Notes under the pieces: model-generated
The model's database searches: none
What the model was told of the DNA's origin: nothing
Seen by the model: the letters and a program-made list of their open reading frames with translations, nothing else
Program-made: the position numbers and the translations under genes
Shown: positions 1 to 64,000 of the stretch, in pieces
Position numbering within the stretch: the stretch's first letter is position 1
Layout of the letters: each line of letters begins with the position of its first letter
DNA from: Anaerolineaceae bacterium
Lineage (GTDB): Bacteria; Chloroflexota; Anaerolineae; Anaerolineales; Anaerolineaceae
DNA length: 64,000 nt
Direction: 5' to 3'
Assembly (NCBI GenBank): GCA_002702705.1
Contig: PABH01000036.1
Location: 1-64,000, forward strand

Positions 1-96
1 AAAACAAAGCTTTTAGACCCATTCGGAGCATGGGTTTGGTTTTGTCCATTGGGGTTATACTTCATTGCCAATTTTAGTTTACCAACAGTATCTTAG
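1..96 (+). CDS. C-terminal end of an unidentified protein (partial)
   Basis: Frame 1 is open from the first base to a TAG at 94-96 and gives 31 hydrophobic, aromatic-rich residues (a Phe-Gly-Ala-Trp-Val-Trp stretch, then Cys-Pro-Leu-Gly-Leu-Tyr-Phe-Ile), as expected for the last membrane segment of an integral membrane protein. A second frame is also open here until about position 84, so the frame choice rests on composition only. The perfect inverted repeat at 141-183 downstream fits the 3' end of a plus-strand transcript. The family cannot be named from this fragment. Confidence 0.35.
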   Translation, partial: KTKLLDPFGAWVWFCPLGLYFIANFSLPTVS

Positions 97-140
97 ACAA
101 GTAGGTTGACAAGAATACTAAATATGGCGCAAAGAGAAAA

Positions 141-183
141 TTAGGATCTCAAAAATCGGTTTCAACTATTTTTGAGATCCTAA
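141..183. terminator. Perfect 16-bp inverted repeat, possible terminator
   Basis: Positions 141-156 and 168-183 are exact reverse complements (16 bp) around an 11-nt loop. The outer part is GC-containing (GGATCTC), the inner part A/T. An A/T-rich stretch follows. It lies between the partial upstream gene and the glycosylase gene and could end transcription of the former, but there is no clean U-tract, so it may instead be a protein site or a small repeat element. Confidence 0.5.
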
Positions 184-265
184 TATATTTTCTGTGCTAC
201 TATTTTTATTCTACTGAATGGGGATTAATTTTATATTCGTTGCTACAATTATTATGAGGTGAAAA

Positions 266-952
266 TTGGACACGAGCATTGAAACTCTTGAACAAAATGT
301 AATTCAATGTAATTTATGCCCGCGATTGGTTAGTTGGCGGGAAGAGGTTGCACGAGTTAAACGTAGGGCTTATCGAAATGAAGCATATTGGGGAAAACCA
401 GTGCCTGGATTTGGGGATATTAAAGGTGAGGTATTGGTGGTAGGGTTGGCACCGGGTGCGCATGGATCAAACCGGACTGGGCGAATGTTTACTGGAGATG
501 CTTCCGGAGATTTTTTGTATCCGGCCTTATACCGTGCTGGTTTTGCAAATCAACCCAATTCGGATTATCGAAATGATTCGCTTATATTACAAAATTTATA
601 TATCACCGCCATTTGCCGGTGTGTTCCCCCACAGAACAAACCCACCTCGCAAGAAATTGAGAATTGTTTACCGTATTTACTAAATGAAATGGCATTGATG
701 AAAAACCTGAAAGTGATTGTTGCGTTGGGTGGGCTTGCTTTTAACCAATTAAAAAAGATTGTTAAAAATCAAGGAATCAAGACGGATGACCTTCAGTTTT
801 CGCACAACCAAACCTTTTCAATTGGAGAAGGTTTTCCTGTTCTTGTCACATCCTATCATCCTAGTCGACAAAATACACAAACAGGCAAATTAACTGAAAG
901 GATGTTTGATGAAGTCTGGTCAAATGTGATTCAGATCTTAAAAGAAAAATAG
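266..952 (+). CDS. udgB: Type 5 (UdgB-like) uracil-DNA glycosylase, 4Fe-4S
   Basis: Removes uracil from DNA to start base-excision repair. Visible features are the N-terminal Cys pair (C15, C18) and later cysteines (C117/C119 and C134) that would hold the 4Fe-4S cluster of family 4/5 glycosylases, the motif GLAPGAHGSNRTGR (residues 60-73), which is the family 5 form of motif A with Ala/Gly in place of the Asp/Glu of other families, and HPSRQN at 198-203. At 228 aa it has the normal length. The start is TTG at 266 with GAGGTG just upstream (256-261); the only nearby in-frame ATG runs straight into a stop. The hydrolase gene follows after 8 bp and is probably co-transcribed. Family 5 rather than family 4 is inferred from motif A. 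Confidence 0.88.
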   Translation: MDTSIETLEQNVIQCNLCPRLVSWREEVARVKRRAYRNEAYWGKPVPGFGDIKGEVLVVGLAPGAHGSNRTGRMFTGDASGDFLYPALYRAGFANQPNSDYRNDSLILQNLYITAICRCVPPQNKPTSQEIENCLPYLLNEMALMKNLKVIVALGGLAFNQLKKIVKNQGIKTDDLQFSHNQTFSIGEGFPVLVTSYHPSRQNTQTGKLTERMFDEVWSNVIQILKEK

Positions 953-960
953 GAATTATT

Positions 961-1935
961 ATGGAAAAACGAAAAAAAATAAAAGACTATAATCCATTTC
1001 AAATTGCATTGATCATTTTTGTAGTGCTTGTTTTGGTTGCGCCATTAATTATGCCATTACCTCCGTTAGAAGGAATTCAACCGGTTGAAGAATTAATGTA
1101 CACGGATAGCCAATTTTTAACACTAGATAACATTGATGTTCATTATATTGAGGCAGGAGAAGGGGATGAGACCTTCATTCTCTTGCATGGTTTTGGAGCA
1201 AGTACATACTCATGGCGAAAAATAATGCCTGAATTATCAGATTATGGAAAAGTAATTGCGTATGATCGTCCTGCTTTTGGGCTTACAGAACGAATTATCA
1301 ATGTGAGTACTTATGAATTAAATCCATATTCGTTAGAATATCAGGCAAAACTATTAATTAATTTGATGGATCATAAAGGTATCCAATCCGCTGTTCTTGT
1401 TGGGAACTCGGCAGGTGGGACTGTGGCAATTTATACAGCAAGCCAATACCCTGATCGGGTATCCAAATTGATTCTGGTTGATCCAGCAGTTTTTGCTGGG
1501 GGTGGTATGCCTGGTTGGGTAAAATTTGCTTTTGGTTTACCACAAATTGACCGTCTTGGCCCAGTATTTGTGCGATCAATTCAAGAAAGAGGTTTGGAGT
1601 TGTTAAAGTTAGCCTGGTATGATGAACAGAAAATCACAGAAGAGGATTTAGCCAATTATCAACTTCCGTTAAAAATGGAAAATTGGGATATCGGTTTATG
1701 GGAATATACAAAGGTGAACGGAAATTCAAATATGGAATCTTATTTATCAGGTTTAAATCTACCGGTATTGGTAATTAGCGGTAAAGAAGATCGTTTGATC
1801 CCTGTAGAAGACAGTATTCAAGCTGCTGAACAGATCCCAAATGCCAGTATATCCATTCTTGCTTCTTGTGGTCATGTTCCACAAGAAGAGTGTCCACAAA
1901 AATTTATGGCTGAGGTCAGTAAGTTTATTCAATGA
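961..1935 (+). CDS. Membrane-anchored alpha/beta-fold hydrolase
   Basis: A serine hydrolase of the alpha/beta fold with unknown substrate. Residues 14-33 form one hydrophobic segment after a Lys/Arg-rich start, so the catalytic domain is probably anchored and faces outward. HGFG at 76-79 is the oxyanion region. GNSAGG places the nucleophile at Ser150, and Asp277 (GKEDRLIP) and His305 (CGHVP) complete the triad. A lid-like insertion lies between about 185 and 245. Length 324 aa is typical. It sits 8 bp after the glycosylase gene and 12 bp before the selenoprotein gene, so the three look like one operon, though no functional link is evident. Similar sequences are often annotated as haloperoxidase or epoxide hydrolase, which cannot be decided here. 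Confidence 0.85.
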   Translation: MEKRKKIKDYNPFQIALIIFVVLVLVAPLIMPLPPLEGIQPVEELMYTDSQFLTLDNIDVHYIEAGEGDETFILLHGFGASTYSWRKIMPELSDYGKVIAYDRPAFGLTERIINVSTYELNPYSLEYQAKLLINLMDHKGIQSAVLVGNSAGGTVAIYTASQYPDRVSKLILVDPAVFAGGGMPGWVKFAFGLPQIDRLGPVFVRSIQERGLELLKLAWYDEQKITEEDLANYQLPLKMENWDIGLWEYTKVNGNSNMESYLSGLNLPVLVISGKEDRLIPVEDSIQAAEQIPNASISILASCGHVPQEECPQKFMAEVSKFIQ

Positions 1936-1947
1936 GAGGATGTTATT

Positions 1948-2424
1948 ATGGGAAAAAAATTAATCAAAGAAGGAACTGTTGCACCGGATTTTAAATTGGA
2001 AGATACAAACGATAACCCTGTCCAATTATCCCAGTTTCGTGATAAAAAAATCATAGTTCTGGTTTTTAATCGGGGTTTTTCTTGACCATATTGTAAACAA
2101 CATATGGCGCAGTTGCGTCAAGACTATGAAAAATTTACCGAATTAGGTGCTGAAATACTAACGTTAGGTCCTGATGGTCCGCGGGCGTTCAAGCGTTATT
2201 GGGAAGAGAATGATATTCCTTATATTGGCTTAGCTGATATCAAATCAAAAATTGCAGACTCTTTTTCACAAGAAGTAAACCTTTTTAAATTGGGCAGGAT
2301 GCCTGCCTTGTTTGTTATTGATAAAGAGGGGATTATTCGATACGCACATTATGGGGATTCGATGTCAGATATTCCTGAAAATTCTGAAGTTCTTGAAGTG
2401 ATTAAACAAATAAAATCTGATTAA
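1948..2424 (+). CDS. Peroxiredoxin-like selenoprotein (UGA46 = selenocysteine)
   Basis: An AhpC/TSA-type thioredoxin-fold peroxidase. Reading from ATG 1948 (AGAGGA at 1935-1940, 7 nt spacing) the frame is intact to TAA 2424 except for one TGA at 2083-2085, codon 46. The surrounding protein reads NRGFS-U46-PYC49-KQHMAQLR, where this family normally has a Cys in a RGxxCPYC motif. The part before the TGA carries the family's N-terminal features (GTVAPDFKLED, then IIVLVF), so both halves belong to one 158-aa protein. A hairpin with GU in its loop starts 20 nt after the TGA. Annotation software that treats TGA as stop would report only a fragment from 2104. Co-translational Sec insertion is the best explanation; it needs selA, selB, selC and selD elsewhere in the genome. 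A nonsense mutation is the alternative. Confidence 0.85.
2105..2120 (+). promoter_or_regulatory. Bacterial SECIS-like hairpin
   Basis: Six base pairs (2105-2110 with 2115-2120, including one G-U) close the four-base loop AGUU at 2111-2114. The loop begins 25 nt after the TGA at 2083-2085. This fits the known bacterial SECIS pattern: a small hairpin immediately downstream inside the coding region with a G or GU at the start of the apical loop, which SelB recognises. The hairpin also codes for conserved-looking residues (MAQLRQ), so its structure is compatible with protein function. Confidence 0.65.
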
Positions 2425-2428
2425 ATAA

Positions 2429-2460
2429 AAATCCTCCCTTATTGATTTAAGGGAGGATTT
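2429..2460. terminator. Bidirectional terminator between selenoprotein gene and eno
   Basis: A 13-bp perfect stem (2429-2441 with 2448-2460) around a 6-nt loop, with TCCTCCCTTA as its GC-containing part. It lies between convergent genes. A T-run follows the stem on the minus strand and the plus side ends in TTT, so it can serve both transcripts. Confidence 0.85.
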
Positions 2461-2478
2461 GGTTAATTGAATGGATAA

Positions 2479-3786
<1,308 letters not shown>

Positions 3787-3838
3787 TCATTCTAAAGATT
3801 ACAGAAATTAATCTGTTGTTTTTTTCTATGACCTAACA

Positions 3839-3868
3839 AGTATAACCCTTTTTATCATCTTAAGTGAA
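3839..3868 (-). promoter_or_regulatory. Candidate promoter of eno
   Basis: On the minus strand TTCACT (3863-3868) and TATACT (3839-3844) are separated by 18 bp, about 65 bp before the enolase start. The -10 box is close to consensus and the -35 box is weaker. Confidence 0.45.
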
Positions 3869-3917
3869 AATTTTAAGTAGGGATTGAACGATTTATAAAC
3901 CAAATATGGAACATTAT

Positions 3918-5537
3918 TTACTTTTCGATTTTTAACTTATTTTCCCAGGCAGCTTTAACAAAAGCATTAAATAAAGGATGCGGCCGGTTAGGACGAGATA
4001 AAAATTCAGGATGGAATTGGGTAGCTACCATAAATGGGTGGTCCTTAAGTTCAACAATTTCAACCAATTTTCCATCTGGAGATAAACCAGAGAAACACAT
4101 GCCGTTCTTTTCAAAATCTATCCGGAATTTATTATTAAATTCAAATCGGTGACGATGACGTTCTTCCACCATTTCGGTTTGGTAAGCAGATGCAGCTATA
4201 CTTTTGGGTGTAAGTTTACATGGGTATAACCCTAATCGCATTGTGCCGCCTAAATTGGTTAGATGCTGTTGATCAGGCATTAAATCAATGACAGGATAAT
4301 TGGTTGTCCGGTCAAACTCAGTTGAGTTCGCTGTATCATCGTTATATACGTGACGACCAAATTCAACAACCATTAATTGCATACCAAGGCAAAGTCCAAA
4401 AAATGGTTTTTTATATTCTCGAGCATATCGGGCGGCAGCTATTTTCCCTTCAATTCCTCGACTGCCAAATCCACCAGGTACTAAAATCCCATCCGCTTTT
4501 TCTAAAATTTCCAAAGATTTCCCTTTTTCTAAATCTGTGGAATGTACCCATAATATATTCATATCCAAATTTTGAGATAATGCAGCATGGTTAAGCGCTT
4601 CTCGAACACTCATATAAGCATCATGTAGTTCGACATATTTACCTACCAAGGCGATATTTATCTTTTCCCGTTGGGTATAAATATTATTTACAATCTTTTC
4701 CCATTCTTCCCAATTTGGTTTTTGGCGAGATTTTAATCCCAATCTTGTGAGAATATATTGCCCTACATTTGCTTTTTCGAGCAAGAGAGGAACTTCATAT
4801 AGATTTTTCGCTGTCACCATTGGAATTACAGCATTCCGCTCCACATCACAGGATAATGAAATTTTTTCACACAATTCATCAGCAATTTCAAAATCGGAGC
4901 GTGCGATGATTATATCGGGAGAAATACCGATTGATCGCAATTCTCGAACAGAATGTTGGGTTGGCTTGGTTTTTAGTTCACCGGTAGCTCCAATGGAGGG
5001 CAACCAAGTGACATGAACGTACAATGTGTTTTCTCGTCCTAAATCGCTACGTAACTGGCGGAGGGTTTCTAAAAAGGGCTGGGATTCAATATCACCGACC
5101 GTACCACCCACTTCAACCAAAATGATTTCAGCTTCTGTGGTTTTGGCAACCAAGGCGATGCGGCGTTTGATTTCATTGGTGATGTGGGGAATAACTTGGA
5201 TTGTACCGCCCAAATAATCACCACGACGTTCTTTACTGATGACTTCTGCATAAACTTGCCCGGTAGTGACATTACATACTTTATTTAAACGAATATCAAT
5301 GAATCGTTCATAATGTCCGAGATCCAGATCTGTTTCAGCTCCATCATCGGTCACGAAAACCTCTCCATGTTGGTAAGGGCTCATCGTACCGGGATCGACA
5401 TTGATATATGGATCAAGTTTTTGGACCGCGACCTTAAAACCTCTTTCTTTGAGTAGCCGGCCAACTGCAGCTGCAGTTACCCCTTTTCCCACAGAACTTA
5501 CGACACCGCCAGTAAAAAATATGTATTTTGGAGTCAT
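3918..5537 (-). CDS. pyrG: CTP synthase
   Basis: Makes CTP from UTP with ATP and glutamine. The 539-aa protein has the two expected domains. The synthase domain (about 1-270) has GGVVSSVGKG, DPYINVDPGTMSP and the HYERF region. The class I glutamine amidotransferase domain (about 295-535) has nucleophile Cys383 in GLCLGMQL and the His509/Glu511 pair in HPEFLSRP. ATG 5537 has a good ribosome site (AGGAG). A terminator for the preceding S1 gene lies upstream, so pyrG should have its own promoter. A hairpin followed by a short T-run sits at 5567-5593 just before the start and could be a leader structure. Confidence 0.98.
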   Translation of the reverse strand: MTPKYIFFTGGVVSSVGKGVTAAAVGRLLKERGFKVAVQKLDPYINVDPGTMSPYQHGEVFVTDDGAETDLDLGHYERFIDIRLNKVCNVTTGQVYAEVISKERRGDYLGGTIQVIPHITNEIKRRIALVAKTTEAEIILVEVGGTVGDIESQPFLETLRQLRSDLGRENTLYVHVTWLPSIGATGELKTKPTQHSVRELRSIGISPDIIIARSDFEIADELCEKISLSCDVERNAVIPMVTAKNLYEVPLLLEKANVGQYILTRLGLKSRQKPNWEEWEKIVNNIYTQREKINIALVGKYVELHDAYMSVREALNHAALSQNLDMNILWVHSTDLEKGKSLEILEKADGILVPGGFGSRGIEGKIAAARYAREYKKPFFGLCLGMQLMVVEFGRHVYNDDTANSTEFDRTTNYPVIDLMPDQQHLTNLGGTMRLGLYPCKLTPKSIAASAYQTEMVEERHRHRFEFNNKFRIDFEKNGMCFSGLSPDGKLVEIVELKDHPFMVATQFHPEFLSRPNRPHPLFNAFVKAAWENKLKIEK

Positions 5538-5566
5538 TTTTTCTCCTATTCGTAATTATAAAAGCA

Positions 5567-5593
5567 GGGAGTGTCATTGAAGTGACTCCTCCC
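5567..5593 (-). other. Hairpin in the pyrG upstream region
   Basis: On the minus strand GGGAG and GTCA pair with TGAC and CTCCC around a 6-nt loop, with a small internal loop. TGCTTTTATAAT follows. It resembles a weak intrinsic terminator or attenuator ahead of pyrG. TATAAT at 5555-5560 could equally be the -10 box of a pyrG promoter, in which case the hairpin is upstream of the transcript. Apart from this hairpin and the terminator at 5721-5748, I see no gene in the 346-bp gap 5538-5883. Confidence 0.35.
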
Positions 5594-5720
5594 TACAGGA
5601 AAGCGTTTACTAAGTTAAAAAATGTAACAAATGGTTAATTATTTTTTTCATGTATTTTGCCCGGCTAACTAGGACCATTCGATAGGGAAGTTTACCATAA
5701 TCAAAAAACAACGTAAATAA

Positions 5721-5748
5721 AAAAAGCCCAGGATTTACCTGGACTTTT
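5721..5748 (-). terminator. Terminator of the S1-domain gene
   Basis: On the minus strand a stem AAAAGTCCAGG / CCTGGGCTTTT with one internal mismatch and a 5-nt loop is followed by a T-run. It lies 135 bp after the S1-domain gene stop and separates that gene from pyrG. Confidence 0.7.
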
Positions 5749-5883
5749 ATCCTCGATAATTTTTTCGTAACCTGAGCAAAAGTTTTTTTTTGCAGTACCA
5801 AATAATAATTATGGGAGAGGTTATTCGATGTTGGATCGAGGTGGAGATTTTAATCTCCCCTGGAAGTGACATTCATTTACGAA

Positions 5884-6651
5884 TTATTTCGTATTTGCCT
5901 TTTCCATTGCCGCACGCAAGGCGATTTCCATTGCGGTCGGTTCATCTTCTTTGGTTTCATTGAAATCAAAGTCGATGGAATTAAAGTCGCTTCCTGATTT
6001 TTTCTTTGTTTTTCGTTCTTTCTTTTTGCGAGTGGGTTTCTCTTTTCTTTCGAACACAGAAGGATCACTTACAAAGGAGGAAGGAACGTTTTTCTCTTGT
6101 ACTTCTTCTTTTTCAGGTTCTGGTTGTAAAGCTTTCACTGATAATTTAATCTGTTTTTTCTTACGATTAAAATCAATTACTTCAGCTTCAATTTCGTCAC
6201 CTTCATTAACCACTTCAGAAGGGGTGCGAACATATCCATGTGCTAACTCACTGATGTGAATTAATCCTGGTCGTTCTGCACCGATTTCGACAAATGCGCC
6301 GAAAGTTTCCAAACGGACGACTGTGCCTTTGACAACGAGACCTTTCTTGATCTCACGCCATTCAAGGTCCAAGGGTTTGATCATGGTCAATTCGATACGT
6401 TGATCACGTACGCGTTTGATCCATACTTCAATTTCCTGACCTTCATCCAGAACGTCGGTGACAGACAATATAGGTTCATTGGAGTTTTCAAGAACCATTT
6501 GTGAAACGTGCAGCATACCCGGTTTTTCGGCGTTGATATCAATAGCAGCGCCTGCTAAACTGGTTTTGAGCACCTTTCCAGTAAACTTCATTTTTTGTTT
6601 TAACTCTGATATTGGCAAGCGGGTGCTTTCCGCTGTCGCATTTTGTTCCAT
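5884..6651 (-). CDS. Two-S1-domain RNA-binding protein
   Basis: A 255-aa protein related to ribosomal protein S1. Two OB-fold S1 repeats are visible at about 21-93 (KFTGKVLKTSLAGAAIDI...GMLHVSQM) and 102-173 (VKGTVVRLETFGAFVEIG...GLIHISEL). The second is the more canonical. A Lys-rich, low-complexity tail (about 195-235) could add nonspecific RNA contacts. I chose ATG 6651 because GGGAGAG precedes it at a good distance; the longer frame to 6717 has no ribosome site and overlaps the upstream terminator region. Probable role is mRNA binding in translation or RNA metabolism. It is shorter than true S1 (four to six repeats), so whether it replaces S1 on the ribosome is open. Confidence 0.85.
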   Translation of the reverse strand: MEQNATAESTRLPISELKQKMKFTGKVLKTSLAGAAIDINAEKPGMLHVSQMVLENSNEPILSVTDVLDEGQEIEVWIKRVRDQRIELTMIKPLDLEWREIKKGLVVKGTVVRLETFGAFVEIGAERPGLIHISELAHGYVRTPSEVVNEGDEIEAEVIDFNRKKKQIKLSVKALQPEPEKEEVQEKNVPSSFVSDPSVFERKEKPTRKKKERKTKKKSGSDFNSIDFDFNETKEDEPTAMEIALRAAMEKANTK

Positions 6652-6720
6652 TAAACACTCTCCCAAGATAATTTTCCAGCGGGGATTGATTATAATACCC
6701 GTAACCGGAACTGTCAAACA

Positions 6721-6760
6721 TTAAATGAAAAAGCTGGTTTTTACCAGCCTTTTCATTTAA
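6721..6760 (-). terminator. Terminator of the S41 protease operon
   Basis: A 15-bp stem with one mismatch (TTAAATGAAAA.GCTGG against CCAGC.TTTTCATTTAA) closes a short loop. On the minus strand it ends in a T-rich arm. It follows the protease stop by 15 bp. Confidence 0.8.
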
Positions 6761-6775
6761 TGGATCAAGCCTTAA

Positions 6776-8032
6776 TTAGTTGCTGGTTTGTTCCAATAAA
6801 AGTTCGATCGCCTTGTCTAATTGTGGATCAATACCTGCATTAAAATCATCTTCGGTGTATTCAACTTCCACATCGGGGGCTAAACCAACCTCATTAATTT
6901 GTCGTTCCAGCGGGGTTAACCACCGTGCGATTGTGACTCTGACCGCACCTTGATCGTCCCTCAATGGAATCCAGTTCTGAACAGAGCCTTTTCCATAACT
7001 CTGTTTTCCCACCAATAAGGCTCTTCCATAATCCTGAATGGCTCCAGCCATAATCTCAGATGCGGATGCAGAACCTTCATTGATTAATACAATTAATGGG
7101 ATATCGGTGGCAATTCCATTTGGTCTGGTTTTATAGGTTGTTCTTGTTCCATCTCCAAATTCCTCATACATTAAAGGACTATCCGAAACAAATTCGGATG
7201 TGACCTCAATGGCTGTATTCAAATAACCACCGCCATTGTTTCTGAGATCTAAAATAATTCCCCTCGGTTCATTCTTCAAGAGATCCTTTAATTGATTTTT
7301 TAAATCGGAATGGGTTTTATCTCCGAAATTTATTAATTGGATATAGGCAATATTATTCTCGATCATTTCGCTAGTGACACTTGGAATCTCTATTTTTTTT
7401 CGAGTGATGGTGACATCAAATGTTTCCATGGTGCTGGGGCGAAGAATGGTCAATGTAACTTGGGTTCCTGCTTCACCTAAAATATCACGAAGGACAATAT
7501 TTCCATCAATTCCGGTTTTATCGTCTCCATCCACTGCGATGACCTGGTCATCTGGCTGTAACCCCGCTTCCTCAGCAGGAGAACCAGGCATGGGACTGAT
7601 AATGGTGACATATTCCCCGTTGACATCTACCCATGCGCCTATCCCATCATATTCACCTTCTAACGGTGTACTTTGTTGTTTAAATAAGTCTGGATCCATA
7701 TAAGAAGTATGCTGATCACCAAGAGATTCGAGCATCCCTTGAATTGCCCCTCGCATCATTTGCGTTTGATCAACTGGTTGATCTACATATTGTTCCTCGA
7801 CAATAGACCAACTTTCCCAAAATGGCTTAAATAATTCTTCCAAACCGGCAGGTGTTGCAGATGATGATTGGAATTCGTTATTTATTATCGGAAGGTTATC
7901 TAAAGGTTGATCCGTATTTTTATTTAAAACAGGGATAAATTGACCTAAAACAAATCCGCCTGAAAATGAGACGATTATAAATATTAAGCCAACAAACCCA
8001 ATGAGTAGAAATTTCCAACTATTTTTTTCCAT
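6776..8032 (-). CDS. S41 carboxyl-terminal processing protease (CtpA family)
   Basis: A membrane-anchored serine protease acting outside the cytoplasmic membrane, trimming protein C-termini. Residues 8-31 are a single hydrophobic anchor. A PDZ domain (about 115-200) precedes the catalytic core with the Ser/Lys dyad: Ser323 in NEGSASASE and Lys348 in SYGKGSVQ, spaced exactly as in CtpA-type enzymes. Length 418 aa is normal. ATG 8032 has GGAGAAG upstream. It is the last gene of a minus-strand operon with the HAD phosphatase and a small membrane protein (22 bp gap to the latter). The substrate is not evident. Confidence 0.93.
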   Translation of the reverse strand: MEKNSWKFLLIGFVGLIFIIVSFSGGFVLGQFIPVLNKNTDQPLDNLPIINNEFQSSSATPAGLEELFKPFWESWSIVEEQYVDQPVDQTQMMRGAIQGMLESLGDQHTSYMDPDLFKQQSTPLEGEYDGIGAWVDVNGEYVTIISPMPGSPAEEAGLQPDDQVIAVDGDDKTGIDGNIVLRDILGEAGTQVTLTILRPSTMETFDVTITRKKIEIPSVTSEMIENNIAYIQLINFGDKTHSDLKNQLKDLLKNEPRGIILDLRNNGGGYLNTAIEVTSEFVSDSPLMYEEFGDGTRTTYKTRPNGIATDIPLIVLINEGSASASEIMAGAIQDYGRALLVGKQSYGKGSVQNWIPLRDDQGAVRVTIARWLTPLERQINEVGLAPDVEVEYTEDDFNAGIDPQLDKAIELLLEQTSN

Positions 8033-8054
8033 AATAAGTACTTCTCCAGTATTT

Positions 8055-8294
8055 TTAATTTTCTTCTTTTGTAGAGGATTCGCGCAGTTTTGCAGTTGCC
8101 TCCGATAATTTTTGTAAATTGATCTTTTCTTCTGCGAATGGGTCTTGGATGGTCTGAATCATTCGGTTAAAAATTAAATCATTTTTGTTTTTCTGTGGTT
8201 TATTTTTTGCAGTAAATAACCAGATATTAATGGAAATCGTAAATATCACTATGAAACCAATAAATACCCAAGCAATTGGTGAAATATTATTCAT
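8055..8294 (-). CDS. Small single-pass membrane protein
   Basis: A 79-aa protein of no recognised family. Residues 6-27 form one transmembrane helix. The rest is charged, with a predicted helical C-terminal part (about 50-75, EEKINLQKLSEATAKLRE). Its ATG overlaps the stop codon of the upstream HAD gene (TAATG), so translation is probably coupled, and the S41 protease follows after 22 bp. Such small membrane proteins are sometimes partners or substrates of the adjacent protease, but nothing in the sequence shows that. Confidence 0.75.
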   Translation of the reverse strand: MNNISPIAWVFIGFIVIFTISINIWLFTAKNKPQKNKNDLIFNRMIQTIQDPFAEEKINLQKLSEATAKLRESSTKEEN

Positions 8295-8947
8295 TAAAAA
8301 CCTTCTTCATGAAAGTAATTTATTATCATTTGATCTATTTCATTAATTGATTTTAATTCTTGCCAGTCTGATTGTTGAACTTGATGTTCGTTGATAAAAA
8401 CAGTTTTCATTCCCAATTGTTGGGCTGTTATAAGGTTATTGAGGCTATCTTCAAACATCATACAATCGGAAGGGGTAGAAATATTTAATTTTTTTAATGC
8501 AATATGGTAAGCGGCTTCCATAGGTTTACAATAGGGTAAAACATCCAAAACATCAACAATTTCGTCTATTTCATCAAGAATCCCTAATTGCTCTAAAACT
8601 CGTTTGGTATGCCAGCGATCTGAATTGGTGAAAATTACTTTACGTTGAGGAAGCTGATTAAGTATATTTTTTAATTCAGGATTCGGTTGGATAAAATTTT
8701 GAATCGGTATTTCATGCACAAATTTTAGATAATCTTCGGGATTAATTTGGTGTAGAGTTTGTAATCCTCGCAATGTTGTGCCATATTCACGATATAATTT
8801 ATCTCTGGCATCACAAACTTCATCTAGTTTATATTGAAGTTTCTGGGTCATAAATAAATCTATTCGTTGGCGAATCAATTCCCACACGCCTGCTGAAGCA
8901 GGATATAAAGTATTATCCAGATCAAAAATTAAAGTTGTTGTTGGCAT
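8294..8947 (-). CDS. HAD-superfamily phosphatase (pyrimidine 5'-nucleotidase type)
   Basis: A cytoplasmic phosphohydrolase with the four HAD motifs: DLDNTLY (nucleophile D9, acid D11), FTNSD for the Thr/Ser motif, KPMEAAYH with the Lys, and MFEDSLNN with the Mg-binding acids. The cap is helical (subclass I). The motif spelling DLDNTLYP is typical of the SDT1/Pyr-5'-nucleotidase branch, hence the suggested nucleotidase role; the true substrate is unknown. GGAGG lies only one base before ATG 8947, unusually tight, and in-frame stops exclude a longer start. It heads the operon with the small membrane protein and the S41 protease, divergent from mutL. Confidence 0.87.
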   Translation of the reverse strand: MPTTTLIFDLDNTLYPASAGVWELIRQRIDLFMTQKLQYKLDEVCDARDKLYREYGTTLRGLQTLHQINPEDYLKFVHEIPIQNFIQPNPELKNILNQLPQRKVIFTNSDRWHTKRVLEQLGILDEIDEIVDVLDVLPYCKPMEAAYHIALKKLNISTPSDCMMFEDSLNNLITAQQLGMKTVFINEHQVQQSDWQELKSINEIDQMIINYFHEEGF

Positions 8948-9021
8948 CCCTCCATTTTACTAGATAATACTTTAAAGCTCTATTTTAAGTAAAATATTTT
9001 GATAATAGATCGGGTGTATCC

Positions 9022-10809
9022 ATGACGATTGAAATTTTAAGCGATGATGTTGCTTCACAAATAGCTGCCGGAGAAGTAATCGAACGACCTGCTTCGGTGG
9101 TTAAAGAGTTAATAGAGAATGCAATTGATGCAGAAGCAACATTTATTCAAATAATAATAGAAGATGCAGGTAAAAAGTTAATTGAAGTTATGGATGACGG
9201 GCTTGGTATTCCGGAACATCAATTAACCCTGGCGATCAAACGGCACGCCACAAGTAAGTTAAAAACCGCAGATGAATTATTTTCGATATCTACGTTGGGT
9301 TTTCGAGGAGAAGCATTGGCATCTATTGCTTCCGTTTCAATATTTGAAATCTATTCTACCCAAAGAGGGTTATCGGTGGGGGGGAAAGTAACCGTGGAAG
9401 GCGGGAATCTTAAACAAATCGAATCGATTGGTGGCGCCGCTGGCACAACGGTTTCCGTTCGTAATTTATTTTATAACGTACCTGCGCGATTGAAATTCTT
9501 AAAAACTACAAATACTGAGCAAAAAAAGATTAATGAATTGGTTTCTCGATATGCGTTAGCATATCCTTCAATTCGCTTTAAAATGATCTCGAATCAAAAA
9601 ACAATTTTACAAACCAGCGGAAGCGGGGATTTTCGGGAAATTTTAACGGATTTGTATGGAGTCGATACAGCAAAAAAAATGTTAACCGTGACATTGGATG
9701 AAGGTGATTTTTCTTTGTTTGGTTTTATAAGTCCAATATCTATTACCCGCTCAAATCGCAAAGAGATAACCATCTATGTGAATGGACGTTGGGTTCAAGA
9801 CTCGACTTTATCAGCAGCCATACTCCGTGCTTACCATACGATGATTATGACGGGACGTTATCCAATGGCTGTTTTATTTGTTAATCTTCCTGAACATGAA
9901 GTTGATGTTAATGTTCATCCTGCAAAAACTGAAGTACGATTTAGCCAACCAGATTTTATGTTTAGCCTTGTGCAGCGCGGTGTTCGCAGAGCTCTTTTGG
10001 CATACTCTTCGGTTCCCAATGTAACTCCTCGTATCTGGCAAAATAAATTAGATGACCCATCTTCTGATCACCAGCTGAGTTGGACTCCAGCTAGATTTTT
10101 AGAAACAGAAGATATCCAAGTGTTACAAACAGATGATAGCAGAAAAACAAATCCTGAAATAAAAAATACGGATAATCACATACCGGAAGATCAACAAGAA
10201 AAATCCTTTTCACCGAATCCATTTGATATACCCTTAATGCGGCTAATTGGTCAGGTGGGTTTAGCTTATTTAGTAGCAGAAGGTCCAGATGGGTTGTATT
10301 TAATCGATCAACATGCTGCCCATGAACGGATATTATTTGAAAAGATGATGGAGCAAATTAATAATCAGATACCGATTCAAAATTTACTTTCTCCAGTATC
10401 AGTGCAATTAGCACCACATCAAACAGTACTACTGGAGAATCATTTACCAACATTATCAAAGCTGGGATTTGATGTTGAACAATTTGGTCCAAACACCTAT
10501 CAAGTACGAGGAATTCCGGTTTTGTTAGCCGGAATTAATCCTGAAGCTGCTTTAAGAGTTGTGGTGGAAGATTTTGAAGATGATGAAACACCATTACAAA
10601 ATACAATTGAAGCAAAAATTGCAGCCAGAGTTTGTAAGCGTGGTGCCGTCAAAGCCGGACAGGTTTTGTCTCGGATGGAACAAGAAGCATTATTAAGAGA
10701 TTTGGAACGTTGTAGTTCACCTCGAACGTGTCCTCATGGACGTCCAACAATGATTCATTTATCTGTATCCTTATTGGAAAAACAATTTGGGCGAAAAGGT
10801 AGCATTTAG
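9022..10809 (+). CDS. mutL: DNA mismatch repair protein MutL (endonuclease type)
   Basis: Couples mismatch recognition to strand cleavage. The GHKL ATPase domain (about 1-330) carries IAAGEVIERPASVVKELIENAIDA, DDGLGI, RHATSKL and GFRGEALASI. After a poorly conserved linker (about 335-405) the dimerisation domain has the metal-binding nuclease motif DQHAAHERILFE starting at Asp429 and the late CPHGRP motif, so this is the nicking form of MutL found in bacteria without MutH. Length 595 aa is normal. No mutS is nearby. Its stop codon overlaps the convergent sensor kinase gene by 4 bp. Confidence 0.97.
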   Translation: MTIEILSDDVASQIAAGEVIERPASVVKELIENAIDAEATFIQIIIEDAGKKLIEVMDDGLGIPEHQLTLAIKRHATSKLKTADELFSISTLGFRGEALASIASVSIFEIYSTQRGLSVGGKVTVEGGNLKQIESIGGAAGTTVSVRNLFYNVPARLKFLKTTNTEQKKINELVSRYALAYPSIRFKMISNQKTILQTSGSGDFREILTDLYGVDTAKKMLTVTLDEGDFSLFGFISPISITRSNRKEITIYVNGRWVQDSTLSAAILRAYHTMIMTGRYPMAVLFVNLPEHEVDVNVHPAKTEVRFSQPDFMFSLVQRGVRRALLAYSSVPNVTPRIWQNKLDDPSSDHQLSWTPARFLETEDIQVLQTDDSRKTNPEIKNTDNHIPEDQQEKSFSPNPFDIPLMRLIGQVGLAYLVAEGPDGLYLIDQHAAHERILFEKMMEQINNQIPIQNLLSPVSVQLAPHQTVLLENHLPTLSKLGFDVEQFGPNTYQVRGIPVLLAGINPEAALRVVVEDFEDDETPLQNTIEAKIAARVCKRGAVKAGQVLSRMEQEALLRDLERCSSPRTCPHGRPTMIHLSVSLLEKQFGRKGSI

Positions 10810-11990
10810 TTTTTTTTGATTGGTAATTCAAAAAAGAATGTACTTCCTTTATCTTTTTGGCTTTTTACCCCAATAGACCCTTGATGATTTTCTATAATTT
10901 GGCGGGAAATGGACAAACCCAATCCAGTGCCTTGAATTTCGTTTTCGACAGAACTGGCTCGATAAAATTTATTAAAAATAAATGGAATTTCTTTTTCGGG
11001 AATACCAACACCAGAATCCGTAATTGAAAAGGTTAATTTATCTTTTTTAATTTCGTGTTGTAATGTGATGGTGCCATCCGGATGGTTGTATTTTATGGCA
11101 TTATTTAGAAGGTTTAATATCACCTGTTTGATTTTACTTCTATCGGCGTTGATTATTAACTGTTCAGATTCAGGTTGATCAATGATCTTAATTTTATGTT
11201 GGGTGGCAAGAGGTAAAAGAATGAGCATGCATTCATTTACTAAACTGTTAAAATCAAATGTAGAATATTCAAAGCTCAACCGGCCAGTTTCCATGCGAAC
11301 AAGGTCCAAAAAATTGGTTACCATGTAATTTAATCGGTTGGTTTCATTTTGAATTGTATCTATTAGTTTTTGTCGATCTTCCGGGATGATTTCGGGCTTA
11401 TTTAATAAGTACGTAATGGTCTTGATAGAAGAAAGAGGGGTTCTTAATTCATGTACTAAATCAGCAATTGCATCAGATTGTTCAAACAGGTGAGAATTTT
11501 CAATGGCTACAGCTGCTTGTGCACCTAGAGTTTCCAATAATTCCAAATCGTATTGGGTGAAGCTGTCATGTTTTTTATTTAGAACTTCCAAAATACCAAT
11601 CAATCTTCCTTTAGTAATCATTGGAATTGCGATAATCGAACGTGTGGGAAAATCGAGTGCTTTTTCAACTTGATCAAAAAACCGTGGATCTTTATGGACA
11701 TCGGGAACAAATAAACTAGATTGATGTTGAGCTGCCCAGCCTGCGATACTATCCTTCGGGACTACCATTTCCGTGATTTTTGGATCAATTTCCTGGTTGG
11801 TTGCCGCTTTAAATTTTAGCTCGTTTTTTTTATGGTCATATAAAAGAATGGATGCAGCTTCGGCTTCTGTAATATTTGCAGCAACCTGGACAATTTTATT
11901 TAGTAGGCTGTTTAAATCTAAGGTAGAGGCTAAATCTCTCGAAATTTCCAAAAGGTTAACCAGGTCATTATATCTTTGTTCATTTTTCAT
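10806..11990 (-). CDS. GAF-domain sensor histidine kinase
   Basis: A soluble kinase of a two-component system. A GAF sensor domain (about 20-165, including EAEAASILLYD and IIAIPM) leads directly into HisKA with an intact H-box (LVHELRTPLSSIKT) and a complete HATPase domain (NLLNNAIKYNH, DSGVGIP, GTGLGLSI). There is no transmembrane segment, so it senses something intracellular or via a partner. I chose ATG 11990, two bases after the sirtuin stop; the frame can extend to a TTG at 12017 inside the sirtuin gene but without a ribosome site. It is third in an operon after the receiver-ParA and sirtuin genes, and the receiver protein is a plausible phosphotransfer partner (inference). Confidence 0.92.
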   Translation of the reverse strand: MKNEQRYNDLVNLLEISRDLASTLDLNSLLNKIVQVAANITEAEAASILLYDHKKNELKFKAATNQEIDPKITEMVVPKDSIAGWAAQHQSSLFVPDVHKDPRFFDQVEKALDFPTRSIIAIPMITKGRLIGILEVLNKKHDSFTQYDLELLETLGAQAAVAIENSHLFEQSDAIADLVHELRTPLSSIKTITYLLNKPEIIPEDRQKLIDTIQNETNRLNYMVTNFLDLVRMETGRLSFEYSTFDFNSLVNECMLILLPLATQHKIKIIDQPESEQLIINADRSKIKQVILNLLNNAIKYNHPDGTITLQHEIKKDKLTFSITDSGVGIPEKEIPFIFNKFYRASSVENEIQGTGLGLSISRQIIENHQGSIGVKSQKDKGSTFFFELPIKKN

Positions 11991-11992
11991 AT

Positions 11993-12751
11993 TTAAATAT
12001 CTGCTAATGCAGCCCAAACTTGAGTGACATCATATGGAAGAGATAAACTTGCATATCTATCCAAAGACGTCGATGATAAAGTGTTAATCACAATTTTTGA
12101 TTGGTTGGATAAAGCAAAACTTGGGATTTGATTTGCAGGATATACCTCTAGCGATGATCCCACTACGATCATTAAGTCGGCTAAATACGCTTCGTCATTT
12201 GCTTTTCGCCAATCCCAATGTGGTAAATTTTCTTCAAACATTACGATATCGGGTTTTAAAAACGCCCCACATTGTTCACATATCGGAAATATTCTGTTTT
12301 TAATAAAGTTTGTAATTAGCGGCTCGCTTTCCATCACTTTAAGCGAACAATTTAAGCAAGTATAACTTCCTAATGTGCCGTGAATAGGAATCACATCGGA
12401 TGAGCCAGCTTGCTGGTGTAGTAAATCAATATTTTGGGTGATCACAGATTTAATAATTCCTCTTTTTTGGAGATCCGCAATCACTTGATGAGCAATATTT
12501 GGTTTTGCATTTGTTATATCTACTAATAAAGGATGTAACCAATTAAAAAAACGTTTAGGTTGTTGCTTGAAAACAGTTAATGAAATCACATCCATCGGAT
12601 TTTCTTTTTCCCACAACCCTTTTTGGGGAGTACGAAAATCGGGAATGCCAGATGGGGTTGAAATGCCGGCACCAGAAAAAACAACGGCATGACTTGATTT
12701 CCGCAGGAGTTGTTTGAATTCTTCAATTTTAGATTGAAATACAGTATCCAT
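11993..12751 (-). CDS. Sirtuin, NAD-dependent protein deacylase
   Basis: Removes acyl groups from lysines using NAD. All family marks are present: GAGISTPSGIPDFR for NAD binding, TQNIDLLHQQAGS with the NID triad, the catalytic His in IPIHG, two Cys pairs for zinc (CLNC and CEQC), and GSSLEVYPA near the C-terminus. Length 252 aa is typical for class U/III bacterial sirtuins. Its ATG overlaps the stop of the upstream receiver-ParA gene (TAATG), indicating coupled translation, and the sensor kinase follows after 2 bp. Regulation by or of the two-component proteins is conceivable but not shown by the sequence. Confidence 0.95.
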   Translation of the reverse strand: MDTVFQSKIEEFKQLLRKSSHAVVFSGAGISTPSGIPDFRTPQKGLWEKENPMDVISLTVFKQQPKRFFNWLHPLLVDITNAKPNIAHQVIADLQKRGIIKSVITQNIDLLHQQAGSSDVIPIHGTLGSYTCLNCSLKVMESEPLITNFIKNRIFPICEQCGAFLKPDIVMFEENLPHWDWRKANDEAYLADLMIVVGSSLEVYPANQIPSFALSNQSKIVINTLSSTSLDRYASLSLPYDVTQVWAALADI

Positions 12752-13905
12752 TATTTTTTAATTCGGTTTGTAAAGTTCTCCGACAACCGGTAAATTTGCT
12801 GTGAGATAAGACTTTCACTTTGAATTTTAATCAGCGGTTGGAAATGGTTTGCAGCTTGATAAGATTGTTCAGGGGCAGGTGGGATTACTAACAACGGATT
12901 GATTCCCAATTTTTCTTGAATCTGTGGTTGAGTCAGCTGTATATCAGCTCGAACTCGATTGAGTATAACCACATTTAATAATTTGTTCTTACCAAAACCG
13001 GATTTTTCTAATTCATCAATTAATAATTTTGTTTTTTGAATAGAAATTGGTTGTGATTCGGTTACCAAAATTACTTCTTGACATTGCTTTAATAAAACCT
13101 GGGCAAATGGATTATAGGGAGTCCCAATATCAAGGATAGCTAACTGGCAAATTTTGGATAATTTTTGTGTGATGGTTTCAATTTGAGGTGCTAAAGCATT
13201 AAAATCCAACTTTTCGGTCTTAGCATTCGATAACAATAAGCGCGGACCAAATGTCGTTCGAATTAAGTTTTCTTCAATAATCTCATCGCTTAACATGGAA
13301 GGTGTGTTTTTCAGTAAATTGGATAATCCCTGAGAATCTGCATATCCCAGTTCCATTCCCCATGTACCACTGCCTGGCATCATTTCAGCAGCAATAATAT
13401 CCGATTTCGTTTTTTCAAACAGTGCAATTGCCAGATTTAGTGATAAAGTGGAGACTCCTAAACCTCCTTTCGCAGCCATAACACCGATGGTATATCCTTT
13501 TTGGACGGGAGGTGATTCGGGAGCCTTGGAGGGTTTTCTTCTTGCGAGTAAAGCTTTGATGTGAGCAACTAATTCGACAGGGTGAACAGGCTTGGTGAGA
13601 TAATCGTCTACCCCGGCTTCATATCCTGCGACTTTATCATCTACTTGGCTTTTTGCCGTGAACATGAGAATGGGTGTGTCTGCTATCATAGGATCTTTTC
13701 GTAATTCTCGTGTAACAGTATATCCATCCATATCCGGCATCATTACATCAAGAACGATTAAATCCGGCTTTTCAGTTTTTGCTAAATTTATCCCTTGGTT
13801 ACCATTATTGGCAGCAACAATTTGATACCCTTGTCGTTGGAGCATAAGTCCAACCAAACGTAATGTTTCGAGATCATCATCAACTATAAGTATTTTTTCT
13901 GACAT
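12751..13905 (-). CDS. Receiver domain fused to ParA/MinD-like ATPase (CpaE-like)
   Basis: Residues 1-120 are a standard receiver domain with phospho-acceptor Asp53 in LIVLDVMMPDMDG, the acidic pair DDD near residue 10 and a Lys in FTAK. After a short linker (about 120-137) comes a P-loop ATPase domain with a deviant Walker A, AAKGGLGVSTLSLNLA, as in CpaE, a protein that positions type IV/Tad pilus machinery. No pilus or secretion genes adjoin it here; instead a sirtuin and a sensor kinase follow in the same operon with overlapping or touching genes. The architecture is clear, the CpaE-like cellular role is only an analogy. Confidence 0.88.
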   Translation of the reverse strand: MSEKILIVDDDLETLRLVGLMLQRQGYQIVAANNGNQGINLAKTEKPDLIVLDVMMPDMDGYTVTRELRKDPMIADTPILMFTAKSQVDDKVAGYEAGVDDYLTKPVHPVELVAHIKALLARRKPSKAPESPPVQKGYTIGVMAAKGGLGVSTLSLNLAIALFEKTKSDIIAAEMMPGSGTWGMELGYADSQGLSNLLKNTPSMLSDEIIEENLIRTTFGPRLLLSNAKTEKLDFNALAPQIETITQKLSKICQLAILDIGTPYNPFAQVLLKQCQEVILVTESQPISIQKTKLLIDELEKSGFGKNKLLNVVILNRVRADIQLTQPQIQEKLGINPLLVIPPAPEQSYQAANHFQPLIKIQSESLISQQIYRLSENFTNRIKK

Positions 13906-14021
13906 AGTTACCTAATACCTTGGGGTTTTATTTTTTATTATAGATGTTTTTTTGATTTTCTATCAACTTATATTGAGATTATAATCCAATATTTATTCGG
14001 AATTAATTAAAAGAGGGTCAT

Positions 14022-14029
14022 GCTATAAT
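14022..14029 (+). promoter_or_regulatory. Extended -10 promoter giving a probably leaderless tilS mRNA
   Basis: TATAAT at 14024-14029 is preceded by TG at the extended -10 position (TGCTATAAT from 14021). Only 7 nt separate the box from ATG 14037, so transcription should start at or next to the A of the start codon. No Shine-Dalgarno sequence lies at a usable distance: GAGGG at 14013 is upstream of the -10 box. Confidence 0.6.
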
Positions 14030-14036
14030 CGAAATT

Positions 14037-15455
14037 ATGGATTTTGACATAAAAAAATGGATAAAAAAAACTGATTTAGATTTAAAAAAGCCATTTATCG
14101 TAGGGGTATCTGGTGGCGCTGACAGCATGTTTTTATTGGATTTAATGGTTAAATCAAATCTTAATTGTATTGCAGCTCATTTTAATCATCAAATTCGATC
14201 TGACGCGCTCAATGATGCGCATTTAGTTGAACAAAAAGCGGCAGATTATGGAATCCCTTTTTTTTTAGGGGATAAAAATGTGAAATTAGTTTCACAACAA
14301 GAACATTTGTCGCTTGAAGAAGCAGCAAGAAAATGCCGTTACAGATTTTTATTCAATTTAGCGGAGATAAAAATGGCTCAAGCTGTGGTTGTTGCCCACC
14401 ACGCCAATGACCAGGTTGAAACTGTACTCATGCATTTTTTGCGTGGGACAGGATTAGAGGGACTCCGCGGAATGCAACCGATAACCTTAATTCCAGAATT
14501 TCATACAAGTATCCCTATTTTTCGACCTTTATTATCCATTTGGCGTGAAGAAATTGAAGACTATTGTGAAGCTCATCAGATAAACTATGCCATTGATCCG
14601 ACAAATGTGGATACCACTTATACCCGTAATAAAATTAGGCACGATTTAATTCCGCAATTGGAAAATAATTATCCGGGTTTTAAGGACCGATTAGTGGCTA
14701 TGTCGGAGATTTTAAGGGCGGATTCGGAAATTATTCAAAATACTGAAAATCAAGCCTTGACCAATGTGTGCATTAAAGAAGGAAAAGGGTTTTTGCAGTT
14801 TTCCAAACATGAATTTTTACAGGAACCAATTGGTATACAAAGGCGGTTAATTCGTAGAGCGATTATCCAGAATCAACCCACTTGGAGGGATATTTCATTC
14901 GATACCGTTGAAAAGGCAATTGAAAATATAAAAAAACACACCAGTGGAGAATTTGATTTGGTGAATTTCAATTCCTTAATTCTGCATAATCGAGATTTTT
15001 TTATTGTTAATAACAAGACCGATTGGATAGAGACCATTTTTCCCCAACTTGGTCTGTCAAGTCCAGTTTTGATAGAGGGACCTGGTGTATACCATTTTCA
15101 ATCAAAATGGCAAATCATAGTTAGCCTTTACTCCGTAAGAAAATTCCAAGTCGGTACGGATAATCAAAATAAAGCTTATTTTGATGCTGAAAAGGCTGGG
15201 GAATTTCCATGGAAGCTTAATAATTGGCATCCTGGGGATCGTTTCAGGCCGTTTGGCATGCGTAGTGGAAAAATGAAGCTCAGTGATCTTTTTATCAATG
15301 AAAAGATAATAAAACCAGCCAGAAAAAGCTGGCCGGTTTTATTTAATCAAAACAATGATCTTTTATGGGTGGTAGGTATTCGAGCTGATGATCGATTTCG
15401 AATACAGGAATTCACAAAAAATATTATTGAAGTAAAACTCGAAAGAACGAATTAA
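14037..15455 (+). CDS. tilS: tRNA(Ile)-lysidine synthase
   Basis: Converts C34 of tRNA-Ile(CAU) to lysidine so that it reads AUA codons; essential in most bacteria. The N-terminal PP-loop is VSGGADSMFLL (about 23-33), followed by the HFNHQIR and HHANDQVETVLM motifs and the tRNA-contact segment GLRGMQP. The C-terminal half (about 225-472) contains the TilS-specific substrate-binding and C-terminal domains, with NWHPGDRFRPFGM...KLSDLFINEKI. At 472 aa it is the long form. It appears to be a single gene from its own promoter, and its end overlaps the convergent recombinase-like gene by 4 bp. Confidence 0.95.
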   Translation: MDFDIKKWIKKTDLDLKKPFIVGVSGGADSMFLLDLMVKSNLNCIAAHFNHQIRSDALNDAHLVEQKAADYGIPFFLGDKNVKLVSQQEHLSLEEAARKCRYRFLFNLAEIKMAQAVVVAHHANDQVETVLMHFLRGTGLEGLRGMQPITLIPEFHTSIPIFRPLLSIWREEIEDYCEAHQINYAIDPTNVDTTYTRNKIRHDLIPQLENNYPGFKDRLVAMSEILRADSEIIQNTENQALTNVCIKEGKGFLQFSKHEFLQEPIGIQRRLIRRAIIQNQPTWRDISFDTVEKAIENIKKHTSGEFDLVNFNSLILHNRDFFIVNNKTDWIETIFPQLGLSSPVLIEGPGVYHFQSKWQIIVSLYSVRKFQVGTDNQNKAYFDAEKAGEFPWKLNNWHPGDRFRPFGMRSGKMKLSDLFINEKIIKPARKSWPVLFNQNNDLLWVVGIRADDRFRIQEFTKNIIEVKLERTN

Positions 15456-16369
15456 TCAGCTTGTTCTTCTTCTATAGAAGCAAGTTTCTTTAATTTATTA
15501 CCTACTTCTCGCCATTGAATTTTTGAAATTCCTAACTTTTGCCGGATTTTTTCATGATCGATACCGCTTTGGTAATCAATGATCGCACTTGTCCAGCGGC
15601 ACATATCAAAGGAAAGATGTTTGTCTATGCCAGCATCTTTGCTAATATCTTCCAGGATATATTCTAACCGGCGTGGTGACCAAGGGAAAATTTGATCTTT
15701 TGGATCATTTTGGGCCAGGTATTCCTGATAAACTTCTACCCATTCATCGGAAACAGGGATTTTTCTTTCTTTAAACCGGTAATTTGGATTATTGTATCGG
15801 ACAAAAATAAAGGGGCTATTTTCTCCTTCCAACTCAACATGTTTTACAGACAAGGATAAACATTCACCCTTTTTAATCCCGGTTTCAAGTAATAATAATA
15901 ATAAGGTATAAGGGCGAGCATCGGGTTTAGTTTGTTGCCGATATTGATTGGCAGTATCGAGAACAAGTAAAGTTTCTTCTTTGTTTAATATTGTTGGTAA
16001 AGGACTGATTACGGTTTTTTGGACAACTTTTTCAGCGGGGTCAATCAATATTCTTCCATTTTGATTTAACCATCGGAAAAAGGCTTTTAAAGACGTAATC
16101 CTTCTGGATAAGGTTTTTGGACTACAAGGGACCCCTCGTGTTGTTTGTAACCAGTTAAGAAAGTTATTTAAATCATTTGTGGTAATTGCACCAATGGTTT
16201 GATCTGGTGGTAAAAATGACGAAAGCAATAATAAATCACTGATGAATGCTTTTACCGTAAAATGGGATTTATCTTGGTCTTGTAAGTATATTTCCCAGGC
16301 GTTAATTGCAGGTAACAGTAATGTGTTGGCATTAATGTGAATAGCGGGAGATAACGAATTTTCACTCAT
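15452..16369 (-). CDS. Catalytically degenerate tyrosine-recombinase-fold protein (Xer-like)
   Basis: A 305-aa protein with the two-domain layout of XerC/D: a SAM-like core-binding domain (about 18-108) and a catalytic-fold domain (about 125-295). Aligned by eye to XerD, the active site is almost gone. The first Arg is Lys166 (TGIKKGE), the beta-strand Lys is about Tyr198, the HxxR His is Asp255 with Arg258 kept, the second His/Trp is Ile281, and the nucleophilic Tyr is Gly290. The frame is intact and the flanking core is conserved, so it looks maintained as a DNA-binding protein rather than decayed. It has its own promoter and RBS (AGAGGA). Recombinase activity is unlikely. Confidence 0.8.
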   Translation of the reverse strand: MSENSLSPAIHINANTLLLPAINAWEIYLQDQDKSHFTVKAFISDLLLLSSFLPPDQTIGAITTNDLNNFLNWLQTTRGVPCSPKTLSRRITSLKAFFRWLNQNGRILIDPAEKVVQKTVISPLPTILNKEETLLVLDTANQYRQQTKPDARPYTLLLLLLETGIKKGECLSLSVKHVELEGENSPFIFVRYNNPNYRFKERKIPVSDEWVEVYQEYLAQNDPKDQIFPWSPRRLEYILEDISKDAGIDKHLSFDMCRWTSAIIDYQSGIDHEKIRQKLGISKIQWREVGNKLKKLASIEEEQAD

Positions 16370-16394
16370 AACAATCCTCTTTCTTTCGTGTAGA

Positions 16395-16430
16395 TATGCT
16401 TAGCATACAATTAATTCGTGGGCCTGTCAA
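16395..16430 (-). promoter_or_regulatory. Sigma70-type promoter with palindrome over the -10 box
   Basis: On the minus strand TTGACA (16425-16430) and TATGCT (16402-16407) are 17 bp apart, 33 bp before the Xer-like start. A 6-1-6 palindrome (TATGCT and AGCATA around one base, 16395-16407) overlaps the -10 box and would suit a repressor dimer. Confidence 0.7.
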
Positions 16431-16452
16431 TCCACAAGTAAGAATTTGATTA

Positions 16453-17466
16453 TTATGGTGTAAACGCAGATTGATTTATTAACAATTGAATCGCATCATA
16501 ATTTGGTAGTAAGACTTGGGCACCAGAAGCGGGTAAGACAGTTGGGGTAACTTCATTAATCCCAATAGCATACCGTCGCATTTTTGACGTATCGTTAATT
16601 AATTCGGATGCTAGAGGTACCAGGGGAATAATATCGCCAATTGTCATATCAGTTTCTACCGTATTACTGTATAAATTGTATAACTCCGGTGCGCGGCTGA
16701 CTGCATTGAGGCTCATCATCTTAGAGAATAATGCAAGCATAACTTCTTGTGCTCTCCGCGTACGATCTAAATCACTTGTAGAATATCGTGAACGTACATA
16801 CCATAACGCTGTTTCGCCATTCATGTAATTAATACCTGGGTAAACAGTACAGGTTTTTGAAGCACCACCTTGTGGTAATTCGCAATGATCAGAAAGCGTT
16901 AAACCCACATTCACATCAATACCACCGAGACTGTTGATGATGTTCTTAAAACCATCAAAATTGGTCATGATGTAATGATCAGCAGTAACATTAAAGTTCT
17001 CTTCCAACATGGCATTCGTTAAGTCAAATCCGCCATACGCTTGCGCCACATTAATTCGCTGGTTTCCAATACCTGGAAGGTTTACATATAAATCACGTGG
17101 AAACGAAATGATAGAAGCTGTACCTTGCTTTGGATATAAAGATAGCAGCATAAATACGTCTGTGCGGTAACCACCAGAAGGACGCCAATCGGATCCAAGA
17201 ATTAGAATATTTACCTGCCCATCCGGTCTTTGTTGAACAGGAATAGTTGGAGCTGGATTGTTCGTACTTTCAGAAGTGGGTAATTGCTCATTGCTTAAAT
17301 CTTCTCCTACCGGTAGAAAGGGGGTCGGCGTAGCAGGTCCGTTATTGTTGAGAGTAATCCAATAATTTCCGGATGATGATTTTGAACCCAAACCAGGTAT
17401 ATTTGGAAGGTTACAAGCAGATAAAAAGATTGTTATTAATAATAAGAATGGAAAAACTTTTTTCAT
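16453..17466 (-). CDS. LytR-CpsA-Psr family lipoprotein
   Basis: LCP enzymes transfer glycopolymers from lipid carriers to the cell wall outside the membrane. The N-terminus is a lipoprotein signal with lipobox LSAC at about residue 18, followed by a Pro/Thr-rich linker. The LCP domain (about 85-265) shows ILGSDWR, the RTDVFMLLSL strand, the SFPRDLYVNLPG motif with its Arg/Asp, RINVAQAYGG, and the YVRSRYSTSDLDRTRRAQEV region. Most LCP proteins have a transmembrane anchor rather than a lipobox. It is the third gene of an operon after a kinase-like protein and a LysM protein (12 bp gap), supporting a cell-envelope role. Confidence 0.92.
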   Translation of the reverse strand: MKKVFPFLLLITIFLSACNLPNIPGLGSKSSSGNYWITLNNNGPATPTPFLPVGEDLSNEQLPTSESTNNPAPTIPVQQRPDGQVNILILGSDWRPSGGYRTDVFMLLSLYPKQGTASIISFPRDLYVNLPGIGNQRINVAQAYGGFDLTNAMLEENFNVTADHYIMTNFDGFKNIINSLGGIDVNVGLTLSDHCELPQGGASKTCTVYPGINYMNGETALWYVRSRYSTSDLDRTRRAQEVMLALFSKMMSLNAVSRAPELYNLYSNTVETDMTIGDIIPLVPLASELINDTSKMRRYAIGINEVTPTVLPASGAQVLLPNYDAIQLLINQSAFTP

Positions 17467-17478
17467 TTTTTAAGCCCA

Positions 17479-18426
17479 TTAAGGTTTATTAGTTGGTGTT
17501 GGTGTAAAAGTTGGTGTGCTGCCGATATTCGGTGTATTGCTTGGCGTATTTGTTGGAGGGATAGGGGTGAAAGTAGCAGTTGGCACGGTGGGTGTTTGGG
17601 TGGGTGGAATGGAAGTAGCCGTAGGTGCTAAAACTGTATGCGTGGCTGTATTGGTAGCAGTAAAAATTATCGTGACGGTGCTAATAGGGGTAGGCATACT
17701 GGTATTTGTTATTGAAATGGTTGCTGTGTTGGTGACTGTCACATTGGTTGGGGTTAATGTTGGGACAGAAGTGCTAACCTCTGAGGTCGGTAAATAAAAT
17801 GGAACATAAAAACGGGTCCCGGTCTTAAGAATTGTGGAATCACCCATACAATTTGCAGATTGTAACTGTGGCACACTCACATTAAATAAAATGCTTAATT
17901 CAAATAATGTATCGTTACTTTGAATTATATAAACTACCCATGATGGGGGTGGTCCACATTGTTCCTCAGTAGCTATAAAAGGTGTGATCGTGAATGTTGG
18001 TGTGACTTCAATTTGTGGTAAATAAATAAATGAACCAGGAATTAGGCTATCAATTTCAAGACAATTGGCTTGTTTAATTTCAGCTTCGCTAACCAGATAC
18101 TTTAAAGATAAACTCTCCAAAGAATCCCCAACCTGAATAGAATAAGGCACCCAATCTTGTGGAGGTGGACAAAGTGCAAGTGTATTTACCTGGGTTGGGA
18201 CAGGTGTTGGTGTGATAACCTGGATTAATGGGGTCGTTTTATTGACTGCAGTATCATTCTCCGCTTTACTCTCTGCGTCCATAATATTGTTGGTTGGTAT
18301 TTGTGTCGTTTCCATAATAGAAGTTTGATTTGCTTCAATAAAGCTCATCTGAAAGGAACCAAAAATCAATACAGTCGACAAAATAGTGGTTAAGAATACT
18401 GAAAGGATCGATTGAATCGATTTCAT
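17479..18426 (-). CDS. Exported protein with two LysM domains and Thr/Pro-rich tail
   Basis: A hydrophobic segment at 7-28 acts as signal or anchor. Two LysM-type glycan-binding modules follow at about 92-140 and 165-213, each preceded by a similar Cys-Pro-Pro-Pro motif and each containing an internal Cys in an (A/S)NC motif, so paired disulfides are possible. The last 90 residues are a repetitive Thr/Pro/Ser stretch, probably an extended cell-wall-spanning region. LysM binds peptidoglycan or chitin-like sugars. It lies 3 bp after the kinase-like gene and 12 bp before the LCP gene. The low-complexity tail creates long mirror frames on the other strand that are not genes. Confidence 0.85.
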   Translation of the reverse strand: MKSIQSILSVFLTTILSTVLIFGSFQMSFIEANQTSIMETTQIPTNNIMDAESKAENDTAVNKTTPLIQVITPTPVPTQVNTLALCPPPQDWVPYSIQVGDSLESLSLKYLVSEAEIKQANCLEIDSLIPGSFIYLPQIEVTPTFTITPFIATEEQCGPPPSWVVYIIQSNDTLFELSILFNVSVPQLQSANCMGDSTILKTGTRFYVPFYLPTSEVSTSVPTLTPTNVTVTNTATISITNTSMPTPISTVTIIFTATNTATHTVLAPTATSIPPTQTPTVPTATFTPIPPTNTPSNTPNIGSTPTFTPTPTNKP

Positions 18427-18429
18427 TCT

Positions 18430-20784
18430 TTATGCTACCTTTGAATCCAATGGAATTAACACACTGAATTGAGTACCGACCTCAGGAATGGTTTCAACCC
18501 AAATTCTTCCGTTATGAGCTTCAACCAGGGTTTTTGCTATAGATAGACTAACACCGGTGTCACCTAATCCAGGGATAAGTGGGTTTTCTGCTTTGTATCT
18601 TCGCGAAAAAACCTTATTAATTAAATCTTCAGGAATACCACCGCCTGTATCTTCCACGATTAACATAAGGTATCTTTCATCATATTCATTTTCTTCGGTT
18701 TTTATATGAAGCGTAATTTCACCATCGTTGGGTGTGGCTGCACCGGCATTTTCTAGTAAATGGGTTAATACTTTTTGGATAGCTTCTTTATCTACATTTA
18801 TTTTTGGCATTTCATCTGGAATATCCAATTGGAGAGAGATATCTTTTTCTTGAAGTTGAGCACTTGTGTCACTAATGGCGGTATCGATAATTTCACTCAA
18901 ATTAATATTCGCTCTTGATATTTCAAATTTATTTGCTTCAAATGTAGAAATATGAATTAAATCATCCAGTAAAGATCGCATTTTTTCATTGGAGGATTTG
19001 ATTTTCTCCAAAAATTTTCTTTGTAAACCAACCAATTCTCCGACGGATTCTCCTAATAACAAATCAGTGTAACCCAAAATGGAAGACATAGGTTGGCGAA
19101 TTTCCTGCACAATGGATTGAATCACTTCTCTTTCTTCTTCATTACCCCCTTTCATATCCTGGTTGATCTGCTCATAAGTCATAATAGTGATTTTTGCTTC
19201 AGCAATATCATTTTGTAACCTGGCCACCTCTTCCAGCATGAGTTTCATTTCTTCTTCCATTTGTAAAGATGCCGGATTAATTTCTTCAGGGTCTTTGGTT
19301 GTTTTTTCGATCAATTCATTTTCGAGACGGCTAATTTCTATTTGCATTCTTTCAATGGTTTCGTTTGATTCTTCCTGAAGTTTTGTTAATTGTTCCATTT
19401 GATAAGCTGCTGAAAAAGTTTCTTTGGCCTCTGATAAATCTATTAGTCGTTTTTCCAGAACTGAATTTTCTTGGCTTAAGGTTTGAATTTCTTTTTGGGC
19501 TCTTGCTAATTGATTTTTATAATCTTTGATATTTAAATTTGATTTTGATTTTTTAAAGGCATCGACAAGAATTGCACCAACTTGGTCAGATGCAGAAGAA
19601 ATGTAACTCAAGTCTTCATCATTCCAGTTTCGATCTGCATATGGTGATAATAATAGGATACTACCAATCGTTGATTCATCATTTTTTAATGGGATAACAA
19701 GCATATTTTGTAACTTGTTTAATTTTAAAACTTCTTTAATCGTAGCAATATCGTTTGATAATGGGGCATTTTGTGGTGAAAACCAGAAAGGTTTTCCTTT
19801 AGAGATTGCATTGGACAAAACAGAAACTTTTTCTCTTGCCAATGTTTGACCTTCGATTGCTTGATCTCGAATGATGTCATAACCACATAGAATAGTGACA
19901 TCACCAAATTCTTCAGGTGCATTTGTTAATAAACAAAGATCAACCCGCATAGATTGAGCTATTGCATGAGCTAATTCAGAGCCAATATTTTGTGGGTCAT
20001 CTTGGCGAATAACTGTGAGCCAGGTCTGAAAAGTATCCTGATCGGTACTAAACCTTCTTCGTTCCACCTCCGGGTAAAAATTGTTTTCAGCCTTTGTTAA
20101 TTTTGATTGTTGGGTTTTTGATTTTAAAATGGGTTCTCTTAAAAGAGCTGGTAATAGGGGAAAAGCAATCATTTGGGATAATCGAATGATTGCGGAAAGG
20201 TTCTGGTTGGGATCGGCATAACCAAAATGGAATAAGATGCCAATTAACTGGATTAGAAAAAAACCAAATCCAAATTCCCAATAACTTTTCTTAGTACGAA
20301 ATAAAAGGATCATTGCAAATATGACGATGATTGCAAAAAAAAGTTCCCAAGTTAAATCATAAAAAGTTTGGTTATAGAAAGACGTAGGATTATTATTCGC
20401 AATTAACAAAGTTCCTATAGCAATTCCAACCGTTACTATATTTAATATTATGACCGATAAATCTCCGGTTTTGTTTTTTGTTGTGAAACACCAAATCCAT
20501 AAAGACCAGATCAACAATAAACTAAGAAAAGTTCTATCCAACACAAAAAGTAATGCTGTATTTAAATTCTCACTTTGAGAGAGAAGGCTAATAAAGGAAA
20601 AAAGTAATATTTGTAATCCAATAATTATGGAAAGCCCCAAGATCAGCCTTTTTTTATGTAGTCCGTTTTCGGTCTGCCATAAAGCTTGTTGCAAAGTAAC
20701 CACCACAATAATTGCTATCGTGATGTGATAGATAAAACTTGTTGGGGATGTTGTCAGCAGGTTTAAAATTGATGAGATGATCAA
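18430..20784 (-). CDS. Membrane GAF kinase-like protein lacking the phospho-acceptor His
   Basis: A 784-aa protein with about seven N-terminal transmembrane helices (to about residue 212), a GAF domain (about 255-410), a long coiled coil (about 420-545), a dimerisation helix pair and a HATPase domain (about 650-780). In the dimerisation region the sequence is IVQEIRQPMSSILGYTDLL, so the H-box His is Gln560. The ATPase domain keeps LLENAGAATP, EDTGGGIP and a GLGDTGVSLSI motif. Canonical autophosphorylation is therefore not expected. It may signal by conformation or through another kinase. It heads an operon with LysM and LCP envelope genes. The Gln substitution is visible; functional consequences are inferred. 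Confidence 0.85.
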   Translation of the reverse strand: MIISSILNLLTTSPTSFIYHITIAIIVVVTLQQALWQTENGLHKKRLILGLSIIIGLQILLFSFISLLSQSENLNTALLFVLDRTFLSLLLIWSLWIWCFTTKNKTGDLSVIILNIVTVGIAIGTLLIANNNPTSFYNQTFYDLTWELFFAIIVIFAMILLFRTKKSYWEFGFGFFLIQLIGILFHFGYADPNQNLSAIIRLSQMIAFPLLPALLREPILKSKTQQSKLTKAENNFYPEVERRRFSTDQDTFQTWLTVIRQDDPQNIGSELAHAIAQSMRVDLCLLTNAPEEFGDVTILCGYDIIRDQAIEGQTLAREKVSVLSNAISKGKPFWFSPQNAPLSNDIATIKEVLKLNKLQNMLVIPLKNDESTIGSILLLSPYADRNWNDEDLSYISSASDQVGAILVDAFKKSKSNLNIKDYKNQLARAQKEIQTLSQENSVLEKRLIDLSEAKETFSAAYQMEQLTKLQEESNETIERMQIEISRLENELIEKTTKDPEEINPASLQMEEEMKLMLEEVARLQNDIAEAKITIMTYEQINQDMKGGNEEEREVIQSIVQEIRQPMSSILGYTDLLLGESVGELVGLQRKFLEKIKSSNEKMRSLLDDLIHISTFEANKFEISRANINLSEIIDTAISDTSAQLQEKDISLQLDIPDEMPKINVDKEAIQKVLTHLLENAGAATPNDGEITLHIKTEENEYDERYLMLIVEDTGGGIPEDLINKVFSRRYKAENPLIPGLGDTGVSLSIAKTLVEAHNGRIWVETIPEVGTQFSVLIPLDSKVA

Positions 20785-20816
20785 AGGTTACCTCTTAATT
20801 ATGGATTAATATTCGC

Positions 20817-20825
20817 ATTATAGCA
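20817..20825 (-). promoter_or_regulatory. Extended -10 promoter of the kinase/LysM/LCP operon
   Basis: On the minus strand TGCTATAAT occupies 20817-20825, 33 bp before the kinase-like start at 20784, whose RBS is AGAGGTAA. The -35 region is poor, as usual for extended -10 promoters. Confidence 0.55.
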
Positions 20826-20857
20826 CGGAGCGTATGCTTCGAAAACAAGAATAAAGG

Positions 20858-20885
20858 TTGACAAAATGGTATTATCCGATAAAAT
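20858..20885 (+). promoter_or_regulatory. Promoter of tRNA-Leu
   Basis: TTGACA (20858-20863), 16 bp, TAAAAT (20880-20885), about 20 bp before the mature tRNA 5' end. This is the closest match to the sigma70 consensus in the window, as expected for a stable RNA gene. Confidence 0.8.
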
Positions 20886-20905
20886 TCTAGTCGTCACAAT
20901 AACAG

Positions 20906-20989
<84 letters not shown>

Positions 20990-20994
20990 CAATA

Positions 20995-21019
20995 AAGATC
21001 CGTAAAAGGGTCTTTTTTT
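20995..21019 (+). terminator. Terminator of tRNA-Leu
   Basis: Stem AAGATCC/GGGTCTT (one G-U pair) with a 6-nt loop and a following T-run, six bases after the tRNA. The stretch 21020-21199 after it shows no gene, only upstream sequence of the division-protein gene. Confidence 0.85.
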
Positions 21020-21199
21020 ATTAAATTGTTTGGTTTTGTATGGTTAGAATGTTCGTAATATATTTAAAAAGGTGTTGCAATGATTATGCCACAGTTTTCT
21101 GCCTGGGGAAAAGGTAGAATGGATTAAAAATGGTATTATTCATGCACTAAAAGATTTGATACAATCTATCTAGTTGGATTATTTCAGGAAAATCGCCTT

Positions 21200-21586
21200 A
21201 TGAAAAAAATAAATTTTGATTCCAGACGCCTTATCGTCTATGCAGTGTTATTAGTACTCTTCTTTTTATTAATGGGGTTAAGTACAAAATTTTCAGATCT
21301 CAATCAACTTAATGAACAAAATGAATTAATGAATACCGAAGTTGTGGCTTTAAGAGCAACAAATTATGTATTGGAGACACAAATCGCGTTTGCTACCTCG
21401 GAAGCTGCAGTAGAAGCCTATGCGCGTGAGGATGGTTATATGGTTCGACCGGGCGAAGTTTTAATAGTTCCGATTTCCCCCAAACACGTCACTCCATCAC
21501 CAGAAATTGTTCCAACAGCAACCATCGAACCTCTATCAAATTTAGAAATTTGGTTTCAGTTGTTTTTTTCTAATGGTAACCCCTAA
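21200..21586 (+). CDS. DivIC/FtsB-like septum formation protein
   Basis: A bitopic membrane protein of 128 aa: short basic cytoplasmic tail, transmembrane helix at about 11-29, a coiled coil (about 32-62, DLNQLNEQNELMNTEV...), then the family's signature Ala-Arg-Glu-(x)-Gly-Tyr-Met-Val-Arg-Pro-Gly-Glu segment near 75-87. These proteins link FtsL and FtsQ in the divisome. A Pro/Thr-rich tail follows, common in this genome's surface proteins. ATG 21200 has CAGGAAA upstream. The stop overlaps the convergent PP2C phosphatase gene by 4 bp. FtsB and DivIC cannot be told apart from sequence alone. Confidence 0.8.
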   Translation: MKKINFDSRRLIVYAVLLVLFFLLMGLSTKFSDLNQLNEQNELMNTEVVALRATNYVLETQIAFATSEAAVEAYAREDGYMVRPGEVLIVPISPKHVTPSPEIVPTATIEPLSNLEIWFQLFFSNGNP

Positions 21587-24500
21587 TTTTTTAGATATTT
21601 AATAGCAATTAGAGTTAGATCATCTGAGGCTGGTTCTCCATCTCGAAATTCAATTAATTCTCTTTCAAGATGCAAAAGCATATCTTTTACTGATAAATCT
21701 TTACAATTAGAAATTAAACTTTTTACTCGTTCTGTACCAAATATCGTTTCTTTTCTAGAAAAACTTTCTGATAATCCATCCGTATATAACAATAAAATAT
21801 CGCCTGGCTGCATGGAGATCTTTTCATTATGGTAGGTAATATCTTCTATTACTCCTAAGGCCATACTTCCTTTTGGAAGTTCGATGACTTTATTTTCCTG
21901 GGCAAGAAATAAAAATGGAAGATTGTGACCAGCATTTGCGTAGGTAAGTTCACCCGTATTTAGATCAACAATAATATAAACGGCGGTGATAAACATAGCA
22001 TTGGGGGTATCCGCAACTAACAATTGATTAACTGATTGAAAAATGCCAGCGGGATCGTTTAATGTTTGTCCAAAAGCTCGAATTAATGTTCTGGATACAG
22101 TCATATAAAGCGCTGCGGGGAATCCTTTATCAGCAACATCAGCAATTACCAATCCTAAACGATTATTAGGTAATTCGATCACATCATAAAAGTCACCACC
22201 AACCTGTAAGGCTGTTTCCCAGCGTGCTTCAATCTCCCAACCTGTGTATACAGGAATATGATCGGGTAAAAAAGTTTCCTGAATTTGTCTGGAAAGCTGT
22301 AATTCCCGCTCATATTTCTCCCGGTTTACCATTTCCAATTGTAAATTATGGTTTTGGATCGCTAAAGCTATTTCCTGAGAAACACCTCGTAACAGTTCAA
22401 ATCGTTTTTCAAAATAGGCTTTTGGAATGTTTTTTTCAAACGTTAATAAAATGCCTAATAAGTTATCTTGAATTTGGATAGGAAAAGCGAAAAACATATT
22501 TGATTTGATGTAAATATCTTCTTCTTCCAGGTAAGGGTGGGCAGGTATATTTTCCCAATCCGAAAAATCATTCAGAAGATTTTCTCCATAAGCATACCCG
22601 ACCTTTTTTTTGGATTGTACGAATTTAAAAAGTGGAAATTCCCGAATAAAATCAGGATTATATAAAAGGTCATCAAATAAAATGGAATGGGTATAGATAC
22701 CTGCTGGATGAAAAGTATCCGGGTGATTTATGGTTGGAAGGTAAATAGCGCAAGAGTCAACGCCAATTAATATTGGGAGTAAATTGACGATGGTGCTAAA
22801 TACATCTTCTAATTTATTTAAACTAACCACAGCTTGAGCAACTTGAAGTAAAACAGCAGTTACGTATGCTTCTTCTTGACGAGCTTCAATCAAACTGAGG
22901 TTATCAATCGTCATAGCTGTCTGCTGAGTGATCCCTTGTAAAATCGAAAGAGTTTGGGATGAAAACCGATTTTGAAACCCTTCCAGTCCGGTTCTTTCGT
23001 GGGCAACAAGAAAAGCACCTAATAATTCATTTCTGATAATTAATGGTAATAAAACTAGCGTGCCCGTTTCCTCTGATACCAATGTGTTTACAAAATTTAA
23101 TTCTTCCCCTGCATTTTGTATAAAAATGGGACTTTGGGTATGATTCATTTGAAATACTGCAGGAACATTTGCTTCCCATTTATTTGGAAGGTGCTCATTA
23201 AAACCATACTGCGTTTTTAGGATTAAGTGCTCATCGAATGGTTCCCAAAGATAAAAAGCGCAGCGTTTAACACCAACAAGTAAGGGGGTAAGTCGAACCA
23301 TGGATTCTAATAAATCATCTATTGATTCACTACGCTGGCAGGTTTGGGCTACTTGAAGCAAAATAGTTGATATCCAGGCTTGTTCCTGGGAATCCGCATA
23401 TAAACGAGCGTTTTGTATTGCCACGGCTGCATAATTAGCAAATGTAGAAGTAATTGAACTAGACTCATTGCCATATCGGCGTGCCGTTTTATGAGCCAGC
23501 GTTAAAAGGCCAAAAACCTGATTACCAATTTTTAAGGGTGCTGCAATAGAAGAATAATCGTCCGGGTATTCCATTGCTATCCCTAAAGGTCCTTTAATTT
23601 TGTTCGCTGTACGAATTGATGGCCCATTGGATTGCATCGCTGAGACAAAATTCTCCCAGACTTCTTCTGAAGAATGGAGTGCGTTAATTAATTTATTTTT
23701 TGGAACATTCCAGGTCGCAGCAAGTTTTAAATTTTGTGGCGTAATATTTTTTTGATCCGTTTCTTCATCTAATTCCAATAACCATATAGCTGAAGCATCG
23801 CACGGTAAGTTTCGATTTAATTGATTAAGGATTTTTTGAAGTAAAGTGTCAATTGCTGTATCAGAGGAAATCATCCCAATTACATCCCGAAATGAATCCG
23901 CAACCTGACGACGCCATTGTTCCGAACGGAAGAGATAAGCATTCCTGAGTGCTGAAGATATCGTTGTAGCCAGCGCTTCAAATAAAAACAGATCATGTTC
24001 ATCAAATGCGTCGATTTTTGTGCTTTGAATATCAAGTAAACCTAATACTTCACCATCATATTGTAAAGGGACAATCAATTCAGATAAATTGTTGTAGGGA
24101 GGGAGGGTTCTAGAATCAAATCGTTTATCTTCAGCTGCATTATTTGTCATTGCGCTGATACCCGATCGAGCTACCCATGGGATTATTCCTTCTTTGTCAT
24201 CCAATTCAAAGGAAAAGCCCTCTTCGTGAAGTTTTGTGCTGAATGCTGAAGTACCTGTTTGGTAAAAAACTTTTCTTCTACCCAAGTGGACAGTGAATAA
24301 ATGAATATCATCGTAATCGAACCTTTTTTTGATTGATAAAATCGTTTTTTCTAACACCTCATCCAGATTGAGACTGGAATTAATGGTGTGGCCGATTTCA
24401 AATAAGGATGCGATTTGGTCTGCTCTTCGTTTTAAACTGTTATATAAGTAAACATTTTGAACTGCAACGGCAATGCTGTTGGTAAGTGCACTTAGAACAA

Positions 24501-25419
24501 TTGAGTCCGTTTCATGAAAGGCATCCGGTAGATCACTTTGAATATCCAAAACGCCAATAATTTTTTTGTCTATTTTTAAGGGGAAGGCTGCTTCAGAGAT
24601 GGTTTCCGGTAATTGGGCAAATTCTCTGAAATGGACTTCCTCTTTCACATTTGGGGCAATTAGTTCAAAGCCTTGTTTCGCCACATGTCCAACAATACCT
24701 TCGCCCATTTGAATAGAAAAATCACTCGGTAAACGGTTAGAGGATTCTGCACCTGTATTGGCTTTTAATTCTAATGTTCTTTTTTTACCGTTTACCAAAA
24801 AAATTGCTACATAGTAATAACCAAAGGTTTCTCGTATGAGGGTGGTAATTTGGTTACAGAGGACTTCTAAATCTAAGACGTTTGTAATCTGCTCTGATAC
24901 TCTCCGTACGAGAGATAGCTGTTCAATCCGCCAGTTTTTAATTGTGACTTGCCGGATGATCTGCATAGATACAGCGGAATGTGCAGCAAGACCTTCCAGG
25001 AAATTTAATTCATGGTGATCAAATGGGGGTCCTTTTTGCCGATTGACCTCCAAAATCCCTAACATATTATCCTGGCTGATTAATGGAATTGCGACTTGAT
25101 AGGGTTTTTCTTTATTATCTACAATCGTTTGGGTTTGATTGATGCCCTTCTCAAAGCAATTTAATTGCTGCTCATATGCTTTTTTGACATAATTGTTGGT
25201 TTCTGCTTTTGGCAAAACGGGATATTCCCAATTTTCACCAGGTAATGGAAAATATGGTTCAGAAAGCCAAAGATTAGCTTTTGCGCCTAATAAGTTTTTT
25301 ATAATATTCTGAATAGTCTGGCATTGCAATTCGACCGATGGTTGGTCTAAAATTTCTTCCCCCAGTTTTAAGTATTGTTTCCATTCAGGAATTGCGGATA
25401 TTCCTTGCGTATTAGACAA
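21583..25419 (-). CDS. Six-GAF-domain SpoIIE/RsbU-type PP2C phosphatase
   Basis: A 1278-aa cytoplasmic signalling phosphatase. Six consecutive GAF-like sensor units of 150-170 residues each end in a helix of the type AVAIQNxxLY (around 160, 325, 495, 670, 850 and 1035). A short coiled linker (QLSRQIQETFLPDHIP) precedes the PP2C-like domain (about 1085-1278) with metal Asp residues in GGDFYD, IADVADKG, YTDGLSE and SDDLTLIA. Family members dephosphorylate STAS antagonists in partner-switching systems. The two upstream genes encode just such an antagonist and its kinase, 1 bp away, so the module is complete up to the phosphatase. The ligands of the GAF units are unknown. Confidence 0.92.
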   Translation of the reverse strand: MSNTQGISAIPEWKQYLKLGEEILDQPSVELQCQTIQNIIKNLLGAKANLWLSEPYFPLPGENWEYPVLPKAETNNYVKKAYEQQLNCFEKGINQTQTIVDNKEKPYQVAIPLISQDNMLGILEVNRQKGPPFDHHELNFLEGLAAHSAVSMQIIRQVTIKNWRIEQLSLVRRVSEQITNVLDLEVLCNQITTLIRETFGYYYVAIFLVNGKKRTLELKANTGAESSNRLPSDFSIQMGEGIVGHVAKQGFELIAPNVKEEVHFREFAQLPETISEAAFPLKIDKKIIGVLDIQSDLPDAFHETDSIVLSALTNSIAVAVQNVYLYNSLKRRADQIASLFEIGHTINSSLNLDEVLEKTILSIKKRFDYDDIHLFTVHLGRRKVFYQTGTSAFSTKLHEEGFSFELDDKEGIIPWVARSGISAMTNNAAEDKRFDSRTLPPYNNLSELIVPLQYDGEVLGLLDIQSTKIDAFDEHDLFLFEALATTISSALRNAYLFRSEQWRRQVADSFRDVIGMISSDTAIDTLLQKILNQLNRNLPCDASAIWLLELDEETDQKNITPQNLKLAATWNVPKNKLINALHSSEEVWENFVSAMQSNGPSIRTANKIKGPLGIAMEYPDDYSSIAAPLKIGNQVFGLLTLAHKTARRYGNESSSITSTFANYAAVAIQNARLYADSQEQAWISTILLQVAQTCQRSESIDDLLESMVRLTPLLVGVKRCAFYLWEPFDEHLILKTQYGFNEHLPNKWEANVPAVFQMNHTQSPIFIQNAGEELNFVNTLVSEETGTLVLLPLIIRNELLGAFLVAHERTGLEGFQNRFSSQTLSILQGITQQTAMTIDNLSLIEARQEEAYVTAVLLQVAQAVVSLNKLEDVFSTIVNLLPILIGVDSCAIYLPTINHPDTFHPAGIYTHSILFDDLLYNPDFIREFPLFKFVQSKKKVGYAYGENLLNDFSDWENIPAHPYLEEEDIYIKSNMFFAFPIQIQDNLLGILLTFEKNIPKAYFEKRFELLRGVSQEIALAIQNHNLQLEMVNREKYERELQLSRQIQETFLPDHIPVYTGWEIEARWETALQVGGDFYDVIELPNNRLGLVIADVADKGFPAALYMTVSRTLIRAFGQTLNDPAGIFQSVNQLLVADTPNAMFITAVYIIVDLNTGELTYANAGHNLPFLFLAQENKVIELPKGSMALGVIEDITYHNEKISMQPGDILLLYTDGLSESFSRKETIFGTERVKSLISNCKDLSVKDMLLHLERELIEFRDGEPASDDLTLIAIKYLKN

Positions 25420-25420
25420 C

Positions 25421-25831
25421 TCAAGAATCCTTATACTTGATCATAGTAAGCACGTTTTCTTGTTTCTTAAATTCAAAATGGACTTCGTCCATCCATTGTT
25501 TCATCATATATAAACCTAATCCATGTGCTTCTCTTTCTTCAAGGTGATCACTTAGATTAGGTTTTTTTATTTTTTTCGGATCGAAGGGCTTTCCTCTATC
25601 TTTTATGATTATTACCAGCCCGTTATCGATAAAATCAATAGATATATTTATATCCCCATTGTTTTCTTCCCCATAAGCATGTTCTATGATATTAGAACAT
25701 GCTTCATCCACCGCAGTTTCTATTGTATATAAAGCTAAACCATCAAAACTATTCGACTTTGCAAATTTTTTTACAAAATTGCTAATTTCAGCCAAGCTTT
25801 CATAACGTCCGGGGAATGTCTGGGTTTCCAT
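25421..25831 (-). CDS. RsbW/SpoIIAB-like serine kinase (anti-sigma factor)
   Basis: A GHKL-type ATPase of the HATPase_c_2 family: AVDEACSNIIEHAYG (N-box) near residue 45, DRGKPFDP (G1-like) and EAHGLGLYMMKQWMD (G2-like). In partner switching such proteins phosphorylate the STAS antagonist and bind a sigma factor or other target. I start it at ATG 25831, 16 bp after the antagonist gene; the frame extends to a TTG at 25861 that overlaps that gene and adds ten residues. It is 1 bp from the phosphatase gene. No sigma factor gene is adjacent, so its output target may be encoded elsewhere or be a non-sigma protein. Confidence 0.88.
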   Translation of the reverse strand: METQTFPGRYESLAEISNFVKKFAKSNSFDGLALYTIETAVDEACSNIIEHAYGEENNGDINISIDFIDNGLVIIIKDRGKPFDPKKIKKPNLSDHLEEREAHGLGLYMMKQWMDEVHFEFKKQENVLTMIKYKDS

Positions 25832-25847
25832 AAATGAATGGCGAAGG

Positions 25848-26183
25848 TTATATATTCCCAATTGCGTCTATTTCGGATTTATAAATATTGAATAAGGCTT
25901 TAAACCCTGCCAAATCAAGAGCAGCATCGATATTGGTAGGGAGGTTCGTTAACGCCAATTCACCTCGATTATATCGTTTACAAGTTTTTTGAGTGGAAAT
26001 CAAAACCCGTAAGCCTGCGCTGGATATAAAATCAACGCTTTCCATATTAAAAACAATACGATACCGATTTTCATTCATGATTCTGTTAAATTCGTCTTGA
26101 AGTTGAGGTGCCGTTGCGCTGTCGATTCGACCAGAAACCTTTACAAGGTCACAGCGTTTGTATTGTGTGGTTGAAATTTCCAT
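25848..26183 (-). CDS. STAS-domain anti-sigma factor antagonist
   Basis: A 111-aa SpoIIAA/RsbV-like protein. The STAS fold is recognisable by VSGRIDSATAPQL near the start and the phospho-Ser loop MESVDFISSAGLRVLI, where one of the two adjacent serines is the site acted on by the kinase and reversed by the PP2C phosphatase encoded downstream. ATG 26183 is preceded by an ideal GGAGG. It is the first gene of the three-gene partner-switching operon, with an extended -10 promoter upstream. Confidence 0.93.
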   Translation of the reverse strand: MEISTTQYKRCDLVKVSGRIDSATAPQLQDEFNRIMNENRYRIVFNMESVDFISSAGLRVLISTQKTCKRYNRGELALTNLPTNIDAALDLAGFKALFNIYKSEIDAIGNI

Positions 26184-26241
26184 CGTTATGCCTCCAATTT
26201 TGGGTGTAAAATCGAAAAGGAAGATGATTTCCTTGTTGCTA

Positions 26242-26250
26242 ATTATATCA
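26242..26250 (-). promoter_or_regulatory. Extended -10 promoter of the partner-switching operon
   Basis: TGATATAAT on the minus strand (-10 hexamer 26242-26247), 58 bp before the STAS gene. The spacer overlaps the -35 region of the divergent LysM gene promoter, so the two promoters may interfere. Confidence 0.5.
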
Positions 26251-26258
26251 TGCTAGAA

Positions 26259-26287
26259 TTGCAAAAAATCAAAAATCAGAATACAAT
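26259..26287 (+). promoter_or_regulatory. Promoter of the LysM protein gene
   Basis: TTGCAA (26259-26264), 17 bp, TACAAT (26282-26287), 46 bp before ATG 26334. Good spacing and near-consensus boxes. Confidence 0.6.
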
Positions 26288-26333
26288 GACAAAAAATAAT
26301 AAGAAGTTTTATTTCAAATAATAGGAATTTACA

Positions 26334-27032
26334 ATGAGTAAAAAAGACGATCCACAAAAGATCATAAATGCATATAAAAGAAAACAACAAGTCATGCCAT
26401 TTGTTATGTATGGTGTATCTGCAGTTTTAATAGTTGCGGGTATTATCATCTTGGTACTTTGGTTGCTTGGTGGTAACCAACCCAAAATTGCTTTATTTGC
26501 TACGGATACCCCTACGCCAACCAGTACAGTCACGAATACACCAGTCACACCAACCAATACGGCGACCAATACACCTACCATTACTGAAACACCCACACCT
26601 TCATTGACTCCTACTCGATCCGGACCAATTGAATATACCGTTGTGGATGGGGATAATTGTTTCACGATTGCTGAAACATTTGAGGTTGATATGTTGGTGT
26701 TGTTAGCGATAAATAATTTCGATGCGGGCAGCTGCCCTATCCGGCCTAATGATGTCATCATTATACCTGCACCTAATCAAGAGCTTCCCACAGCAACACC
26801 CTGGCCTCAAACATTAGCAAGAGGGACAAAATTACCGTATATTGTTCAATTTGGTGATACATTAGACTTAATTGCTGATAAATTCCTAAGCACTGTCGAT
26901 GATATTATGAGAGAGAACAAACTTGAGAATTCTAATCAGATAAATGCGGGCGATCTACTGCAAATTCCCGTTAATATGGTCACCGCAACACCAACAAAAA
27001 AACCAACTGTTACGCTTACAGTTGCGCCGTAA
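26334..27032 (+). CDS. Membrane-anchored protein with two LysM domains
   Basis: A 232-aa type II membrane protein: basic cytoplasmic start, transmembrane helix at about 19-42, a Thr/Pro-rich spacer (about 55-95), LysM-like module 1 (about 100-142, YTVVDGDNCFTIAETFEVD) and canonical LysM module 2 (about 168-214, YIVQFGDTLDLIADKF), then a short Thr tail. It resembles the LysM protein at 17479-18426 in plan and in having a Cys in the first module. Probable role is peptidoglycan-bound scaffold or sensor. AGGAAT precedes the ATG, and a terminator follows. Confidence 0.83.
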   Translation: MSKKDDPQKIINAYKRKQQVMPFVMYGVSAVLIVAGIIILVLWLLGGNQPKIALFATDTPTPTSTVTNTPVTPTNTATNTPTITETPTPSLTPTRSGPIEYTVVDGDNCFTIAETFEVDMLVLLAINNFDAGSCPIRPNDVIIIPAPNQELPTATPWPQTLARGTKLPYIVQFGDTLDLIADKFLSTVDDIMRENKLENSNQINAGDLLQIPVNMVTATPTKKPTVTLTVAP

Positions 27033-27053
27033 CTGAAAACATAACTAATCTTT

Positions 27054-27088
27054 AAAAACACCTGTTTTGTTTCAGAATAGGTGTTTTT
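27054..27088 (+). terminator. Terminator after the LysM gene
   Basis: Ten-base-pair stem AAAAACACCT/AGGTGTTTTT with a 15-nt loop and T-rich 3' arm. The lipoprotein gene that follows begins 17 bp later. Confidence 0.75.
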
Positions 27089-27104
27089 ATTATAGGAAGA
27101 CAAT

Positions 27105-28205
27105 TTGAAACAAAAGATCTCGAATTTTTTATTTATTTTGAATCTAATCCTTCTAACAGCCTGTTCATCCATTTCTAATTCCAAGTCAGGTCAGGAATTA
27201 TTTAATGGTCAGGAAAAGCTGGATGGTTTTGTTTATCTTTATCCAAATTCACAATTATCAAACTTGTATTATTATCATTTAGAGAATAATGAGACACATC
27301 AATTAACCATCGTTGAACAAGAGTTATTTGACTATACTATTTCTGAGGATGGGCAATTTATTTTTTACACCGTCATTGATCCAAATGGGGGATCAGAAAT
27401 TAGGAAGTTAACACTTTCTACGTTAAATGATCAACTTTTATTGGATTGTGAAATGGAATTTTGTTATCATCCGGTGTTCTCTGATAATAACCAGCTATTG
27501 CTGCTGCAAAAAAATAATTTTTCGATTTTTACCGGAATTGAAAATGAAAAGACTGAATTATGGGTTTATGATATAAAAACGGCTGATTTTCATCCTTTTT
27601 CTGGTACAGATTCATTTTATGGAGTGTTTCCCAGATGGAATTCAGATGAAACATATCTGGCAGTTCAGACGTTGAATCCCAAGAGAATTAAAATTTATAA
27701 TAGAGATGGATTATTAATTACTCAATTTGAAACGAATTTTTCATTGGGGATGGTTGATTGGCGTCCAAATAGTAAGGAATTATTTTTTGTAAATGAAGAG
27801 ATTAATGATGACCAACCAACTACTTTTTTGTGGAGTTATGATTTATTAAAATCAGAGTTTCATCAAATGAATAATGATTTTTTTAGTGGGGGTGAGATAA
27901 TCACAAATTTTCGTTTTTCACCGGATGGTCAATCGTATGTACTTGGAATCAGAGAAAGTGCTTTTTTACCATCTCAAACCCTATGGGTAATAGAATTAAA
28001 AACCCAAACTTTGGTGGCAAAAATCGGAGATAATTCAAAGATTTATTCCAACGTACAGTGGAATAAAGACAGCGATAAATTATTGTTTCAAAATTACGAT
28101 CAATTTTCAGAACAGCCAGGAACCTCGGTGACTGTTTTAGATTTAAGAACTAATCAACAACAAATTTCTCTTATTGACGCGTGGTTCCCTCGCTGGTTAC
28201 CGTGA
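27105..28205 (+). CDS. Beta-propeller lipoprotein (TolB-like)
   Basis: A secreted lipid-anchored protein of 366 aa. The signal peptide ends in lipobox LTAC (Cys at about 20). The rest consists of repeated units with the pattern (F/R)SPDG or similar followed by strands (SEDGQFIFY, FSDNNQLLLL, WNSDETYLAV, WRPNSKELFF, FSPDGQSYVL, WNKDSDKLLF), typical of a six-bladed WD40-like/PD40 propeller. The start is TTG 27105 with AGGAAGA four bases upstream; no ATG is available before the signal peptide. Function is unknown. Propellers of this type bind proteins or ligands on the cell surface. Confidence 0.8.
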   Translation: MKQKISNFLFILNLILLTACSSISNSKSGQELFNGQEKLDGFVYLYPNSQLSNLYYYHLENNETHQLTIVEQELFDYTISEDGQFIFYTVIDPNGGSEIRKLTLSTLNDQLLLDCEMEFCYHPVFSDNNQLLLLQKNNFSIFTGIENEKTELWVYDIKTADFHPFSGTDSFYGVFPRWNSDETYLAVQTLNPKRIKIYNRDGLLITQFETNFSLGMVDWRPNSKELFFVNEEINDDQPTTFLWSYDLLKSEFHQMNNDFFSGGEIITNFRFSPDGQSYVLGIRESAFLPSQTLWVIELKTQTLVAKIGDNSKIYSNVQWNKDSDKLLFQNYDQFSEQPGTSVTVLDLRTNQQQISLIDAWFPRWLP

Positions 28206-28270
28206 GAATAAAAAATTTTAAGTAAGAACATCCGAAATTTAAGAAATAAGAAATCAATAATGTTCAAAGT

Positions 28271-28310
28271 TAAAAAATCCCGGGTCTGGCTTTCTAAGCC
28301 GACCCGGATC
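28271..28310 (-). terminator. Terminator of the GH3 glucosidase gene
   Basis: A GC-rich 12-bp stem with one bulge (28280-28292 with 28296-28307) and a 3-nt loop. On the minus strand GGATTTTTT follows. It also faces the convergent lipoprotein gene, but the T-run favours the minus strand. Confidence 0.85.
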
Positions 28311-28369
28311 GATTTGATATTGATCTCCCAATATATTTTTTCAGTGCTACTTTGCGAAAAGCCCTGATT

Positions 28370-30649
28370 TTATAATTCTGCAGCGTGAATCTGTGTTAAT
28401 AAATCTGTTATGATTGCTTCCGGCGAAGCGGGAAGATTTTTTTCCTGGAAATAGAGAAGATCTTGTAAATGAATTTCTAACATGTATCCCATTATATCGG
28501 GATCAATTTCCTCGGTCTCTTTATTTTCCTCTGATTGAGGATTAACTTTTGCCATAAACTGTTGGAATAATGGGGTAATAATCTCTCGGCCGCGTGGATC
28601 ATCCAGCCAATCCTTTAATGTTGAATCGCGATTTAGAAGCGATGGTAGTTTTACAGTGGATTGTAAAGTAACTGTGTGAGAACAGCGAATATCTGCTGAA
28701 GAAGCGCCAACCAAGATGTCATATTTACCATCCTCAGTGATCCATTTTTTATAAGAAGGATGGAAATAAGCAAATGATCGAAAATCGAGTTCCATGATTA
28801 CAGTTTTTGTTTCTCCTGGTTGAAGGTCAACTTTCGCAAAACCCTTTAATTCTTTTATTGGTCGAACCAATTCTGAAGCCTGGTCATGAATGTATAACTG
28901 GACAATTTCGCTGCCAGCTTTATTTCCGGTATTAGTTACCTCGACAGTCACCCTCAAGCCATCCTTATCTATAAATGAGTCTGCAGAAACGTTTAGATTA
29001 GCATATTTGAAGGTGGTATAACTCAAGCCATAACCAAATGGGAACTGAACCGGGGCTTGTTTTTTGTCAAAATAACGGTAACCAATAAATATTCCTTCTC
29101 CGTATCGAACTTCACCATTCTCACCAGGGAAGTTAAGAAATGCAGGCGTATCTGAAAGTTTAATGGGAAAAGTTTCTGCCAATTTACCTGAAGGATTGAT
29201 TTTTCCAAAAAGAATGTCAGCAATCGCTCCTCCACCAGCTTGACCCATCATCCACGCTTCCAGTACAGCTGCTGTGTAGTCAAGCCATTCTGACATCACA
29301 ACAGGAGCCCCGTTATTCAGAATCACAACTGTATTAGGTTGAACTTCACCGACGGCTTTGATTAAAGCGATTTGTTGTTGGGTTAGTTCAAGATCAGAAC
29401 GGTCATAACCTTCTGACTCTTTGTAATCTGGTAAAGCGATATATAACAAAGCAACATCAGCCTCTTGAGCACTTTTTACTGCTTGGTTAATCAGGTCAGG
29501 GTTAAAACGATCATCGACAGGATATCCTTCATCAAATGTCAATGTTGAATTCTTGGCAAGTTTTTTTAATTCCTCAAATGGTATGTCTACTTGAGTAGGA
29601 TTTATGTGGGAACTGCCACCGCCTTGGAAGTGAGCTTGTTTAGCAGACCGACCAATTACAGCAATCTGGCTGTAATCTTTCAATGGTAATACACCATTAT
29701 TTTTAAGTAATACCATACCTTCTGAAGCAATCTTTCGTGCTAAAGCATGGTTTTTTTCGCTGTTGAAAGCTATCCCTTTAGGGGTTTTAATTGCTTTTTG
29801 AACAATTGAAAGAATACGATGAACCGATTCATCTAATACTGTTTCATCCAAATTACCCGATTGAACTGCCTCAATGATCGCTTTAACCCTGCCTTCTCTC
29901 GGTCCGGGCATTTCCAAATCCAATCCTCCTTGGATGGAGGCTACTCGATCATGAACAGCTCCCCAATCTGAAACGACAAAACCTTCGAATCCCCATTCCT
30001 TCTTCAAAATGTTTACGAGCAGTTCATAATTTTCAGAACAATATGTACCGTTTAATTTATTATAAGCACACATAACCGTCCAGGGTTGAGCATTTTTGAC
30101 TGCGGTTTCAAAAGCAGGTAAGTAGATTTCTCTTAGTGTGCGTTCATCCAGTTCAGCGCTGATGGTCATACGTTGCGTTTCCTGATTATTTGCAGCAAAG
30201 TGTTTAAGGGATGTGCCGACCCCTTTTTTTTGCACACCATTAATAAAACTGGAGGCCATTTGCCCTGCTAAATATGGATCTTCTGAGAAATATTCAAAAT
30301 TTCGGCCGCCCAAAGGAGTACGTTTCATATTTGTTCCCGGACCTAGAACAATATCTACGTCTAAGGCAATACATTCCTCAGCAAGCGCTTGACCTAAAGT
30401 ATGGATCAAATCCACATCCCAAGAAGAAGCCAGACAGGAGGCTGTAGGGAAACAGGTGGCTGGAAAACTTTTAGCGTCCATGCTCTCGCCATCAACAACA
30501 CGCCTAACCCCATGAGGTCCATCAGATACAGTTATTTCGGGAACACCTAACCGCTCGATCGGGGTTGTTGTCCAGGCACTAGCACCAGTACATAAGGCAG
30601 CCTTTTCTTCAAGGGTCATTTGTTGAATTAATTCTTTAATGGATTTCAT
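28370..30649 (-). CDS. Glycoside hydrolase family 3 beta-glucosidase
   Basis: Hydrolyses terminal beta-linked glucose or related sugars. The 759-aa protein has the GH3 TIM barrel (about 1-290) with nucleophile Asp228 in VVSDWGAVHD and the substrate-binding KHFAANN at 149-155, a second alpha/beta domain (about 310-525) and a fibronectin III-like domain (about 575-650). A C-terminal extension of about 90 residues (from 670, including DPRGREIITPLFQQF) is present in a subset of GH3 enzymes. No signal peptide is visible, so it is intracellular and acts on imported oligosaccharides. The MFS gene upstream may be a sugar transporter, but it is separated by 234 bp in which I see no gene. Confidence 0.93.
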   Translation of the reverse strand: MKSIKELIQQMTLEEKAALCTGASAWTTTPIERLGVPEITVSDGPHGVRRVVDGESMDAKSFPATCFPTASCLASSWDVDLIHTLGQALAEECIALDVDIVLGPGTNMKRTPLGGRNFEYFSEDPYLAGQMASSFINGVQKKGVGTSLKHFAANNQETQRMTISAELDERTLREIYLPAFETAVKNAQPWTVMCAYNKLNGTYCSENYELLVNILKKEWGFEGFVVSDWGAVHDRVASIQGGLDLEMPGPREGRVKAIIEAVQSGNLDETVLDESVHRILSIVQKAIKTPKGIAFNSEKNHALARKIASEGMVLLKNNGVLPLKDYSQIAVIGRSAKQAHFQGGGSSHINPTQVDIPFEELKKLAKNSTLTFDEGYPVDDRFNPDLINQAVKSAQEADVALLYIALPDYKESEGYDRSDLELTQQQIALIKAVGEVQPNTVVILNNGAPVVMSEWLDYTAAVLEAWMMGQAGGGAIADILFGKINPSGKLAETFPIKLSDTPAFLNFPGENGEVRYGEGIFIGYRYFDKKQAPVQFPFGYGLSYTTFKYANLNVSADSFIDKDGLRVTVEVTNTGNKAGSEIVQLYIHDQASELVRPIKELKGFAKVDLQPGETKTVIMELDFRSFAYFHPSYKKWITEDGKYDILVGASSADIRCSHTVTLQSTVKLPSLLNRDSTLKDWLDDPRGREIITPLFQQFMAKVNPQSEENKETEEIDPDIMGYMLEIHLQDLLYFQEKNLPASPEAIITDLLTQIHAAEL

Positions 30650-30883
30650 GGAAGTTACCTTTCTTATCTCAACTTATTCTAAAATAATCCCAGTTTTCAG
30701 TTCACATTCCTTTATATTTTTTTCTGAAAAAATGAGGATTTATTGATTTTTGTAATATGAATTATATACAGAGTTCGGTTGGAGTGCTTATAGTTTTTTA
30801 TCTAAATTTAAGTAAATACGATTTATTTTTGTTAATAAACCCAGTCCATTGAATGACACTTTTAACCGCCAAAGAATGATATT

Positions 30884-32101
30884 TCATTTTATTATTACCG
30901 TATTTGGATTTTGTTGGGCTATTGATAATCGGTACAAGCCTAGTAATCCTACAAACACAATTGCTAGACAAAGGGGAATAATTTCTAACGAAAATTGGCG
31001 CGCTAACACACCCAGCACACTTGGTATAATCGCTGTCCCTAAACCGGTTGCAGCTATTTGCAATCCAATTGTATTTGCTGCAAACTCCTCATTAACTCTA
31101 TTGCTTGTACCTGACATTAACGCCGGAAAAATTGGTGCAATTGCAAACCCTATGAAAGCTACGGCTATAAGATTGGCCATTTCGAAAGGATTCCATATTA
31201 ATATCAACGTTCCAAATAATGCTATTACAATCCCTCCTTGAATCAATAAATTCGTACCAACCTTCTTAGCGTATATACCTGCAGCAATTCTTCCAATTGT
31301 GAAAGTTGCCCAATAACTGCCAGCTACTAAACCTGCAGCAGCAGGGTCTATACCTCGAGACTCTGTTAAAAGGCTATAGATCCATGTTCCAAGTGATACT
31401 TCAATGCCCACGTAAAGAAAAAATAAAAACATGCTTAACCATACTCTAGGTCGGCGTAAGGTTTTCATCATAGGCGTTTTATAATCCGTCAGTCGTTTCG
31501 GTTCCTCAGTTGTTTTGGAAGAAGTTTTTTGATTCCAAATGGACAAAGTTAGTACAAAACAAATCGCCAGGAAAACCTGAAAGCTGCCAACAATCCGATA
31601 ACCCATTCGCCAGGAATTAAGTGTAGTTAAAGCAAAAGTCATTATGATTGGTCCAAGTGTGATACCAATTCCATAACTGGCATGCAGCCATTGCATTAAT
31701 CCCTCGCCAAAATTTGCAGCGACGAAAGTGTTCAATCCTGCATCAATTGCCCCAGCACCCAAACCAGCCAAAGCACCAAGTAGAACCATCATCCACCATA
31801 CTGGCACAACGGTGTAACCTATTAATCCTAATCCGGTAATGGCGCAACTTCCCGCAAGTACACGGCCTATTCCCCAGCGCGAGATTAATGATCCACTTAA
31901 AAAGCTAGAAGTTAAGTAACCTGCAACAGAAAATGGGAGAAGCATTCCAATTGCATCCAAAGGTAATGAAAAGCTGGAACGAATGGATGGCCAGGCTACA
32001 CCGAGTAACCCGTCAGGCATGCCTAATGATATAAAAGAGATAAAAGCTAAAAGTATGAGACCAATTTTTGAATTTATCGAGATTTTTTTAATGGCTTTCA
32101 T
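30884..32101 (-). CDS. Major facilitator superfamily transporter
   Basis: A 405-aa integral membrane protein with about 12 hydrophobic helices in two halves joined by a charged loop (about 190-212, NQKTSSKTTEEPKRLTDYK). The early GMPDGLLGVAWPSIRSSF and SRWGIGRVLAGS motifs are typical of the FucP/MdfA-like sugar-permease branch of the MFS. The substrate is unknown; a sugar is plausible given the GH3 enzyme encoded downstream. It begins 41 bp after the end of queG and could be read from the same transcript. Confidence 0.85.
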   Translation of the reverse strand: MKAIKKISINSKIGLILLAFISFISLGMPDGLLGVAWPSIRSSFSLPLDAIGMLLPFSVAGYLTSSFLSGSLISRWGIGRVLAGSCAITGLGLIGYTVVPVWWMMVLLGALAGLGAGAIDAGLNTFVAANFGEGLMQWLHASYGIGITLGPIIMTFALTTLNSWRMGYRIVGSFQVFLAICFVLTLSIWNQKTSSKTTEEPKRLTDYKTPMMKTLRRPRVWLSMFLFFLYVGIEVSLGTWIYSLLTESRGIDPAAAGLVAGSYWATFTIGRIAAGIYAKKVGTNLLIQGGIVIALFGTLILIWNPFEMANLIAVAFIGFAIAPIFPALMSGTSNRVNEEFAANTIGLQIAATGLGTAIIPSVLGVLARQFSLEIIPLCLAIVFVGLLGLYRLSIAQQNPNTVIIK

Positions 32102-32142
32102 GGACTATGTCACTTTCCCGTTTTAAGATGTGATTTCGTCAC

Positions 32143-33201
32143 TCAGGATAATTCTATTTGTTGAATAGCCCAAGTGGCATGATTAATAATGATGGGATCG
32201 GATTCTCGAAGGATTAAATCTTTGAGGAATGGAAGGTACTTTTTAGATTTTGTATTACCAATAACTACGCATAAATTCCGGTAATATCCACGACGTTTTG
32301 CCCGCTTAATAGGATGATTTTTAAATTTCTTGTTAAATTCTTGTGGAGATAACAAACTAAGCGTTTCTAAATTAATGGAAGGAAATTGATCTATCGGTGT
32401 GAAATGTCGGTGGGCTGGCTTCTCTGCAAAACGGCGATTCCACGGACAAACAATCTGGCAAATATCACAACCAAAAACCCAATTTCCATGCGAAGCTCTG
32501 TTTTTTTCCGGAATATTCGATTTATTTTCTATCGTCTGATAAGAAATACAATCCACTGCATTTAAAGTGCGGTTTTTTAAAATACACTGGGTAGGACACG
32601 CATCTAAACACGCTTGGCAATTTCCGCAATAATCTTCTGTAAAGGGTGGGTCATACGATAATTCCTGGTTGATCAACAACTCAGCCAATAAAACATAGGA
32701 TCCAAAACCCGGAATGATTAAACAACCATTTTTTCCAATCCATCCCAAACCAGCTTTTTGAGCAAAGGCTTTTTCAAGGATCGGTCCTGTATCAGTGTAC
32801 ATTTTATATTCAAAATCTAACCCAGGATAATTTGCAATTATTTTCTCAACGATTTGGTTTAAGAGATTTGGAATAACAATATGGTAATCTTGACCCACTG
32901 CATAAGAGGCTATTTGCCCAATATTATCCTTCGGTTTGTTGTTCCATTCGGCTGGTAGGTATGGCAATGCGAATACGACAATTGTTTGACAAGATGGCAA
33001 AATTTTTAATGGATCTTTGATTTTCTCCAGGCGGTCCTGTCTATCCAGATAGTTCATATCTGCGTGTAGTTTGTTATCAATCCAAGTTAAATAATTCGGA
33101 GTCAGGTCTGGGGCTAAAGGTGAAGTAAAGCCAATGTGTGAAAAACCGAGACGATAAGCCTCGGTTTTTATAAATTTCTTAAGATCAATCGAAGAACCCA
33201 T
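32143..33201 (-). CDS. queG: Epoxyqueuosine reductase
   Basis: Last step of queuosine synthesis in tRNA: reduces epoxyqueuosine using cobalamin and two 4Fe-4S clusters. The 352-aa sequence has the N-terminal cobalamin-binding domain, the DTGPILEKAFAQKAGLGWIGKNG segment with the catalytic Asp, and the two ferredoxin-like Cys sets CGNCQACLDACP and CDICQIVCPWN. A short HEAT-like end (about 305-352) is present. It starts 5 bp after the stop of the NBR1-like lipoprotein gene and so is co-transcribed with it, an unusual partner for a tRNA-modification enzyme. Confidence 0.95.
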   Translation of the reverse strand: MGSSIDLKKFIKTEAYRLGFSHIGFTSPLAPDLTPNYLTWIDNKLHADMNYLDRQDRLEKIKDPLKILPSCQTIVVFALPYLPAEWNNKPKDNIGQIASYAVGQDYHIVIPNLLNQIVEKIIANYPGLDFEYKMYTDTGPILEKAFAQKAGLGWIGKNGCLIIPGFGSYVLLAELLINQELSYDPPFTEDYCGNCQACLDACPTQCILKNRTLNAVDCISYQTIENKSNIPEKNRASHGNWVFGCDICQIVCPWNRRFAEKPAHRHFTPIDQFPSINLETLSLLSPQEFNKKFKNHPIKRAKRRGYYRNLCVVIGNTKSKKYLPFLKDLILRESDPIIINHATWAIQQIELS

Positions 33202-33206
33202 TAAAT

Positions 33207-33971
33207 TTATGGTGTTGGAGTGACTGTTGCCGTCGGAGCTTCGGTTGTTGCAGGCACTGCTGTTGTAGGGGCTGTGGTTGCTGTAGCCGGTGCAGTTGTT
33301 GGAGTGGCGGTGGCAGGGTTACCCACAACGATTTTGACGTAAAAGGGAACACCAAAATTGGCTTCGTCTTTGTCAGATAAAATCCACATGGACATATATT
33401 CCCCTTGGGTTAACGGGGCAGTAAATTCAATGGAAATCTCAATTTCTTGGTTAGGCGCAGCTTCTTGGCCTAATAAAATCACAGAAGCAGCACCGAGGCG
33501 ATCACCAGCCCAATGGCGGATCTTGTAATTTTCCGTCCAGGTAGTAGAACCTACATTTTTTACTTTCCAGGTTTTGATAAACTTTGTACCGGCAGCGATT
33601 ACAGTATCATCAGGAATGGTAACATCAGCGATAAATTCCATTTTATTTGGATTAGGCGCCGTTGATAATGTAGGATTGGTGACAGTAGTAGAAACTGAAG
33701 TCGGTTGTTCAGCAACTTCGCTGGTTGCAGTCGGTTCAACTGGTAGTTCAGTGGCTGTTGGTTCGAGGGTGGCAGTTGGTGTTGCGGTAGGCATAGCCAG
33801 TGCGGTACGGGTTAACTGTGCCTGTACAGTCTGGGCTGCTTGCGTAAAAATCATATTGGCATCGGGTGTAGGCTCCATTGGTGTTGGGGCAGCACAACCC
33901 GAGATGATGATAATTACCCCCAAGGACAGCATTAGAAATAATTTGCTGTAATTTTTAAAATTCATTTTCAT
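33207..33971 (-). CDS. Lipoprotein with NBR1-Ig-like domain
   Basis: A 254-aa secreted lipoprotein: signal peptide with lipobox ISGC (Cys at about 26), a Thr/Pro-rich spacer (about 30-108), an Ig-like beta-sandwich at about 110-218 with the FIKTWKVKNVGSTTWTEN signature of the NBR1 central domain, and a second Thr/Pro/Ala tail. In eukaryotes the domain belongs to autophagy receptor NBR1; bacterial homologues are common in Chloroflexota surface proteins and their ligand is unknown. GGAGGAA precedes ATG 33971. It has its own promoter and shares a transcript with queG. Confidence 0.82.
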   Translation of the reverse strand: MKMNFKNYSKLFLMLSLGVIIIISGCAAPTPMEPTPDANMIFTQAAQTVQAQLTRTALAMPTATPTATLEPTATELPVEPTATSEVAEQPTSVSTTVTNPTLSTAPNPNKMEFIADVTIPDDTVIAAGTKFIKTWKVKNVGSTTWTENYKIRHWAGDRLGAASVILLGQEAAPNQEIEISIEFTAPLTQGEYMSMWILSDKDEANFGVPFYVKIVVGNPATATPTTAPATATTAPTTAVPATTEAPTATVTPTP

Positions 33972-34015
33972 TAAGTTCCTCCATCAGGATAGCTTTCTAT
34001 TTTTGCTACTAACCG

Positions 34016-34044
34016 ATTTTGATTTCAAACAAGTGGTTTGTCAA
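34016..34044 (-). promoter_or_regulatory. Promoter of the NBR1-like lipoprotein / queG operon
   Basis: On the minus strand TTGACA (34039-34044) and CAAAAT (34016-34021), 17 bp apart, 45 bp before ATG 33971. The -35 box overlaps the stop codon of the upstream M23 peptidase gene. Confidence 0.6.
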
Positions 34045-35189
34045 GGCTTTATTGAATTATTGTTCAAAAAATCATCCGTTAATATCATATCATTCCATGC
34101 ATCTGGCGTTTCTAATGTGGGTACCTTGTCTTTAAAACCTATGTTCTCTCGGAATGTAAAATAACTAACAGCACCAGGGTAGATTGACACTTCATGTTTA
34201 TAGTTAATGTCCAGGTAATCAAAATACAATAAATAATCACCTGCAGGTAAATCACTTAAGACGAGATTTTCCTGGTAAAAATCATCTTTATTTACACTGC
34301 TAGGCCCATAGGTTCGTACCATCCAAGTTTGATTGGTATCTTTATTTCGCACGTAGACTTCTTGATAATTTATAAAATTATAATCACTTTTTCTTAATTG
34401 CCCGACCAAAACACCCCAACCTTGGGGAGGAGTTAACCATAATTCAGGATTTCTGGTTCTAAAAAAACTGTTGGATGCTAATCGAACTTCAAAGTGAAGG
34501 TGTGGTCCGGTTGTAAAACCTGTCAAACCTACAATACCGAGCTGAGTACCAGCTTCCACTTCTTGACCCACTGTTACATCTACTCGGTCCATATGAGCGT
34601 AAACGGTTAATAAACGATCCCCATTGTATGAAAAATCATGAGCAATTGTGACTGCTTTTCCATAAGGATCATCGGGATCATCATTGCCATAATATAATCC
34701 ATACCCAGCCCAAACAACTTTTCCGCTTGCGCTCGCATATACAGGAGTTCCGCGTGGAGCACCGATATCAATTCCTGTGTGCACAATGTCTGTGCCAGGG
34801 AAGAAATACCCATAACGATAATCGGCCAAAGGCCAATTAACCTCATCTGCTGCTATAGGCCGCGTAAAATAAAAATGGTCAAATGGAGTTAGTGCCCACG
34901 GAGCTTCATAGAGAGGTGGCCGCCAATATGATACGGGGGGTGTGCCTGGAGTAGGTAGGGTGTAATTTAAGGGTTGATTTTCGAAGTTTTCATCAAAAGC
35001 TGATGAGGAATTTTCTTGAATGGACTCAGGTAGATTTTGACCTACCGTAGATTCATCCGTGTTCATCTTGTCTGTTAATTCAGATAAAGCTGGAATTAAT
35101 TCCGTTTTAATTTGATCCTTAAAAATAAAGATTGCACTTAATAGAACTAAACTTATTAACCAAATTAAGATTAAGGTACGTGATTTCAT
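34041..35189 (-). CDS. M23 family metallopeptidase (membrane-anchored)
   Basis: A LytM-type zinc peptidase likely to cut peptidoglycan cross-bridges. Residues 5-24 are an N-terminal anchor. The catalytic domain (about 140-245) has HTGIDIGAPRGTPVYA with the first zinc His and Asp, YAHMDRV and the GPHLHFEVR motif with the last two histidines, so all catalytic residues are present. A further beta-rich domain (about 265-360) of unknown type follows. The gene lies 3 bp after the TolB-like gene and is translated from the same message. Confidence 0.92.
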   Translation of the reverse strand: MKSRTLILIWLISLVLLSAIFIFKDQIKTELIPALSELTDKMNTDESTVGQNLPESIQENSSSAFDENFENQPLNYTLPTPGTPPVSYWRPPLYEAPWALTPFDHFYFTRPIAADEVNWPLADYRYGYFFPGTDIVHTGIDIGAPRGTPVYASASGKVVWAGYGLYYGNDDPDDPYGKAVTIAHDFSYNGDRLLTVYAHMDRVDVTVGQEVEAGTQLGIVGLTGFTTGPHLHFEVRLASNSFFRTRNPELWLTPPQGWGVLVGQLRKSDYNFINYQEVYVRNKDTNQTWMVRTYGPSSVNKDDFYQENLVLSDLPAGDYLLYFDYLDINYKHEVSIYPGAVSYFTFRENIGFKDKVPTLETPDAWNDMILTDDFLNNNSIKP

Positions 35190-35192
35190 ACG

Positions 35193-37082
35193 TTACGGTA
35201 TAGGAGTCCAGGTAGGTCTACGGGTGGGAATGAGGGTGGATGTTGGTGTTAACGTAGCGGTGGGTGATCTGAAAAAACGAATGGTTGGTGTGAATGTTGG
35301 GGTAGATGTAATTGAAGGAATTGGGGTTGGTGATTTAATTGATTCGACCGGATAAATTTGTTGCATCGCTTGGAACCAATCCAAACCATTAGTAAATGTA
35401 AAAAGATTAAATAAAGCGCCATTAAAATATTGACGCCAATTTGGCAAGGATGGTTGACGATCCCATAAATGATCTTTGGCAATTTGTGTAAAATCAATCC
35501 AATAACCCTCTGGAATTTGATCATAATAACCTCCAGCCTCGTATGCATTTGGGTCATTTTGATATCGTGCATCCAGTTTCCAGGGTGTTTGCATTAAGGG
35601 TTTCCCTTGTGAACCATCTTGATAGCGGGTTTTTAGGTAAACACGCCAATATGTCATTCCGTTGTGTTCTTCTTTGATGATTGTTGCCAAATCTGCATAT
35701 AGGGTCAGTGGATTAAATTTGAACGCACGACCTGTATATAACCAATTTTCTTGTAAACCAGGCTCAGCAGGATTTGTTAGTGGTAGATAAGCTTCTTCAA
35801 GATCACTTAAGAAATCCCATCCGATTATATTTGCGGTATCGATTCTGAGTAAATCAAATGCACTGATAACCGATTCGTTCATGTATGGGTATGGTGCATT
35901 TACATCCGATAAGAAAGTAATATTTTCTCGGTTTAAATTGTTCTGAATATTATTTTCATCCAGATTGTTATTTTCATTTATGCTAACAAAAGAATTTGAT
36001 TGAAGGTCTGCTAATAAGTTTGGATGGGTTTGGGATAAAGCTAAAACCTGAAATCCCTCAACACTTCCTGGGATTTCGATGGGAAAGCTTAGGTATTGTT
36101 TTGATTGGTAATCTTGGATTGATAAAAAAGACTGATTTGCATTTTCATGAATAGTGATTAAATAATCATTTAGAACCTGTCCAAATTTTCCCTTGCTTAT
36201 TGCAATAGATTCCCATGGTTTTTTGGTTATATCGGTTTGTAATATTTGCTTATCACCCTCTTTTTCACCGCTCCAGATAACCTGCTCACTTTCTGGGAAC
36301 CACCCGGGGTTTGAATCTTGGAAATCTGGCCGGTTTGAGAGATTGGAAAAGCGGTCAACCACGGTATTTAATTGCGCTAACCAAATTTCTTGATTTCCAC
36401 TGCGAGCCGAAACAAATGCGATTTCACGACCATTTGGAGACCAAACAGGAGAAAAATCAGCAGCAGGGTCATCTGTAAGCTGGATTGGAGGTGAGTCCAA
36501 ATCATTAATGGATTGGATGAAAATATCCAGATTTCCACTAAGGTAACTCGTATAAGCTAAAAACTCCCCATCTGGTGACCAGGCTGGTTTTCCATCATAG
36601 GCAGCTGAATCGGTGATGCGGATTTCTTCTCGGGTTTCAAGATCATATACATAAATGTCCCAATAACCATTTTTTTTGCCACTGTAGGCAATTTTGTTGG
36701 TTTTAACATTGTATGCAGGGTCCATATCTTCATATGGGCCATCAAAAAACCGGATAAATTGATTTTCACCAGGAATATAAGAATAAATGTGGTTTTGTTG
36801 GTCCTTATAAAAAGAAATTAAAAACAATAAATCATATTTAAAATCTGTTGAAACAATTACAGAAGGAGCAGGCGTTTCTTGAATAGTGGGTTCATCAATT
36901 GTACTTGTCGGAGGTGAAGAGGGTGTAATAGTTGTTGTTTGTAATTCAACATCTGCCTTAGAAATTGACTGTTTTTGTAGAATTGGGGTCACAACCACAA
37001 CAATTAACACTAAATTTAACAAAATCAAAAAAAACCAGACCGGATAAGGAATTCGATTAAGATTCAATTTGTTATCTGTCAT
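35193..37082 (-). CDS. Membrane-anchored TolB-like PD40 propeller protein
   Basis: A 629-aa protein with an N-terminal transmembrane helix (about 13-32), a Thr/Ser/Pro spacer, a beta-propeller region (about 75-370) with clear PD40 units (PAWSPDGEFLAYTS, PVWSPNGREIAFVS, and PGWFPESEQVIWSG), a globular C-terminal domain (about 395-590, aromatic-rich, no family recognised) and a Thr/Pro tail. It is co-transcribed with the M23 peptidase 3 bp downstream, and a second M23 gene lies just upstream, which suggests a peptidoglycan-linked role. No enzymatic motif is visible. Confidence 0.8.
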   Translation of the reverse strand: MTDNKLNLNRIPYPVWFFLILLNLVLIVVVVTPILQKQSISKADVELQTTTITPSSPPTSTIDEPTIQETPAPSVIVSTDFKYDLLFLISFYKDQQNHIYSYIPGENQFIRFFDGPYEDMDPAYNVKTNKIAYSGKKNGYWDIYVYDLETREEIRITDSAAYDGKPAWSPDGEFLAYTSYLSGNLDIFIQSINDLDSPPIQLTDDPAADFSPVWSPNGREIAFVSARSGNQEIWLAQLNTVVDRFSNLSNRPDFQDSNPGWFPESEQVIWSGEKEGDKQILQTDITKKPWESIAISKGKFGQVLNDYLITIHENANQSFLSIQDYQSKQYLSFPIEIPGSVEGFQVLALSQTHPNLLADLQSNSFVSINENNNLDENNIQNNLNRENITFLSDVNAPYPYMNESVISAFDLLRIDTANIIGWDFLSDLEEAYLPLTNPAEPGLQENWLYTGRAFKFNPLTLYADLATIIKEEHNGMTYWRVYLKTRYQDGSQGKPLMQTPWKLDARYQNDPNAYEAGGYYDQIPEGYWIDFTQIAKDHLWDRQPSLPNWRQYFNGALFNLFTFTNGLDWFQAMQQIYPVESIKSPTPIPSITSTPTFTPTIRFFRSPTATLTPTSTLIPTRRPTWTPIP

Positions 37083-37120
37083 AAATATTGCCTTACTCGT
37101 TTATTGAGCATTATGGTTGG

Positions 37121-37150
37121 ATTGTAGCATCGAAAAAGGATTGCAGTCAA
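37121..37150 (-). promoter_or_regulatory. Promoter of the TolB-like / M23 operon
   Basis: On the minus strand TTGACT (37145-37150), 18 bp, TACAAT (37121-37126), 38 bp before ATG 37082. Confidence 0.6.
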
Positions 37151-37156
37151 TAAAAC

Positions 37157-38077
37157 CTAATTTGCAGTGCTGTTAAGTGAATTAAAAAACAGCATTGGAT
37201 CGATTGGAATAAACCAACCTGAAACTCGCCAAATGCAATAATTCTCCATCTCTTTATCGGTTAATGCACTGCTGTAATGCCCCATGGGCTCAAAGTAATA
37301 ATTACTTGGGCCAACTCGGAATTCTAAATGTAAATGCGGGTTTCCTGACATGCCGCTGTTACCGACGTTACCGATCAAATCACCACTCTGTACTTCATTA
37401 CTCATTTGAAATAACGGTGGTTCAGCTAAATGTGCATATAACACATAGAGTGAGAAAATTTTATCTGACAAATTCGAGGGGGGAAGGGGAAGTTCCGGAC
37501 AGGTTAATTGAGGCGAAATCATCCAGTTATCAGATGGCATCATAGAAGGTTCTTTTTGTACTGTTTCCATAATAATATCCGGCAGATCTGTTTCAATGAT
37601 AAGCATATTACCATATGGGGGTAGATTCTCAGTAATACCAGTGATTTTGCCAGAAAAAATGGAATGGATAGGTAAATTAGCAATTGTTCCAAAATCTTTA
37701 TATTGATAAAATGCAAAATCAACACCATGATGAGCATCATCCTTGCCGATCTGTGGTTGTAAAAATGGATTGGAGATTATAAATGGTAAATCAGCAGTGG
37801 CGATGTCTTGCAAGGGAGAAGTATAATTTATTGTTTTTTTGATTGGGCTTAGAGGATAAGATGTGGGGTTATTGGTTATTTCTGGTTGAGGAGTACTTGT
37901 AATTGTTTTTGAAGTAACTTCAAAAAAATCTTCCGTTTGTAAAAGATTATTTGTAGTTGGTATCAATTTTGTGGGTTGGAGAGGCAGTTCTCTCGGTGTA
38001 ATGGAAAGGTTATTAACAGATGGATTACAAGAAGCCAAACAAACGAAAAAGCCAAGAAATATAAAGGCAATTTTCAT
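37157..38077 (-). CDS. M23 family peptidase, lipoprotein
   Basis: A 306-aa lipid-anchored LytM-like protein. The signal peptide ends in lipobox LASC (Cys at about 17), then a Thr/Pro-rich spacer. The peptidase domain (about 105-280) has HHGVDFAF with the first zinc ligands, YVLYAHLAEPP and the NPHLHLEFRVG motif, so the active site is complete; the insertion between the two halves (about 165-205) is longer than usual. Its ATG overlaps the stop of the preceding small gene (ATGA), so the two are translationally coupled. Confidence 0.9.
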   Translation of the reverse strand: MKIAFIFLGFFVCLASCNPSVNNLSITPRELPLQPTKLIPTTNNLLQTEDFFEVTSKTITSTPQPEITNNPTSYPLSPIKKTINYTSPLQDIATADLPFIISNPFLQPQIGKDDAHHGVDFAFYQYKDFGTIANLPIHSIFSGKITGITENLPPYGNMLIIETDLPDIIMETVQKEPSMMPSDNWMISPQLTCPELPLPPSNLSDKIFSLYVLYAHLAEPPLFQMSNEVQSGDLIGNVGNSGMSGNPHLHLEFRVGPSNYYFEPMGHYSSALTDKEMENYCIWRVSGWFIPIDPMLFFNSLNSTAN

Positions 38078-38433
38078 GACTCATTGGTTAATCGAAATGT
38101 TGTTTTTTGATCATCGCTGATACCAACTGGATCTTCAAAAATGATTTTTCCATGAAGGGTAAATGGCTGGTTTTCAACAGCATTTTGAGGAATATGCATT
38201 GTTAAAACAAAATCTTCTTGAAAAACTGAAATCAAGGTTGATTCAACAATCACATGATTTGTTGAATCCAGTATTGATAACTCAATCATTGGAAATTCTT
38301 TGCTGGGTGGTTTTTTAGCATAAATCCGGATTTTTAGTGGATCATCTAAGGGTTCAGCCCGGAGTTCTATAAACCTTACCTGATTTTCCGGAACAATACG
38401 ATCTTCATTTGGAAAAGGTGACATTAAGTTCAT
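38074..38433 (-). CDS. Uncharacterised 119-aa protein coupled to an M23 peptidase
   Basis: No family recognised. The sequence is beta-strand rich with alternating hydrophobic residues (IRIYAKKPP, MIELSILDS, FVLTMHIP, TLHGKIIFED) and reads like a single Ig/FN3-like sandwich. No signal peptide, membrane helix or cysteine is visible. It overlaps the M23 peptidase gene by 4 bp. A consensus -10 box lies 7 bp before its ATG and there is no Shine-Dalgarno site, so the operon mRNA may be leaderless. A second ATG is at codon 4. Confidence 0.7.
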   Translation of the reverse strand: MNLMSPFPNEDRIVPENQVRFIELRAEPLDDPLKIRIYAKKPPSKEFPMIELSILDSTNHVIVESTLISVFQEDFVLTMHIPQNAVENQPFTLHGKIIFEDPVGISDDQKTTFRLTNES

Positions 38434-38440
38434 GCAATAA

Positions 38441-38446
38441 ATTATA
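38441..38446 (-). promoter_or_regulatory. -10 box giving a probably leaderless mRNA
   Basis: TATAAT on the minus strand at 38441-38446 with 7 nt before ATG 38433. The transcription start should coincide with the start codon. No ribosome site is present. Confidence 0.5.
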
Positions 38447-38517
38447 AAACGAAATCCAAAAAATAAAATTAAATGTAATAAATCCCTTTAGAAATGGTAA
38501 ATGGAAAAAGTGTTAAT

Positions 38518-38553
38518 AAAAATTTTCTCAATCAATTGATTGAGAAAATTTTT
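38518..38553. terminator. 36-bp perfect palindrome, terminator of the DUF1015 gene
   Basis: Every base from 38518 to 38553 pairs with its mirror position (centre CAATTG). It is A/T-rich with CTCAATCA arms and T-runs on both sides. It lies 62 bp after the DUF1015 stop on the minus strand and before the next promoter. Confidence 0.75.
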
Positions 38554-38614
38554 TTAACCTACAACTATTTTATGAGGATATCTATTGGGAATTTAAAGTT
38601 GATAGGAACCTTAA

Positions 38615-39934
38615 TTATTTGGAAATCAATCTGCCTTCCAAATAAAAACGTTTTTCTTCCGCTTCGCCCATTGAAAAGGTTTTTCGTGGTAGTGCCCCAT
38701 CTAAAATTACTGTGCGGAAAAGTTCACTTTTTTCCATTGCTGGCAAATAAAATCCACAATTGTTTTTTCTAGCTCCTAATTCACAGGTAATAGTTTCACC
38801 ATGCACATAATCAATTTTTTCAGCTTTGCCATCTTTTAACCATTGATCTAAAAACAATTGTAATGATCCGACCGGTAAATTGGTTTGTGGATTGGAAATA
38901 CAGACTGTATAAAAACCTGTTTCATCAATATATCCAAATTTTTGGCAATCACAAGTTTGATGATCTACCTGATAAATCACTTCTTCCTGATTTTTTCCTT
39001 TGATAATTTCCACATCTTCTTTCCAATATTTTTTCATAGCTTCGATTGGATTTTCTTTTACATTAAATACAACCCGATGAATTGGTTCAAATTCCAAACC
39101 ACTGTCATGTACATTTTCAATTTCAACCAAAGCATATCTCGCGGGATGATCCGGTCCAACCTGGTGTTTAATTTTTTCCCAAATTGCTTTGGCTGTTGCC
39201 AAGGAGTGGTTACCATCTCCCATTGCAAACAATAAAACACCTTGATCTTCTTCCAGGTTATAACGGGATTTAAATAATTTCGGATCTGCTAAATTTTCTA
39301 AGGCGTTAATTACATCGGATTGCTCTTCTGCGTTATCGATTCCATAACCACGGATATGCCCACTACCTTGCATTAAATCAAAATCGTATAATTTTCTGAG
39401 TTTGTCTTTACGATTTCGTAATGGTTCAATCACGGTAAAATCCGGATCATCAATTAAGACAAGAATATGTGGAAATTCCATATTTGCGCCTTCTCTTATA
39501 CGGATGCGCGGTGGAAGACGTTCAATAATCGTACCTTCTGTTGCTCTGATTAAGGTTTGTGAACCCTTGTTAAAGTCATATTTTTCGAGGTCAAGTGCTA
39601 AAATAATTCCGCTGCGGGTTTTTCCTTTTACTGTTCTCTCGACGAGAATAATACCTTCATATTTCTGAAAAATACCTGCCCGTAAATATTCTCGCATTTT
39701 ATTTTGGGTATGTTGAATTCTGGCTTCCTCATCTGTGCTCTCAAGAAAGACTTCCGGTAAAATCATATGATAAGTCGATGGGTTATTCCCAACGATCATC
39801 TCAACTTGATTCCAGTATTCTGGTTGTGATGTGAATTGATCGCAGGCTATGACTGCCCATTTTGAGAGATCAATTTCCGATTTTGGCAAATAAATATCTG
39901 GAATTTGCACACCGATTTTATCGATATTTTTCAT
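38615..39934 (-). CDS. DUF1015 family protein
   Basis: A 439-aa cytoplasmic protein that matches DUF1015 (COG4198) along its length, with the N-terminal IACDQFTSQPEYW motif, the FAMGDGNHSLATAKA motif in the middle (about 230-245) and a C-terminal ETITCELGARKNNCGFYLP segment. The family is widespread and has been linked to serine kinase-like folds, but its reaction here is not established. ATG 39934 has GAGGAAAA upstream. It is monocistronic, followed by the long palindrome. Confidence 0.85.
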   Translation of the reverse strand: MKNIDKIGVQIPDIYLPKSEIDLSKWAVIACDQFTSQPEYWNQVEMIVGNNPSTYHMILPEVFLESTDEEARIQHTQNKMREYLRAGIFQKYEGIILVERTVKGKTRSGIILALDLEKYDFNKGSQTLIRATEGTIIERLPPRIRIREGANMEFPHILVLIDDPDFTVIEPLRNRKDKLRKLYDFDLMQGSGHIRGYGIDNAEEQSDVINALENLADPKLFKSRYNLEEDQGVLLFAMGDGNHSLATAKAIWEKIKHQVGPDHPARYALVEIENVHDSGLEFEPIHRVVFNVKENPIEAMKKYWKEDVEIIKGKNQEEVIYQVDHQTCDCQKFGYIDETGFYTVCISNPQTNLPVGSLQLFLDQWLKDGKAEKIDYVHGETITCELGARKNNCGFYLPAMEKSELFRTVILDGALPRKTFSMGEAEEKRFYLEGRLISK

Positions 39935-40060
39935 TTTTTCCTCAACTAAAGTTCCATACTAATATTTTAATAAATAGTACCAAAAGAAAAGCAATCTAGT
40001 GGAAGCTTAAGAATTCTGTCAGGTAAAGTATGGAGGATTGTCAAAAATTTGGTTAAATAA

Positions 40061-40098
40061 AAAATGCACCTCAACGAAAATAAAAAGAGAAGTGCATT
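40061..40098 (-). terminator. Terminator of the DegV gene
   Basis: On the minus strand AATGCAC and a short inner stem pair with GTGCATT and are followed by TTTTTTATTT, 40 bp after the DegV stop. Confidence 0.6.
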
Positions 40099-40137
40099 GA
40101 TTGAAAAAATAACCTAATTTTTCATAATGAGAACATT

Positions 40138-40995
40138 TTAAATGCCGTACATAAATGAAATACCAATTGCTCCAGGTCCTAAGTGGGTGCCAATAACCGG
40201 ACTAACTTCGGCAATTAAACTTTCGGAAATTGAATTTTCAGGAAAACTTCGGATAATTTTATCTAAAAGTTTTTGGGCTTCTTCATAAGCATTTGCATGC
40301 TGTACAGCAATTCTAATTGGCGTATTCCCATTGATTTTTTCTTTCATCATTTCCACTGTTTTATCAATGGCTTTATTCATGGTGCGTACTTTTCCAGCTG
40401 CTTCAATACGTCCTTCTCTTAATTCCAAAATTGGTTTAAGGTTTAACATTGTACCGAGAAATGCAGCAGCTCCTCCAATTCGACCACCTCGGTGGAGGAA
40501 TTCTAATGTTTGAACGGCGAATAAAATACCTGTTTGTTCTTTGACTTTATGGGCTAGTTTTACACAATCTTTTAATGTGGCCCCATTTGCAGCAGCCCGG
40601 GCAACTGTTAACGCTTGGAACCCAAGTGCCATACCTGTGGATTCGGAATCGATAATCTCAATTCGATCTGATTTTAGGATAGCTTTCGCTTGTATGGCGG
40701 AATCCATTGTTCCTGATAATTTTGATGATATATGCATGCTGATGATATCAAAACCTTCAGCGAGGAGTTTTTCATACATTACTTTAAATGTATTGGGGGT
40801 AGTTTGTGATGTGGAAGGCATCGTTTCTGCGGTTTGGAGACGAGTATAAAATTGATTTGGTGTAATATCCACTCCATCAAGATATTGTTCAGCGCCCCAA
40901 ATAACAACAAGCGGAACAGTTTCGAGAGGAAATTTATTTTTTAGTTCTTCAGGAATGTAAGTGGTGCTATCCGTTACTACAATGACTTTCGACAT
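40138..40995 (-). CDS. DegV family fatty-acid-binding protein
   Basis: DegV/FakB-type proteins hold a fatty acid for phosphorylation by FakA. The 285-aa sequence shows the family start VVTDSTTYIPEEL, the TSQTTPNTF loop with the Thr-Ser that contacts the carboxylate, SSKLSGTM, the IDSESTGMALGFQ motif and LEFLHRGGRIGG near residue 165. AGGT precedes ATG 40995. No FakA gene is in the window. A 17-bp palindrome lies about 50 bp upstream of the start. Confidence 0.9.
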   Translation of the reverse strand: MSKVIVVTDSTTYIPEELKNKFPLETVPLVVIWGAEQYLDGVDITPNQFYTRLQTAETMPSTSQTTPNTFKVMYEKLLAEGFDIISMHISSKLSGTMDSAIQAKAILKSDRIEIIDSESTGMALGFQALTVARAAANGATLKDCVKLAHKVKEQTGILFAVQTLEFLHRGGRIGGAAAFLGTMLNLKPILELREGRIEAAGKVRTMNKAIDKTVEMMKEKINGNTPIRIAVQHANAYEEAQKLLDKIIRSFPENSISESLIAEVSPVIGTHLGPGAIGISFMYGI

Positions 40996-41044
40996 GTTAA
41001 TACCTCATTTTTAAAATTTTCAATGGTAATAACCCTAATCCGAA

Positions 41045-41061
41045 ATAAACGTTACGTTTAT
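41045..41061. promoter_or_regulatory. 17-bp palindrome upstream of degV, possible operator
   Basis: ATAAACGT and ACGTTTAT are exact reverse complements around a single T. It lies 50 bp before the DegV start and 63 bp before the ffh promoter. Size and symmetry suit a dimeric transcription factor. Confidence 0.4.
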
Positions 41062-41123
41062 AAAACATATCCGGGAAATTCCCATATTTTTAATTCAATT
41101 ACCTTTCAATGGATAATATTTCC

Positions 41124-41152
41124 TTGACCTTTCAAATAGAACAGGCTAAAAT
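41124..41152 (+). promoter_or_regulatory. Promoter of ffh
   Basis: TTGACC (41124-41129), 17 bp, TAAAAT (41147-41152). Transcription would start near 41159 and give a leader of about 45 nt containing a small CCCTGCTTAGGGG hairpin before ATG 41204. Confidence 0.75.
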
Positions 41153-41203
41153 CACGCTCGAACCTATGCCCTGCTTAGGGGTTTATTTAACTTTGGAAAT
41201 AAA

Positions 41204-42526
41204 ATGTTTGAAAATCTAACCGGACGACTAGACGATATATTTAAACAACTTACACGCCGTGGGAAACTTAGTGAAGCGGACGTAGATCAGGCTATGCGTG
41301 AAGTTCGTTTGGCTTTACTTGAAGCAGATGTTCACTATAGTGTTGCCAAGAAATTTACCAATAATGTACGTGAACGAGCAGTCGGACATGAAGTATCTAA
41401 GGCACTTAACCCAGGGCAGCAGGTAATAAAGATTGTTAATGAAGAACTCATAGCACTCCTTGGGGAACCATCAAAAATCAATTTGACGGGAGAAAAACCG
41501 TATGTGTTGATGATGGTAGGTTTACAGGGATCTGGTAAAACGACAGCCTCTGCCAAAATAGCAAAAAAATTGCGATCGCAAGGTGAGCGAGTTTTGTTGG
41601 TAGCTGCAGACCCGTATCGTCCAGCTGCTATTAAACAATTACAGACTTTAGGAGAACGGATCGATGTTCCGGTATTTACTGAAGATGGTAAAAAACCACC
41701 TGAAGTTGTAAAAAATGCGCTAAGACATGCCAGAAATGGTAATTTTACTGTAATGATCGTAGATACCGCTGGCCGTTCTCAGTTGGACGAAGCGCTAATG
41801 AGTGAATTAAAGTCAATAAATCAACATGTTAACGCCGTTGAAACTCTTTTGGTTGTGGATGCAATGATTGGACAGGAAGCACTGCATGTTGCGGAAGGCT
41901 TCCGTGATACGGTAAAAATCACCGGTCTTGTTTTTACAAAAATGGATGGTGATGCAAGAGGCGGTGCTGCAATTTCAGTTCGCAGTGTGACTGGTGTACC
42001 GATCAAATTCCTCAGCACGGGAGAAGGGCTTGATGCCATGGAAGCGTATGATCCTGGCAGACTTTCTTCCCGAATTCTCGGTATGGGTGATATGATTGGT
42101 TTAATTGAAAAAGCTGAACAGGCTTTTGATCAGAATCAAGCTCAAGCTCAAGCACAAAAAATGCTGAAAGGTGAATTTACCCTGGAAGATTTTTTGCAGC
42201 AACTGAAGCAAGTTAAAAAAATGGGGCCAATTTCACAGTTATTTGACATGATGCCCGGTTCGATGGGGCAGGTTGCTCGAAATGTGGATCCCAAAGAAGC
42301 GGAAGGCCAATTAAAACGTACAGAAGCGATAATTAGTTCGATGACTTTAAAGGAACGAAAAAATCCGGATCTTCTGAATGCCAGTCGTCGTAGACGAATT
42401 GCTAAAGGTTCCGGCACAGAAGTACAAGATGTGAATCGCTTAATGAAGCAGTTTCGTGATATAAAGAAACTGATGAAAACAATGCAAAAATCCGGAGGTC
42501 GTGGTTTACCACGGTTGTTCGGTTAA
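41204..42526 (+). CDS. ffh: Signal recognition particle protein Ffh (SRP54)
   Basis: GTPase that binds signal sequences of membrane proteins together with 4.5S RNA. The 440-aa protein has the N helical bundle (about 1-85), the G domain with GLQGSGKTTASAKIA (G1), DTAGR (G3), FTKMDGDARGG (G4 and insert) and the GTGE/STGEGLDAME region, and the Met-rich M domain (about 300-440) with MLKGEFTLEDFLQQLKQVKKMG and SRRRRIAKGSG for RNA binding. ATG 41204 is preceded by TTGGAAA. It heads a run of co-oriented genes (rpsP, khpA, rimM), a common arrangement in bacteria. Confidence 0.98.
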   Translation: MFENLTGRLDDIFKQLTRRGKLSEADVDQAMREVRLALLEADVHYSVAKKFTNNVRERAVGHEVSKALNPGQQVIKIVNEELIALLGEPSKINLTGEKPYVLMMVGLQGSGKTTASAKIAKKLRSQGERVLLVAADPYRPAAIKQLQTLGERIDVPVFTEDGKKPPEVVKNALRHARNGNFTVMIVDTAGRSQLDEALMSELKSINQHVNAVETLLVVDAMIGQEALHVAEGFRDTVKITGLVFTKMDGDARGGAAISVRSVTGVPIKFLSTGEGLDAMEAYDPGRLSSRILGMGDMIGLIEKAEQAFDQNQAQAQAQKMLKGEFTLEDFLQQLKQVKKMGPISQLFDMMPGSMGQVARNVDPKEAEGQLKRTEAIISSMTLKERKNPDLLNASRRRRIAKGSGTEVQDVNRLMKQFRDIKKLMKTMQKSGGRGLPRLFG

Positions 42527-42637
42527 ACGGGAGATGAAACGGATTCCAGCGCCTCCTTCAGCGCCCTCACAGAATACGCAATTCAATCGTTTATTAAAAT
42601 TTGACTTAATAATTTTATAGACAGGAGTAAGTTTTTC

Positions 42638-42982
42638 ATGGTTCGAATTAGATTACGCCGAACAGGTTTAAAGGGACAACCCAGTTATCGTGTTGTTGTG
42701 GCTGATAAAGAAAGCCCACGTGACGGTAAATTTTTAGAAATCCTTGGTTATTACAATCCACGGACAGAGCCTTTTACATTTAGAGTAGAAGAAGAAAAAG
42801 TGTACCAGTGGATGGTCAAAGGTGCCCAACCAAGTGATAGTATGCGTCAATTATTCAACAGTGTTGGTTTGTTAGAGCGTTTTGAACGCTTTAAAAAGGG
42901 CGAAGCTGTCGAAACATTAATGGCAGAAGCTGAAGAAGTTTACAAGAAACATACTGAAAATCAAAAAACCAATCCTGCATAA
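42638..42982 (+). CDS. rpsP: 30S ribosomal protein S16
   Basis: A structural protein of the small subunit. VRIRLRRTGLKGQPSYRVVVAD at the N-terminus and LGYYNPRTEP, followed by the helix with the GAQPSD motif, are diagnostic. At 114 aa it is longer than the core (about 80) because of a charged C-terminal extension (about 85-114). AGGAG precedes ATG 42638. ffh lies upstream and khpA and rimM downstream, the usual neighbourhood. Confidence 0.97.
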   Translation: MVRIRLRRTGLKGQPSYRVVVADKESPRDGKFLEILGYYNPRTEPFTFRVEEEKVYQWMVKGAQPSDSMRQLFNSVGLLERFERFKKGEAVETLMAEAEEVYKKHTENQKTNPA

Positions 42983-43021
42983 TTTGATCACTGAAATCAT
43001 CTAGGAAGAAAGGAAGTTGCC

Positions 43022-43258
43022 GTGAAAGAATTAATCGAGTACATTGCACGATCTTTGGTGGATGATCCAAATCAAGTTGATGTCAGCCAAAATCGAGGTG
43101 GTAATAAAACACGCCTTGAGTTACGCGTTTCAAAAGAAGATATGGGACGGGTAATTGGTAAAGGTGGTCGAGTGGCAAATTCAATGCGGGTTTTGCTGCG
43201 TGTTGCCGCTGCCCGAGAAGGAAAACAAGCAACACTAGATGTAGTGGAGCCTCGATGA
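43022..43258 (+). CDS. khpA: KH-domain RNA-binding protein KhpA
   Basis: A 78-aa single-KH-domain protein. The RNA-binding loop is in VIGKGGRVANSMRVLLR (about 41-57), preceded by the family start MKELIEYIARSLVDDPNQVDV. It starts at GTG 43022 with GGAAG upstream. KhpA binds mRNA and small RNAs, often with KhpB/Jag, and affects cell elongation in Gram-positives. Its stop codon overlaps the ATG of rimM (ATGA). Confidence 0.95.
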   Translation: MKELIEYIARSLVDDPNQVDVSQNRGGNKTRLELRVSKEDMGRVIGKGGRVANSMRVLLRVAAAREGKQATLDVVEPR

Positions 43259-43818
43259 GTAACCAGAACACGGTTTCTTCTGAATTTGATCAACAACAAA
43301 CAGGCTCGCCCCAATCGGGCGAGCCTGTCTACTTGGCGGTAGGGCGGATTGGCAAACCGCATGGATTAAATGGAGAAGCAATTTTGTATCTCCTGACAGA
43401 TTTTCCTGAAAGACTAAAAGCGGGGAAAACTGTTTATGCCGGAAAAACTTATCAGAAACTTACACTGCAATCCGTGCGGACTCATAATCGTGGTTTGATT
43501 GTTAAATATAAAAATCATGACACAACTGAAATGATTGATAAATTTAAAAACGAATATTTGTATGTTCTTGCAGAAAATTTACCTCCGTTACCTGAAGGAG
43601 AATATTACCATCATGAATTACTTGGTATGCAAGTTTTTGACAAGAATGAACATTATTACGGTCTTGTAACTGAGATTCTTGAGACCGGTGCAAACGATGT
43701 TTATGTTGTGAAACTAGATGATAAAGAAGAATTAGTCCCCGCATTAAAAGAAAATTTAATTAATATCGACGTAAAAAATAAAAGGATGGTTATCAAACCT
43801 TTAACATATTACGATTAG
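43255..43818 (+). CDS. rimM: 16S rRNA processing protein RimM
   Basis: Chaperone for the 30S subunit head that binds S19. The conserved core starts at about residue 25 (VYLAVGRIGKPHGLNGEAIL) and includes the PRC-barrel domain (about 110-185, YYHHELLGMQVFD...VYVVKLDDKEELVPAL). The first 24 residues are a nonconserved extension whose DNA contains a perfect GC-rich hairpin (43300-43328). ATG 43255 overlaps the khpA stop, supporting this start. trmD, which often follows rimM, is absent; dprA follows after 12 bp. Confidence 0.93.
   Translation: MSNQNTVSSEFDQQQTGSPQSGEPVYLAVGRIGKPHGLNGEAILYLLTDFPERLKAGKTVYAGKTYQKLTLQSVRTHNRGLIVKYKNHDTTEMIDKFKNEYLYVLAENLPPLPEGEYYHHELLGMQVFDKNEHYYGLVTEILETGANDVYVVKLDDKEELVPALKENLINIDVKNKRMVIKPLTYYD
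43300..43328 (+). repeat. GC-rich perfect palindrome inside rimM
   Basis: Twelve consecutive base pairs (43300-43311 with 43317-43328) around the 5-nt loop CAATC. It encodes residues of the nonconserved RimM N-terminus. Its base composition stands out from the A/T-rich surroundings. It may be a small mobile palindromic element or an mRNA structure limiting rimM translation. Confidence 0.8.
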
Positions 43819-43830
43819 GATTAAAGACCG

Positions 43831-44937
43831 ATGGAAAAACGGGGATATTGGGTAGGTTTTAATTTAGTAAGGGGGATTGGCGCTGTACGAATGCAGCAGC
43901 TGATTGATTATTTTGGTGATGTAGAACGTGCATGGTTTGGATCCTTCCAGGCATATCGACAGGCAGGATTAAGCGAGAAGCTGTCGGAACGAATTATAGA
44001 AATCCGCAACCAATTTAATTTGGATAAGTATATTGATACCCTGGCAAGGCAAAACATAAAAATTCTCATTAAGGATGATCCAGACTATCCACGTTATTTA
44101 AGGGAGATTCAACAACCACCACCTGTTATTTACGTTCGGGGGAATTTTGTTGTTGAGGATGATTGGGCAGTCGCTATCGTAGGAACACGCCGTGTGACCC
44201 ATTACGGACAACAAATAGCCGAACAGTTTGCAAAAACTCTTGCAGAACACCATATAACAGTGGTTTCCGGTTTGGCACGAGGTGTCGATGGCATAGCTCA
44301 TCAAGCAGCTATCAATGCTGGGGGAAGGTCTATCGCAGTATTGGGAAGTGGAGTTGATAAAATTTATCCCCCCGAACATAAATTGCTTGCCCAAAAAATG
44401 ATGGATCATGGTGCGATTATTAGTGATTATCCTCCCGGAACACCGCCAGAAAGTTCAAACTTTCCACCAAGGAATCGGATCATTTCTGGCTTATCCCGAG
44501 CGGTGATTGTAATTGAAGCAGGGATTAAAAGTGGTGCATTAATCACCGCTGATTTTGCTGTTGACCAAGGGCGAGAAGTGTATGCAGTTCCAGGAAATAT
44601 TAATTCAATTCAGAGTAAAGGTACGAATCAGCTTATTCAAAATGGAGCTAGACCTTTAACAGACATTCGTGATTTGTTAACAGATCTTCAAGTTGAATTG
44701 ATTCATGAACATCAGGAATTTCGAAAACAATCTCCATCAGGAAAGACTGAGTCTGTGTTATATTCTGTATTAAACGATCAGCCAATTCATGTTGATGAAA
44801 TCATACAAAAAGCCGCGTTGAGCGTATCAGAAGTTACAGCTCAATTGACGGTTATGGAACTAAAGGGTATGGTAAGACATGTTGGTGGAATGAAATATAT
44901 CAAAATAAGCGAAGCTGGAGAGGATTATCAGACATGA
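43831..44937 (+). CDS. dprA: DNA processing protein DprA
   Basis: Loads RecA on incoming single-stranded DNA in transformation. The 368-aa protein has an N-terminal HhH/SAM-like region (about 1-65), a Rossmann-fold DprA domain (about 70-285) with VGTRRVTHYG, SGLARGVDGIAHQAAI, GSGVDKIYPPEH, SNFPPRNRIISGLS and ALITADFAVDQGREVYAVPG, and a C-terminal winged-helix domain (about 305-365). It follows rimM by 12 bp and its stop overlaps the manC start. No other competence genes are in the window. Confidence 0.96.
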   Translation: MEKRGYWVGFNLVRGIGAVRMQQLIDYFGDVERAWFGSFQAYRQAGLSEKLSERIIEIRNQFNLDKYIDTLARQNIKILIKDDPDYPRYLREIQQPPPVIYVRGNFVVEDDWAVAIVGTRRVTHYGQQIAEQFAKTLAEHHITVVSGLARGVDGIAHQAAINAGGRSIAVLGSGVDKIYPPEHKLLAQKMMDHGAIISDYPPGTPPESSNFPPRNRIISGLSRAVIVIEAGIKSGALITADFAVDQGREVYAVPGNINSIQSKGTNQLIQNGARPLTDIRDLLTDLQVELIHEHQEFRKQSPSGKTESVLYSVLNDQPIHVDEIIQKAALSVSEVTAQLTVMELKGMVRHVGGMKYIKISEAGEDYQT

Positions 44938-46031
44938 GTGCTTTTGAAAATTATTATGCAGTGATCATGGCTGGCGGTGGTGGAACCCGCCTGTGGCCTT
45001 TATCTCGAAAAGAAACCCCAAAACAAATGGTGAATTTGGATGGAAAAGAAACATTATTTCAAATGGCGGTTAATCGGTTAAATGGTTTGTTTGATCCTTC
45101 ACGGATCCTGGTTGTAACCGTAGCCGAACAAGCAAAACAATTACAAAAGCAGACTCCTGAAATTCCGACAGAAAATTATTTGTTAGAACCATTTCCAAAA
45201 GGAACTGCATCTGTAGTAGGTTTTGCGGCAGCTTACCTAAAAAATATTAATCCAAATGCAACTATGGCAGTCTTAACAGCAGATCACTTTATTCAAAATG
45301 TGCCGGAATTTCAAAATTTGTTAAAAAACGCATATTATGCCGCCCAAAACAAAGCATTGGTAACTTTGGGAATTGAACCAACCTATCCGGCAACCGGTTT
45401 TGGTTATATTCAAAGGGGAGGATTAATTGAAACTGAGGGCTCAGCTTTGTGTTATCAGGTAGTAAGGTTTAAAGAGAAACCCTTGGACGAACTAGCCAAA
45501 GAATTTATAAACCGAGGTGATCATGATTGGAATTCGGGTATGTTCATTTGGCGGGTTGACCAGATTTTGGATGAATTTGAACGGCAGATGCCAGCTCTAT
45601 TTGAAATCATTAAAACCATCCAATCTGCTTTTGGAAAAAACAATGAACAGGAAATCATTCGTGAAAATTGGTCAAAAATCAAAGCAACTACGATTGATTA
45701 CGGTATTATGGAGAACGCAGCCAATGTGGTAGTATTACCAGCTGCCCGTCTTGGATGGAATGATGTCGGGAGTTGGGATTCACTATTTGATGTAATTCCC
45801 AATGATGAAAAAGGAAATGTTGCGCTTGGGATTAACCATATTTGTTTCGATACTGAAAAAACTTTGGTATACTCGCAGACGGCTAATCGCATCGTTGTTA
45901 CGATTGGTTTAAGAAATACGATTGTAGTGGAAGCTGGTAATGCAATTTTGGTCTGTGACCGTGCTGAAGCTCAAAATGTTAAGAATGTAGTAAAATTTTT
46001 GACCGAAAACGGGTATGAAGATTATTTATAG
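44934..46031 (+). CDS. manC: Mannose-1-phosphate guanylyltransferase
   Basis: Makes GDP-mannose for surface glycans from mannose-1-phosphate and GTP. The 365-aa single-domain nucleotidyltransferase starts with VIMAGGGGTRLWPLSRKETPKQM, has the GYIQRG and RFKEKPLDEL motifs and WNSGMFIWR, and ends in an N-terminal-lobe-type LbH remnant. It lacks the C-terminal isomerase domain of long bifunctional forms, so it is the short type. ATGA overlap with dprA and a shared RBS region with topA indicate one transcript. Its product could feed the glycosyltransferases at 58.7-64 kb. Confidence 0.9.
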   Translation: MSAFENYYAVIMAGGGGTRLWPLSRKETPKQMVNLDGKETLFQMAVNRLNGLFDPSRILVVTVAEQAKQLQKQTPEIPTENYLLEPFPKGTASVVGFAAAYLKNINPNATMAVLTADHFIQNVPEFQNLLKNAYYAAQNKALVTLGIEPTYPATGFGYIQRGGLIETEGSALCYQVVRFKEKPLDELAKEFINRGDHDWNSGMFIWRVDQILDEFERQMPALFEIIKTIQSAFGKNNEQEIIRENWSKIKATTIDYGIMENAANVVVLPAARLGWNDVGSWDSLFDVIPNDEKGNVALGINHICFDTEKTLVYSQTANRIVVTIGLRNTIVVEAGNAILVCDRAEAQNVKNVVKFLTENGYEDYL

Positions 46032-46042
46032 GAGGTCGTTTT

Positions 46043-48367
46043 TTGGAAGCCTATTGTGTAAAGTGTAAAACGAAAAGAGAAATGAAGGAGCCAATTGCGG
46101 CTTATAATAAAATTGGAGCCCCTGTAACCAAAGGAGTATGCCCGGTTTGCGGAACGAAATTGTTTCGTACAGGTCGAACAGAAGCTCATGAGCATTTAGC
46201 CCCCCCACCTAAGGTAAAACGTGAGCCGAAGCGTGAAGGAAAATTGGTTATCGTTGAATCACCCGCAAAAGCTAAAACGGTACAACGATACTTAGGTAAA
46301 GAATATACGGTGCGTGCTTCAGTTGGTCACGTGCGTGATTTGTTACGTTCCGAATTATCGGTAGATGTTGAGAATGGGTTTACTCCAAAATATAGGGTTC
46401 CAAATGAAAAACGCCCAGTGGTTAAGGAATTAAAGAAGCTGGCAAAAACTGCGGAAGAAATATATTTAGCAACTGACCCTGATCGCGAAGGGGAAGCAAT
46501 TGCTTGGCATTTAACAGAAGCCGTAGATATTGATGAAAACCGCTCAAAACGGGTTGTTTTTCATGAAATAACAAAACCAGCCATTGAAGAAGCTTTTGGT
46601 CATCCACGGCATATCAATATGCAAATGGTGAATGCACAACAAGCGCGGAGAATTTTGGATCGTTTGGTTGGGTACAGCATCAGTCCTTTATTATGGCAAA
46701 AAGTCCGCAGCCGTTTATCAGCTGGGAGGGTTCAATCGGTTGCCTTGCGGATGATTGTGGAACGGGAACGTGAAATTGAAGATTTTATCCCGACTGAATA
46801 TTGGACAATCGATGGTGAGTTTAAACCAGCAGATTCTAAACGAAGTTTTGTTACCAAATTGGCGAAAATCAACGGCGAAGATCCCGTTTTGGATAGTGAG
46901 TCGACGGTAAATTATTACCTGGAAGATTTGGAAACCGCTGCATACCTGTGCGATAAAATCAAAAAAAGCGAACGAAAACGAAAAGCTTTGGCTCCTTTTA
47001 TAACAAGTACAATGCAGCAAGAAGCTTCCAGAAAATTGAATTTTACTGCCAGACGTACCATGGCATTAGCACAGCAATTATATGAAGGGCTTGATTTAGG
47101 TGTAGATGGCGTTACTGGATTAATTACATATATGCGTACGGATTCTACAAATATTTCTGAAACCGCTCAAAATGAAACAAAAAAATATTTGCTGGAAAAA
47201 TACGGGAAAGAATATTTACCGGATGTGCCCCCGCAACATAAAACCAGGGCTGTCAAAGCGCAAGAAGCTCACGAAGCAATCCGTCCCACTTCTGTTTTTA
47301 GAACACCAGAATCCCTCAAAGGGAGGCTGAAATCCGATCAATTTAAGTTATATCAATTAATTTGGAAGCGTTTTGTAGCTTCACAGATGGCAGCTGCTAT
47401 ATTTGACACAATTTCTGTTGAAATAACGGGTGAAGGAAAAAAACAAAAGCATAATTATCTTTTCCGAGCGTCTGGATCTACATTAAAATTCCCCGGTTTT
47501 TTGGTCGTTTATGAAGAAGCAAAAGATGAAGATGATATTAACGGTAATGGAAATTCGATTCAATTTCCAAGTAATTTATCAGAGGGCCAAAAACAAAATT
47601 TGATTCATTTATCACCAGAACAGCATTTTACACAACCCCCACCACGATATACGGAAGCTTCATTGGTGCAAATTTTGGAAGAAAACAGTATTGGACGTCC
47701 ATCCACTTATGCTCCAATTCTCTCAACAATTCAGGAACGTGGGTATGTAGAACGCGAAAAGAAAAGATTATATCCAACAGAAACCGGTACTATTGTGAAT
47801 GACTTATTGATTGATTATTTTAATGAAATTATCAATTCAAGTTTCACTGCCAATATGGAAGAAGAATTGGATCAGGTAGCGTTAGGTGAAAAAGATTGGG
47901 ATGATGTGATCCGTGATTTTTATGCCGATTTTTCCCCGAAATTGGAACGGGCTAAAAGTGAAATGCCCGAGACTAAAACTGAACTAGAAAAAATTGGTCG
48001 AGAGTGTCCAAAATGTGGACATGATCTTGTTATTCGTTTTGGACGGTTTGGTAAATTTATTAGTTGTAATAATTTTCCAACTTGCCGATATACTGAACCG
48101 TTGTTAGAAAAGCTAGATGTAAAATGTCCGGATTGTGTGGACGGAGAAATTGTTAAACGGCGAACAAAAAAAGGAAGAATTTTTTACGGATGCTCCAATT
48201 ATCCTGAATGTGAGTTTACTTCATGGAAGATGCCAGTGTCTGTTCCATGCCCAAATTGTGGTGGAACACTTGTCATTTCCAACAAGCGCGAGTTAAATTG
48301 CCTGAAATGTAGTAAAAGTTTTTTGCAAGAAAACTTAATAAAAACTGAAAACGAAGAATTGGCATAG
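46043..48367 (+). CDS. topA: DNA topoisomerase I with N-terminal zinc ribbon
   Basis: Relaxes negative supercoils (type IA). A DUF5679-like zinc ribbon occupies residues 1-45 with Cys5, Cys8, Cys33 and Cys36, ahead of the TOPRIM domain (about 67-180; VIVESPAKAKT, ATDPDREGEAIAWH). The active-site Tyr363 is in ITYMRTDSTN. Three C-terminal zinc-finger regions follow from about 655 (CPKCG, CPDC, CPNCGG). The start is TTG 46043 with perfect GGAGGT (46031-46036) overlapping the manC stop, so the ribbon is truly part of the protein. Length 774 aa. The extra N-terminal ribbon is absent from most bacterial TopA. Confidence 0.96.
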   Translation: MEAYCVKCKTKREMKEPIAAYNKIGAPVTKGVCPVCGTKLFRTGRTEAHEHLAPPPKVKREPKREGKLVIVESPAKAKTVQRYLGKEYTVRASVGHVRDLLRSELSVDVENGFTPKYRVPNEKRPVVKELKKLAKTAEEIYLATDPDREGEAIAWHLTEAVDIDENRSKRVVFHEITKPAIEEAFGHPRHINMQMVNAQQARRILDRLVGYSISPLLWQKVRSRLSAGRVQSVALRMIVEREREIEDFIPTEYWTIDGEFKPADSKRSFVTKLAKINGEDPVLDSESTVNYYLEDLETAAYLCDKIKKSERKRKALAPFITSTMQQEASRKLNFTARRTMALAQQLYEGLDLGVDGVTGLITYMRTDSTNISETAQNETKKYLLEKYGKEYLPDVPPQHKTRAVKAQEAHEAIRPTSVFRTPESLKGRLKSDQFKLYQLIWKRFVASQMAAAIFDTISVEITGEGKKQKHNYLFRASGSTLKFPGFLVVYEEAKDEDDINGNGNSIQFPSNLSEGQKQNLIHLSPEQHFTQPPPRYTEASLVQILEENSIGRPSTYAPILSTIQERGYVEREKKRLYPTETGTIVNDLLIDYFNEIINSSFTANMEEELDQVALGEKDWDDVIRDFYADFSPKLERAKSEMPETKTELEKIGRECPKCGHDLVIRFGRFGKFISCNNFPTCRYTEPLLEKLDVKCPDCVDGEIVKRRTKKGRIFYGCSNYPECEFTSWKMPVSVPCPNCGGTLVISNKRELNCLKCSKSFLQENLIKTENEELA

Positions 48368-48407
48368 TTTTTGCAACACTGTAAATGTAAAACTTTCACG
48401 ATTTTAG

Positions 48408-48436
48408 TTGCACCAAAGGGCGCTTTGCTCTAAAAT
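48408..48436 (+). promoter_or_regulatory. Promoter of the two-TM protein gene
   Basis: TTGCAC (48408-48413), 17 bp, TAAAAT (48431-48436), 47 bp before ATG 48484. The spacer contains a small AAAGGGCGCTTT palindrome-like stretch. Confidence 0.6.
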
Positions 48437-48483
48437 TAAAACAGATGTTGTAAGAAATAAGAATTTCCGCTAGGAGCTGAACA

Positions 48484-49509
48484 ATGGAAAAAATCCAAGA
48501 ATTAATTAAGAACCCCAAAATTGCTGCTGCAATCGGATTTGTACTTGGGATCATCATTGGTTTATTTGTTTTAGGGTATTGGTTATTCCCTGTACAATGG
48601 ACAGATGCTGCACCTGAAAAATTACACCCCGATTATCAGGAAGTATATTTTTGTATGACAGCTCAGTCATATTTCAAAACCGGTGATGCAGCAACCGCAA
48701 AACGGAATTTGGAATATCTCGGGCCTGTAAGTGAAGAAAAATTACAAAATTTTTCTGCCGGAGATTGTGGGCTTGATTTGGGTGAAGTGGAACAGTTTAA
48801 GGCTGCTGTGAGCGGGGTTTCGGCTCCCAGCCAGGTGCCAGCTGGTGAAGAACCAGCAGCGACCGACCCTGAAAAATCCACTAAGTTGAACCCGGTTATG
48901 TTAATTGTAGTGTTGTGTCTTGTGACCTTAATTATTGGTGCAGCTCTCGCTTATATTTTCTTCTTCCGTAATCGGAAAGGGTCTGGATCTGGCGGAGGCC
49001 AACCTTCACCTGCTTTTCAGGCTCAAATGATGAATCAAGAAGCGCTCCAAACAGATTTTGCAGCAGAAGGCCAGGAACCTCCCATTGTTCAATTTATGAG
49101 CACCTATGTTTCGGGTGATGATTTGTATGATGATTCATTCAGCATCGATTCGCCAAGTGGTGAATTTTTAGGAGAATGTGGGATTGGAATCTCGGAAACA
49201 ATTGGAGTGGGTGAACCGAAAAAAGTAACCGCGTTTGAAGTATGGCTGTTTGATAAAAATGATATTCAGACGGTTACAAAAGTCTTGATGAGCCAGCATG
49301 CTTTTGAAGATAGTGAAGTTGCACAACGTTTGGCATCAAAGGGTGAACCTGTTTTATTAGAACCGGGCAGCCGTGTGATTTTAGAAACGGCTACTTTACA
49401 ATTAGAAGCGCGCGTTGTGGATATGGAATACGGTCAGGGTGCATTACCTGAGGGAAGTTTCTTTGACCGTCTGACCTTGGAATTAGCAATTTGGCCAAAA
49501 TCTGCCTAG
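48484..49509 (+). CDS. Two-transmembrane protein of unknown function
   Basis: A 341-aa protein I cannot assign to a family. Helix 1 is at about 13-36 and helix 2 at about 138-162. The loop between (about 37-137) is external if the N-terminus is inside, contains a TPR-like helix (YFCMTAQSYFKTGDAATAKRNLEYL) and ends in a Ser/Pro/Ala linker. The cytoplasmic C-terminal domain (about 165-341) is beta-rich with acidic patches (SGDDLYDDSFSIDSP) and no obvious catalytic motif. It has its own promoter after topA and a terminator that also serves greA. Confidence 0.8.
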   Translation: MEKIQELIKNPKIAAAIGFVLGIIIGLFVLGYWLFPVQWTDAAPEKLHPDYQEVYFCMTAQSYFKTGDAATAKRNLEYLGPVSEEKLQNFSAGDCGLDLGEVEQFKAAVSGVSAPSQVPAGEEPAATDPEKSTKLNPVMLIVVLCLVTLIIGAALAYIFFFRNRKGSGSGGGQPSPAFQAQMMNQEALQTDFAAEGQEPPIVQFMSTYVSGDDLYDDSFSIDSPSGEFLGECGIGISETIGVGEPKKVTAFEVWLFDKNDIQTVTKVLMSQHAFEDSEVAQRLASKGEPVLLEPGSRVILETATLQLEARVVDMEYGQGALPEGSFFDRLTLELAIWPKSA

Positions 49510-49530
49510 CATAATAATATAATTAAAATA

Positions 49531-49567
49531 AAAACAGCGGGATTTTGAAATTCCCGCTGTTTTTTTT
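49531..49567. terminator. Bidirectional terminator, unknown gene / greA
   Basis: An 11-bp stem AAACAGCGGGA/TCCCGCTGTTT with T-runs on the 3' side of both strands, between convergent genes. Confidence 0.88.
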
Positions 49568-49575
49568 ACTTAAAA

Positions 49576-50043
49576 TTATTCAACTTTGATAATTTTAAGA
49601 TTAATCTTACCATTGGGTGTATCCACCACAACTTTGTCACCCACTTTATGCCCAATCAGCGCTTTCCCAATCGGAGACGCATAGGAGATTCTCCCATTTA
49701 CGGGGTCAGCTTCTTTAGGACCTACAAGAAAATAAGTTTCTTCTGGAAAAGTAGATTCTTGAACAGTTACCGTGGAACCAATATCCACCTTATCCGATGG
49801 TTTGCTTTTTTCTTCAATGATAACAACATTGTGTAAAATCTGTTCCAACTCTTGAATACGGCCTTCCAAAAAGCCCTGTTCTTCTTTGGCTTGAATATAA
49901 TCGGCATTTTCAGAAAGATCACCCATTTCAATCGCCGCACGGAGTCGTTTGGATAATTCTTCTCTGCCAGTGGTTTTTAATTCGTTTAATTCTTTTTTTA
50001 TTTTTTCAAGACCTTCAGCGGTCAAATACGATGTTTCGGCCAT
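49576..50043 (-). CDS. greA: Transcription elongation factor GreA
   Basis: Rescues backtracked RNA polymerase by stimulating transcript cleavage. The 155-aa protein has the N-terminal coiled coil (about 1-75) with the acidic tip region GDLSENADYIQAKEEQGFLEGRI, and the C-terminal FKBP-like domain with SPIGKALIGHKVGDKV. ATG 50043 is preceded by AGGAAA, and there is a strong promoter upstream. Confidence 0.97.
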   Translation of the reverse strand: MAETSYLTAEGLEKIKKELNELKTTGREELSKRLRAAIEMGDLSENADYIQAKEEQGFLEGRIQELEQILHNVVIIEEKSKPSDKVDIGSTVTVQESTFPEETYFLVGPKEADPVNGRISYASPIGKALIGHKVGDKVVVDTPNGKINLKIIKVE

Positions 50044-50090
50044 TTTCCTACACCATCCATTAATGAATTTTTATTAAGTTCAGAACAGAA

Positions 50091-50119
50091 ATTGTATCAC
50101 GGTAAGAACTTTGTATCAA
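50091..50119 (-). promoter_or_regulatory. Promoter of greA
   Basis: On the minus strand TTGATA (50114-50119), 17 bp, TACAAT (50091-50096), 47 bp before the greA ATG. Confidence 0.7.
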
Positions 50120-50136
50120 ACAATAATTGTTTTATC

Positions 50137-51291
50137 TCATGGTAATATTGTCGGATCAAAGAGTTTCTGGTATTCATCAATTGCATATCGATCCGTCATA
50201 CCAGCAATATAATCACAAATTGTCCGTTCTTTGCTTGTCGTTTCAAAGCGATTTTGGATATGTTGGGGCAAAATTGTGGGTTCTTCCATGTAGTTGTTAA
50301 ATAATTGGGTTAATACTCGTTCTGCTTTAACAGACATTCTTTGAACCCGATAATGACGGTACATGTTTTTATACAAAAAATCTTTGAGAGCTCTGTTTCT
50401 TTTTAACATTTCTTCATCAAATAAAACAATATTGAACGGTAATCGCTGTACATCCTCTACAGATCGAATTTTGTTCTCTCTAATATTTTTTTCCGTGTTT
50501 TGAAGAACTGAATTGATTTCCATCCCGATTAATCGCCTGATCATTGTATGACGAGTGAGATCATCTAATACACCGCCAGTAAATCCAACGTTTTCGCATA
50601 AAATCTCCCATAATTCGATTCCATCTAATAACTGTGGCGTAATTAATCTTGACCTCAACCCATCATCAAGATCGTGCGCGGTATAAGCAAGCTCATCAGC
50701 TACGTTAGCAATTTGTGCTTCAATATGACCTCTAAGTTCTGGGTTAAAGTCCTGTGCATCGGATATATCGTATTCGGATTCGTGTTTAACAATACCTTCC
50801 AATACTTCCCAAGAGAGATTTAAGCCGGGAAATTCAGGATAACGATGTTCCAATTTTGTTACTATCCGAAAGGATTGTTTGTTATGGTCAAACCCGGAAT
50901 AATCCTGCATCAGTTTATTTAAGGTGGATTCACCACTATGTCCAAAGGGTGGATGACCGAGATCGTGAGCCAAACAAATTGCTTCTACCAAATCCTCATT
51001 TGCTCCTAGAGCTCGTGCCAATGTTCTACCGATTTGTGCGACTTCCAAAGTATGCGTTAAGCGAGTTCGATAATGATCGCCTTCATAATTAATAAATACC
51101 TGAGTTTTATACTCCAATCGACGAAATGCCGAAGTGTGTAAAATGCGGTCACGGTCTCGCTGGAATCGAGAACGAAATTCCGGTTCGTCATCGGCAAACA
51201 AACGTCCTTTGGAATTCTTACTTCGAAAACCATAAGAGGCTAACGCCTTATCTTCAATTTCTTCAATCTTATTTAAAGTAAACAATGTCAT
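50137..51291 (-). CDS. dgt: dGTPase-like deoxynucleotide triphosphohydrolase (HD domain)
   Basis: Splits dNTPs into nucleoside and triphosphate. The 384-aa sequence has the family N-terminus (SRFQRDRDRILHTSAFRRLEYKTQVF), the HD metal site with TRLTHTLEVAQIGR and CLAHDLGHPPFGHSGE, and LAYTAHDLDDGL farther on. It corresponds to the shorter dGTPase type found in many bacteria, whose preferred dNTP varies. It starts 3 bp after the isopentenyl phosphate kinase gene, hence in an isoprenoid operon, which is functionally unexpected. Confidence 0.93.
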   Translation of the reverse strand: MTLFTLNKIEEIEDKALASYGFRSKNSKGRLFADDEPEFRSRFQRDRDRILHTSAFRRLEYKTQVFINYEGDHYRTRLTHTLEVAQIGRTLARALGANEDLVEAICLAHDLGHPPFGHSGESTLNKLMQDYSGFDHNKQSFRIVTKLEHRYPEFPGLNLSWEVLEGIVKHESEYDISDAQDFNPELRGHIEAQIANVADELAYTAHDLDDGLRSRLITPQLLDGIELWEILCENVGFTGGVLDDLTRHTMIRRLIGMEINSVLQNTEKNIRENKIRSVEDVQRLPFNIVLFDEEMLKRNRALKDFLYKNMYRHYRVQRMSVKAERVLTQLFNNYMEEPTILPQHIQNRFETTSKERTICDYIAGMTDRYAIDEYQKLFDPTILP

Positions 51292-51294
51292 TTT

Positions 51295-52095
51295 TCACTC
51301 CCTTAATAGTGTAGTTCCAACAGCTTCATTCCCTAGAATTTTTTTTATATTTCCCGGTTCTGAAGCAGAAAAAATATTTATTTTAAGATGGGGATGAGTT
51401 TTTATTAAATCCATCATTAATCGTACTTTTTCTATCATACCACCGGTAACATCCGGGCTGGCTGATTGTCCAATCTTTTGTTCGAGAGAGGAAAAATTTT
51501 CAACTGTGATTTTTTGGATTGGATTGTTGTTATTTGGAAAATCTGAATATATGGCAGGTTCGATTCCACTTAATAGTATTTGCTTAACGTTAAAATGTTT
51601 CGTCAAATAAAAAAATATATCTTCAGTGGATAAAATTGTGCCACCTCGGAAGTCATCAAAAATAACGTCACCATAAAGGATGGGGGTTATTCCTGCATTT
51701 AGTGCAGCAATGAGTGGTTCAAGATACGCATGAACAGCATGCCCATCGCTCGATTTAAAAATGCTGGATGGCGGAAAAGAAATACAATTGATATTGTTTT
51801 TTAAAAATGCTTCTAACACGATTGTGTTTAATAACCGAGCAGCAGCCCATACTTCAACAAATCCTTTCCAGTCATCAGAAGAATTGATTCCAGACCGGGT
51901 TTGGTATTTTTTTGCGACATTATGACCAAATGATCCTGATCCATGACCAAGGATAAAATCTATTTCTGGAAAATCCATTTTGATTTGTTTAAATTCTTTT
52001 GCAAGTTGGTTAAGAATTTCAGGCTTTGCAGTAAATGGTTTATTTTTATCGGTGATTAATGATCCGCCAAATTTGATGAGTATAACGTTTTTCAT
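51295..52095 (-). CDS. Isopentenyl phosphate kinase
   Basis: Phosphorylates isopentenyl phosphate to isopentenyl diphosphate, the last step of the alternative (archaeal-type) mevalonate pathway. The 266-aa amino-acid-kinase-fold protein has IKFGGSLITDK at the start, GHGSGSFGH with the candidate catalytic His58, the YGDVIFDD motif and DVTGGMIEKV, all IPK-specific compared with aspartate or UMP kinases. Its ATG overlaps the mevalonate kinase stop by 4 bp. IPK is typical of archaea and known in Chloroflexota such as Roseiflexus. Confidence 0.92.
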   Translation of the reverse strand: MKNVILIKFGGSLITDKNKPFTAKPEILNQLAKEFKQIKMDFPEIDFILGHGSGSFGHNVAKKYQTRSGINSSDDWKGFVEVWAAARLLNTIVLEAFLKNNINCISFPPSSIFKSSDGHAVHAYLEPLIAALNAGITPILYGDVIFDDFRGGTILSTEDIFFYLTKHFNVKQILLSGIEPAIYSDFPNNNNPIQKITVENFSSLEQKIGQSASPDVTGGMIEKVRLMMDLIKTHPHLKINIFSASEPGNIKKILGNEAVGTTLLRE

Positions 52096-53045
52096 AATGA
52101 AGTGCTTTCAATTTTTGTCAGATAAGTTTGAGTTGCTCCTGCTTGTTTAAGTGCTTGTTGAATCTCTTCAGAATGATCCGGATTAATTAATGCGATCATA
52201 TTTCCGCCCAATCCACCGCCACAGAGTTTTGCGCCAAATGCACCATTTGAACGTGCAGTATTAACAAGTAAATCCAATTTAGGGTGAGATACACCTATAC
52301 TTTGAAGACAAGCGTGATTTTCATTCATTAATAACCCTAACTTGATTTCATGACCAGTTTTTAATGAGTCCAGAGCTTGTTGGGTTATTGTTCCAATTTT
52401 TTCAAAAAGGGTTTCATACTTTGTTTTATCCTGTTCCCATCGTTTTCGAACACCTGAAACGGCTTCTTTTGTTTTTCCGTGAACACCACTGTTTGCAATC
52501 AGAATGGATACAGGTTTTCCAACTTCAAGAAATTGCACCTTTTTTTCTTTTTGAAATATCACCCCTTTTTCAAACCCTATGACGGTATTATCAATGCCGG
52601 AAGGTGTGCCATGATAAATGGTTTCAACTTGATAAGATAAATCAGTAATGGTTTGCGGAGGGAGAACTGCACCCAAAAACTGTGAAAATGCTTTAATTAA
52701 ACTAACAGCAATTGATGCACTCGATCCAAGACCGGAGGCGATTGGGATGGTTGATGTGATTTTTAGTGTGCAAGAAGGGTAACTAGTTATTCCGAGATGG
52801 TGGCAAACCACATCAAATGCAGTGAAGAAGGGATGTGTTTTTGGGAGAGAAGTTAGATTTTTATGTAAGCCAATATCAGGGGCGATGATTGTTATATCAT
52901 TTGATTTACCAAGTGGATTAGGATAAATGGTTATCGTTGTTTTTAATTGCGATACAGGAATGGCAATTGCAGGATATCCATAAACTACTGCATGTTCACC
53001 AAATAGTATTGTTTTTGCAGGTGATGTGATTTTTAATCCAGTCAT
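52092..53045 (-). CDS. mvk: Mevalonate kinase
   Basis: Phosphorylates mevalonate to 5-phosphomevalonate. A GHMP kinase of 317 aa with SPAKTILFGEHAVVYGYPAIA at the N-terminus, the ATP loop PIASGLGSSASIAVSLIKA (about 100-118), the catalytic Asp region GTPSGIDNTV and the C-terminal KLCGGGLGGNMIAL motif. It overlaps IPK downstream and follows the UbiA gene by 2 bp. With IPK it implies a route mevalonate to mevalonate-5-phosphate to isopentenyl phosphate to IPP, which also needs a mevalonate-phosphate decarboxylase encoded elsewhere. Confidence 0.94.
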   Translation of the reverse strand: MTGLKITSPAKTILFGEHAVVYGYPAIAIPVSQLKTTITIYPNPLGKSNDITIIAPDIGLHKNLTSLPKTHPFFTAFDVVCHHLGITSYPSCTLKITSTIPIASGLGSSASIAVSLIKAFSQFLGAVLPPQTITDLSYQVETIYHGTPSGIDNTVIGFEKGVIFQKEKKVQFLEVGKPVSILIANSGVHGKTKEAVSGVRKRWEQDKTKYETLFEKIGTITQQALDSLKTGHEIKLGLLMNENHACLQSIGVSHPKLDLLVNTARSNGAFGAKLCGGGLGGNMIALINPDHSEEIQQALKQAGATQTYLTKIESTSL

Positions 53046-53047
53046 AA

Positions 53048-53923
53048 TTATAGAAAATAAAAAATGATTAAAACGGCTATCGCAAAAAGCACGAATGTAA
53101 TCTGCAAAGGTCGATCTTTCATAACTACCTCATCCGGTGCGCCACCTTCATTTTTGATCTGCATTAAGTAGATATAACGAAAGATTGCAAATAATACAAA
53201 TGGAATTGTTAACATCATGGCGTGATTTTCCGGTAGGTTTGGTGCCGAAAAAGTATAAAAGCTGTAAGAGACTAGTGTGGTTGCGGAGACAATCGTGATT
53301 AATTGATCTAAAAACGGAATGGAATAACCATCCAAGACTTTTCTTTGTCCATTGGAGGTATTTTGTAATGTGGCTAATTCCCCACGCCGTTTTCCCAATC
53401 CGAAAAATAAGGCTAGTAATGTGGTTACGATATACAACCATGGAGAAAAACGTTCAACAATGATTAATGAACTGCCTCCAACAACCCGCAGTAAAAAACC
53501 AGCCGCAATAATCATTACATCTACCACCGGAACATGCTTAAGTCGGGTGGAGTATGCTAGGTTTATTAGAAAATAGAGTAATAAAATAATGGCAAAAATT
53601 GGTGAAAGAAAAAAAGCAGCAATGCATGAACTGGCAACCAAAAAGATTGCAATCCCTCTGGCTAATGGAAGTGAAATTTTTCCTGCTGCAATGGGTCGAA
53701 ATCGTTTTTTTGGATGTTTACGGTCAGCTTCAATGTCTAAGATATCATTTATAAAATAAACACTGGAAGAAACCAAACTAAACAATACAAAGCCAGCTGA
53801 AATTCGTAAAAAAGGAACCGGATGAAATAATTGGCGGTCAAAAACCAATGGAATAACAACAAATAAATTTTTTATCCATTGTAGAACGCGCATTTCTTTG
53901 ATGATTGATTTAATCAGTTGCAT
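53048..53923 (-). CDS. UbiA prenyltransferase, decaprenyl-phosphate phosphoribosyltransferase-like
   Basis: An integral membrane prenyltransferase of 291 aa and about 8-9 helices. The first Asp motif NDILDIEADRKHPKKRFRPIA starts at Asn59 and matches the DPPR-synthase (Rv3806c-like) branch, as does the start MRVLQWIKNLFVVIPLVF. The enzyme would transfer a phosphoribosyl group onto polyprenyl phosphate, a donor for arabinose- or ribose-containing surface glycans. It leads an operon with mevalonate kinase and IPK, which supply its isoprenoid. RBS is AAGGTAA. A quinone-type UbiA is less likely. Confidence 0.85.
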   Translation of the reverse strand: MQLIKSIIKEMRVLQWIKNLFVVIPLVFDRQLFHPVPFLRISAGFVLFSLVSSSVYFINDILDIEADRKHPKKRFRPIAAGKISLPLARGIAIFLVASSCIAAFFLSPIFAIILLLYFLINLAYSTRLKHVPVVDVMIIAAGFLLRVVGGSSLIIVERFSPWLYIVTTLLALFFGLGKRRGELATLQNTSNGQRKVLDGYSIPFLDQLITIVSATTLVSYSFYTFSAPNLPENHAMMLTIPFVLFAIFRYIYLMQIKNEGGAPDEVVMKDRPLQITFVLFAIAVLIIFYFL

Positions 53924-53990
53924 AGGTTAATTACCTTAAGTTGGGTTAATAAATTATATTCTACTATTTTAAATCAGACGTCATCTAAGG

Positions 53991-53996
53991 TAAAAT
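53991..53996 (+). promoter_or_regulatory. -10 box giving a probably leaderless tlyA mRNA
   Basis: TAAAAT with 6 nt to ATG 54003, which puts the expected transcription start at the start codon. No Shine-Dalgarno site is present (AAGG at 53987-53990 is upstream of the box). The -35 region is weak. Confidence 0.45.
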
Positions 53997-54002
53997 TCGT
54001 TT

Positions 54003-54818
54003 ATGAAAAAAATCCGTTTAGATGTTTATTTAACAGATCATGCATTAACTGATTCACGAAATTTGGCCCAACGTTTGATTATGGCTGGGGAGGTTGAAGT
54101 GAACGGCCAAATTTATTTAAAACCTTCTCAAAAAATTGATCCTGATTCTGTTGTGGTTCTAAAGTCAGGCCCAAAGTATGTGTCTAGAGGTGGGGAGAAG
54201 CTTGAACCAGCTTTAATCGCTTTTGATCGGACTGATTTAAGCGGAAAAATATGTGTGGACGTTGGTTCATCAACGGGTGGCTTTACCGATTGTTTGCTTC
54301 AACACCATGCAGACCATGTTTTTGCTGTGGATGTTGGATACGGTATATTACATTGGAAGATCCGAACCGATGACCGTGTTACTGTAATGGAAAAAACAAA
54401 TGCACGTTTTATTGAAGGATTCGATAAACCAATTGACTTGGTGACCATTGATGCTTCTTTTATTTCCTTAAAAACCTTGCTTCCCGTAATTAAAAATTGG
54501 TTAAATATGGGTGGAGAGGTGATCGCTTTAATAAAACCCCAATTTGAGGCAGGAAAAAAAGATGCAGCAAAAGGCAGTGGTGTAATCCGTGATCGAGAGG
54601 TTCATCGTAAGGTTTTATTGGACGTATTAAATTTTTCAAAAGAAAATGGTTTTTTGATTAAGGATATCCAACAATCTACGTTAAAAGGTCCCAAGGGGAA
54701 TATCGAATTTTTAGTTCACTTAATCTATGGTGAAAATCATGATTCAATTGAAATCGAAAATGTTGTTAATGCATTGATTCCACTTGAAGATGGGGCTGGC
54801 GAAAAGGAAAATCAGTAG
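54003..54818 (+). CDS. tlyA: TlyA-family rRNA 2'-O-methyltransferase
   Basis: Methylates cytidine 2'-OH in rRNA and is related to hemolysin TlyA. The 271-aa sequence has an S4 RNA-binding domain (about 3-65, IRLDVYLTDHALTDSRNLAQRLI...VEVNG) and an FtsJ-type methyltransferase domain (about 68-250) with the SAM motif DVGSSTGGFTDCLLQ, VDVGYG, DASFISLKTLLP and a C-terminal GPKGNIEFLVH. ATG 54003 lies just after a -10 box. lepA follows after 36 bp, with another -10-like box in the gap. Confidence 0.94.
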   Translation: MKKIRLDVYLTDHALTDSRNLAQRLIMAGEVEVNGQIYLKPSQKIDPDSVVVLKSGPKYVSRGGEKLEPALIAFDRTDLSGKICVDVGSSTGGFTDCLLQHHADHVFAVDVGYGILHWKIRTDDRVTVMEKTNARFIEGFDKPIDLVTIDASFISLKTLLPVIKNWLNMGGEVIALIKPQFEAGKKDAAKGSGVIRDREVHRKVLLDVLNFSKENGFLIKDIQQSTLKGPKGNIEFLVHLIYGENHDSIEIENVVNALIPLEDGAGEKENQ

Positions 54819-54838
54819 AGTGAAAAAACAATTTGCGG

Positions 54839-54844
54839 TATACT
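54839..54844 (+). promoter_or_regulatory. -10 box just upstream of lepA
   Basis: TATACT with 10 nt to ATG 54855. A transcript starting 7 nt after the box would have a leader of only 3-4 nt. No ribosome site is visible in that interval, so lepA may be read either from this near-leaderless mRNA or by coupling from tlyA. Confidence 0.4.
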
Positions 54845-54854
54845 TCTTACACTT

Positions 54855-56657
54855 ATGGAAACTAATAAAATTCGCAATTTTTGCATTATTGCCCATGTAG
54901 ATCATGGTAAATCTACTTTAGCTGACCGAATGCTTCAGCTTACCGATACCATTTCCGATCGTGAGATGAAAGAACAAGTATTAGATACGATGGATTTGGA
55001 ACGTGAAAAAGGTGTCACCATTAAAGCATCGGCTGTGCGTATGCTTTACACAGCTGATGATGGGACGAAATATGAATTTAATCTGATTGATACTCCCGGT
55101 CATGTGGACTTCAATTATGAAGTCAGCCGAGCTTTATTGGCCTGTGAAGGTGCAATTCTGGTGGTTGATGCAGCCCAAGGAATTGAAGCCCAGACGCTGG
55201 CAAATTTATACCTTGCCTTAGAATCTGATCTGACGATCATTCCAGTGATTAATAAAATTGACCTGCCTTCTGCCAGGCCTGATGAAATTGCTGAAGAAGT
55301 TGGTAATTTATTAGGTGTTGATCAGGAAAGCATCATAAAAATTTCTGCAAAATCCGGATTAAATGTCGAACAAGTATTAAAACAAGTAGTTGAACAAATT
55401 CCACCACCCCAACACACCGAGAAAGAGAATTTACGGGCATTAATTTTTGATTCCCACTATGATTCTTACAAAGGTGTTGTTGCCTACATTCGTGTAATGG
55501 AAGGTTGTTTAAAAAACAACGAAAATATCCGGATCATGTCAAATCAACTTGATTTACGTCCGGTTGAAATTGGTGTTTTTTCTCCAGACATGGTGGCTAT
55601 ATCGGAAATTAATGTGGGTGAAGTTGGTTATATTGCTACTGGTTTAAAGACAGTTTCCGAATGCCGGGTAGGGGATACGATTACCAGCTCGAAAAACCCA
55701 GCAGATAAACCTTTACCGGGTTATCAAAATCCAAAATCAATGGTGTTTGCTGGAATTTATCCTGTTGATGGCGAAGATTATCCGGATTTACGTGATGCCA
55801 TTGAAAAACTACAATTAAATGATGCTGCCCTGGATTTTGTTCCAGAGACTTCCCAAGCATTAAATTTTGGTTTTCGTTGTGGTTTTTTGGGGTTGTTTCA
55901 CATGGAGATTATTCAAGAACGGATTGAAAGAGAATATGATCTTGATATCGTTGTAACGGCTCCTTCGGTTGAATATCAAGTGGAACTAAAAAATGGTGAG
56001 ATGATTAAAGTTGATTCACCTGCAAAATTGCCGGATGAGGGTGATATTAAAATGATTTACGAGCCCTGGATGAAACTCCAGATTATTACACCGACCGATT
56101 TTTATGGAACTGTAATGGAATTGGCTCGGAAGCGGCGTGGATTATTTATCGATCAAGATTATCCATCTTCTAATCGGGTTCAATTAAATTTTGAAATTCC
56201 TTTATCAGAACTAATTGTTGATTTCTTCGACGAATTAAAATCAAGAACACGTGGTTATGCATCTATGGATTATGCATTTGCAGGATATCGTCCTGAGGAG
56301 TTGGTGAAATTAGAAGTTTTGGTAAGTGGTGAGCCAGTTGATGCTTTGGCAGCTATTGTACATAAAGACGATGCATATCATAAGGGTCAAGCCCTAGTTA
56401 CGAAATTGCGTAAATTAATCCCTAGACAATTATTTGATGTTGCCATTCAAGCCTCCGCCAGCGGTCGAATTATATCAAGAGCGAATGTGAAAGCATTACG
56501 CAAAGATGTTTTGGCAAAATGTTACGGTGGTGATATCACAAGAAAACGAAAGTTGTTGGAAAAACAAAAACGTGGAAAACGCAGAATGAAAATGGTTGGA
56601 AATGTAGAAATTCCACAAGAAGCTTTCATGGCAGTGCTGCGTTTGGAAGGGGACTAA
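54855..56657 (+). CDS. lepA: Elongation factor 4 (LepA)
   Basis: A translational GTPase that back-translocates ribosomes or assists 30S assembly. The 600-aa protein has the G domain ([28 protein letters not shown]), domain II, the EF-G-like domains III and V, and the LepA-specific C-terminal domain ending in [23 protein letters not shown]. Length is standard. The flippase-like gene begins at once after the stop, in a site overlapping the last codons. Confidence 0.98.
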
Positions 56658-56658
56658 A

Positions 56659-57705
56659 ATTAAACAAGCAGCAAAGAAATCCAATGCCCCAACCATATGG
56701 CGGTGGATTCCTGGCATTGTAGTCAGTTTGATTGCAGTGATTGCTTTAATTAGCTTTGTGGGTATTGGAGATAGTTTAAAAATCATTTTATCCACGCCCA
56801 TCGTTTATTTGGCAGTTACAGCTATGTTTACGGTTTTATTTTTAATTGTGCGCTCTTTGGGTTGGAAAGCATTATTAGGTAAACAGGCGACTTTTAAAGA
56901 AACTTTTTTAAAAATTAACGAAGGTTATTTTGTTAATAATATTTTTCCATTTCGATTAGGCGAAATTAGCCGGGCACTATTCATGGGTAATACATTAAAA
57001 GTCCACCCTGCGAAAATCCTTTCAACAATTGTTGTTGAACGTGCTTTTGATTTAATTATTCTTGCCATTTTATTGTTAAATATGATTCCTTACGCACTTG
57101 GATTAGAAATTAATCAAATATACATTTGGGTTTTATTGATTAGTATGTTATTGGGTTTATTAATATTATTCCTGGTGGTGCGTTATCAAAATTTTGTGAT
57201 TAAAAAATTAAGTTGGATCGGTAAAAAATTACCATTTTTAGAAAAAATGGTTTTACCGTTAATATATTCTTTTTTGGAAGGCTTTAATATCCTCACCAAA
57301 CCGAGTCAATTTTTTCTTGGTTTTTTGGGTGTGGCTGGTTCCTGGTTTGTTAGTTTATTCCAATATTCCTTATTTTTGCGTTTAATGGTTCCAAATGCAG
57401 CTTGGTGGTGGGGAGCTTTTGGAAATGTTGCGATGGCTTTCGGAATTGCTCTCCCTTCAGCACCAGGTGGCATTGGAATATTTGAGGGTACGATCATAGC
57501 CGTGTTAAAATTATTTGAAATTAATGAAACAACAGCATTGGCTTATGCCCTGGTTTTACATGTGGTTCATTTTTTAATTACCGCAGTTATTGGTTTATTT
57601 GCTTTATACAGAGATGGCATATCAATCAAAGGACTGTATTCTCGATTAATGAACCAAGATCTGAAAACAATGGAATCTCAACAACGTGGAGAAGTAAATG
57701 ACTAA
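56659..57705 (+). CDS. YbhN/LPG-synthase-TM-like membrane protein, probable ATT start
   Basis: A lysylphosphatidylglycerol synthase transmembrane region-like (UPF0104) protein with about 8 helices; relatives may act as lipid flippases or glycolipid-transport helpers. It has the family segments EGYFVNNIFPFRLGEISRA and PGGIGIFEGT. The conventional start would be TTG 56728, but that has no ribosome site and cuts into the first helix. Extending the frame gives a basic Lys-rich N-terminus and a full first helix from ATT 56659, which has GGAAGGGG (56645-56652) at ideal distance, within the end of lepA. Start is therefore inferred as AUU. The next gene overlaps by 8 bp. Confidence 0.8.
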   Translation: MKQAAKKSNAPTIWRWIPGIVVSLIAVIALISFVGIGDSLKIILSTPIVYLAVTAMFTVLFLIVRSLGWKALLGKQATFKETFLKINEGYFVNNIFPFRLGEISRALFMGNTLKVHPAKILSTIVVERAFDLIILAILLLNMIPYALGLEINQIYIWVLLISMLLGLLILFLVVRYQNFVIKKLSWIGKKLPFLEKMVLPLIYSFLEGFNILTKPSQFFLGFLGVAGSWFVSLFQYSLFLRLMVPNAAWWWGAFGNVAMAFGIALPSAPGGIGIFEGTIIAVLKLFEINETTALAYALVLHVVHFLITAVIGLFALYRDGISIKGLYSRLMNQDLKTMESQQRGEVND

Positions 57706-58723
57706 AAAATATCTAATCACCGGTGGGGCCGGATTTATTGGCTCAAACTATGTTTCTCGTTTAATAAAGCGTGGTGAAGAGGTTATCGTTTATGATAATT
57801 TATCCCGGGATGGGGCAAAAAAGAATCTTCAATGGTTAACCGTTACTTTTGGAGAAGATGGGTTTACTTTAATTCCTGAAGATGTGCGTGATCAAGAAAA
57901 AATACAAACGGCGGCTAAGGATGTAGATGTTATTGTTCACCTTGCAGGTCAGGTAGCTGTAACGACATCTGTTCTTAACCCGCGGGAAGATTTTGATATA
58001 AATGCATTGGGAACATTTAACGTTTTGGAAGCAGCCCGTTTATCCGGCAGACAACCCATTGTTTTATATGCTTCGACAAATAAAGTATATGGCGGAATGG
58101 AAGATATCCTTGTGGAAGAAGGGGAAACCCAATATTTTTATCGTGATTTTCCATATGGGATTTCCGAAGATCGTTTGTTAGATTTCCATTCACCTTATGG
58201 TTGTTCAAAAGGGAGTGGAGACCAATATGTGCGTGATTACAGCCGCATTTATGGACTGCCTTCCGTAGTTTTACGCCAAAGTTGTATTTACGGTCCTCGT
58301 CAGTTTGGCATAGAAGATCAGGGATGGGTGGCTTGGTTTTTAATCGCGTCTATCATGAATCGTCCGATTACCATTTTTGGAGATGGTAAACAGGTACGAG
58401 ATTTATTGTATGTAGAAGACCTTTTAGATGCTTATGATGCCGTTATAAATCAAATAGACCAAGCTGCTGGACAAGTATATAATATTGGGGGTGGCCCTCA
58501 AAATGTGATGTCTGTATGGAAGGATTTTGGTCCAATTTTGGAAGAAAATCTTGGATATAAGGTAGAAGTAAAATCCGGTGATTGGCGTCCTGGTGATCAA
58601 AGAATTTATGTCAGTGATATCCGAAAAGCAGAGCGAGAATTAAATTGGACACCTCAGGTTTCTGTAAAAGACGGAATAAAAAAATTATACGATTGGGTAA
58701 AATCAAACCAGGCGTTATTTTAG
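57698..58723 (+). CDS. CDP-paratose 2-epimerase-like sugar-nucleotide epimerase
   Basis: An extended SDR enzyme of 341 aa with TGGAGFIGSNYV for NAD binding and the catalytic SPYGCSK (Tyr-x-x-x-Lys) motif. The spelling of YDNLSRDGAKKNLQWL, LAGQVAVTTSVLNPREDFDIN, YASTNKVYGG and LDFHSPYGCSKGSGDQY matches TyvE (CDP-tyvelose epimerase) more closely than GalE or RmlB. It would make CDP-tyvelose or a related sugar nucleotide. It overlaps the YbhN-like gene by 8 bp and the GT4 gene follows after 9 bp, in keeping with surface-glycan synthesis. The exact substrate is inferred. Confidence 0.85.
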   Translation: MTKKYLITGGAGFIGSNYVSRLIKRGEEVIVYDNLSRDGAKKNLQWLTVTFGEDGFTLIPEDVRDQEKIQTAAKDVDVIVHLAGQVAVTTSVLNPREDFDINALGTFNVLEAARLSGRQPIVLYASTNKVYGGMEDILVEEGETQYFYRDFPYGISEDRLLDFHSPYGCSKGSGDQYVRDYSRIYGLPSVVLRQSCIYGPRQFGIEDQGWVAWFLIASIMNRPITIFGDGKQVRDLLYVEDLLDAYDAVINQIDQAAGQVYNIGGGPQNVMSVWKDFGPILEENLGYKVEVKSGDWRPGDQRIYVSDIRKAERELNWTPQVSVKDGIKKLYDWVKSNQALF

Positions 58724-58732
58724 GATAAGGAC

Positions 58733-59884
58733 ATGAAATTTTTAATTGTACTTACATATTACAGACCCCATATCTCCGGATTAACGATTTATGCTGAATT
58801 ATTAGCCAAAGCATTGGTAAAACGTGGACATCAGGTTACAGTGTTAACAAGCCGCCATGAAAAAAATTTGCCATTACAAGAAATGGTTGAAGGTGTTCGA
58901 ATTGTCCGGGCTCCAGTTTTGCTGAAGATTAGCAAAGGCGTTATTATGCCGACATTTGGTTTGTTGGCAACGCAATTAATTAAAGAACATGATATTGTAA
59001 ATATACATCTACCTCAATTTGATTCGGCTGTAATATCCGCAGTGGCGAAATTGCAAAAAAAACCATCGATAATCACTTATCACTGTGATCTGATTATGCC
59101 GCCAGGTTTCATTCCCTGGCTCGCAAATCAGTCAGTGTTGATGATGAATCATATTGCGGGGTTATTAACAGACCGATTAATTACGTATACGCAGGACTAT
59201 GCAGATCATTCCCCATTCTTAAGCAAGTTTAAAAAGAAAGTACATATTATTTCACCGCCAGTTGATCTACCCGAAGTAACCAGCGAAGAAGTTTCAGAGT
59301 TTAAGAATAAAACAAATCCAAAAAACAATCACCCTGTAATCGGTATGGCTGTTCGTTTTGCCACTGAAAAAGGAGTTGAAGTGGTAATTGATGCATTGCC
59401 ACAGGTTTTAGAAAAATTTCCACATGCGCAACTTCAGTTCGCTGGCCCTTACAAAAATATTCGGGGTGAAGAACAATATGCTGAACGTTTAATGCCAAGA
59501 ATTCGAGCGTTTGAAAAAAGTGGCAATTGGCGTTTTTTAGGCCCTTTAAGCCATAAGGAAATGGCATTGTTTTATCAAAATATCGATGTTGTTGTTTTAC
59601 CAAGCTTAAATGCAACAGAAGCTTTTGGATTAGTCCAGATAGAATCGATGATTAGCGGGGCTCCTTCAATTGCATCCGCCCTTCCAGGTGTGCGGCAGCC
59701 AGTTTTACGACATGGAATGGGTAAAGTTGTTCCGATAGGAGATTCTAATGCATTGGCAGCAGAATTAATTGATATATTTTCCGACCCTCAAGCTTATCAG
59801 AAAGACCGTTATTTGATTGAAAAAACGTATCTGCCAGATACAATTGCTCAAGCTTATGAAAATTTATATGCTGATTTGATTTAA
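58733..59884 (+). CDS. Family 4 glycosyltransferase
   Basis: A 383-aa GT-B enzyme. The N-terminal half has the acceptor-side pattern YYRPHISGLTIYAELLAKALVKRGHQVTVLT, the C-terminal half the donor-binding motif EAFGLVQIESMISGAPSIAS with the EX7E-type pair. It builds a surface polysaccharide or glycolipid with a nucleotide-sugar donor, perhaps GDP-mannose (manC) or CDP-tyvelose from the neighbour. The protein looks cytoplasmic or peripheral, with no membrane segment. The gap of about 60 bp to the next gene holds no gene. Confidence 0.92.
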   Translation: MKFLIVLTYYRPHISGLTIYAELLAKALVKRGHQVTVLTSRHEKNLPLQEMVEGVRIVRAPVLLKISKGVIMPTFGLLATQLIKEHDIVNIHLPQFDSAVISAVAKLQKKPSIITYHCDLIMPPGFIPWLANQSVLMMNHIAGLLTDRLITYTQDYADHSPFLSKFKKKVHIISPPVDLPEVTSEEVSEFKNKTNPKNNHPVIGMAVRFATEKGVEVVIDALPQVLEKFPHAQLQFAGPYKNIRGEEQYAERLMPRIRAFEKSGNWRFLGPLSHKEMALFYQNIDVVVLPSLNATEAFGLVQIESMISGAPSIASALPGVRQPVLRHGMGKVVPIGDSNALAAELIDIFSDPQAYQKDRYLIEKTYLPDTIAQAYENLYADLI

Positions 59885-59955
59885 TTTGATTTCACCATCG
59901 CCAAAATTGATTTTGATAAGTTTATGCAAAAATTAAAGGATGGTTGATTACCTTA

Positions 59956-62145
59956 ATGAATGAACCCACTGTTTTAGATTATGTAAAAGCTAAACTATTT
60001 CCCTGGAAGTACTCAATGATTGCTTTTGAAGCAGAAGGGGATGAGCATGAAAGACCAGTTTCTGAAGAACTATTAGATTTGGAACCTGATCAAGAAGGCG
60101 CTGCTTATAAAAAAACTGTGGAATTACAAAAGAACAAGACCAACATTTATCGGAATATTGGTCCATTTCGATTGGCGGGAGCCTTAATCTTTGCTATTGC
60201 TGCCCAAATATTTTTAGATAATCCAAATAATCGGCATATTGGGATAGCTGTTATATTGTATGCTTTGAGTGCAGTTTTAACCCTGTGGGCAATTTTTAGT
60301 GATGAATGGAAAAGCGAATTTAACCAATCCAAAGTAGGAAAGTTTAGCCAACTTGATACAGGTAATAATCGTTTGTATTTATTGGGTACTGGGGTGTTAT
60401 TTTTAATTATTTCCTATTTTGCGTTTAAAGGAAATCAATTCACGGGTTTTAATCTTACGTTGTGGGGGATTACTTTAACGTCTTTTGTTCTTGCTTTTTA
60501 TGACAAACAATCTATTGGCTTCAGATGGAAAAAAATTAGACAGATTCTAAGTGATAAAAAGTTAAACATAACGATCACTCCCTGGATTTTTGTTTTGTTT
60601 TTTGTTTTTCTCATCACTTTCTTTTTTCGGTTTTATCGTTTGGATAGTGTGTTAGGAGAAATGTTCAGCGACCATGCCGAAAAATTATTGGATGTATCTG
60701 ATGTTTTAATGGGGGATACAAAACTATTTTTTCCAAGAAATACGGGACGTGAATTTATTCAATTTTATTTAACCGCATTTGTATCCATCATTTTTGGCAC
60801 AGGACTTTCTTTTTTGAGTTTGAAAATTGGAACGGCATTGGCTGGATTCTTTACCTTACCTTATATTTTTGCTTTGGGTAAGGAAATTGGAAACAAACGA
60901 ATCGCTTTATTTGCTGTATTTTTTGCTGGCATTTCGTATTGGGGAAATTTAATTTCCAGAGTGGGCCTGCGATTTCCGTTATACCCTTTATTTGCAGCCC
61001 CGACACTTTTTTATGTTATTCGAGGATTGCGCCAGAAAAGACGGAATGATTTTATTTATGCTGGAATTGCACTTGGTTTAAGTTTACATGGATATAGTTC
61101 AACTCGGTTCTTGCCGTTTGTCATTGTATCTATTTTTCTTTTATATTTATTGCATACCTGGCGAGAGGGTAATAAACAACAGGTTATTTTTGTTTTTATC
61201 ATCTTGGTACTGGTAAGTATTGTGTTATTTACGCCGCTTTTTTCTTATTTAACAGAAGATCCCAGTATTGTGCTTGGAAGATCTCTATCTCGTCTGACCA
61301 GTTCCGAACGCGCTTTTCAGGAACCACCGGCTTTGGTATTTTTTAAGAATCTCAAGGACGCCTTGTTGATGCCTTTTTTGGATAATGGAAATACTTGGGT
61401 GCACTCAATTCCACAGCGTCCTGCATTAGATATTATTAGTGCAGCCTTATATTTTCTTGGGAGTTTATTTGTTTTTATTCGGTACCTAAAGCAAAAAAAT
61501 TGGGAAGACATCAGTTTGTTACTCTCAGTACCATTATTAATGATGCCTTCAATACTTTCATTAGCTTTTCCTGAAGAAAATCCCAGTTTAAATCGAACAA
61601 GTGGTGCGATTATCCCTGTTTTTATTCTCGTAGGGATTGGGATGGATGGGGTATTTTCCAATTTGTGGAGAAATGCCAAACAACGGATAGGAAAAATTAT
61701 TTTGGTTGGGTTTGGTTCAGGAATTTTAATTGTTTCTTCTTTATTAAATTATGACCTCGTATTTACCCAATTTCACGATAATTACATGCGTAATGCTTGG
61801 AATACTACACAAATTGGTGAAGTAATTCATGGATGGTCAGTTTCTACCGGAAACAAGGATTATGCGTACGTTGTTCCCTACCCCCATTGGGTGGATACTC
61901 GATTGGTAGGGATTAATGCTGGTTACCCAACCAAGGATTACGCTCTATGGCCAGATCGATTTGAAGACACCTTGATGATTAAAGATGCAAAATTATTTAT
62001 TTTAAAACCGGATGATTCTGAAGCATTAATAAAACTTCAAAATCTTTATCCTCAAGGCATATTAAATATTTTTGATTCAGGCAGAGAAGGAAAAGACTTC
62101 TATATTTTTGAAATTCCGGCTGAGTCTTCTTTTTTACGACAATAA
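59956..62145 (+). CDS. GT39-like membrane glycosyltransferase
   Basis: A polytopic GT-C enzyme of about 729 aa, with some 11-13 hydrophobic helices and a mainly soluble N-terminal stretch (about 1-65) rich in charge, unusual for the class. The region with FYRLDSVLGEMFSDHAEKLLDV (about 225-250) corresponds to the first external loop where GT-C enzymes carry their acidic catalytic residue. Such enzymes use polyprenyl-phosphate sugars outside the membrane. Start is uncertain: TTG 59944 is 3 bp after AAGGA (too close), ATG 59956 is 15 bp away (far); I give the ATG. A second GT39-like gene follows 17 bp on. Confidence 0.8.
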   Translation: MNEPTVLDYVKAKLFPWKYSMIAFEAEGDEHERPVSEELLDLEPDQEGAAYKKTVELQKNKTNIYRNIGPFRLAGALIFAIAAQIFLDNPNNRHIGIAVILYALSAVLTLWAIFSDEWKSEFNQSKVGKFSQLDTGNNRLYLLGTGVLFLIISYFAFKGNQFTGFNLTLWGITLTSFVLAFYDKQSIGFRWKKIRQILSDKKLNITITPWIFVLFFVFLITFFFRFYRLDSVLGEMFSDHAEKLLDVSDVLMGDTKLFFPRNTGREFIQFYLTAFVSIIFGTGLSFLSLKIGTALAGFFTLPYIFALGKEIGNKRIALFAVFFAGISYWGNLISRVGLRFPLYPLFAAPTLFYVIRGLRQKRRNDFIYAGIALGLSLHGYSSTRFLPFVIVSIFLLYLLHTWREGNKQQVIFVFIILVLVSIVLFTPLFSYLTEDPSIVLGRSLSRLTSSERAFQEPPALVFFKNLKDALLMPFLDNGNTWVHSIPQRPALDIISAALYFLGSLFVFIRYLKQKNWEDISLLLSVPLLMMPSILSLAFPEENPSLNRTSGAIIPVFILVGIGMDGVFSNLWRNAKQRIGKIILVGFGSGILIVSSLLNYDLVFTQFHDNYMRNAWNTTQIGEVIHGWSVSTGNKDYAYVVPYPHWVDTRLVGINAGYPTKDYALWPDRFEDTLMIKDAKLFILKPDDSEALIKLQNLYPQGILNIFDSGREGKDFYIFEIPAESSFLRQ

Positions 62146-62162
62146 TTACATAGGAAAAATCC

Positions 62163-64000
62163 ATGATTGATGAAAAATTTCCCCAAACCAAGAAAAAAAA
62201 TAACAATTTGTTTTATGATTTGTTATTCGTAGCTGTTATTCTAATCGGCCTGTATTTGCGGGTAGGTGGATTATTTTGGGGGGATTACCAATATTTGCAC
62301 CCAGATGAACGATTTTTGGTTTGGGTTACAGCGGATATGCACTCAGTGCAATCCTTAGGTGATTATTTTAATACAGCTGTATCGACATTAAACCCTCACA
62401 ATGTGGGTCACGGGTTTTACGTTTATGGTGATTTTCCGGTCATATTAACCCGTTATTTGTTGGAAGCTTTTTCAGATAATATCGGATGGAGAGAATCACT
62501 ACAATTTGGAAGAAGTTTATCTGCTTTTTTTGATTTAGCAGCTGTAGTTTTAATTTATTTTATTGGAAAACGATTGTTTAATAAACCAATTGGGCTTTTG
62601 GCTGCACTATTCTCTGCTATGGCAGTTCTACAAATCCAACAGGCTCATTTTTATACAGTTGATACATTTTCTACATTTTTTACAACACTGGCAGTGTATA
62701 TCGCTGTCCGAATTGCCACATTAAAAATTCCCGAAACAAAAAAAATTATTAATTCTGAAAACAATCCTTCAATTCCTGAATCTGAGCAAGTAAAAACAAC
62801 TGATACTGATCCATATCAGAAAAAAAATCCCTGGTTCGATTCGCCAAAAACACTGTGGTTGAGTTTGCTGTTTGGTGTTGTTGTAGGCTTGGCTGCTGCA
62901 TCAAAGATTAATACTGTTACTGTGGCAATCTTATTACCAGCTGCTTTGATAATTGTTCTATTCCGTTATGCACCTGAAGAGCGAGGTTTTAAATTTGATT
63001 TATTACTTCGCGACCTGATTATTGGTGGGGTCTTTGCACTAATTTCTTTCCGGATTTTCCAACCTTATGCCTTTTCTGGCCCTGGTTTTTTTGGTATTTC
63101 TTTAAACCCAGCATGGATAGAAGATTTAAAAGAGATTCAAAATTTATCCAGCGGCGATGTTGACTTTCCTCCTGCAGTTCAATGGGCGCGGAGAGATTTT
63201 TTGTTTGCTTTCCGAAATATGACTGTTTGGGGCCTAGGTTTACCATTAGGGATTACAGCCTGGCTGGGTTTCTTTTTGATGGCATGGCGAATTGTTAAAG
63301 GTGAGTGGAAAAAATTCATTCTTCCTTTTATATGGACAGCAGCTTATTTTGTTTGGATGTCATCTTTAGGTAATCCTATGATGCGTTACCAATTGCCCGT
63401 ATATCCATTATTTGCTCTCATGGCTGCCTGGTTCATCGGTGCTTTGTGGGAAAAACAGAAGGACAAAATTCAATGGTCTTATGTTTTTCGTTTCCTCGCA
63501 GTTGGTTTAGGTATTATCTCGGTGTTTGGCACGGCACTTTGGGCTTATATGTTTTCGAGGATTTACATAAACCCAATGACGCGTGTAGAAGCCTCCCATT
63601 GGATATATGAAAACATTCCCGGGGCTATTAACTTAATGATTAATCGTGATGGCAACCTGGATCAGAAGGTCGTGCCATTTCCTAATGAGTATTTAATTGA
63701 AGAAGAAAAACCATATACTACTAATTTTATTGTGGATGAACCAGGTAATTTAGATGAAATCCGTTTTGCCAAAATACAACAAATCGATGAACGATTGTTA
63801 ACTGGTTCTGAATTATCCGTGATCGTATATGATTCGGAAAATGGGATGAGAGAGATTGCCCGCGGTGTGGTTTACAGTAGTTTTCAGAAAAAAGATAACG
63901 ATGTAACACCTGCATTTACCATAGATATCGAACCGGAAGTTCTCTTAAAAGCAGATCATGTTTACCAAATTGTGCTTGAGTATAAGGGGCAGGGAGCATT
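62163..64000 (+). CDS. GT39-like membrane glycosyltransferase (partial, cut by window end)
   Basis: The frame opens at ATG 62163 (AGGAAAA upstream) and stays open to the last base, giving at least 612 residues. The N-terminus has a basic tail, a helix (about 17-32) and then WGDYQYLHPDERF, where the His-Pro-Asp-Glu motif in the first outer loop is the typical GT39/ArnT catalytic site. About ten helices follow, with a hydrophilic insertion at about 195-225. The last 110 residues visible are a soluble, probably external domain. It would transfer a sugar from a polyprenyl-phosphate donor to a lipid or protein. The stop lies beyond 64000. Confidence 0.87.
   Translation, partial: MIDEKFPQTKKKNNNLFYDLLFVAVILIGLYLRVGGLFWGDYQYLHPDERFLVWVTADMHSVQSLGDYFNTAVSTLNPHNVGHGFYVYGDFPVILTRYLLEAFSDNIGWRESLQFGRSLSAFFDLAAVVLIYFIGKRLFNKPIGLLAALFSAMAVLQIQQAHFYTVDTFSTFFTTLAVYIAVRIATLKIPETKKIINSENNPSIPESEQVKTTDTDPYQKKNPWFDSPKTLWLSLLFGVVVGLAAASKINTVTVAILLPAALIIVLFRYAPEERGFKFDLLLRDLIIGGVFALISFRIFQPYAFSGPGFFGISLNPAWIEDLKEIQNLSSGDVDFPPAVQWARRDFLFAFRNMTVWGLGLPLGITAWLGFFLMAWRIVKGEWKKFILPFIWTAAYFVWMSSLGNPMMRYQLPVYPLFALMAAWFIGALWEKQKDKIQWSYVFRFLAVGLGIISVFGTALWAYMFSRIYINPMTRVEASHWIYENIPGAINLMINRDGNLDQKVVPFPNEYLIEEEKPYTTNFIVDEPGNLDEIRFAKIQQIDERLLTGSELSVIVYDSENGMREIARGVVYSSFQKKDNDVTPAFTIDIEPEVLLKADHVYQIVLEYKGQGA

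Follow-up and report, generated by a model that had tools for sequence, protein, structure and literature searches.

An in-frame UGA almost certainly read as selenocysteine in a peroxiredoxin-like UxxC protein of an Anaerolineaceae bacterium

Peroxiredoxin-like (Prx-like) selenoproteins with a thioredoxin-like UXXC motif in place of TXXU are described in the passages on which we draw from the Sargasso Sea paper (PMC1088965). The corresponding passages of a 2006 survey (PMC1794560) count eight 'Prx-like thiol:disulfide oxidoreductases' and three selenoproteins in Chloroflexi, the latter without names, while those of the GOS paper split the Prx-like group into several UxxC subfamilies. The UxxC/UxxU family (PF00578) is tabulated in the parts seen of reviews from 2022 and 2026 (PMC9312934, PMC13188914). 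A terms-limited search of the open-access literature found no title on the gene in Anaerolineae. Here, we analyzed a 64,000-nucleotide stretch of an Anaerolineaceae genome (the window), in which a gene at 1948..2424 on the forward strand encodes a protein that, judged by its sequence, appears to fit the UxxC selenoproteins published from 2005-2006 onward as 'Prx-like thiol:disulfide oxidoreductases'. The Prx-like domain, UxxC for TxxU, UGA-coded selenocysteine (Sec), and a bacterial host are all matched by the published descriptions. It differs in belonging to a Chloroflexota lineage that is mostly Sec (73/92 homologues in a phylum-wide sample) and whose main subtype has a SECIS of nearly invariant sequence. 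Almost certainly, the in-frame stop is translated as selenocysteine, and the product is then a small redox enzyme of a selenoprotein type already known.

The window lies on contig C38 of a 5.9 Mb host genome (74 contigs, 96.8% complete). Translation confirmed the frame proposed in an earlier note on this DNA: it runs from ATG 1948 to the TAA stop at 2422-2424, encodes 158 residues, and is interrupted only by TGA at 2083..2085, which is codon 46 in the context RGFSUPYC. Reading on in the frame places the UxxC partner residue, Cys49, at 2092..2094, and U46 and C49 are the sole Sec or Cys residues in the protein. Table 11 lists a single ORF of at least 50 aa in this frame, the 106-aa one at 2104-2424, exactly the fragment that the note had expected of standard annotation. 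Its two claims about the upstream half also held up. Inspection identified a Shine-Dalgarno-like GAGGA at 1936..1940, 7 nt before the ATG, and codons 10-45 align with the homologue L038 at 24/36 identical residues, compared with 73/104 for codons 47-150. Of the three codon positions, position 3 has the most differences from L038 on both sides of the TGA, and A or T occupies 115 of the 158 third positions in the window gene. The read-through protein matched PF00578 (AhpC/TSA) at 96.6 bits (cut-off 26). No NCBIfam model reached its own cut-off for this protein; the best match, to the SelL-related redox proteins (NF040769), scored 72 bits against a cut-off of 120 and covered only residues 12-101. 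SelL itself has UxxU.

An alpha/beta hydrolase gene on the same strand (961..1935) ends 12 nt before the selenoprotein start, with a TGA stop at 1933-1935, and is a possible operon partner. On the other side, a 13-pair hairpin at 2429..2460 separates the selenoprotein gene from a convergent enolase gene, with a terminator score on the reverse strand only. The neighborhood is loosely kept. Among 48 loci, which include two that carry the same gene (L041 and L067), single-linkage clustering placed ORFs of the UDG cluster in 10, the enolase cluster in 10, and an upstream ORF of the hydrolase similarity cluster in 8, the window included.

We searched the host genome and 60 relatives for homologues, taking matches at E up to 1e-20, and found 44 of them in 35 of the 61 genomes. 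Codon 46 is TGA in 40 and TGC in 4 (L066, L151, L152, and L160), so that the alignment the earlier note had called for returned Sec or Cys at this codon and nothing else, rather than the random stops or frameshifts it had named as contrary evidence. All 46 rows of alignment A2 carry Sec or Cys at position 46, 45/46 have C49, and 39/46 keep R117; six rows gapped at R117 come from one paralogue group (L153-L159). L066, with Cys at 46, is without C49. The internal TGA is therefore more than chance, since both halves of the frame align with homologues and 40 of 44 have the TGA at this very codon. This bears on the reading of TGA as a true stop, in a pseudogene or through sequencing error, with the downstream half perhaps made from ATG 2104. 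The 106-aa ORF is all that table 11 yields, and a further stop, TAA at codon 107, interrupts the gene of one relative (L176), as such a reading would have it. Against it stand the occurrence of the TGA across many genera, protein-like constraint on both sides of it, and a constrained hairpin 3' of it; we regard a true stop as very improbable, and a chance stop or pseudogene is ruled out by TGA conservation and the alignment of both halves. L176 (G316) is itself a Sec homologue, and its in-frame TAA, inside the domain, reflects either a recent pseudogene or a sequence error. Sec encoded by UAG or UAA was also considered and rejected: among 12 extra TAG/TAA stops, 11 fall at the usual C-terminal end (codons 154-158), one is internal (L176), and none is at codon 46.

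Wider samples gave a similar picture. From 400 Chloroflexota genomes drawn evenly across the phylum, 73 held 92 matches at E up to 1e-25, more loosely defined than those above, and the remaining 327 had none at that threshold. Codon 46 was TGA in 73 of these rows, Cys in 13, and Ser/Thr in 6, and those six resemble ordinary S/TxxC peroxiredoxins. Among the best 80 of 288 matches in a GTDB scan, there were four further close Sec rows (L067-L070, with L067 identical in sequence to L041) and a distant one from an Acidobacterium MAG (L101); no TGA was seen at codon 46 in the other 75. The close named matches among those 80 are Ornatilinea apprima (L067), an Ignavibacteriae MAG, and an Anaerolineales MAG. 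L104 and L140, also in this set, are peroxiredoxin relatives with the TGA aligned at position 49, the place of C49, and are thus of the TxxU kind. The Ignavibacteriae copy (L068, on a 9-kb contig) is 63% identical, with the same hairpin and with UDG and enolase cluster neighbors, and represents either a transfer or a misbinned contig. L070, from an Asgard group archaeon MAG, is a UxxC homologue with TGA and with the bacterial hairpin not present; a structure folds 3' of the gene, where an archaeal-type SECIS may lie. Asgard archaea have a Prx-like selenoprotein according to the portion of the literature seen, and L070 may be that protein. Several genomes of the family also carry a second Sec paralogue group (L153-L159, NIGFxUxHCTNHMAQLR) with the same hairpin letters. 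On the tree, Cys requires at least three changes and the Cys rows are nested among Sec rows; as the tree is midpoint-rooted with weak deep forks, the direction of the Sec/Cys change is something we infer only.

All four genes that the earlier note had proposed to look for are present in the host genome: tRNA-Sec (selC, 72.4 bits, cut-off 47) with anticodon tca (UCA), selA (537 bits, cut-off 268), selB (377 bits, cut-off 242), and selD (362 bits, cut-off 125). The host selD has an in-frame TGA of its own, in SSCAGU (L034:1342-2475, G000:C22, reverse strand), a usual Sec form of SelD. A further candidate selenoprotein is a peroxiredoxin with TPIU (TGA) and a C-terminal glutaredoxin domain (L021:1504-2235; G000:C9, about 59250-59980). 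Together with the window gene, this brings the genes with UGA at plausible Sec sites in the host genome to three. Across the 61 genomes, selA was found in all 33 that have a TGA row, over the cut-off in 31, compared with 15 of the 28 genomes lacking one (Fisher p 3e-4, a statistic that ignores relatedness). Two genomes have a Cys row only: in G051 selA had no match, and in G037 it is split into two pieces. The latter genome nevertheless holds a distant Sec paralogue, L178, found in the phylum sample, so its Sec machinery may work.

The full set of Sec genes speaks against UGA being read as Trp or Cys here, through a reassigned code or near-cognate read-through with no selenium involved. That Cys is the other residue at the site in close homologues is what such a reading would lead one to expect. 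TGA also serves as a stop, given that the upstream hydrolase (1933-1935) and many of the homologues end in it, and a reassigned code would not freeze a hairpin solely in TGA genes. On these grounds, we consider insertion of another residue scarcely credible, and reassignment specifically is ruled out by the machinery, the ordinary TGA stops, and the hairpin. The note's central proposal, that UGA46 is decoded as Sec, is supported by the machinery, by the TGA/Cys pattern among homologues, and by a SECIS-type hairpin 3' of the UGA.

This hairpin, at 2105..2120 on the forward strand, reads UGGCGC-AGUU-GCGUCA, with six pairs and the loop at 2111-2114. Its first paired base is nt 20 past the UGA, and it has bacterial SECIS form, namely a stem-loop that lies within the coding region shortly 3' of the UGA and whose apical loop (AGUU) includes a G. 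Frozen silent sites, pair counts, and compensatory changes all point to it. Codons 54-57 are close to fixed across 43 distinct Sec genes, with GCG in 39/42, CAG in 37/37, TTG in 38/41, and CGY in 40/41, compared with 24, 58, 20, and 53% for the same codons elsewhere in these genes; binomial values for these codons assume independent rows. The window gene uses GCG CAG TTG in the hairpin despite A or T at most of its third positions. None of 15 Cys rows kept the codon set, most of these rows belonging to other subtypes and three (L066, L151, and L152) to the window's own. For the consensus UGGCGC-AGUU-GCGYCA, 95.0% of cells pair in the 43 distinct sequences. In a set of 78 Sec sequences, 91.9% of cells pair and all six pairs show a change on both sides, while slid controls reached 60.3% pairing at most. 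None of 500 shuffles of these 78 rows reached the covariation score, and shuffle control (a) gave 0/500 for four measures and 1/500 for a fifth. The 78-row set is not a random one, and of the 31 phylum Sec rows outside it, the five inner pairs formed in 9. In three relatives, the protein is altered at R57 to C (L177) or A54 to T (L192 and L202), and compensating base changes keep the hairpin. The energy of the window hairpin (z -2.1) is weak on its own; the minimum-energy fold of 2080-2135 differs and does not include it, single-row folds vary, and Rfam at gathering thresholds reported nothing at the site. A genome scan with model R1 gave 66.6 bits at the window site and no more than 21 bits anywhere else, so no other site in the host genome shares the element closely. 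The hairpin behaves as expected of a bacterial SECIS.

To see how far this signal extends, we read 109 Sec rows and sorted them by the residues after the site: 69 are xQLR, the window's subtype, 23 xRxR, 11 xQLG, and 6 others. The five inner pairs form in 72/109, of which 68/69 are xQLR, 3/23 xRxR, 1/11 xQLG, and 0/6 the rest. A hairpin common to all 109 rows was looked for and not found. The AGUU loop is present in 67/69 xQLR rows. The xQLG rows, which are distant Sec paralogues (L178, L180, L181, L206, L207, L230-L232, L234, L235, and L239), keep AGUU at the same distance in 11/11, on what single-row folds depict as a shifted stem of CCC-AGUUG-GGG type. When compared with synonymous recodings of nt 18-38, the xQLR rows had a median z of -2.5, the xRxR rows -0.4 (-0.37), the xQLG rows -1.5, and the rest -1.2; at most 10 of 200 recodings were as stable in 36/69 xQLR rows, and the Cys groups were near 0. 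The 23 rows of the sister subtype xRxR (ARxR after the site; L061, L148, L189, L194, L198, L211, L213-L223, and L225, among others) thus showed no unusual stability at the hairpin's place. With the extra 31 rows, the SECIS claim is confined to the window's subtype, and the case for the window gene is unaffected. A broader reading joins these observations: an old, Sec-dominant Chloroflexota subfamily whose protein is governed by the RNA signal, so that A-Q-L-R would owe its conservation largely to the SECIS that its codons form, the distant A-Q-L-G would keep AGUU on a different stem, the Cys forms would be secondary losses of Sec, and xRxR would use a signal of another kind. Taken as a whole, we hold this reading tentatively, at slightly under an even chance.

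We predicted the fold with AlphaFold2 on 46 sequences, Cys replacing Sec (pLDDT 94.8, pTM 0.91). The nearest solved folds were Bcp4 of Sulfolobus (Z 24.3, rmsd 1.7, 153 residues aligned) and AhpE (Z 24.0, rmsd 1.7, 152 aligned), which are ties. Beyond this fold, at Z about 24, the window protein resembles peroxiredoxin Q/Bcp and AhpE in having C49 at the Cys of 2cx3, and differs from them in having Sec/Cys, not Ser/Thr, at 46 and no other Cys. The T/SxxC(U) peroxidatic motif of peroxiredoxins proper is not found in the protein, which has UxxC. The Sec-peroxiredoxins (TxxU), of which the host's own TPIU-glutaredoxin protein is a copy, differ in having Sec last in the motif rather than first, and that copy is a fusion. 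Profile alignments placed U46 at the first Cys of a ResA variant and at a Ser of 2cx3. The earlier note had placed codon 46 at the catalytic Cys of the family; this stands for CxxC oxidoreductases such as ResA and fails for true peroxiredoxins, which have Ser/Thr at 46 and their Cys at the C49 place. As a refinement, U46 is the counterpart of the nucleophilic Cys of CxxC oxidoreductases, and the peroxidatic Cys of true peroxiredoxins corresponds to C49.

We are highly confident in a 158-residue selenoenzyme of Prx fold working in the following way. SelB with Sec-tRNA would bind the SECIS hairpin right after UGA46, and selenocysteine would be inserted. The selenolate of Sec46, placed in the U-P-Y/F-C motif directly ahead of a helix, would attack an oxidized substrate (peroxide or disulfide), Cys49 would close a selenenylsulfide with Sec46, and a thioredoxin-type donor would reduce it. 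The frame, the recurring UGA, the full Sec machinery, the conserved hairpin, and the predicted fold come from computation, whereas we infer Sec incorporation itself as well as the substrate, the electron donor, and the chemistry. An alternative keeps the Sec protein and makes it a peroxidase of Bcp/AhpE type, in which C49 attacks and Sec46 resolves. It is favored by the alignment of C49 with the Cys of Bcp/PrxQ enzymes and by the retention of R117, near whose position peroxiredoxins presumably keep an active-site Arg. The alignment of U46 with the first Cys of the ResA CxxC, which is the nucleophile there, tells against it, as does the selenolate being the stronger nucleophile. We consider attack by C49 unlikely and prefer attack by U46, with C49 closing the selenenylsulfide, as the simplest mechanism. 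The sequence does not discriminate between peroxidase and disulfide-reductase activity.

The gene belongs to a well-supported group of Chloroflexota selenoproteins that table-11 gene calling shortens. Its sister subtype xRxR, with the hairpin missing at that place, raises a concrete question about the Sec signal. Sec copies are many, Cys copies are few, and the SECIS is clear enough to support covariation analysis, so the family offers a good test case for how an RNA signal in a coding region constrains the protein.
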